A stretch of 29,884 bases of DNA from a bacterium. GTDB lineage: Bacteria > JALSQH01. Of this stretch, positions 1 to 29,884 are shown piece by piece. Made by a program: the position numbers and the translations under genes. Each line of letters opens with the position of its first letter. Positions within the stretch are counted from its first letter, which is position 1. The notes beneath the pieces are model-generated. The model had not been told where the DNA came from and searched no databases. It worked only from the letters and a program-made list of their open reading frames with translations. The stretch is from positions 1 through 29,884 of the forward strand of contig JALSQH010000195.1 of the NCBI GenBank assembly GCA_026985515.1, in the 5' to 3' direction.

Positions 1-1676
1 TTGTTCTCTCAGCTATCATAATTGGAGCATCCATCTATTTCTTCCCCAGGCTTTCAACAGAAGTTAACATGATGAACTACTTCCCGAAGAAGAGTCCTCC
101 CCATGAGGCTGAAATCTTCATGGAGAAAAACTTTGGAGGATCAATTCCATATTCAATTTTTGTCACAGGGGAGAGTGTCACTCTGAAAAATCCATTTGTT
201 CTTAAAGAAATAGAAAAAATGGAGAAGTGGCTCAGAGTACTTAAAGACTCAAAGAATCCTCAGGGAATAAGCGATTTTCTGGCAGAGGTAAATTACAACA
301 TGAATGGTGTCAAATCCATCCCTGAGACAGAGGATAAGGTGGGTAATCTTTGGTTCTTCCTTGAAGGACAATCCATGCTTGAACAGATGATCACATCAGA
401 CAACAGAGAAGCTCTGCTTCAGGGTTTCATTGACAGCATGGATACGAAGAAGATTGCATATGTTGTTGATCACATAAATGATTACATAAAAAAGATGCCC
501 CACACCATCTTCCCTGTGAAGAGGGAAGAAATATATAATCTTCCCGACGGGAAAAAGAAAATCATCCTGAACTGGAAACTGAACGATATTCTTGAAAGAC
601 TTAATTATGATCTTCTTTATCTGAAAAGAAACTACCCCGGGATTGACACTGATATTGTAAAATCAGCCAGATTTAAAAGCCTCCTTGAGGAATACCTGAG
701 CCATCCTGAAAAATTACCTCCTCACAGCAGAGAAAAGATTATCTCAGCGGTAAAAGAATACCTTAACAGCGACGAGGCAGAAGTGGAATTAACTCCTGAG
801 CAGCAGGACAAAGTTCTCAAATTTTACCCACTCTTCATCACAGGTGCAAAGGATTTACTTGCGGAGAAACTAATTAACATGTTTCCCGGAGAGGATCACG
901 ACGACCTTACCTCCCTTGCATCTTCAATTATTGACCTCACAGCCAACAAGATTGCCATGATCAGGGCCCGGTTTTTGCTTGGGCAACTGAAGATCCCCGC
1001 TTCAGTTGCAGAGGAAGATAAAGGTCTATTGATTGGCGACCTCTGGGGTGTCAATGAAACGGTGTGGGGGATACCAGGAGAAATAGTGAGAAAACTGAAC
1101 CTCACATTGAATGAAAAACCGGTGAAATTCAGAGCGCAGCAGATGGGGATGTCCATGATAATGGAGAAATTGAGAAGACAGCTGATAAAAAATATGGCAA
1201 GCAGCGTTCTTCTGGCGATGTTCCTGGTCTTTCTGATGCTCAGTATCCAGCTCAAATCCTTCGTAGGCGGCATATTCTCCCTCTCAGCCATCATATTCAC
1301 AATCATGGCAAACTTCCTCATCATGGCTCTTTTCGGAATTCCACTGGACAATGTAACTGTTCTTTTTGGAAGCATTGCAGTTGGAATTGGTATAGACTAC
1401 ACAATCCACTTCATATCAAGATTAAAACTTGAAGTTAAAAAAGGACTTGATGAAAGAGAGGCAATTGCACGTACAATGTCCACCACCGGTGTTGCCATTG
1501 TGATTAACACTGTCACAGTTGCAGCAGGCTTTCTTGTCCTCCTTGCATCAAGCATGGTGCCCATGAAAACTCTTGGAGGACTCGTCGCACTCACAATGTT
1601 CTGGAGTGCTCTTGGAGCAATAACCATTTATCCTGCAATTGTACTGGGATTTAAACTGAAATTTCTAAGAAAATAA
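1..1676 (+). CDS. RND/MMPL-family exporter, C-terminal part (5' end outside window)
   Basis: The reading frame is already open at base 3, so the ATG at 69 is internal and the gene begins upstream of the window. The visible part starts with one membrane helix, then about 370 residues of periplasmic loop opened by the RND-type stretch LSTEVNMMNYFPKKSP. Five closely spaced helices follow, and the protein ends FKLKFLRK. The helix motif VGIGIDYTIHF carries the buried acidic residue typical of proton-coupled RND/MMPL pumps. The layout of one helix, a loop and five helices is the second half of a two-fold repeated RND protein. Such pumps move lipids, hopanoids or other hydrophobic molecules from the inner membrane. 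A LolA-like gene starts 15 bases after the stop and an outer-membrane barrel gene follows, so an envelope lipid-transport role is inferred. The substrate cannot be read from the sequence. Confidence 0.9.
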   Translation, partial: VLSAIIIGASIYFFPRLSTEVNMMNYFPKKSPPHEAEIFMEKNFGGSIPYSIFVTGESVTLKNPFVLKEIEKMEKWLRVLKDSKNPQGISDFLAEVNYNMNGVKSIPETEDKVGNLWFFLEGQSMLEQMITSDNREALLQGFIDSMDTKKIAYVVDHINDYIKKMPHTIFPVKREEIYNLPDGKKKIILNWKLNDILERLNYDLLYLKRNYPGIDTDIVKSARFKSLLEEYLSHPEKLPPHSREKIISAVKEYLNSDEAEVELTPEQQDKVLKFYPLFITGAKDLLAEKLINMFPGEDHDDLTSLASSIIDLTANKIAMIRARFLLGQLKIPASVAEEDKGLLIGDLWGVNETVWGIPGEIVRKLNLTLNEKPVKFRAQQMGMSMIMEKLRRQLIKNMASSVLLAMFLVFLMLSIQLKSFVGGIFSLSAIIFTIMANFLIMALFGIPLDNVTVLFGSIAVGIGIDYTIHFISRLKLEVKKGLDEREAIARTMSTTGVAIVINTVTVAAGFLVLLASSMVPMKTLGGLVALTMFWSALGAITIYPAIVLGFKLKFLRK

Positions 1677-1691
1677 AAAAGGAGGATGAAA

Positions 1692-2441
1692 ATGAAGAAA
1701 ACGGCTATCCTGACAGCAGTTCTCTCAATTGTACTTGCAACCTTTCTCGGTGCAGAAACAGGTGAGGAATGGTTGAAGAAAGTTGAAGCAACAATGAATG
1801 CACCCAGGGACAGGGTCAGCACTGGAACAATGATACTCGTTGACAAAGCGGGGGTAAAAAAGATCAGAAAAACCAAAATGTGGCAGAAAGGAGAAGATAA
1901 GAAACTGACAAGATTCCTCTCCCCTGCAGATGTGAAGGGTGTAACCTTTCTCAGTCTTTCAGAGAATGAAATGTACCTCTACATGCCTGCCTTCCACAGG
2001 ATAAGGAGAATAGCCTCCTCAGCGAAGAATGAAAACTTTATGGGAACAGACTTCACCTATGAAGATATGACAATGAACAAAATGTCTGAAAAATTCAATG
2101 CAAAGATAGTGAAAGAAGATGCAGATACGGTAACCCTTGAACTCACCCCAAAACCAGATGCAGATGTAAGTTACAGCAAAGAAATAATGGTTATTGATAA
2201 AAAAACCCTCCTTCCCAGAAAGATAGATTTCTACAACAAAGCTGGGGAACTGGAAAAAACAATGACAGTGCTTGAAACTAAAAAAGTGGGGAAATACTGG
2301 ACAATTACACACATGGTTATGGAAAATCACCTAACAAAGCACAAGACAGAAATTATTACTGAAGATATAAAATTTGATGTGGGTCTTCCTGATAAGTTAT
2401 TCACCAGAAGAATGCTGAAAAAGAGACATATCAAGTACTGA
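1692..2441 (+). CDS. LolA-like outer-membrane lipoprotein-sorting family protein (PF17131 type)
   Basis: A periplasmic protein of 249 residues. A signal peptide (MKKTAILTAVLS onward) probably ends near FLGA/ETG at residue 21. The conserved family stretch lies at residues 94-125, with EMYLYMPAFHRIRRI followed by MGTDFTYEDM; this is the hallmark of the LolA-like family annotated as outer membrane lipoprotein-sorting protein. Family members have a half-barrel fold that carries an acyl chain. I chose the ATG at 1692 over the one at 1686 because AGGAGG (1680-1685) sits 6 bases before 1692 but touches 1686. The gene lies between an RND exporter and a barrel gene, so it may shuttle a lipid between them; that is inference. 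It is distinct from canonical LolA, and no LolB or LolCDE gene is visible. Confidence 0.85.
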   Translation: MKKTAILTAVLSIVLATFLGAETGEEWLKKVEATMNAPRDRVSTGTMILVDKAGVKKIRKTKMWQKGEDKKLTRFLSPADVKGVTFLSLSENEMYLYMPAFHRIRRIASSAKNENFMGTDFTYEDMTMNKMSEKFNAKIVKEDADTVTLELTPKPDADVSYSKEIMVIDKKTLLPRKIDFYNKAGELEKTMTVLETKKVGKYWTITHMVMENHLTKHKTEIITEDIKFDVGLPDKLFTRRMLKKRHIKY

Positions 2442-2456
2442 AAAGGGGGATGATGC

Positions 2457-4028
2457 ATGAAAAGGGTTCTCTATGGAATAATTCTTCTTTTGTTTACTGC
2501 TTCACTTTCTGCAGAGACTGAAGTAGGAGGCAGTTTAAAAGTAGATCTGAGATCTCTTATAAAGGAACCATACTGCAACTTTTACAACAGGGAGGATATA
2601 CTTACTTTAAAAATCTCCTCCGATGTGAGTGATAATGTCTCCATCTATGCGAGTATTCAGGGCAGGTACTTTGACAGATCAAATCTTGTAACTTTTGAAG
2701 ATCTTAAAAACAGGAACAGTGTTGACCCCTTTTCTGTTGACCTCTGGGAGAGTTACATCTCCATCAGTTCCTTCATCTTTGACAATATGGATGCAGTTAT
2801 CGGGAAGCAGATCGTTGAATGGGGAACTGCAGATATGCTGAATCCCACAAGCAACCTCAATCCACACGACCTTTCAGACCCCCTTGATTTCAGCAAGAGA
2901 CTTCCCATTACGATGTTCAACTTCACCTACTATCCACCATGGAACCAGTTCAATGCCGTTCAATTTATCTGGATTCCGGCCCATAAACCGGCCCTCATGC
3001 CACCAGGTGAAATGCCCATGATGAAGATGGATGTACCCACACCACCCGACCTTGAAGCCATGAACAATTTAAATATTGCAAACAATCCCATGGCTTCAAA
3101 AATGGAGATATCCTCATCCTTAAATCAGTATGTTCACCACAACCCATTCTATCCCAAGTACTCAGAAGGGGGGATAAGACTCTCCCTCAATTTTTTCCAG
3201 ACAGATTTTCATCTGAGTTACTTTAACGGATATGGAGAATTCCCCCTTCCAGCAAAGGCAGAGATCAGAATAGCCAATGAAAGTGAAATAAATTCAATTA
3301 TTCAAAATGCCCTTAAAGATGTCGCACCAGGGGATAATCTTGGCACGATGCTTGCCCTTGCCACAATAGAGAAAATACCCGTTGATATTGAATCAAATAT
3401 AACCCTTGTTTATCCTCACTATCATGTGGTTGGGGCAGATTTTAAGGCAGACATAAGCGGGGTTGGAGTATGGGGAGAAGCTGGCTATTTCATTCCCTAT
3501 GAACTTGATATAACCTACATCTACCCCGATTTCCAGTGGATGATGAACAATGAACTCAACTACATTGTTCAGAACAGGGAATTTGGTGTGAGATACAAAT
3601 CTGCTAAATATCCGGTTCTGGACAAACCTTTCCTGAAATACACTATTGGTGCCGAGTATATCTTCAAGGGAGGATACCATTTTGAAGCACAATTTGCTCA
3701 CGGATTCTTTTTTGAGCAGGGTTCACAAAACCTTAATAATTATCTGATGCTGGAACTGGATAAGAGTTTCATGGAGGGGAAATTCAAACTGACTCTTTCT
3801 GGTGGCGGAAGCGTTGAGGGTGGAACCTTCGCATACTTTTTGAAAAATTTTAAACTCCCCGAGGATCTCTCAACCGGTGCCTTTGGGGGTCCCAGACTCG
3901 ATTACTATCCCTATGACGGAATTACAGTTACCCTTGGTGCCATATTCCTGGGTGGAAGTGGGAACTCCTTCTTTGCCAAGATGAAAAAGATGGAGCAGAT
4001 ATTCCTGCAGTTAGAATCAAGTTTCTAA
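2457..4028 (+). CDS. DUF1302-like outer-membrane beta-barrel protein
   Basis: 523 residues, with a signal peptide ending near SLSA/ET (residue 19). The rest alternates short amphipathic strands rich in aromatic residues, as in an outer-membrane barrel. Residues 116-150 contain GKQIVEWGTADMLNP and NPHDLSDPLDF, resembling the conserved G(R/K)Q..WG...NP.D signature of DUF1302-type barrels. These are often co-encoded with RND exporters and LolA-like proteins, as here. The start at 2457 is set by GGGGGA (2445-2450), 6 bases upstream; the nearer ATGs at 2450 and 2453 are out of frame. An unusual methionine/proline-rich insert covers residues 181-216, with eight methionines and the run MPPGEMPMMKMDVP. 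A strong terminator follows the stop. The protein ends LQLESSF, a plausible final strand with terminal phenylalanine for barrel assembly. The transported substrate is unknown. Confidence 0.8.
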   Translation: MKRVLYGIILLLFTASLSAETEVGGSLKVDLRSLIKEPYCNFYNREDILTLKISSDVSDNVSIYASIQGRYFDRSNLVTFEDLKNRNSVDPFSVDLWESYISISSFIFDNMDAVIGKQIVEWGTADMLNPTSNLNPHDLSDPLDFSKRLPITMFNFTYYPPWNQFNAVQFIWIPAHKPALMPPGEMPMMKMDVPTPPDLEAMNNLNIANNPMASKMEISSSLNQYVHHNPFYPKYSEGGIRLSLNFFQTDFHLSYFNGYGEFPLPAKAEIRIANESEINSIIQNALKDVAPGDNLGTMLALATIEKIPVDIESNITLVYPHYHVVGADFKADISGVGVWGEAGYFIPYELDITYIYPDFQWMMNNELNYIVQNREFGVRYKSAKYPVLDKPFLKYTIGAEYIFKGGYHFEAQFAHGFFFEQGSQNLNNYLMLELDKSFMEGKFKLTLSGGGSVEGGTFAYFLKNFKLPEDLSTGAFGGPRLDYYPYDGITVTLGAIFLGGSGNSFFAKMKKMEQIFLQLESSF

Positions 4029-4061
4029 CAGGCACGGGCTTTCGCCTGTGCTTGTTATTTT
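4027..4061 (+). terminator. Intrinsic terminator of the RND/LolA-like/barrel operon
   Basis: The arms 4027-4039 (AACAGGCACGGGC) and 4044-4056 (GCCTGTGCTTGTT) pair over 13 positions around a TTTC loop. Two of the pairs are G-U, possible only in the plus-strand transcript, which fixes the orientation. The following T tract is short (ATTTT, 4057-4061). The left arm overlaps the stop codon of the barrel gene. Confidence 0.8.
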
Positions 4062-4316
4062 ACAAAAAATCATCCTTCTTCTACAGCTAATTAGAAATAC
4101 CGCTTTTCCAAAAGCAAATGCAGAGGTCTTTCTTATCATTATCGTAGCAAAGGCAGCAAGGGAGGGCTCAAACCTGCACCAGTCCAATCTTTTTGTTTTC
4201 TGAAATTTCTCACTCTCGTCTGTCCTATAGCTTCCGTCACATACTTAAAAATTTCCCCCACCCCATTAAGCCGTCAATACCCGATCCTGAAATCCACAGG
4301 AGGGAATCTCCTCCCG
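4062..4316. other. Intergenic stretch without a supported gene
   Basis: About 255 bases lie between the terminator and the convergent oxoamine synthase gene. The open frame starting at 4193 on plus runs into that gene antisense, has no Shine-Dalgarno site and codes an unconvincing composition, so I do not call it. Next to the stop of the minus-strand gene, GGAGG (4299-4303) and CCTCC (4310-4314) can form a 5-bp hairpin, but no T tract follows on minus. It is at best a weak terminator. Confidence 0.6.
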
Positions 4317-5552
4317 TTAATCAAAGAGCAGCTTCTTCACCTCCCTCACACTCTCTATCAGATAATCAAGATCATCCTTTGTATGGGTAGCCATCACACT
4401 TACCCTCAGCATACTCCTGTCAGGTGGAACAGCTGGAGGGAAAACTGGATTCACATATATTCCCCTCTTCAACAGTTCCTGCCAGAAGAAGAGTGTTTTT
4501 TCGGGATTACCTATGATTATGGGTATAATTGGAGAAACACTCAATCCCACATCGATCCCCATTTCCCTGAAACGGTCCCTAACATAGTCTCCATTTTCCC
4601 TCACCTTTTTAACTCTCCACTGCTCCTCTCTCATTATGCGCAAAGCAGTGAGCGCAGCAGCGGTATTTGCAGGGGTAAGGGATGCTGAGAAAATCATTGC
4701 CCTTCCATTATGTTTTATAAATTCAATCACATCTCTGTTTGAAGCTGTAAACCCACCCTGTGACGAAAGGGACTTGCTGAAAGTCCCTGTTATGATATCC
4801 ACATCGTCGGTCAAACCAAATTCAGCCACCACCCCCTCACCATGAGGTCCAAATACACCTATGGAATGCGCTTCATCCACCAGAACCCTGGCATTATACT
4901 TCTTTGCAAGATCAACTATATCTGGAACAGGGGCAATATCACCCTCCATGCTGAACAACCCATCTACAAGTATCAATTTACCCTTATTTACGGGAAGCTC
5001 CTCCAGTACTCTCTTCAGATCATCCATATCATTGTGTTTAAATACAACCTTCTGCGCTCTACTCAACCTGACACCATCAATTATGGAAGCATGGTCTAGT
5101 TCGTCCAGAATAGCAATATCATTTTTTGAAAGAATCGATGAAATTGTTCCAACATTTGTCTGGTAGCCTGTAGCAAAGACGAGGGCACTTTCTTTTCCAA
5201 TGAAATCAGCCAGTTCTCCTTCAAGTTCATGATGTATTTTCAAATTACCGTTCAGGAATCTTGAACCAGTAGCAGAAGGTCCAATTTCTTCAACTGCCTT
5301 CTGAATTGACTCAACCACCCTTTTATCCGATGCCAAGCCAGTATAATTGTTGGAACCAAACATCTTTATTTCCCTGCCCTCAAGAACGGCAACTTTTCCT
5401 TCAGCCCTTTCAAAGGGTTTGAAGTATGGATACCAGCCTATCTCCATGAACTGGTAAAGCGGACCCACATACTCTTTCACCTTATCAAATATATCCCCTC
5501 TACTAATCGAAGTGATCTCTTTCCTTTTTTCAAGATATTCTTCTAACTTCAT
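4317..5552 (-). CDS. Alpha-oxoamine synthase, probable serine palmitoyltransferase (alternatively Kbl/BioF)
   Basis: A PLP enzyme of 411 residues that condenses an amino acid with an acyl-CoA and releases CO2. The PLP lysine is K260 in GTFSKS; H154 (DELDHAS) and D226/H229 (VDEAHS) are the expected cofactor contacts. Several stretches look to me closer to bacterial serine palmitoyltransferases (Bacteroides type) than to glycine acetyltransferase or BioF: GWYPYF (39-44), MFGSNNYTGL (64-73), GSRFLNG (96-102), KHNDMDDL (172-179), and VNPVFPPAVPP then MATHTKDDL near the C-terminus. That assignment is from memory and less sure than the family. If right, the cell makes 3-ketosphinganine-type lipids. 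The start is at 5552, not the upstream ATG at 5573, because AAAGGAGGT (5557-5565) lies 4 bases before it. The gene is monocistronic under a consensus promoter. Confidence 0.9.
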   Translation of the reverse strand: MKLEEYLEKRKEITSISRGDIFDKVKEYVGPLYQFMEIGWYPYFKPFERAEGKVAVLEGREIKMFGSNNYTGLASDKRVVESIQKAVEEIGPSATGSRFLNGNLKIHHELEGELADFIGKESALVFATGYQTNVGTISSILSKNDIAILDELDHASIIDGVRLSRAQKVVFKHNDMDDLKRVLEELPVNKGKLILVDGLFSMEGDIAPVPDIVDLAKKYNARVLVDEAHSIGVFGPHGEGVVAEFGLTDDVDIITGTFSKSLSSQGGFTASNRDVIEFIKHNGRAMIFSASLTPANTAAALTALRIMREEQWRVKKVRENGDYVRDRFREMGIDVGLSVSPIIPIIIGNPEKTLFFWQELLKRGIYVNPVFPPAVPPDRSMLRVSVMATHTKDDLDYLIESVREVKKLLFD

Positions 5553-5590
5553 GATTACCTCCTTTCTGACCATTTCATTATTTCAGTCGA

Positions 5591-5619
5591 ATTATAACAC
5601 ACTCCATCTCTTTTGTCAA
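5591..5619 (-). promoter_or_regulatory. Consensus sigma-70-type promoter of the oxoamine synthase gene
   Basis: Read on minus, TTGACA (5619-5614) and TATAAT (5596-5591) are both perfect and separated by 17 bases. Transcription would start near 5584, leaving a leader of about 32 bases with a strong Shine-Dalgarno site. It is the best promoter in the window. Confidence 0.85.
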
Positions 5620-5640
5620 ACTTTTTCATATGAATTTTAA

Positions 5641-5681
5641 GAAAAAAAGTTAATTTATTCAGAATAAATTTTCTTTTTTTC
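5641..5681. repeat. A/T-rich inverted repeat between two divergent promoters
   Basis: Arms 5641-5660 and 5662-5681 match at 18 of 20 positions around the single base 5661. The core at 5652-5670 (AATTTATTCAGAATAAATT) is a perfect 19-base palindrome with a one-base centre. It lies 22 bases upstream of the -35 box of the minus-strand gene and 26 bases upstream of the proposed rlmN -35. It has no GC stem, so it is not a normal terminator. An operator or an A-tract bend is more likely. Confidence 0.6.
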
Positions 5682-5707
5682 GAAATCACTGATAATCTTT
5701 TAAATTT

Positions 5708-5735
5708 TGTCCTCAACTCTCTTCCCCGGTATAAT
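5708..5735 (+). promoter_or_regulatory. Probable rlmN promoter giving a leaderless mRNA
   Basis: TTGTCC (5708-5713, 4 of 6 matches) and TATAAT (5730-5735, perfect) are 16 bases apart. The -10 box ends only 6 bases before the ATG at 5742, so transcription should begin at or next to the start codon. Confidence 0.65.
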
Positions 5736-5741
5736 AAAAAT

Positions 5742-6785
5742 ATGGTCAACCTGAAAAACATGACGCTAAGAGAACTCAGAAATTTTTTAAAGGAAAATGG
5801 TTTCCCTCCCTTCAGAGCCAATCAAATATACAGGTGGATATATCAGAAACTGGAAAATGATCCTGAGAAATTTACAGATCTGCCCCTTTCATTGAGGAAA
5901 GAAGTAAAAAACAGATTCATAATTCCATCACTAAAACCACTTTATATTCAGAGGTCAAAACTTGATGGAACCGTGAAATATCTTCTTCAGCTTCCAGACA
6001 GAGAAATCATAGAATCAGTCATAATTCCTGACAGGGAACGGAGAACCCTCTGTGTCTCCTCACAGGCGGGTTGCAGAATGGGATGCAAGTTCTGCTATAC
6101 GGGGAAGGGAGGATGGAGGAGGAATCTGGAACCATGGGAAATTGTGGAACAGGTGGTTGTGGCAGTAAAATTTTTAAAACGGGAAAATTTGCGACTGACC
6201 AACATAGTTTTCATGGGGATGGGAGAACCTCTGGACAACTATGAAAATGTGGTTAAAGCCATAAAAATAATAACTGAGGAAGAAGGATTATCAATTTCAC
6301 CGCGGAGAATTTCCGTTTCAACGGTGGGAATAGTTCCGCTCATAAAAAAATTGATTGAAGAAACAGGAGTAAATCTTTCCGTCTCCCTCAATGCAGCTGA
6401 CAACGATACGAGAAGTTTAATAATGCCAGTCAATAAAAAATATCCAATAGAATCACTGTTGCAAACCCTGAAAGAGGTGGAAATTCCCCGCAGAAAGAGA
6501 ATTGTGATTGAGTATGTACTTCTGAAAAATGTCAATGATAGGGAAAAAGATATTGAAAATCTAAAAAAGCTTCTCAGGGATATTCCAGTCAAAATCAACC
6601 TCATTCCCTTCAATCCATTTCCGGGAGCAGAATTTGAAAGACCGGATGACAGAGCTGTTCTTGAATTTCAAAGGAAACTTATAGATTCAGGATTCTCCGT
6701 TTTCATCAGAGTCAGTAAAGGGGGAGACATTCTTGCTGCCTGTGGTCAGCTCAGGGGAGCCGTTCTCAATGAATTTCCCGACTGA
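5742..6785 (+). CDS. rlmN: 23S rRNA (adenine2503-C2)/tRNA methyltransferase RlmN
   Basis: A radical-SAM methyltransferase of 347 residues that makes 2-methyladenosine at 23S rRNA A2503 and, in studied species, tRNA A37. The iron-sulphur cluster motif is C111-X3-C115-X2-C118 (CRMGCKFC). The N-terminal accessory domain has the family signature PPFRANQIYRWIYQ (22-35). The C-terminal mechanistic cysteine is C334 in ACGQLRG, matching the cysteine that forms the protein-RNA adduct. MGMGEPLDNY is the conserved nucleotide-binding strand. There is no Shine-Dalgarno site before the ATG at 5742 or the in-frame ATG at 5760; the perfect TATAAT ending at 5735 instead suggests a leaderless message starting at 5742. 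The last 99 bases overlap a convergent membrane-protein gene. Confidence 0.97.
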   Translation: MVNLKNMTLRELRNFLKENGFPPFRANQIYRWIYQKLENDPEKFTDLPLSLRKEVKNRFIIPSLKPLYIQRSKLDGTVKYLLQLPDREIIESVIIPDRERRTLCVSSQAGCRMGCKFCYTGKGGWRRNLEPWEIVEQVVVAVKFLKRENLRLTNIVFMGMGEPLDNYENVVKAIKIITEEEGLSISPRRISVSTVGIVPLIKKLIEETGVNLSVSLNAADNDTRSLIMPVNKKYPIESLLQTLKEVEIPRRKRIVIEYVLLKNVNDREKDIENLKKLLRDIPVKINLIPFNPFPGAEFERPDDRAVLEFQRKLIDSGFSVFIRVSKGGDILAACGQLRGAVLNEFPD

Positions 6786-7289
6786 CAGAATATCCTTTTT
6801 AAACCTGGATGAAGGCATGGAAAAAAACAGAAGTCCTATAGAAACCACAGTAAAGGAGGTAAAATTTCCAGGATCATATCCAGTGATAAGGGTTAATCCC
6901 CCGATAACTGCGGGAATTGTAGAAGCAATTAGCTGAACAAGTCTGAGGAAAAACACCACGGTGTAGGTTCTTATAAGCGGGAAGAGTTTTGGATTTCCCC
7001 TGTATGAGGGAGGCGGTGGCTTATCCACTGCCTTTGAAAGAAAGCGGCTGAGGCTGGAATTGGAAAGTAGAAAATACTGGATAAAAAGAACAAGAGCAAC
7101 AAAACTCAGCTGAAAGGCAATTACCAGCCACTCAGGTACTGAGATTCTGTAAATGGGGAAAATCCCCCTGTAAAAAAGGAAAAGAAAGAAAAAATACTGG
7201 ATTATCACCAGGGCAATAAGCATGTAGAAGAAGAGCCTTGCCCTTCGGAAAAGATAGTTGATATAATCCTCAAAAAAGGAATCCCCCAT
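6687..7289 (-). CDS. Unknown four-helix integral membrane protein
   Basis: I do not recognise this protein. It has 200 residues with about four hydrophobic helices (near 18-40, 52-75, 105-135 and 140-158), a short basic N-terminus and a polar C-terminal tail. The tail has no helix and is rich in Ser, Asp and Glu (SPFTDSDENGES). A proline-rich linker PPPPSYRGNP sits between helices 2 and 3. Sustained helix-grade hydrophobicity and plausible start and stop positions argue for a real gene rather than a shadow of rlmN, which it overlaps only over its last 99 bases. The Shine-Dalgarno site is weak (CAGG, about 3 bases before the ATG). A possible minus promoter is TTGCCA (7338-7333) with TATAGG (7316-7311), which overlaps the divergent mtnP promoter. 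Confidence 0.65.
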   Translation of the reverse strand: MGDSFFEDYINYLFRRARLFFYMLIALVIIQYFFFLFLFYRGIFPIYRISVPEWLVIAFQLSFVALVLFIQYFLLSNSSLSRFLSKAVDKPPPPSYRGNPKLFPLIRTYTVVFFLRLVQLIASTIPAVIGGLTLITGYDPGNFTSFTVVSIGLLFFSMPSSRFKKDILSVGKFIENGSPELTTGSKNVSPFTDSDENGES

Positions 7290-7318
7290 TTGCCTGAATT
7301 TCCCGATTCCCCTATAAT
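7290..7318 (+). promoter_or_regulatory. Promoter of the mtnP-to-recO gene cluster
   Basis: TTGCCT (7290-7295) and a perfect TATAAT (7313-7318) are 17 bases apart. The predicted start near 7325 gives a leader of about 40 bases ending in AGAGGAGG (7354-7361), 4 bases before the mtnP ATG. The -35 box abuts the start codon of the divergent membrane-protein gene. Confidence 0.75.
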
Positions 7319-7365
7319 TTCTATAAGTATATTGGCAAAAAGGAAAATCTTCAAGAGGAGGTAAA

Positions 7366-8229
7366 ATGGTTAAAATTGGAGTAATCGGAGGGAGTGGAAT
7401 TTACAGAATAGAAAATCTCAAGATTCTGGAAGAAAGAGAAATAACCACACCCTTTGGTGCCCCATCTGACAGGGTGGTAATTGGTGAACTGAAGGGAGTA
7501 AAAATTGCTTTTATTCCCAGACATGGGAGGGGACACTACCTTCTCCCATCGGAAGTTAACTACCGTGCAAATATATACGCCTTGAAGATTCTGGGAGTGG
7601 AAAGAATAATAAGCATCTCCTCTGTTGGCAGCATGAAAGAGGAAATTCATCCTGGTGACATAGTTCTCCCTGACCAGTTCATAGATATGACCAGAAAGAG
7701 AGAAAGTACCTTCTTTGGAAATGGTATTGTGGCTCACGTACAATTCTCAAAACCCACATGTCCTGTGTTGAGAAAAGTTCTCTATGACACTGCAAAGGAG
7801 CTTGGATACAGGGTGCACGATGGTGGAGTATATGTTAACATTGAGGGACCTCAATTTTCCAGCTTTGGAGAATCCATTCTCTACAGAAGCTGGGGCGTGG
7901 ATGTAATTGGAATGACAAATGCAACAGAGGCAAAGCTTGCCAGAGAAGCTGAAATATGCTATGCTACAATGAATCTGGTTACCGACTATGACTGCTGGAA
8001 AAGTGACGAAGAGGAAGTTTCTGTGGAGCTTGTTATCCAGAGATTCAATGAAAACATTAAGATGGCACAGAAAATTCTGGAAAATGTTATTGACAGAATC
8101 CCGGAAAGAAAAGATTGCCTCTGCGCGAATGCTCTTGAAGGTGCAATAATAACATCCAAAGAAAAAATTCCTCAGGAAACCTATGAAAAACTGAAACCAA
8201 TTATTGGAAAGTACATAAAATGGGAATAG
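7366..8229 (+). CDS. mtnP: S-methyl-5'-thioadenosine phosphorylase
   Basis: 287 residues of the PNP/MTAP family. It splits 5'-methylthioadenosine with phosphate into adenine and 5-methylthioribose-1-phosphate, recycling the by-product of polyamine synthesis. The phosphate-binding elements are GGSGIY (8-13) and RHGRGH (52-57). The nucleoside-binding stretch is [19 protein letters not shown] (182-200). D207 and D209 in TDYDCW occupy the positions that select 6-amino purines; guanosine/inosine phosphorylases have asparagine there, which favours MTA as substrate. The start has a strong AGAGGAGG site. It is first in a long gene cluster and overlaps the next gene, a PfkB kinase, by 10 bases. No mtnA or other methionine-salvage gene is in the window. 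Confidence 0.93.
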
Positions 8230-9122
8230 TAGTCGTTGGTACAGTTGCATATGATTCTATTGAAACACCCTTTGGAAAAGTGGAGGAAACTCTGGGGGGA
8301 TCTGCCCTGTATTTCACAGTAGCTGCAAGTTTTTTCACAAGGGTGGGAATTGTTGCAGTCATAGGAGAGGACTTTGATCTTGGAAAAATATCTTTTTTGA
8401 AAGACAGAAATGTAAGTTTTGACGGATTATATGTGGAAAAAGGTAAGACATTCAGATGGAAGGGTTACTACAGTTACAATCTAAATGAAGCCCATACACT
8501 CGATACTCAGCTGAATGTCCTGGAAAATTTTGACCCAATTCTCCCCGAGGAATTCACCCGGAAGGATCTGCTATTCCTGGCAAATATTGACCCTGAACTC
8601 CAGCTGAAGGTCCTTGATCAGATGAAAAATGTGAAATTCTCCGCAGCTGACACCATGAACTTCTGGATAGATTCCAAAAAAGAAAAGGTAATGGAAGTAT
8701 TCTCAAGGGTTAATGCTGTTACAATTAATGAGGGTGAGATCAGAGAGTTAACAGAGGAGTACAACCTGGTAAAAGCTGCCCGTAAAATTTTAGATATTGG
8801 ACCAGAGCATGTTATAATTAAGAGAGGAGAATATGGTGTCCTTGTCTTTGAAAAAAGTGGGGAAGTTTTTTTCGTCCCTGCATATCCTCTCGAAAAGGTT
8901 TTTGACCCCACAGGGGCAGGTGATACCTTTGCAGGAGGATTTATGGGGTTTCTTGATTCACAGGGAGAAATAAAAAGAAATCTGAGAAAAGCAGTTATTT
9001 ATGGAAGTGTGCTTGCCAGTTACAATGTGGAAAAATTCAGTTTTCTCAAGTTACTTGAGATTTCAAGGCAGGATATTGATGAGAGATACAGAGAATTCCT
9101 CAACTTTTGCAGAGTAGAATAA
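8220..9122 (+). CDS. PfkB-family carbohydrate or nucleoside kinase
   Basis: 300 residues of the ribokinase/PfkB fold. The N-terminal [11 protein letters not shown] (27-37) is the family's substrate-side glycine motif. The C-terminal [13 protein letters not shown] (229-241) holds the anion hole GAGD and catalytic base D235. The start lies inside the 3' end of mtnP (10-base overlap), and the stop overlaps the next ATG in TAATG, so translation is probably coupled. Because it follows MTA phosphorylase, a nucleoside or a pentose of the salvage pathway is an attractive substrate. That rests on gene order only, since PfkB sequences do not reveal their sugar by eye. Confidence 0.88.
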
Positions 9123-9724
9123 TGTATTCCATAGCTCCTGACATTAAATATATCAGTGCCACACCAGATGAGATCCTCGAACTCTACCGGTCCACCAATG
9201 AATCCCTTGTCCAGATTCCAGGATTCCAGGGAGAAAACAGCGAAGCATTTTTAATTACTCTGAATCTTGGTGGAAAAATCGAGGCTTATCTCTATTTCTT
9301 CCTCAAAGAATCTCTAACAGGGGTGGTGTACAGGTACACTGATCAGATAACCCGCACCAACTACATCGAGGTGAGAGATCAGGGACTCTACTTCCTGGAA
9401 AGTATGGGATTTATTATGGAAAACACAGATTTCAGAAAACTTCCCTCTGCAGAGAAGGTGAACCTTATGAACTCTCTTCCACCTTTTCATGCTGATCTAT
9501 CAAAGTTTCAGAAAAAAAGCGAGAAGGAAGAAGAAGAAAATGAAGAAGGAGAAGTTGTAGAGGTTGAGGTTCTGGAAGATGAACTTGAAACAATCCACGA
9601 GGTAACGGATGAACAACCTCAAATAGTCAGACCACCTCAAACGCTGACACCTGAAAACATAGAACTTGCAATGAAGAAAAACAGAGTTATAAGAGTTTTT
9701 CTGCTATTTCTTGCGGGGTTTTGA
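9122..9724 (+). CDS. Unknown protein with acidic linker and hydrophobic C-terminal tail
   Basis: I do not recognise this protein. The ATG at 9122 overlaps the kinase stop by one base (TAATG), so I prefer it to the upstream in-frame TTG at 9107; this gives 200 residues. Residues 1-130 look like a compact soluble alpha/beta domain (SEAFLITLNLGGKIEAYLYFF, then YIEVRDQGLYFLESMGF). Residues 134-163 are strongly acidic (KEEEENEEGEVVEVEVLEDE), and residues 166-173 are proline-rich (PQIVRPPQ). It ends with a basic then hydrophobic tail, KKNRVIRVFLLFLAGF, which might touch the membrane or a partner. It lies in the same cluster as the TPR lipoprotein and RodZ-like gene, so an envelope-related role is possible. 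No function can be assigned. Confidence 0.8.
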   Translation: MYSIAPDIKYISATPDEILELYRSTNESLVQIPGFQGENSEAFLITLNLGGKIEAYLYFFLKESLTGVVYRYTDQITRTNYIEVRDQGLYFLESMGFIMENTDFRKLPSAEKVNLMNSLPPFHADLSKFQKKSEKEEEENEEGEVVEVEVLEDELETIHEVTDEQPQIVRPPQTLTPENIELAMKKNRVIRVFLLFLAGF

Positions 9725-9726
9725 AA

Positions 9727-10491
9727 ATGAGAAGAAAAATTTTCCTTATTTCCAGTCTTACAATTTTTCTCTCACTTTCCTGTGCCACCTATAATGTGAA
9801 AAAAAACAAAAAAATGTACCGTGCATATCTGAGAATGGGGGTTTCATTTCTTGCCACTGGCAACTACAGGGCTGCTCTCACCAACTTCCTGCAAGCCAAA
9901 AAGATAAGGGATGATGATCCAGTTCTCTACAATTCACTTGGCCTTGCATATCTGGGACTGGGGGATCTGAAAGATGCGGAAAGATCCTTCAAAAAGGCTA
10001 TAGAGCTGAAGCCTGATTACTCAGAAGCACATAACAATCTTGGAGTAACTTACTCACAGGAGGGCTACTACCATCTTGCAATAAAGGAGTTCAACAAGGC
10101 GCTGAGCAACCTGCTTTATGCCACACCTGAGCAGGCTCTGGTGAATATGGGATGGGCTTACTACAAACTGGGCGAATACATTAAAGCTGAAAATTACACC
10201 AAACAGGCACTTTTAAGAAATCCGCGAATGTGCATGGCAAGGAAAAATCTCGGGCTGATTTACTGGGCTGAGCAGAGGTTAATGGATGCCGAAACTCAAT
10301 TGAAAAAAGCAATTTTTTACTGCCCCAGATTTGCAGAAGCTTACTTCAACCTCGGACTTCTCTACATTAAACTCAACAGGAAAGAGGAAGCATATAAACA
10401 ATTCAAAAAAGTAACAGAGGTTGCTCCTGACACTCCAATTGCAGAAGAGGCAGAGAAGTACCTGAAACTTCTTGGAGGGAAAAGTGGTTGA
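9727..10491 (+). CDS. TPR-repeat lipoprotein, PilF/PilW/Tgl-like
   Basis: 254 residues from the ATG at 9727, just after the previous stop. An in-frame TTG at 9721 is the other option; GGGG at 9715-9718 is 8 bases before 9727. The N-terminus is a lipoprotein-type signal (LTIFLSLSC) with probable lipidated C19, although the lipobox is imperfect. Six tetratricopeptide repeats fill residues 33-236 (for example YNSLGLAYLGLGDLKDAERS). YATPEQALVNMGWAYYKLGE is very like the PilF/PilW/Tgl pilotins that help assemble the type IV pilus secretin PilQ in the outer membrane. No other pilus gene is in the window, so a general TPR scaffold is the alternative. The next gene begins inside its 3' end, and the order pilF-rodZ is also seen in proteobacteria. 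Confidence 0.85.
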   Translation: MRRKIFLISSLTIFLSLSCATYNVKKNKKMYRAYLRMGVSFLATGNYRAALTNFLQAKKIRDDDPVLYNSLGLAYLGLGDLKDAERSFKKAIELKPDYSEAHNNLGVTYSQEGYYHLAIKEFNKALSNLLYATPEQALVNMGWAYYKLGEYIKAENYTKQALLRNPRMCMARKNLGLIYWAEQRLMDAETQLKKAIFYCPRFAEAYFNLGLLYIKLNRKEEAYKQFKKVTEVAPDTPIAEEAEKYLKLLGGKSG

Positions 10492-11215
10492 TGTTGGTGG
10501 TTATCTAAAAAAAGAAAGGGAAGCAAGGGGAATCTCTTTAGAGGAAATCTCAGAAGTTACAAAAATAAGCATGGAATTTTTGAGGGCAATAGAAAACAAT
10601 GAATTCAACAAGTTGCCGGCAGAAGTTTTTGTGATTGGATTCATAAAGAGTTACGCAAAGTTTATAGGGCTTGATGAAAATGAAGTGGTTAACATGTATA
10701 AACAGTATGTTCAGGAAAAAGAGGCAGAAGATGAAAAAGAGATAAGGGAAACTATAAAAAAGAGGAGATTCCCAGTTCTCCTTACAGGTGCAATTGTAAT
10801 CATACTCGCAGTCGTCCTTTTTTTACTGCTGTATAAAAAGAATCAGCCGGAAAAAATGAGAATAAATATTGCCCATACAAAATCTTTCCCCGCAGCTACC
10901 ACCTATCCTGCACCAGCCACAAATACTCCAAAGAAAAGAATCATTCTTGAAATTGTGGGGATAGCAAGGGGGGTGAAACCTGTATATGTTCAGTACTGCA
11001 CCGATACAACCTGCAGAAAAACAAGGAGTTTCTGGGAGGAAAAATACCTGCATAAAGGTGAAAAAATAACCATCACAGCCAGAGAACTCATCGGTGTGAT
11101 GGTTGATAATGCGGGGGGTATAAAAATCTACAGGAACGGGAAGGATCTTGGCTCACCTGGTGAATATGGCAGCACGGTGGTAAAATTTTTCAGACCGGGG
11201 GAAAATGAACCTTGA
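10484..11215 (+). CDS. rodZ: RodZ-like membrane protein (HTH_25, one helix, DUF4115)
   Basis: 243 residues starting at GTG 10484; GGAGGG (10474-10479) lies 4 bases upstream. A TTG at 10472 is in frame but sits on that site. Residues 4-68 form a helix-turn-helix domain (LKKEREARGISLEEISEVTK); residues 96-117 form one membrane helix. A Pro/Ala/Thr linker (134-150) leads to a beta-rich DUF4115-type domain (153-238). This is the RodZ architecture: RodZ binds MreB in the cytoplasm and helps rod-shape growth. The outer domain carries two cysteines, C172 and C177, which could form a disulphide. The gene overlaps the TPR gene by 8 bases and the next gene by 11. No mre or rod gene is visible, so a role linked to the receptor-like neighbours is possible. 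Confidence 0.85.
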   Translation: MVDVGGYLKKEREARGISLEEISEVTKISMEFLRAIENNEFNKLPAEVFVIGFIKSYAKFIGLDENEVVNMYKQYVQEKEAEDEKEIRETIKKRRFPVLLTGAIVIILAVVLFLLLYKKNQPEKMRINIAHTKSFPAATTYPAPATNTPKKRIILEIVGIARGVKPVYVQYCTDTTCRKTRSFWEEKYLHKGEKITITARELIGVMVDNAGGIKIYRNGKDLGSPGEYGSTVVKFFRPGENEP

Positions 11216-13751
11216 TAGAATAAAAGAAATTCTCGGCAGAAGAATTTTCATCTCCGGGCTCATCACTCTATTCCTTTTCCTGGGGATTTTCCTGATTGTT
11301 TCAGAGACAACATTTATAGAATTTTTCTATGTGGCTCTGGGGGTATTTCTCATCTTTATTCTTTATCTGGCAGGAGGATATTATCTGGCGCGCCACACAT
11401 TCTATCACAATCTTGAAATCGGGGAAGCCATATCTCTCAACAGATCTCTACACCCCTACAACATAAAAAGAGCCTACGTTGAATTGAAAGAAGCTCCTCT
11501 CCATTTCAGCATACTATCATTCACATTCTGGACGGTGATGGGTCTTATTATTCTATTCCTGGTCTACATAAATGGCGTAATATCTTTTGCCAGGTTTCTC
11601 CTCATATTTTTCACCTACTCCATTACAATTCTTGTATCACACCTTTTTCAGTGGTATCTCATTAAAAATTCCATTATCCAGCCTTTAAAATTTATTGGTG
11701 AGTATCTGGCAGTCAGAGGCGAGGAGGAAACGCTCCAGAGCGGCCTTTTTCTATCCATGAGGTCAAAAATTCTTCTGATTTTCTTCTCTCTCCTCATATT
11801 TTCAGGAGGAATAATCTCGCTCTGGGGAATAAGCAGAGTAAACACTGTTAGGAGAAACATAGATCTTGCCCTCATGGAGGAAATGGTCAAATCAGCCTAT
11901 CTAACCGCTGTTGCAAAAGGTGGAGTGAATAACCCATCTGGAACAACTGGCCAGATTGCCTTCCTTACAGAAGTTGACCACCGGGGAAATATCATATCGG
12001 GAGAAATGCTCCCAGAATATCTCAGCAGAGTCATTCAGAAAGGTCTGTCACACCTTACCAGAGACAACATTGTGCCAGATGAAAACTACCTGATTGTGGT
12101 TTCCCCACCCCTACAGAATGGACACAGATTTGTGGCATGGAAGGAGTGGAATCCCCTTTCCAGTGAGGTTCTTGATGTCATTAAGGATTACTTTACCCTC
12201 TTTCTGCTCATGCTTGTAATAGTGGGGGTAATCATAGTTCTTGCAACAAATGACTGGAGAGAAATTACAAATGCTCTGAATGTGTATCTTGCCAGGGTAA
12301 AAAGGGGAAATTTTAGCAGGGGAATTGTAATTTATACCGATGATGAACTGGGAGATATTGGTTCATATCTGAACCAGGTACACGACTTTTTCAAAAATGC
12401 CATAGCGGATGCGAGACAACTTACAATGCATACAGAAAAAAACATTGAAAAACTGCTTTCAAACATTTCATCTTCAGGTGAGATTGCACTGAATCTTAAA
12501 ATAATTTACTCCCAGCTATCCAAATTCCTGATTCAGCAAAAGAGGTTGATCTCAGCTCTCAGGGATCTTACGGAATATTCGGGACTCAACGGAATGTCAC
12601 CTGAGTTGCTGCAGTCCCTCACAATTGCCACAGGTAAGGCAAGAGGTGTAATTTCAACTGTTACTTCTCAATCAAATTTCATACGGGATAAACTGGTCCA
12701 GCATGAAAACTATCTTGAAGACATAGAAAAGGCACTCAGAGCCTTTTCCAGTTTTACCAGAAGATTCAGGACGAGGACAGACAAACTGATAGAAACTTCC
12801 CAGCACACCCTTGGAGCTGTAACTTCCTGTGAAACAATACTTAAGCGAATAACAAATTATGTTTCTTCAAACAGAATTTTCAATTCAAAACTTGAGGCAA
12901 CAAGAGACTCCTTCACAGAAACCATGGAATTTTTCAGGATCAGAATGGGGCGATTATTCCTTGGACTGGAAGAGCTGGAAAAAGTTCTTAATCTCATCTA
13001 CGAACTTTCTGAAGATACCAAAATAATCAGCTTGAACGCATCAATCATCTCCTCCCACGCAGAGGAAGAAGGAAGAAGTTTCTCAGTTGTGGCCAACCAG
13101 ATTCAGGCTCTTGCGTCAATATCTGGCGAATCAATTCACACCACAAAAGAAATCCTCACCAGATTAACAGAACTGAAAAATAACATTCTCGAGCAAACCA
13201 TAGAATTTCTTCAGAAATTTCAATCCACCATTCAGCAGGAGGGTGATAAATCAAAAGAAGCCGAACTGAATGAGCTTACAGAGTCAATTTCAGAGACTCT
13301 GAAAGATATTGAAGAGATTCTAAAGGTCACTCTGGAAACTTTCAGGTCCATAGAAGAAATTGATTCATTTGTAGAAAGTGTAGAAAATGAAATTGAACAG
13401 TTATCCCTTCTCATAAAATCATACAGAATGGAACTGGATAAGATTTCAGAAATACTGGAAGCAATTACATCTGAACTTACTCAGGCTGACAATATAACCA
13501 ACTTTAACATTCAAAAGGTTGAGCTTCTAAATCAAAATTTAACCGAATTACAGGAAAACTCATATGCGATTGAGACAACACTTAAAAGCATAGATAAACT
13601 TACAGAAGCTCTGGAAAGAGAAGTAGCCGAGAAGGAAAAGGAAACGAGCCAGATAAAAAACAACATTGAAGAGTTAATGCACATAACGGAAATACTGAGC
13701 AATGTAAATGAGAGAATGAAAAGGATCCTTATTGCGGGGTTCAAGCTGTGA
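11205..13751 (+). CDS. Chemoreceptor-like protein with multi-helix membrane front end (first of two paralogues)
   Basis: 848 residues. Four hydrophobic helices (about 14-32, 38-60, 102-122, 126-150) precede a classic receptor layout: helix 187-208, an outside domain of about 120 residues, helix 330-348 and a HAMP-like segment (350-400). The rest is a long coiled coil. At 603-650 it has a methyl-accepting signalling tip: SEDTKIISLNASIISSHAEE, then EGRSFSVVANQIQALA. The E-x-G-R-x-F-x-V-V-A core is kept, but the usual LNAAIEAARAGE is altered, so coupling to CheA may be weak, changed or lost. It overlaps rodZ by 11 bases and the next paralogue by 4 (GTGA). The outside domain has no motif I recognise, so the ligand is unknown. 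No cheA, cheW or cheR is in the window. Confidence 0.8.
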   Translation: MNLDRIKEILGRRIFISGLITLFLFLGIFLIVSETTFIEFFYVALGVFLIFILYLAGGYYLARHTFYHNLEIGEAISLNRSLHPYNIKRAYVELKEAPLHFSILSFTFWTVMGLIILFLVYINGVISFARFLLIFFTYSITILVSHLFQWYLIKNSIIQPLKFIGEYLAVRGEEETLQSGLFLSMRSKILLIFFSLLIFSGGIISLWGISRVNTVRRNIDLALMEEMVKSAYLTAVAKGGVNNPSGTTGQIAFLTEVDHRGNIISGEMLPEYLSRVIQKGLSHLTRDNIVPDENYLIVVSPPLQNGHRFVAWKEWNPLSSEVLDVIKDYFTLFLLMLVIVGVIIVLATNDWREITNALNVYLARVKRGNFSRGIVIYTDDELGDIGSYLNQVHDFFKNAIADARQLTMHTEKNIEKLLSNISSSGEIALNLKIIYSQLSKFLIQQKRLISALRDLTEYSGLNGMSPELLQSLTIATGKARGVISTVTSQSNFIRDKLVQHENYLEDIEKALRAFSSFTRRFRTRTDKLIETSQHTLGAVTSCETILKRITNYVSSNRIFNSKLEATRDSFTETMEFFRIRMGRLFLGLEELEKVLNLIYELSEDTKIISLNASIISSHAEEEGRSFSVVANQIQALASISGESIHTTKEILTRLTELKNNILEQTIEFLQKFQSTIQQEGDKSKEAELNELTESISETLKDIEEILKVTLETFRSIEEIDSFVESVENEIEQLSLLIKSYRMELDKISEILEAITSELTQADNITNFNIQKVELLNQNLTELQENSYAIETTLKSIDKLTEALEREVAEKEKETSQIKNNIEELMHITEILSNVNERMKRILIAGFKL

Positions 13752-16315
13752 AGGAGAAATGCTTCAAACTGGTTGGTGGAAAAGAAGGCTTAAAGATAAA
13801 CACCCAGATAACCCTCATTTTCACTGTAACTGCTGTAACTGGAGTGGTCGTTCTTTTTATAATCTTCAACTTTCTAACAGTTGCCACTGCCAACGAGATA
13901 AAGACGGCTCTCTACATTCTTGCCCCGACTCTCTTCACAACTTTCTGGATTCAACTTATTTACAATTACCGGAAATCAAAACCCATAAATAATTTCCTTT
14001 ACCTTAGCGAGAAAGGAATGATTGTTTCGGATGAAGAGATAAAAGAAGCCACTCTATCAATTTTAGAGTTTCCCCTTAAAGCAAGCCTTGTATCCTTTTC
14101 TCTGTGGCTTTTCAGTGGTATTACCCTCGTAACTTTTCTCAGAATAATACTTGGCACCTCTACAGCCAAACTATTTTACATCATGGTCTCAGTTATAAGT
14201 GGAGCTACTGCTGCTTTTATTTTTCTCTACTATCTTTTCAAACTTCCACTTAAAAATACAGCCTTCAGACTGCTCTCCACACTGCCAGGTAAAAAGATAC
14301 AGGAAGAGTACAGACTTATCTCTACAAGAACGAAACTCAACCTCACAATAATACTTATTCTTTTCTCCACCATAAGCATCCTTGCAATGCTCACCTATTC
14401 AAGGAGTATGCAGATCACTGCATCTGAAGAGGAAAAAATTATCAAAGAACTTCTCACTCCTGTTGAAAGGGCAAAAAGTGAATCTGAGATGTTGAAAAAG
14501 TTCAGCAAGGTTGAATCAATCATCGAAAACGATGGCAATTTCGATCTTTTTCTCTATGATGTTTACAATAACTCATTCCTTCACGCAGAACACAATTTCG
14601 CCAAAAACCGGGTTCTCCAGTCAATAATCAAACATGGATTCAACCGTGAAAGAACCAGAGCTCCCCTTTTTGCAATTTACCACCTCACATCATTTCCACA
14701 GTATTACGCAGTACTTAAATTTCCAGAAATAACCAGAACTTCACTGGGGAATGTAATCTGGATGATAATTCTACTCACAACCATATCAATACTGCTGGCA
14801 ATAATACTCCTCCAATTCTTTTCCTCTGATATATCGCGTCCCATCATGAGAACAAAAGAATTTGTGAAGCAGATGAAAAAGGGAGACCTCACTGGAAAAA
14901 TCTTCATCGTTTCAGAGGATGAAATGTTTTTTATCGCTCATCTTTTGAGATCCTACCGTGATGCCACAATAAGAATCCTGAACATACTGAACCACTATGA
15001 ATCAGAGTTGATACAGGTGACAACAAGCTTAACAGAAAGCATTGAATCATTTAAGGAAAAGTCAGAAAAAATGGAAACAGAAGAGATTATTCAGGAGTTC
15101 TCTGAAGTGGATATAAAAATAAGCGAACTTACCAGGTCCGCCAGTTCTCTCAGATCCTTTTCAGATCGAACTGCGGGCATTGTGAAAGAACTGAAAATGA
15201 GATTAGCAGATCTCGGTAAATTTAACGACCAGACTGTTACAATGCTGAGCAGTCTTGAATTTGAAAAAAATTCCCTCAAGGAGATTGCAGACAGAACCGG
15301 AAACGCAATAAAAAACCTTATGGGGGCACTGGATGCCATTGAGAAAAAGATAACCAATCTCGTAAATCACATCAACTCCCAGAAATTTCTCCTTGAAAAA
15401 ATTGGAAAGGAAAATGAATCCATACATGACAAACATCTTTCCTTCAAAGAAATCATAAAAGAACTCTCCCTATCAGTCACAACGCTGGAGCCTGTCTTCT
15501 CCAGCCTTGTTAGAGACATGGAGGTATTCAGGGAAAACCTTGCAATGGCAAAAGAACTCGCCATAAAAATAGGATCACTTTCTGAAAATTCTGAACTTAT
15601 CTCCTTTAACGCTGCAATCATTGCTGCATCATCGGAAAACTACAGCAGGGATTTTTCAATCATTGCTGAAGAAATGAGGGAACTCACCCAGAGGACTCTC
15701 AGTATTACAGAGGGTATCAAAGAAAAAGTTGACTGGATATCTTTCGTTGAAACAGAAATATTCAGCAAAATAGATCTATCGGTAAGACAATTCAAAGACA
15801 TCAAGGCGACCTTAAACAGCATGAAAGACAACAGTGAAATTGCACATGTACTCTCCAACAATTTGAGAGAAGAACTAAAATCCATCTCACATGATATTGT
15901 GAATCTCGAAGAAACCCTTCAGGAGATAGAATCGGGATTCTGGAAGGGTAAAAAGGGCCTTGAAGGTCTGGATGCAGCCTTCCACAATCTGCTTTCTGAA
16001 CTCACCAATCTTGAAGATGCAATAAACAAACTTTTCAATATCTCTGGAGGACTCAAAGAATCAATTATAACCTCACTTGCTTCCTATGAAACCCTGGAAA
16101 AGAACTACAGAAAAAACCTCCCGCTATTTGAAGAAATTAACAAAAATCTGAACTACCTGAATCTCGGAATGAAGAGGAAAAACGAAGCTATTTCCAGTCT
16201 CAAAAACAATCTTGCTTCACTCAAATCGGTTGTCAATGAGATAAAAACAAGTAAAGAAAAACTACTATCAAATCTCAGTACACTCACAGAAATAAATAAG
16301 ATGTTCAAATGGTAG
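13748..16315 (+). CDS. Chemoreceptor-like protein with multi-helix membrane front end (second paralogue)
   Basis: 855 residues, starting at a GTG that shares GTGA with the upstream stop; GCGGGG lies 8 bases before it. The plan matches its neighbour: helices near 20-45, 53-72, 108-133 and 142-165, then helix 195-216, an outside domain of about 115 residues, helix 334-357, a HAMP-like segment and a coiled coil to the end. The tip at 611-655 (SENSELISFNAAIIAASSEN, then YSRDFSIIAEEMRELTQ) aligns with a chemoreceptor hairpin but has lost the glycine of the E-x-G-R motif, so it is more degenerate than the first copy. The two probably arose by duplication and may form heterodimers or mixed arrays; both points are inference. 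Its stop lies inside the first codons of recO (7-base overlap). Confidence 0.78.
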   Translation: MKEKCFKLVGGKEGLKINTQITLIFTVTAVTGVVVLFIIFNFLTVATANEIKTALYILAPTLFTTFWIQLIYNYRKSKPINNFLYLSEKGMIVSDEEIKEATLSILEFPLKASLVSFSLWLFSGITLVTFLRIILGTSTAKLFYIMVSVISGATAAFIFLYYLFKLPLKNTAFRLLSTLPGKKIQEEYRLISTRTKLNLTIILILFSTISILAMLTYSRSMQITASEEEKIIKELLTPVERAKSESEMLKKFSKVESIIENDGNFDLFLYDVYNNSFLHAEHNFAKNRVLQSIIKHGFNRERTRAPLFAIYHLTSFPQYYAVLKFPEITRTSLGNVIWMIILLTTISILLAIILLQFFSSDISRPIMRTKEFVKQMKKGDLTGKIFIVSEDEMFFIAHLLRSYRDATIRILNILNHYESELIQVTTSLTESIESFKEKSEKMETEEIIQEFSEVDIKISELTRSASSLRSFSDRTAGIVKELKMRLADLGKFNDQTVTMLSSLEFEKNSLKEIADRTGNAIKNLMGALDAIEKKITNLVNHINSQKFLLEKIGKENESIHDKHLSFKEIIKELSLSVTTLEPVFSSLVRDMEVFRENLAMAKELAIKIGSLSENSELISFNAAIIAASSENYSRDFSIIAEEMRELTQRTLSITEGIKEKVDWISFVETEIFSKIDLSVRQFKDIKATLNSMKDNSEIAHVLSNNLREELKSISHDIVNLEETLQEIESGFWKGKKGLEGLDAAFHNLLSELTNLEDAINKLFNISGGLKESIITSLASYETLEKNYRKNLPLFEEINKNLNYLNLGMKRKNEAISSLKNNLASLKSVVNEIKTSKEKLLSNLSTLTEINKMFKW

Positions 16316-17022
16316 TTGATCTTATATCTGATGAAGGTATCATTCTCCAAAAAAGGATTGTTAAAGAAAAAGACTTACTTTTCAAAATACTCTCCATGGA
16401 GCATGGACTCCTGACAGCAATTGGATTTTCAGGTGCAAAAAGTAGAAAGAGAATCGGTGGAAAGGGAGAAAAATTCTCTCATGTCAGATTTCAGGCAAAA
16501 ATTTACAATTCATACATATCTATTGAAGATATATCCCTCATTGACCCTCATGAGAATCTGCTGCTCTCCCTTGAAAAAATAGCTTTATCAGAGCTGATTA
16601 CTGAAATCATTCTCAAATCTTTTCCCGAGGGTAAAAGAGAACCGGCCATTTTTAATTTCCTTCTCCAGGTATTGAAAGAAATAGAAAAGAAAGAAAATCC
16701 TCAAAATGATTTTCCCCTGCAGTTGTTCAATCTTTTGATTCTTGAAGGATACACTGTTCCACCAGAAAAGTGCAGACTGTGTGGAAAATCTCTGACCACA
16801 GCTTTCTTTATACCGGGTGAAGGTTTTGTATGTCCCGCCTGTTTTAAAAAGGGTCACCAGAAAGGAATATATTTCACAGAGAATGAAGTGACATGCCTGC
16901 AGGGATCAGAAGAATGGTGTTCCGGAACCGAAAATTTACTGGATAAAATCATAAGGATATGGGAAACAATCATCGAAAAACCACTCAGAAGTAAACAATT
17001 TCTTGCTGAGTTTATCAAATAA
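16309..17022 (+). CDS. recO: DNA repair protein RecO
   Basis: 237 residues, the usual length for RecO, which works with RecF/RecR to load RecA on SSB-coated gaps and to anneal strands. The N-terminal OB-fold is recognisable (DEGIILQKRIVKEKDLLFKI, then GLLTAIGFSGAKSRK). A C-terminal zinc site is formed by C155-X2-C158 (CRLCGK) and C175-X2-C178 (CPACF). The ATG overlaps the end of the receptor-like gene by 7 bases. It is the last gene of the cluster, with 81 bases before the next start. Its function is unrelated to its neighbours, so the link is likely transcriptional convenience. Confidence 0.92.
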   Translation: MVVDLISDEGIILQKRIVKEKDLLFKILSMEHGLLTAIGFSGAKSRKRIGGKGEKFSHVRFQAKIYNSYISIEDISLIDPHENLLLSLEKIALSELITEIILKSFPEGKREPAIFNFLLQVLKEIEKKENPQNDFPLQLFNLLILEGYTVPPEKCRLCGKSLTTAFFIPGEGFVCPACFKKGHQKGIYFTENEVTCLQGSEEWCSGTENLLDKIIRIWETIIEKPLRSKQFLAEFIK

Positions 17023-17051
17023 AACAAAAAAACGCCCATAGATTGTGCATA

Positions 17052-17080
17052 TTGATTTTTTTAGAGAAATGTGTTATGAA
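17052..17080 (+). promoter_or_regulatory. Possible promoter of the OmpA-like gene
   Basis: TTGATT (17052-17057) and TATGAA (17075-17080) are 17 bases apart, each with 4 of 6 consensus matches. The predicted start near 17087 leaves room for the AGAGGAA site just before the ATG at 17104. In such A/T-rich DNA this is only moderately convincing. Confidence 0.45.
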
Positions 17081-17103
17081 TTTAAAAAGTCAAGAGGAAT
17101 TTT

Positions 17104-19758
17104 ATGTTAAAAAAGTCCTTACTGATTTTAATAGGTTGGGTTTTTATCGTAACTTTTTCTTCTCCCCGGGTCCTCAGGGCAGAAAAAGGACCAGCAGGTA
17201 AGGGTAACAATTATCCCCGGCAGAGTACAGTGTCAGAAAACAGAGCATTCCCCTCACAAAATACCTCTTCCGCCACTGCTCCTTCTCCCATTACTTCCCC
17301 ATCAAAAGCTTATTCGGGCAAAGCCACTCAACCGGAGGGAAAGAAAAAAACAGAAGTCAGACAGGGAGAAGAAGAAACAACTTCGGTAAAGGTAGTTCGA
17401 CCCAGGGGTTACAGCAACACAATAATAACAGGTTTTCCCAAAGAGAGAAAAGGGGATTATCTATCAGCAAATCTGTATGGTACTTCCGGATTGATAAGAT
17501 TGAGTGATACCAGGATTCCACCCCTTTACTCCTTCAGGCTTGGATTGAACATGGGTTTCTACTATATGGAAAAATTCATAGAAGACAGAACCCATACCCA
17601 TCTCGAAACGAGAGGTTTCTTTTCATACACTCCCTGGGATTATATAGAGGTTTATCTCCGGGGCTTTGCTTCAGCCCACAAAATCGGTGAAGATCCTTAT
17701 GGTATTAAGCCTGCAGAACTGCTCCAGGTTCTCGGAGATACCACCATTGGTGTTAAAGGAGCATACAACATTCAGCCGTACACTTTCATGTCTGTTGGTG
17801 GCAGACTCGAACTTACCTTTCCAACACGACTTGGAAACTTTGGAAGCACTTTAAGAGCAACCTCAATGGAAATCGATGCACTGTTTGAAATGAACTTTCA
17901 GAAATGGGAAAAAACCAGAATCCCCCTCTATGGAGTTTTAAATCTTGGATACCTTATTGACAATTCCTGGGCTTTAACCAGAAACATAAGACCTCTCTAC
18001 TGGAGCAGAGTAATTGGATACCACATAACTGAGGGTGACCAGATAAAATTTGGACTTGGAGTTGAATATCCCCATGATTTTTATTCACTAATCTTTGAAT
18101 ATACAACTGAACAGGTATTTGCGCACAGGTCATTCCTGCAGAGCCCCATGAGAATAACTCTCGGTGGGAAACTGAATCCCTGGGACTACCTGACTCTAAC
18201 AATGGGACTCGACCTTGACTTTTTTCAGAAAGGATATGTTCCTCCGAAAGCCACAGGAGACCTCAACAAAGAAGAGGTCGCTCCCAACTATCAGATTCTC
18301 TTTGGAATGGATTACATCTATTCACCCACTCAGGGAGGAGTTATTGACATAAGGGGACAGATAAAGGGAGTTGTTATTGATGTAGATACAGGGATGCCAG
18401 TCGGGGGTGCAATAGTTGAGTATGTTAATCAGCCACAGCTAAGCAAACAGGTTGTTGATCTGACAACGGGGGAATTCAAATCTTACAAGTTAATGCCAGG
18501 CGAAGTAATAATCAAAATTGAAAAGAAGGGTTATGTTCCAAAGATCATAAAGGCAAAAATAATTTCCAACAAAGTGATCACGGAAAAGATCCTTCTTTCA
18601 AAGATCTCCCGTGCAAAGGTGGCTATGGGGGCAATCGCCGGACAGGTTGTTGACAATAAGGGCAACCCTGTCAAAGCAACTCTCCAATTCTTGGAAACGA
18701 ACATTCCTCCCCTTGAAACTACCGAAGATGGAAAATTTGAGAAATTGCTCCCTGTGGGTGTATATAAAATTCTCGTCAAAGCCAGAGGATATGCTCCAAG
18801 GGCATTCAAAGTACCTGTCGAGGCAATGAAAAAAGTTGTGGTGAAATTTCAGCTTGTTAAAGGACCTGAAATTGGTGCCTTTGCAGGAAAAGTCGTTTCT
18901 TATGAAGGGAAACCCCTGGCTGCTGTTATAAGATTCATAAACAGCAATATACCTGAAATTACAACCAATCCAGAAACAGGGGAATTTTCAAAGATCCTGC
19001 CACCTGGCGAATATGAAATAGAAGTCGCAGCAAAGGGTTACGCTCCCAGACGATTTAAAATCCCTGTGCTGGCGGGTAGGAAGACAAAAGTAACCTTCAA
19101 ACTTGTAAAACAGGGTAGAATTGGGGCATTCGCAGGAAAGGTCCTTGACATGAATGGAAATCCAATTCCTGGAGCCACAATTCAGTTTGCTGATCCCCGG
19201 ATTCCAACAGTTAAAGTGGATCCAAAGACTGGAGAGTTCTTTATCAAACTCCCTGCTGGCACCTATGACATAAAGATTTCAGCACCTGGATTTAAAGCAA
19301 AGATCTACAGAGTTCCGGTACTGAAAGGCAAGAAAACACTTCAGGAATTCCATCTTGAAAGATTGAACAAACAGGGTGAAAAGGGTGGAGAAGCAACTGT
19401 AAAAATCGTAAAAAATAAAATAGTCCTGCCGGGTAAAGTGAAATTCAAAACCGGTACAGATAAGATCACAGAGGATAGTTTTTATTTCCTGAACCTTCTG
19501 GCAAACTTTCTGAAAAAGCACCCAGAGATAAAGAAAGTGGAAATTCAGGCCTACTCTGACAACCAGGGACCTTCTCTTCTCAACAAGAAACTCACACAGA
19601 AACAGGCTGAAGCGGTGAAAAATTATCTTGTAAAAATGGGAATTGATGAGAAAAGACTTATCCCAAAGGGATATGGAGAGGCAAACCCGATTGCTGATAA
19701 CTCCACACCAGAGGGAAGGGAAAAGAACAGAAGAGTTGAGTTCGTAATTCTCAAATAG
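17104..19758 (+). CDS. Outer-membrane chimera: beta-barrel, four carboxypeptidase-regulatory-like repeats and OmpA domain
   Basis: 884 residues. The signal peptide ends near VLRA/EKG (residue 26). A Ser/Thr/Pro-rich low-complexity linker (about 30-100) leads to a barrel-like region of aromatic beta-strands (118-405). Four beta-sandwich repeats of about 80 residues follow (417-500, 508-586, 591-668, 673-751); the last three are clear tandem copies, with IGAFAGKV opening the third and fourth and KGYAPR or RGYAPR motifs. The C-terminal OmpA domain (770-884) has FKTGTDKITEDS, AYSDNQGPS and NRRVEFVI; D819 and R877 correspond to the residues that bind diaminopimelate of peptidoglycan. The protein should span the outer membrane and tie it to the wall, with the repeats as periplasmic spacers. 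It has its own likely promoter, and its stop is 2 bases from a convergent gene. Confidence 0.85.
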   Translation: MLKKSLLILIGWVFIVTFSSPRVLRAEKGPAGKGNNYPRQSTVSENRAFPSQNTSSATAPSPITSPSKAYSGKATQPEGKKKTEVRQGEEETTSVKVVRPRGYSNTIITGFPKERKGDYLSANLYGTSGLIRLSDTRIPPLYSFRLGLNMGFYYMEKFIEDRTHTHLETRGFFSYTPWDYIEVYLRGFASAHKIGEDPYGIKPAELLQVLGDTTIGVKGAYNIQPYTFMSVGGRLELTFPTRLGNFGSTLRATSMEIDALFEMNFQKWEKTRIPLYGVLNLGYLIDNSWALTRNIRPLYWSRVIGYHITEGDQIKFGLGVEYPHDFYSLIFEYTTEQVFAHRSFLQSPMRITLGGKLNPWDYLTLTMGLDLDFFQKGYVPPKATGDLNKEEVAPNYQILFGMDYIYSPTQGGVIDIRGQIKGVVIDVDTGMPVGGAIVEYVNQPQLSKQVVDLTTGEFKSYKLMPGEVIIKIEKKGYVPKIIKAKIISNKVITEKILLSKISRAKVAMGAIAGQVVDNKGNPVKATLQFLETNIPPLETTEDGKFEKLLPVGVYKILVKARGYAPRAFKVPVEAMKKVVVKFQLVKGPEIGAFAGKVVSYEGKPLAAVIRFINSNIPEITTNPETGEFSKILPPGEYEIEVAAKGYAPRRFKIPVLAGRKTKVTFKLVKQGRIGAFAGKVLDMNGNPIPGATIQFADPRIPTVKVDPKTGEFFIKLPAGTYDIKISAPGFKAKIYRVPVLKGKKTLQEFHLERLNKQGEKGGEATVKIVKNKIVLPGKVKFKTGTDKITEDSFYFLNLLANFLKKHPEIKKVEIQAYSDNQGPSLLNKKLTQKQAEAVKNYLVKMGIDEKRLIPKGYGEANPIADNSTPEGREKNRRVEFVILK
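18625..19356 (+). repeat. Tandem coding repeats (three copies, about 246-249 bp) in the OmpA-like gene
   Basis: Copies begin near 18625, 18874 and 19120. At the protein level each starts with GAIAGQVV, GAFAGKVV or GAFAGKVL, has an NIP or RIP motif, then a glycine turn (EDGKFEKLLPVG, ETGEFSKILPPG, KTGEFFIKLPAG) and a closing valine-rich strand. DNA identity is lower than protein similarity, so the duplication is old. Confidence 0.8.
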
Positions 19759-19760
19759 CT

Positions 19761-20204
19761 TTAAACTTCAAGTCTAACCCTTTTCCCATTTATACTGAGG
19801 TAAAAGTTACCGTTGTCCTCTTCTATCATCTGGTAAAGTTGATTCTGTGCCTTTCTTGAAAATCGTGCAGGGAATTTTCCATTTTTAACCTTTGCATAAA
19901 CCACTTCATCCCTGAAGGTTAAACTCTCCGGATCAAGTTCTTCCTGCGTCCCATCATTGAGCAGAACGCAGATTTTCCCGTCACACTCTACAAGGGAGTT
20001 TACCACAAATGGTGCGTCTTCAACTTCGATATAAAACTTTCTTTCCCCGTCTCTGAGAAAATACCCCTTTTCATCAACATCAAGAACAGAATTAAGATAC
20101 CTGAATACTCCCGGGTGCGTTATTTCTCTCCCGTTGTGGTACCACTTACCATCCTTATCAATTCTGATTTCAAAAGGTTCATCAAAATTGAAATACCTTG
20201 CCAA
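19761..20204 (-). CDS. DUF1285 family protein
   Basis: 147 residues that I recognise as a DUF1285-type small protein: DEPFEIRIDKDGKWYHNGRE near the N-terminus, GYFLRDGERKFYIEVEDAPF in the middle, and a C-terminal FYLSINGKRVRLEV. It is almost all beta, has no signal peptide and no known biochemical role. The start codon is TTG at 20204; GGAGG lies 5 bases upstream and no ATG fits. It has its own divergent promoter with a perfect TATAAT. The stop is 2 bases from the stop of the OmpA-like gene, with no visible terminator between the two convergent genes. Confidence 0.85.
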   Translation of the reverse strand: MARYFNFDEPFEIRIDKDGKWYHNGREITHPGVFRYLNSVLDVDEKGYFLRDGERKFYIEVEDAPFVVNSLVECDGKICVLLNDGTQEELDPESLTFRDEVVYAKVKNGKFPARFSRKAQNQLYQMIEEDNGNFYLSINGKRVRLEV

Positions 20205-20209
20205 TCTTT

Positions 20210-20214
20210 CCTCC
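20210..20214 (-). promoter_or_regulatory. Ribosome-binding site that fixes a TTG start
   Basis: Read on minus, GGAGG (20214-20210) is followed by AAAGA and TTG. The ideal 5-base spacing is the main reason to accept the rare TTG start of the DUF1285 gene. Confidence 0.8.
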
Positions 20215-20230
20215 AGAACCGGTTTCTATT

Positions 20231-20258
20231 ATTATACAGCTCAAGTTACTTTTGACAA
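20231..20258 (-). promoter_or_regulatory. Promoter of the DUF1285 gene
   Basis: Read on minus, TTGTCA (20258-20253, 5 of 6 matches) and a perfect TATAAT (20236-20231) are 16 bases apart. Its -35 box shares five bases with the -35 box of the divergent symporter promoter. Confidence 0.75.
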
Positions 20259-20279
20259 AACAACATCTCGAAATAAAAT
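20252..20279 (+). promoter_or_regulatory. Promoter of the sodium:alanine symporter gene
   Basis: A perfect TTGACA (20252-20257) and TAAAAT (20274-20279, 5 of 6 matches) are 16 bases apart. The predicted start near 20286 falls after the ATG at 20283, so translation must use the next ATG at 20304. Confidence 0.75.
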
Positions 20280-20303
20280 TATATGAAAAAATTCAGGGGA
20301 GCA

Positions 20304-21743
20304 ATGGAACAGGTTATCAATATACTCTCCAATATTGTGTGGGGAATCCCCATGCTAATTCTCATTTTACTGACGGGGGTCTACGTCACACTCAAAACAG
20401 GATTCATACAGATAAGAGGTTTCAAACACGCCATCGAACTCATATCAGGGAAATTTGATTCTCCTGATCATCATGGACACATTACCCATTTTCAGGCACT
20501 TTCAACTGCTCTTTCGGCAACCATAGGTACAGGAAACATTGCAGGAGTTGCCACAGCCATTGCTGCCGGCGGTCCAGGTGCTCTTTTCTGGATGTGGATC
20601 TCAGCAATATTTGGAATGGCGATAAAGTTTGTATCTGCCACACTTGCAGTTAAGTACAGAAAATTGACACCGGACTCAGTTATGGGTGGTCCAATGTATT
20701 ACATTGAAATGGGTTTTAAAGATGTCTACAATTATAATGCAAAATGGCTGGCCTTTCTCTTTGCCCTCAGTACTGCCATAGCAGCATTCGGTATCGGCAA
20801 TATGGTTCAATCCAATTCCGTTGCTGATGTTCTTGCATCCCTCTTTCCTCTTTCTCCCACAGGAAAATTCTCCTTCAAACTGGTCACTGGAATAATCCTC
20901 GCCATACTCACTGCATATGTTATAATAGGCGGGATCAGAAGAATAGCTGCGGTGGCTGCAAGGCTGATGCCCATAATGAGCCTGATTTACATTGCAGGGG
21001 CTATTATAGTGCTGTTAGTTAAAATTGACAGATTCATACCTGCCATCAGAATGATTTTTGAATCTGCTTTTACTGGAAGAGCTGCAGGAGGTGCCATCCT
21101 GGGAAGCGCTGTGCTTTACACAATGAGAATGGGAATTGCCAGAGGTGTTTTCTCCAATGAAGCAGGATTGGGAACGGCACCAATGGCTCATTCGGCTGCA
21201 AGGACAAATCATCCGGCACGGGAGGGGCTGGTTGCGATGCTGGGACCCTTCATAGATACCCTCGTAATATGCACATTGACGGGACTGGTGATTGTGGTTT
21301 CCGGACTCTACTCATCAGGAATTGATGGTGCACCTCTGACTGCAAGGGCCTTTGACTCTGGCCTGCCATACATCGGGAGAATTATAGTTTCGTTATCTCT
21401 GGCCCTTTTTGCCTATTCCACTCTCATTGGATGGTATTTTTATGGTGAGAAGGGGATTGAATACCTTATACCGGGGGAAAAGACAATTAAGATATATAAA
21501 CTAATATGGGTCATTCTTATTCCTACAGGAGCAGTTCTCCAGCTGAAACTGGTATGGAACATATCTGATATTTTCAATGGCTTTATGGCTCTGCCAAATC
21601 TCATCGCAATAATTTTCCTTGGAGGTATAGCTGTCGGAGAATTAAAGGAGTACTTCAGCAATGAAGACAACTTCAAACCTCACAATAGAGGACATTTACG
21701 CAATAATTACGGAAAAAAAGAGGGGGAAATTAGTAATCACTGA
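20304..21743 (+). CDS. Alanine/glycine:cation symporter (AGCS family)
   Basis: 479 residues with about ten to eleven membrane helices. AGCS carriers import alanine or glycine with sodium (or protons). The family motifs are clear: ALSATIGTGNIAGVATAIAA (69-88), GGPGALFWMW (89-98), GGPMYYIEMG (128-137) and, further on, FSNEAGLGTAPMAHSAA. I chose the ATG at 20304 over 20283 because AGGGG (20295-20299) lies 4 bases before it and because the promoter would start transcription after 20283. The gene overlaps the next one by 83 bases in another frame. Uptake of amino acids suggests peptide or amino-acid scavenging, though substrate specificity is not visible. Confidence 0.92.
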   Translation: MEQVINILSNIVWGIPMLILILLTGVYVTLKTGFIQIRGFKHAIELISGKFDSPDHHGHITHFQALSTALSATIGTGNIAGVATAIAAGGPGALFWMWISAIFGMAIKFVSATLAVKYRKLTPDSVMGGPMYYIEMGFKDVYNYNAKWLAFLFALSTAIAAFGIGNMVQSNSVADVLASLFPLSPTGKFSFKLVTGIILAILTAYVIIGGIRRIAAVAARLMPIMSLIYIAGAIIVLLVKIDRFIPAIRMIFESAFTGRAAGGAILGSAVLYTMRMGIARGVFSNEAGLGTAPMAHSAARTNHPAREGLVAMLGPFIDTLVICTLTGLVIVVSGLYSSGIDGAPLTARAFDSGLPYIGRIIVSLSLALFAYSTLIGWYFYGEKGIEYLIPGEKTIKIYKLIWVILIPTGAVLQLKLVWNISDIFNGFMALPNLIAIIFLGGIAVGELKEYFSNEDNFKPHNRGHLRNNYGKKEGEISNH

Positions 21744-22503
21744 TGATCCGGAAAATTCTGATCTTGTAATTTATCCCCTTTGTTTGAGAAAAGATTGCTG
21801 TTTTTTTGGAAAACATCAGTATAATGTTCTCAGACGAACAACCGGGATAGAAATAAACTTTCCCTATAAATGTACTGACCTGTATGGAAGAACAATTGTC
21901 AAGAATTCACCGGATGACCTTGGTACCACCAGTCACAGATGGTTTTTCCCTGATTACTCGGGAACCCCTGTTTTCGATACGAAAAAATTTAAAGGGAAAT
22001 TTAAAGTAATAGATGGCGGCTGTCTCTTTGTAAAATGTTTCCTTGAATTTTATAACTGGGATTTCAGAGAAATTAACTTTTCTCTCATAAAAACCTTCGC
22101 TTCATCCATTCTGGCAAAAGTGGAGCCCCTCATACGGAAAGTAAAAATGTGGGGATTTAATGCAATTTTTTTTCAGGATGAATTTGGTTACTCAAGGCCC
22201 TGGTTTTCTCCTGAATTTTTTGAGAATGAATTGCTTCCATTTTACATAAAAGTGGGGAATCTTCTTCACCAGAATGGTCTACTCTTTTTTCTTCACAGTT
22301 GCGGCAAGAACCCCGAGTTTTTCAGAATGCTAAAGGGCTACGTTGATGTGTGGCACAGGGGAGACTGGGAAAATATGGAGGAAATTGAAGAGATTGCAGA
22401 GATGAGGGATATTCCTCTCCCTTTCATCGATACATCAGAGACAAGCTTCAGGGTCAGTGAAGTAAGCATTGAAAGGAACCACATAATCTATATAAACGAA
22501 TAA
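21661..22503 (+). CDS. Short UroD/MtaA-like protein (uroporphyrinogen decarboxylase superfamily, divergent)
   Basis: 280 residues, against roughly 340 for typical family members. The fold is suggested by the TIM-barrel strand pair WGFNAIFFQDEFG (164-176) and LLFFLHSCGKNPEFFRMLKG (207-226). The latter matches the H-x-C-G element that binds zinc in cobalamin-dependent methyltransferases such as MtaA; the arginine-rich N-terminus of true UroD is not seen. The N-terminal part is rich in cysteine (C41, C46, C47, C71, C121, C126). After HSCG only about 65 residues remain, so the usual C-terminal zinc cysteine region is short or missing. The start at 21661 lies 83 bases inside the symporter gene; no later ATG gives a sensible N-terminus, though the overlap is unusually long. 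The stop overlaps priA by 16 bases, convergently. Confidence 0.65.
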   Translation: MKTTSNLTIEDIYAIITEKKRGKLVITDDPENSDLVIYPLCLRKDCCFFGKHQYNVLRRTTGIEINFPYKCTDLYGRTIVKNSPDDLGTTSHRWFFPDYSGTPVFDTKKFKGKFKVIDGGCLFVKCFLEFYNWDFREINFSLIKTFASSILAKVEPLIRKVKMWGFNAIFFQDEFGYSRPWFSPEFFENELLPFYIKVGNLLHQNGLLFFLHSCGKNPEFFRMLKGYVDVWHRGDWENMEEIEEIAEMRDIPLPFIDTSETSFRVSEVSIERNHIIYINE

Positions 22504-24857
22504 GGATCCAGGTCAATTTTAATTTTAACAGACGCCGGGAAAACTTTCCTTTTATCTTCAAAAATTATCCTTCCCACCCTGGAAAGAACCTGATAGTTCC
22601 GTGCTTTAAGAAGAATGTTGTATCTGTATCTTCTCCTGAGATAGAATATCGGATTCCTGGCAGGACCAAGAATCAGAAAATTCAGGTTGTTCTTCTCTCT
22701 TATCTCCCTCAACTGTGAGAAAAGTATCCCTGCGTATCTTTCTGCGTCCTCCCCTGTAGGTGCAGATACAACGAAGAGGAGCAACCTTGCAAAAGGGGGA
22801 TAATTACCTGCCTTCCTTATCATTAACTCATTTTCAAAGAACTTCTCATAGTTTTCCTCACCTATATTCTGAATCACAAAATGTTCAGGATTATAGGTCT
22901 GAATAATTGCTTCCCCCCCTTTTTCACCCCTGCCTGCCCTTCCGGTAATCTGTGTTATAAGCTGATATGTTCTTTCACCAGCTCTAAAATCCGACATGAA
23001 AAGAGTCTGATCAGCAAGTACCACACCAGAAAGGGTGACATTTTCGAAATGAAAACCTTTTGTAACCATCTGCGTACCAACCAGTATATCTATTTCCCCT
23101 CTTTCCATCTGAGAAATAATCTCCTCATACTTTTTCCTTGACCTGATACTGTCCCTGTCAAACCTTGCCACCTTCGCAGATGGAAAGAGCAGCTTTGAAA
23201 CATCTTCAATTCTCTCTGTACCAGCACCAATCTCCTTCAATCTGCTGCTTCCACACGCTGGACAGTAGGGAGGCACTTCACGGGAAAAGTTGCAGTAGTG
23301 ACATACAAGTCGGCCACTTTCTCTATGATATACCATGGGTACAGAACAATTGGGACACTTAATAACTTCTCCACACTCCTCACATATTATTGAAGTTGAA
23401 AATCCCCTCCTGTTGAGAAAAATCATCACCTGTTCCCTGTTTTCAAGTCTCTTCTTTATACCTCTATAAAGTTCATCTGAAAAAACACCAAAGTGTAAAT
23501 CTTTTCCACGGATATCCACAACTTTCAGAACCGGGAGAGAGCTTTTCCCATACCTTTCCCTTATCTCAACAAGCCCTATCTTTCCCTTCTTTGCCGCATG
23601 GTAAGATTCCACAGAGGGCGTTGCGCTTCCCAGAAGTAGATTGGCTCCGGTTATCTCACTCCTTTTAAATGCAACACTCCTTGCATGATAGATGAAACCC
23701 TCCTCCTGCTTGTAAGTGGACTCATGCTCTTCATCTATTATTATCAAACCGGGATTTACAACCGGGGCAAAAATGGCTGATCTGACACCTATCACTATTC
23801 TTTTTTCTCCTTTTCTTATCTTCATAAATTCGGAGAATTTCTCGCCTTCATTCAAGCCACTGTGGAAAACTGCCACCTGATCCCCAAAGACAGATGTGTA
23901 AAACCTGATCAACTGTGGAGTAAGGGAAATTTCAGGAACAAGAAATATGACACTCTGCCCTCTGTCAAGATACTTCTCCATCAACTTCAGATAGATGACA
24001 CTTTTACCACTACCGGTATAACCTTTCAAAAGAACAATCCTCTTTTCTTTGAACATCTCCTCTATTTCAGCAAGAGCCTTCCTCTGGGACGCAGTAAGCT
24101 CATAGGAAACCTCAACGTCATCCTTTGCCCAGGAAAGAGGTTTTAAAACATACTCACTTTTGACTTCAACGACACCTTTTTCAATGAGCCTCCTTAATTG
24201 TGCAGTGGTTACTTTTAATTTTTCCTTCAATTCCTTCTCACTTATCCATTCTTCACCTTTAAGAAAATCAACGACAATTCTTTCCTTTTTTCCTCTAATT
24301 AGAGAGGGATCATGCTCCTTCAATCTGTAAAAATTTTCCCTGAACTTTTCCCCTTTCCTTTTCTCTCCCCTTGAGAGAAATCCCCTGGCAACATATTTCA
24401 TAATTTTGCTGTAACTTCTCCCTGTACCCCTAACAAGGGTTGAAAGCCTGACACTTCTCCGGTGGCTGAAGAAATTATATACAACCTCATCAAGATACTT
24501 GAGCTCATCAAATCTTTCACCCCTGGAAATGTATGAACTGGACTGGACCTTCATAGAAGGAGGTATAACTCCGTGTATCACCTGACCGGGTGGATAAATA
24601 TAAAATTCTGACGCCCACAGTAGGAGCTTAAGCAGATCAGATGGAATGAGAGGCTCTTCATCGAGGAGATCGGCTATTTCACTGTACTCTTCTGAACCCT
24701 TTTCATCATCAATATCAATTACAATTCCGGTTACCATTCGGCTGCGAACAGGTACAAGTACTCTGGAACCTGGATGTATAACTTTTTCTAAAGATGAAGG
24801 CACCCTGTAGTAATAGAATTTAAAAACAGGTAAATCAAGGGCAACAGATGCCCGCAT
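22488..24857 (-). CDS. priA: Primosomal replication helicase PriA
   Basis: 789 residues, near normal length. PriA is the 3'-5' superfamily 2 helicase that reloads the replisome at stalled forks. Walker A is GYTGSGKS (279-286) and Walker B is DEEH (375-378), followed by the PriA-specific YKQEEGFIYHAR. Eight zinc cysteines lie between the helicase motifs: C492, C495, C501, C504, C519, C522, C532 and C535. The helicase C-lobe has AGERTYQLITQITGRAGRG. The N-terminal DNA-binding domain (1-105) is present. The ATG lies 2 bases after the galU stop, with no obvious Shine-Dalgarno site, so translation is probably coupled to galU. It is the last gene of the minus-strand cluster and converges on the UroD-like gene. 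Confidence 0.96.
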   Translation of the reverse strand: MRASVALDLPVFKFYYYRVPSSLEKVIHPGSRVLVPVRSRMVTGIVIDIDDEKGSEEYSEIADLLDEEPLIPSDLLKLLLWASEFYIYPPGQVIHGVIPPSMKVQSSSYISRGERFDELKYLDEVVYNFFSHRRSVRLSTLVRGTGRSYSKIMKYVARGFLSRGEKRKGEKFRENFYRLKEHDPSLIRGKKERIVVDFLKGEEWISEKELKEKLKVTTAQLRRLIEKGVVEVKSEYVLKPLSWAKDDVEVSYELTASQRKALAEIEEMFKEKRIVLLKGYTGSGKSVIYLKLMEKYLDRGQSVIFLVPEISLTPQLIRFYTSVFGDQVAVFHSGLNEGEKFSEFMKIRKGEKRIVIGVRSAIFAPVVNPGLIIIDEEHESTYKQEEGFIYHARSVAFKRSEITGANLLLGSATPSVESYHAAKKGKIGLVEIRERYGKSSLPVLKVVDIRGKDLHFGVFSDELYRGIKKRLENREQVMIFLNRRGFSTSIICEECGEVIKCPNCSVPMVYHRESGRLVCHYCNFSREVPPYCPACGSSRLKEIGAGTERIEDVSKLLFPSAKVARFDRDSIRSRKKYEEIISQMERGEIDILVGTQMVTKGFHFENVTLSGVVLADQTLFMSDFRAGERTYQLITQITGRAGRGEKGGEAIIQTYNPEHFVIQNIGEENYEKFFENELMIRKAGNYPPFARLLLFVVSAPTGEDAERYAGILFSQLREIREKNNLNFLILGPARNPIFYLRRRYRYNILLKARNYQVLSRVGRIIFEDKRKVFPASVKIKIDLDPYSFI

Positions 24858-24859
24858 AA

Positions 24860-25723
24860 TCAGAGCCAGTTTTTGATAATTTCTCTGATATCAGAGAGAT
24901 CCTCACGCTGGAGCGCAAAGTAAACAATGGCTTCCACAACCCCCCTTTTATTACCCACATCAAATCTCCTGCCATCTCTATACTCAACACCAACAAACTT
25001 CCCTCCTTCTCTGAGAAACATGTCCATTGCATCTGTCAGCTGATACTCATTTCCTCTACCGGGGGGGATTTTTTCAAGATAGTCAAAAATCTCAGGAGGA
25101 AGCAGGTACCTGCCTATTATTGCCTGGCTGGAAGGAGCTTCATCGGGAGAGGGCTTTTCAACCATTCCCGTTATCTCATAACTTCTTTCATCATACCATC
25201 TTCCAATTTCACATATTCCATATTTTGAAACATCCTTCCTCTCAACAGCCATAGAAAGTATAACAGGCTCATTAAATTTCTCCCATGTCGATGTAACCAG
25301 TCTGGTGGCATTAACTTCAGCAAAAATTTCATCTGGCAAAGCCACAATAAAGGGGGAGTCACCAATTATATTCTTTGCCTGAAGAACTGCATGACCCAGC
25401 CCCAGAGGTACTTTCTGCCTCACAGAAATTATTTCAACAAGTTCTGCAATTCTCTTCGATTCTTCAAGAAGATCATTTTTACCATGTTTTTCAAGGTGAA
25501 AATCTATTTCAGGAGTATAGTCAAAGTAGTCCTCAATCAGATGCTTCCCTCTGCCAGTTACAAGTACAATCTGTTCCACTCTGGAATCGATGAGTTCCTC
25601 TATAACATATTGGATGGATGGACGATCAATAATCGGGTACATTTCCTTGGGGATAACCCTTGTAAGAGGAAGCAACCTTGTTCCTTTACCGGCAACCGGT
25701 ATAACCGCCTTTTTAATCTTCAT
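24860..25723 (-). CDS. galU: UTP--glucose-1-phosphate uridylyltransferase
   Basis: 287 residues. It makes UDP-glucose from UTP and glucose-1-phosphate for envelope polysaccharides and glycolipids. The nucleotide-binding signature GKGTRLLPLTRVIPKEMYPI spans residues 12-31. PLGLGHAVLQAK, the LPDEIF metal-binding stretch and GMVEKPSPDEAPS are all typical of bacterial GalU. I begin at MKIKKAVIPVAG (25723), the standard family N-terminus, rather than the in-frame TTG at 25747. GAGGGAG sits just before the ATG, closer than ideal. The start overlaps the 3' end of the GAF gene by 11 bases. Alternative nucleotide-sugar substrates, such as TTP in RmlA, are less likely from the motif pattern. Confidence 0.94.
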   Translation of the reverse strand: MKIKKAVIPVAGKGTRLLPLTRVIPKEMYPIIDRPSIQYVIEELIDSRVEQIVLVTGRGKHLIEDYFDYTPEIDFHLEKHGKNDLLEESKRIAELVEIISVRQKVPLGLGHAVLQAKNIIGDSPFIVALPDEIFAEVNATRLVTSTWEKFNEPVILSMAVERKDVSKYGICEIGRWYDERSYEITGMVEKPSPDEAPSSQAIIGRYLLPPEIFDYLEKIPPGRGNEYQLTDAMDMFLREGGKFVGVEYRDGRRFDVGNKRGVVEAIVYFALQREDLSDIREIIKNWL

Positions 25724-26792
25724 CTCCCTCTTCTGCACATTTTCCAAACATCATGGCATTGGTCAGAGCTATTGTTGCACTTCCCGCAAGCATTTCCAGT
25801 AACCTGAGATCATCCTCATCATAGGCATTTTTCTCGGTTTTATCCACATTTAAAACACCTATTACTTCACCATCCTTCACAAGCGGAACTGCCATTTCAG
25901 ATTTAACATCAGGATTGGCAACAACATAATCTGGATCTGCCTCCACATCATTGACAAGTCTCGACTTTCCATCCCTTGCAACAAGCCCCGTAATTCCCTC
26001 ACCAATATCAAGTTTAAGATTTTCTGTGCCAGCAGGAAGTCCCCTGTAAGCCTTTATTATAAGTTTTTTGCTCTCCTTATCAATCAGTATAAGAGAACCG
26101 CTTGTGGATTCCGTTAATTCAATTGCTTTTTCAACAATCAGATTGAGCAATCTTTTTATGTCGAGAGTGGATGTGAGAGCCTTAACTATTTCAGAGAGTG
26201 CCTCAAGCCTCTCCGTTTTCCTCTTCAAACTGGCAACCATTTCTGCATTGTGAAGAACCCCGGACATAATAAAGGCAAAATACTCAATCAATCTCCTCTC
26301 TTCGTTACTCAGTCGGTCCGGATCATCATGCGTCTCAACAAGCAGAAAACCCATAATATTCTCTCCCTCAATAAGTGGGAGAAAGAGAACCTTTCTGCCC
26401 AGAAGATCTGAAACTGTTTTCCAGTTGTCAGGGAGATCCTCCACATTCACCACAACTGAGCTTTTGTTATTAAAAAAGGAGTATACAAAATCACGTGGAA
26501 CCCTGATGTCAAGCAGCCTTTTATCAAGGATACCAGCTCCTATTCTACCCGTGTAGTATCCACCTTTCCTGTCGTAGAGATAAATTACAATCTTACTCAC
26601 AGGGAAAACCTGTAACATACTTTCTGCAATTAATTGAAGTGTCTTCTCCTCGCTGACTTCTGAAATTCTTACAGCACGGCCTATCTCGTGAAGAATGACT
26701 GACTGTAAGTTAATTTTTCCCCTCTTTCTACTCTCCTCCCCGATTTTCCCCATGATAAAGTCAAAAATGCGATCAAGAGCTCTTTTTTCCAT
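25713..26792 (-). CDS. Tandem GAF-domain protein without output domain
   Basis: 359 residues with two GAF domains, about 48-185 and 209-347, joined by a short helical segment (186-205). GAF1 has VFPVSKIVIYLYD and PLIEGENIMGFLLVE; GAF2 has TSGSLILIDKE, IGEGITGLVARDG, RLVNDVEADP and VPLVKDGEVIGVLNVDK. These are the strand and turn signatures of small-molecule or redox-sensing GAF domains. No kinase, GGDEF, phosphatase or DNA-binding domain is attached; the protein ends at CAEEGDED. It must therefore act through a partner, perhaps the cyclic-nucleotide-binding protein encoded 2 bases upstream. A link to UDP-glucose synthesis is suggested only by overlap with galU. No Shine-Dalgarno site is evident, so coupled translation is likely. 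Confidence 0.88.
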   Translation of the reverse strand: MEKRALDRIFDFIMGKIGEESRKRGKINLQSVILHEIGRAVRISEVSEEKTLQLIAESMLQVFPVSKIVIYLYDRKGGYYTGRIGAGILDKRLLDIRVPRDFVYSFFNNKSSVVVNVEDLPDNWKTVSDLLGRKVLFLPLIEGENIMGFLLVETHDDPDRLSNEERRLIEYFAFIMSGVLHNAEMVASLKRKTERLEALSEIVKALTSTLDIKRLLNLIVEKAIELTESTSGSLILIDKESKKLIIKAYRGLPAGTENLKLDIGEGITGLVARDGKSRLVNDVEADPDYVVANPDVKSEMAVPLVKDGEVIGVLNVDKTEKNAYDEDDLRLLEMLAGSATIALTNAMMFGKCAEEGDED

Positions 26793-26794
26793 GA

Positions 26795-27274
26795 CTATTC
26801 AAAAATATCAGGTGTTTTGGATTTGAGCAGGTTCTTTATGAAAAGCAAATCATTGGTTGTATTTCTCAGTCGTGCTGTTATAAGTCTTGACATTGCAAGA
26901 CACAACTTTAACCCAATTCTGGGGTATTCATCAAAAAATTTCTGCAGGTCCTCCCTTGTGATCTCCAGCAGGTCTGTTTTCTCCACAGTGACAGCTGTGG
27001 CAGAGCGGGGGGAACCATCAATCAGAGCAAGTTCACCAAACATCGCTCCAGTACCAAGGGTTGCTATCTCCTCTTCGCCTCTTTTGGAGGTTTTCATTAT
27101 TTTCACAGAACCATACGCAATAATAAACATGGAATTGCCCGATTCACCCTCCCTGAAAAGAATTGCACCTCCCGGAAGATGCCTCTCTCTCACAACTTCT
27201 GAAAATTTCTGCAGTTCTTCCTCCGTTAATTCCTTCAATACTCTGTTCTTCCTCAAAATCTCAAGTTTTTTCAT
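26795..27274 (-). CDS. Stand-alone cyclic-nucleotide-binding domain protein
   Basis: 159 residues consisting of one cNMP-binding beta-roll (about 5-125) and a C-terminal helix. The phosphate-binding cassette is MFGELALIDGSPRSATA (78-94): E81 would bind the ribose and R90 the cyclic phosphate, so ligand binding is plausible. Unlike Crp/Fnr regulators it has no helix-turn-helix domain, so it should act by protein contact, for instance on the adjacent GAF-GAF protein. The start has a strong GAGGAGGGA site directly upstream. It is encoded 13 bases after the methyltransferase-like gene and 2 bases before the GAF gene. No nucleotide cyclase is in the window. Confidence 0.9.
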   Translation of the reverse strand: MKKLEILRKNRVLKELTEEELQKFSEVVRERHLPGGAILFREGESGNSMFIIAYGSVKIMKTSKRGEEEIATLGTGAMFGELALIDGSPRSATAVTVEKTDLLEITREDLQKFFDEYPRIGLKLCLAMSRLITARLRNTTNDLLFIKNLLKSKTPDIFE

Positions 27275-27287
27275 CTTCCCTCCTCGC

Positions 27288-27839
27288 CTACTTTGTAATC
27301 AGTAAGGTTTTAATAAATAATATCACAAAAATTGAAAAAATTCCCAGCCATGTCTGCCACTCTCTGTGCTTCTTCATTGCAAGGGAGAAATCGTAATCTC
27401 CTCCCCTTCTGAATTTCCGGGGATCAGGAAAAAGTCTCGGAACACTTTCCCTGTACTGAATAAATTCCTCACCGAAAATTTTTTCCAGTTTTTCTTCTTC
27501 ATAAAGTATCAAATTTGTATAGGTTACCAGGAAAAAAACGACAAAGATCATCACCCAGATCCAGCCTCCAAGTAAACTTATACCAAGCCCCACCAGAAAG
27601 CTGCCAAGATAAAGGGGATTCCTGACAAAGGAATATGGTCCATCCCTGGCAAGAACCTTATCCTTGTGAATATATCCTGACGCCCAGGTCCTCAGAGCCT
27701 CCCCTGCTACAGAAACAATTATTGCGGGAATAAAAAGCTTTTTCTCAGGTTTTACAAAAATCACAAAGAGAATTGCCAGAATGTAACCCATCAGCAATCT
27801 GTATCTAACGAAAAACATTCTTATATTATTTTTCTCCAT
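27288..27839 (-). CDS. Isoprenylcysteine carboxyl methyltransferase/phospholipid methyltransferase-like membrane protein
   Basis: 183 residues with about five membrane helices (12-30, 34-52, 76-92, 95-112, 162-181). The SAM-binding signature of the ICMT/PEMT family is present: [13 protein letters not shown] (67-79), then [18 protein letters not shown] (113-130) and VPRLFP (133-138). In bacteria such proteins methylate lipids or small envelope molecules rather than prenylated proteins; the substrate here is unknown. The gene begins inside the 3' end of rfaE2 (14-base overlap), which suggests a role in envelope or lipid modification. The fifth helix, beyond the usual conserved core, is an extra C-terminal anchor. 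Confidence 0.88.
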
Positions 27840-28314
27840 TGCACAATAATTCCTTCAATTTTTCCAGAATGGATGTTGTTGAATGATTCTTTGGATCACC
27901 AACTATTCTGACTTCTCCACCATATTCTCTGACAATACCCGCTTCAGGAACTGTTTCAGGTGTGTAATCTGTACCTTTGGCATGAATATCTGGTTTGAGA
28001 AGTCTTATAACATTCTCCACTGTGTCATCCTCAAAAATGAAAACATAGTCAACAAAGGGTAGCGAAGAAATTATCTCCACTCTTTCCTCCTGAGGGAAAA
28101 TGGGCCTACCCTCCCCTTTCAATCTCCTCACGGAATCATCACTGTTAACCGCCACAAAAAGCACGTCACCTTCCTCTTTTGCAGCACTCAGATACCTTAG
28201 ATGTCCAACATGAAAAAGATCAAAAGCACCATTGGCAAGAACAATTTTCTTACCCTCTTTTTTTAACTTCTCACCAAGCTTTTCAATATCCTGAAGTTTT
28301 ATCACACTGCCCAT
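27826..28314 (-). CDS. rfaE2: D-glycero-beta-D-manno-heptose 1-phosphate adenylyltransferase
   Basis: 162 residues, matching the C-terminal half of HldE. It transfers AMP from ATP to heptose-1-phosphate to make ADP-heptose for the lipopolysaccharide inner core. The nucleotidyltransferase motif H-x-G-H is H35-V-G-H38 in [15 protein letters not shown]. The C-terminal ATP-binding motif is HSTTSIL (144-150), and [13 protein letters not shown] (113-125) is typical of this subfamily. The ATG comes one base after the rfaE1 stop (TGAAATG), so translation is surely coupled. ADP-heptose is also a signalling molecule in host-associated bacteria, but nothing here suggests that use. Confidence 0.95.
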
Positions 28315-28315
28315 T

Positions 28316-29287
28316 TCAAACCACTTTGCTTATTTCATCAATAATCTCGTCAACAGTCACAGTGGCGGTACCGGGTTTTTTTACCACTACTTCCGCAGCC
28401 ACACTTGCAAGGTAAACTGCCTCAAGGGGGGACAACCCAACAAGAGTACCATAGGCAAGTGCAGCAAGGACAGTATCACCCGCCCCCGACACCTCAACAG
28501 CTTTTCCACACCCAAATCTGCCAACATAAACTTCTCCCTCTTCACCGGCATAAGCCATCCCTTTCTCTCCAAGCGTTACCACAACATTTCTGGAATCTGT
28601 GTTGCTCTTCAAAGCAGATGCGAGTTGCACTCCCTCACCCTCTGCAAACTCCTGAGCCTCTGCCTCGTTGGGAGTTATGAAAAAGTGCCCTCTAAATTTC
28701 CCGGAAGATTTTCTTGAATCCACCAGGATCTTTTTGTGACTGAAAGAATTGATCAATTCAATAATTTCCTCATCAAACATAAATTGACCATAATCAGAGA
28801 CAACAATCACTTCCTCTTCTCTTAACAATTTTTCCAGAGACCCCTTGAAGCGTTTTTTCTCATCCTCTCTGAATTCTGCTTCAGTTATTCTGTCCAGTCT
28901 CAAAAGCTGCTGGGGGGGAAACACATCACCCCCTGCCAGAAACCTCGTTTTCTCCGTTGTGGTTCTCCCCTCAGATATGATAAATCCACCCAGATCCACT
29001 CCCTTACTTTTAAAAATATCCATGAGAATCTCACCTGTTGTGTCATTCCCCACGATTGTGAGAGCATTGACCTCAAGCCCCAGGGAGAGGAGATTGTTCA
29101 GGGCATTGGCTCCTCCTCCAGGAACAAGATTTTCTCTCTCGTATCTGAGAATAATTACAGGTGCCTCACGGGAAATTCTTTCAGGATACCCCACAACAAA
29201 TCTATCCAGAATCATCTCCCCCACAAATCCAACATGAGCAGGTTTTTTATCCAAAATTTTCTCAAGAATATTCTTGAAAATCTGCAT
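28316..29287 (-). CDS. rfaE1: D-glycero-beta-D-manno-heptose-7-phosphate kinase
   Basis: 323 residues, matching the N-terminal half of HldE. This PfkB-fold kinase phosphorylates heptose-7-phosphate at C1. Family features are RISREAPV (37-44), the glycine motif [16 protein letters not shown] (55-70), KTRFLAGG (113-120), the linker [11 protein letters not shown] (205-215), and the catalytic [12 protein letters not shown] (266-277) with base D271. I set the start at 29287 because a TATAAT box at 29303-29298 makes the upstream ATGs, one of them inside that box, untranscribable. The leader would then be only about 4 bases. It is the first gene of a seven-gene minus-strand cluster. HldE is a fusion in E. 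coli; here the two halves are separate neighbours. Confidence 0.94.
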
Positions 29288-29297
29288 AGATATTTTC

Positions 29298-29306
29298 ATT
29301 ATACCA
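29298..29306 (-). promoter_or_regulatory. Extended -10 promoter of the rfaE1-to-priA cluster
   Basis: Read on minus, TGGTATAAT (29306-29298) is a perfect -10 with the TG extension one base upstream. No good -35 lies 16-18 bases further up, which is normal for extended -10 promoters. The start codon follows 10 bases after the box, so the mRNA is nearly leaderless. Confidence 0.65.
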
Positions 29307-29370
29307 TAAGAAATGAGGAATTTCATACAAATGCCTGATTACCTATCGGGAGATAAATTGGAACACTTAT

Positions 29371-29399
29371 TTGCAAGAAGCTGAAAAAAGAATTAAAGT
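29371..29399 (+). promoter_or_regulatory. Possible promoter of the 87-residue gene
   Basis: TTGCAA (29371-29376) and TAAAGT (29394-29399) are 17 bases apart, each matching 4 of 6. The -10 box ends 5 bases before the GTG at 29405, again implying a leaderless transcript. Confidence 0.4.
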
Positions 29400-29404
29400 T
29401 TTTT

Positions 29405-29668
29405 GTGAAGTATTACACTCTCGTGAGACTCTGGGAAATTTCCCGGAAACAATTTAAAGAGATCCAGGAACAGGAGGGTGTATGGTACAGTGTGGAGGTG
29501 ACACTTGGAAAAATTAAAGGAATCCCCCTTGTCACATTTACTGGATGCTTTGAAGATGAACGAACCAGACCCTCAGAGAAATATCTTGCTGTAATAAAAA
29601 AGGGAATAAAGGAAACAACTGACTGGGATGATAAGTTAATCGATAACTACCTTAAAAAATTTCTTTGA
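29405..29668 (+). CDS. Small unknown protein (87 residues)
   Basis: I do not recognise this protein. It starts at GTG and reads KYYTLVRLWEISRKQFKEIQ, then VWYSVEVTLGKIKGIPLVTF, ERTRPSEKYLAVIKKGIKET and a basic C-terminal helix DNYLKKFL. The pattern suggests a small helix/sheet/helix soluble domain with one cysteine (C48) and no signal or membrane segment. The frame is open for 16 codons upstream without an ATG, so the start is uncertain, and there is no Shine-Dalgarno site. Codon use (AGA, ATA, AAA-rich) matches the neighbours, and the sensible amino-acid mix makes a real gene likely. It diverges from rfaE1 and is followed by a weak CCCC/GGGG hairpin (29672-29684) without a T tract. Confidence 0.6.
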   Translation: MKYYTLVRLWEISRKQFKEIQEQEGVWYSVEVTLGKIKGIPLVTFTGCFEDERTRPSEKYLAVIKKGIKETTDWDDKLIDNYLKKFL

Positions 29669-29758
29669 TACCCCAGAATGGGGATAAAACAGCCACAGTC
29701 AGTTATCCTGATTCAGCAATATGTGGAAATAAACTTTTTATACAAATAAAATTAAACT

Positions 29759-29884
29759 ATGGATTCCATGAAAACTTCTGTTTCAATCCTGATTCTACTC
29801 TTTTTCAGCTGGTCAGGTATATCCTGCAGCAGCATAGTTCCTCCCCAGAAACCTCAGAGAGGCACCAGAAAACCTCTTCAGGGG
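29759..29884 (+). CDS. Probable lipoprotein, N-terminal fragment (runs off the window end)
   Basis: The frame is open from the ATG at 29759 to the last base (42 codons). MKTSVSILILLFFSWSG follows at the second ATG (29768) and leads to ISCSS, a lipoprotein-type signal with probable lipidated cysteine; proline- and glutamine-rich sequence (VPPQKPQRGTRKPLQG) comes next, as in a linker behind a lipid anchor. Neither ATG has a strong Shine-Dalgarno site. TAAAAT (29747-29752) ends 6 bases before 29759, so a leaderless start is possible. The function lies beyond the window. Confidence 0.6.
   Translation, partial: MDSMKTSVSILILLFFSWSGISCSSIVPPQKPQRGTRKPLQG

Follow-up and report, generated by a model that had tools for sequence, protein, structure and literature searches.

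A divergent chemoreceptor-like pair encoded in one gene run with a pilotin-like lipoprotein and a RodZ-like protein

As a rule, chemoreceptors signal to CheA, and methylation adjusts their output. What role, then, might two divergent receptor-like proteins, MCP-A and MCP-B, play when their genes follow head to tail those for an unnamed protein (Acid), a pilotin-like TPR lipoprotein and a RodZ-like protein? We examined this question on a stretch of 29,884 nucleotides (the window), which is a whole contig of the 2.36 Mb metagenome-assembled genome of an uncultured bacterium (268 contigs, 97.6% complete). The new observations are a receptor pair with no recognizable methylation sites that, in more than one phylum, accompanies genes for pilotin-like and RodZ-like proteins, and the Acid family, which is conserved over many families and is without a name in any library tested. 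In the literature, we found no description of an operon uniting RodZ, chemosensory and pilus genes or of the present cassette.

The gene run and its non-receptor products

The sequence-only reading of this locus had recognized five overlapping or abutting genes, and these are indeed five open, co-directional genes with head-to-tail overlaps on the forward strand at 9122-16315, coding for Acid, the TPR lipoprotein, the RodZ-like protein, MCP-A and MCP-B. They are the central part of a more extended run, mtnP-pfkB-Acid-TPR-RodZ-MCP-A-MCP-B-recO (Table 1), in which mtnP and pfkB overlap by 10 bases, the junction of pfkB with Acid is -1 (Acid ATG at 9122), those of Acid with the TPR gene and of MCP-A with MCP-B are both -4, that of RodZ with MCP-A is -11, and MCP-B overlaps recO by 7 bases, so that the run goes on without a gap. 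The gene for a CarboxypepD_reg/OmpA protein starts 81 bases past recO. The TPR/RodZ junction is -20 if counted from the first TTG and about -8 to -11 from nearer GTG codons; judging from the start of the homologue in a genome of the same family (G001), the RodZ-like protein probably begins at a GTG about 9-12 bases inside the call at 10472. A reading of the window as a defence system was considered and rejected, the PADLOC matches being coiled-coil noise.

Table 1. Genes of the run and of its downstream flank in the window
Feature	Coordinates	Strand	Basis
mtnP-like phosphorylase (PNP_UDP_1), at the head of the run	7366..8229	+	Pfam PF01048, 4e-46
PfkB-family sugar/nucleoside kinase	8220..9122	+	Pfam PF00294, 2e-29
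Acid, unnamed protein family	9122..9724	+	No Pfam, NCBIfam or PDB-sequence match; homologue alignment
TPR lipoprotein, Tgl/PilW (PilF)-like pilotin candidate	9721..10491	+	TPR families, lipobox
RodZ-like bitopic protein (HTH_25, one TM, weak RodZ_C)	10472..11215	+	Pfam
MCP-A	11205..13751	+	Pfam MCPsignal 4e-13, hydropathy, arm lengths, AlphaFold model
MCP-B, architecture as MCP-A	13748..16315	+	Pfam MCPsignal 34.9 bits
recO, translationally overlapping MCP-B	16309..17022	+	NCBIfam TIGR00613, 99.7 bits (cut-off 48.7)
CarboxypepD_reg repeats and OmpA domain, probable envelope protein	17104..19758	+	Pfam

Acid consists of a conserved N-terminal domain of ~125 residues, an acidic low-complexity linker and a short C-terminal amphipathic helix (RVIRVFLLFLAGF), the last of which is present in most complete members of the homologue alignment. 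Homologues were recovered from 19 of the 386 genomes searched, and none of Pfam, NCBIfam and the PDB sequences yielded a match. A fold assignment was attempted and set aside, as the AlphaFold model has a pLDDT of 50 and its fold matches are not meaningful.

The TPR protein combines a lipobox (LSLSC^A) with at least five TPRs, and a cysteine near the N-terminus is found in the homologues inspected. Its best NCBIfam models are Tgl (NF033762, 131.5 bits, cut-off 225) and PilW (TIGR02521, 112.3 bits, cut-off 154), both below the curated equivalog cut-off; we accordingly regard it as a candidate pilotin-like protein nearest to the Tgl/PilW type rather than a certified equivalog, which agrees with its initial description. 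Tgl/PilF proteins act in the oligomerization of PilQ in the outer membrane (PMC5285504). Like the pilotins of the Tgl/PilF/PilW group, the protein is a TPR lipoprotein with a lipobox in a genome that encodes PilQ; unlike them, it is encoded beside RodZ and receptor genes and not with pil genes. The RodZ-like protein shares with RodZ an N-terminal HTH_25 domain (E=1e-23), a single TM helix and a C-terminal domain resembling RodZ_C, but the latter scores 22.9 bits, just under the Pfam cut-off of 23.9, and no equivalog-level match was obtained in NCBIfam. RodZ itself binds MreB through its HTH (PMC3599482). The genome additionally encodes a second RodZ-type HTH, which is fused to a DnaJ-like domain.

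The earlier statement that cheA and cheW are missing from the vicinity is true within the window, where neither gene was found, but complete che systems exist elsewhere in the genome. One cluster (contig C198) encodes CheA, CheW, a CheR-like protein and CheB together with HEAT-repeat and AAA proteins, and further clusters lie on contigs C239 and C141. The genome also encodes PilQ (C224; TIGR02515, 466 bits, cut-off 284), with small genes in pilN/O/P-like positions upstream of it, a T2SS secretin (C174) and MreB (C255, 497 bits).

Recurrence of the receptors and of the Acid-TPR-RodZ block

The receptors of the window were searched in 59 genomes from separate families. In G001 (JALTID010000190.1), the order rlmN-mtnP-pfkB-Acid-TPR-RodZ-MCP-A is kept up to the contig end, and in a metagenome-assembled genome labelled Candidatus Dadabacteria (G049, RFIY01000357.1) the genes TPR-RodZ-MCP-MCP are joined by 4-base overlaps throughout. 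A similar pair, MCPx-MCPy, occurs in a third phylum (that of G021), with recO directly after it in each of the five complete contigs (G021, G389, G391, G168 and G306); in three further contigs the locus is cut by the contig end, and MCPx, which comes first in the pair, is present in 8 of the 9 genomes of this phylum that were searched for it. In G391, a homologue of the CarboxypepD_reg/OmpA gene lies downstream of MCP-MCP-recO (L171:15177-16763). The 4-base overlap between the paired receptors is seen in all three lineages. The proposed linkage to TPR and RodZ genes is therefore conserved beyond the source genome, in G001 and G049. Nor are the receptors regularly accompanied by che genes, as none was found beside any homologue pair, with the third-phylum flanks scanned in part. 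As it recurs in unrelated lineages, the association of receptors with TPR and RodZ genes is probably real and undescribed, and may serve to link envelope sensing with pilus or cell-shape machinery.

The Acid-TPR-RodZ block has a history of its own. Acid-TPR-RodZ or TPR-RodZ without an MCP is far commoner, being found in many families, often behind rlmN, mtnP or pfkB, and is an old block. The mtnP gene also precedes Acid-TPR in G001, G015, G179 and G150 and TPR-RodZ in G012, and pfkB holds the matching place in G001, G015, G012 and G044. In G057, Acid-TPR-RodZ is followed by one MCP of the canonical class, whose closest relative is a che-cluster receptor of G057 itself; this points to a local duplication and suggests that a receptor was seemingly recruited to the block more than once. 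A separate RodZ-MCP adjacency was observed in G053, with CheW and CheR nearby.

Phylogenetic trees unite MCP-A with its counterparts in G001 and G049 in a single clade (93-96/83-86). With long branches, neither the trees nor the profiles settle the orthology of MCP-B with the second G049 receptor or join the third-phylum pair to MCP-A and MCP-B (two junk rows of the first receptor tree were left out of the second). MCP-B is equated with the second G049 receptor, and the third-phylum pair with an A/B-like pair, by order, length and position rather than by tree topology.

These patterns bear on the possibility that a divergent receptor pair simply became lodged by chance in a housekeeping string, rlmN-mtnP-pfkB-Acid-TPR-RodZ-recO, with neighbourhood as its sole tie to the block. 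That the run includes the unrelated housekeeping genes mtnP, pfkB and recO, that most Acid-TPR-RodZ loci lack an MCP and that the receptor of G057 looks like a local duplicate all speak for it. On the other hand, three lineages have the pair, with 4-base overlaps, beside recO or RodZ, and its first receptor is retained in nearly all the genomes searched in one phylum. We consider such chance lodging a possibility to be taken seriously, albeit a doubtful one.

Architecture, length class and tip of the receptors

MCP-A matches the Pfam MCPsignal profile with 50.0 bits, and MCP-B barely passes the cut-off of 34.6. Based on hydropathy and an AlphaFold model of moderate to low confidence (N-terminus pLDDT 65), MCP-A is predicted to contain four N-terminal TM helices, TM5, a small extracytoplasmic PAS/Cache-like alpha/beta domain, TM6, a HAMP-like linker and a hairpin of ~64 heptads. 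The N-terminal region is hydrophobic in both receptors and was modelled as four helices in MCP-A, where it retrieves only weak PDB matches to WalK, McpB and PAS domains. Neither receptor has a HAMP match in Pfam, and length and the low-confidence model leave room for one.

In both receptors, about 268 residues separate the last TM helix from the tip, and a further 227 (MCP-A) and 224 (MCP-B) follow up to the C-terminus. Across these two, both G049 proteins and the G021 pair, the corresponding ranges are 258-271 and 224-234 residues. Two canonical receptors of the same genome have closely comparable arms, namely 266 and 228 residues in C198_804, which lies inside a full che cluster, and 273 and 224 in the one on C203. 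By residue count only, MCP-A and MCP-B would thus have ~64 heptads (about 32 per arm), the length of the established MCP class 64H (PMC6943060), and receptors of one length class have been proposed to co-cluster (PMC2577667). With 64H receptors, which belong to alternative-function chemosensory systems, they share the long hairpin, the TM sensor, the MCPsignal match and the arm length; they differ in lacking the methylation consensus, in the altered tip, in having no che neighbours and in the 4-TM N-terminal bundle.

As against the canonical LNAAIEAARAGExGRGFAVV, the tip is degenerate in MCP-A (LNASIISSHAEEEGRSFSVV) and still more so in MCP-B (FNAAIIAASSENYSRDFSII). At the positions equivalent to E385 and R388 of E. 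coli Tsr, a numbering that we assume here and residues that we take to contact CheA/CheW and the trimer, MCP-A has I and H and MCP-B has I and S. These replacements make binding of the pair to the CheA/CheW baseplate doubtful, and the I and Q found at the same positions in the wider canonical-looking receptor class of these genomes weaken the point either way. The methylation consensus, which derives from other MCP classes so that unusual sites could be missed, has no sites in any of the eight pair members tested (MCP-A, MCP-B, both G049 proteins and the G021 and G306 pairs), as against three in C198_804 and two in the receptor on C239. The original designation of the receptors as divergent is borne out, as is their separation from che genes.

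Conservation of the tip was measured in the third-phylum pair only, there being too few MCP-A and MCP-B sequences, and in that pair it is the most conserved segment: a 25-residue block reaches 0.92 against a mean of 0.55 in MCPx and 0.83 against 0.47 in MCPy. This indicates that the tip is under selection and still contacts something in that lineage. No relatives of MCP-A were found among the viral contigs searched.

Possible roles: accessory receptors or action apart from CheA

We tentatively favour, at somewhat below even confidence, the proposal that MCP-A and MCP-B are adaptation-free accessory receptors in or beside a 64H-like array, biasing an alternative-function chemosensory pathway for the pilus or surface machinery. 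Under this proposal, an envelope-biogenesis operon coding for Acid, the Tgl/PilW-like outer-membrane lipoprotein and the RodZ-like protein would have recruited a tandem pair of long six-TM receptors. The two would be produced together and most likely form a mixed complex, whose 4-TM bundle and small PAS/Cache-like domain would register the state of the membrane or periplasm. This complex would sit in or beside the canonical 64H-like array without undergoing adaptation, a placement suggested by the retention of arm length alongside the loss of methylation sites and of the usual kinase-contact residues, and would bias the chemosensory pathway in control of pilus or surface machinery, the presumed output being the pilus or cell shape. 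The che systems of its own genome may still be available to the pair, its coiled coils being as long as those of the canonical receptors. Presumed co-expression with RodZ and the pilotin-like lipoprotein suggests that the process being controlled or sensed is the assembly of the pilus or the envelope. Such a pair would offer a case in which the adaptation of receptor machinery to the control of the envelope or of cell shape can be put to the test. The sequence-only reading had envisaged a relay to a pilus or cell-shape apparatus, and PilQ and MreB are indeed at hand as possible clients; the coupling of receptors to TPR and RodZ nevertheless stays conjectural, since the block mostly occurs without receptors and one phylum has the pair by recO, with Acid-TPR-RodZ on other contigs. 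The doubtful baseplate binding, the lack of che genes beside the homologue pairs, this separation and the failure of the trees to settle the orthology of MCP-B or to join the third-phylum pair to MCP-A and MCP-B all count against the proposal.

An unlikely alternative is that the receptors act independently of CheA, the hairpin binding Acid, components of the pilus or the cytoplasmic domain of RodZ and so conveying envelope state to MreB or pilus assembly. A chemoreceptor-derived protein acting outside chemotaxis has a precedent in Tls, a regulator of E. coli B2 (PMC12623472), although Tls is a truncated signalling-domain fragment with a short unique N-terminus, whereas MCP-A and MCP-B are full-length membrane receptors. 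Such a role would accommodate the lost methylation consensus, a tip that is altered yet strongly conserved in the third phylum, the operonic union of receptors with RodZ in three genomes and the separate RodZ-MCP adjacencies of G057 and G053. However, the G053 adjacency has chemosensory genes in its vicinity, the third-phylum pair stands apart from RodZ, and an arm length equal to that of canonical receptors is better explained by an array. The more specific version, in which a conserved heteromeric A/B pair, free of both CheA and methylation, binds RodZ, Acid or pilus-assembly proteins and thereby acts on the MreB cytoskeleton or secretin assembly, appears more improbable again. Between array membership and a CheA-free role, the evidence is divided: arm length favours the former, and the lost consensus and the altered pair of tip residues the latter.

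Finally, that MCP-A and MCP-B are decaying pseudo-receptors drifting after duplication, as their weak Pfam scores and missing methylation consensus might suggest, is highly improbable and was already disfavoured, given that their frames are open over the full length, that arm lengths differ by no more than about ten residues from one lineage to another and that the tip of the third-phylum pair is strongly conserved.

Acid family and gene order beyond recO

Acid belongs to a protein family without a name, with members in 19 of the 386 genomes searched, and its gene is nearly always found immediately upstream of that for the Tgl/PilW-like TPR lipoprotein. Because the protein combines an acidic linker with a C-terminal amphipathic helix conserved in most complete members, these sequence features suggest that Acid bears a docking peptide. 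Past recO, the window and G391, a genome with a similar receptor pair directly preceding recO, both carry a gene for an OmpA/CarboxypepD_reg protein, and hence share a longer gene order.

Coordinates of the features discussed
Feature	Position	Setting	Remark
Acid	window:9122-9724
OmpA/CarboxypepD_reg	window:17104-19758
OmpA/CarboxypepD_reg	L171:15177-16763	G391
PfkB kinase + cytidylyltransferase	window:27826-29326
Degenerate receptor	L078:9635-11680	own genome, C198
ATPase-like gene	L078:15089-15958	che cluster, adjoins CheW	AAA_22 by Pfam
ATPase-like gene	L079:775-1581	second che cluster of own genome, adjoins CheW	N-terminal sequence similar to L078:15089-15958
RodZ-like gene and canonical MCP	L115:9108-15192	G053
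RodZ-type HTH	L159:28-618	own genome, C32

Receptors and partners in the che clusters

The full che cluster on C198 also encodes, in tandem with the canonical receptor C198_804, a further receptor whose tip (IISAQVTSIEGRSFEII) is degenerate and which shows no match to the methylation consensus, itself derived from other receptor classes; the genome thus has degenerate partner receptors at more than one locus. Alongside their ATPase-like genes, the C198 cluster and a second che cluster of the genome encode HEAT-repeat proteins, 670 and 752 residues long; both the ATPase-like and the HEAT-repeat genes are atypical partners for che clusters.

RodZ-type genes and the envelope

In another genome, G053, a canonical MCP adjoins a RodZ-like gene in the vicinity of CheW and a CheR-TPR protein; this RodZ-receptor association is a separate case. 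The second RodZ-type HTH of the own genome is fused to a DnaJ-like domain at its N-terminal side. Finally, a PfkB kinase gene and a cytidylyltransferase gene lie side by side in the window and look like a split heptose-phosphate kinase/nucleotidyltransferase pair of the RfaE-like type, which fits an LPS-bearing envelope.
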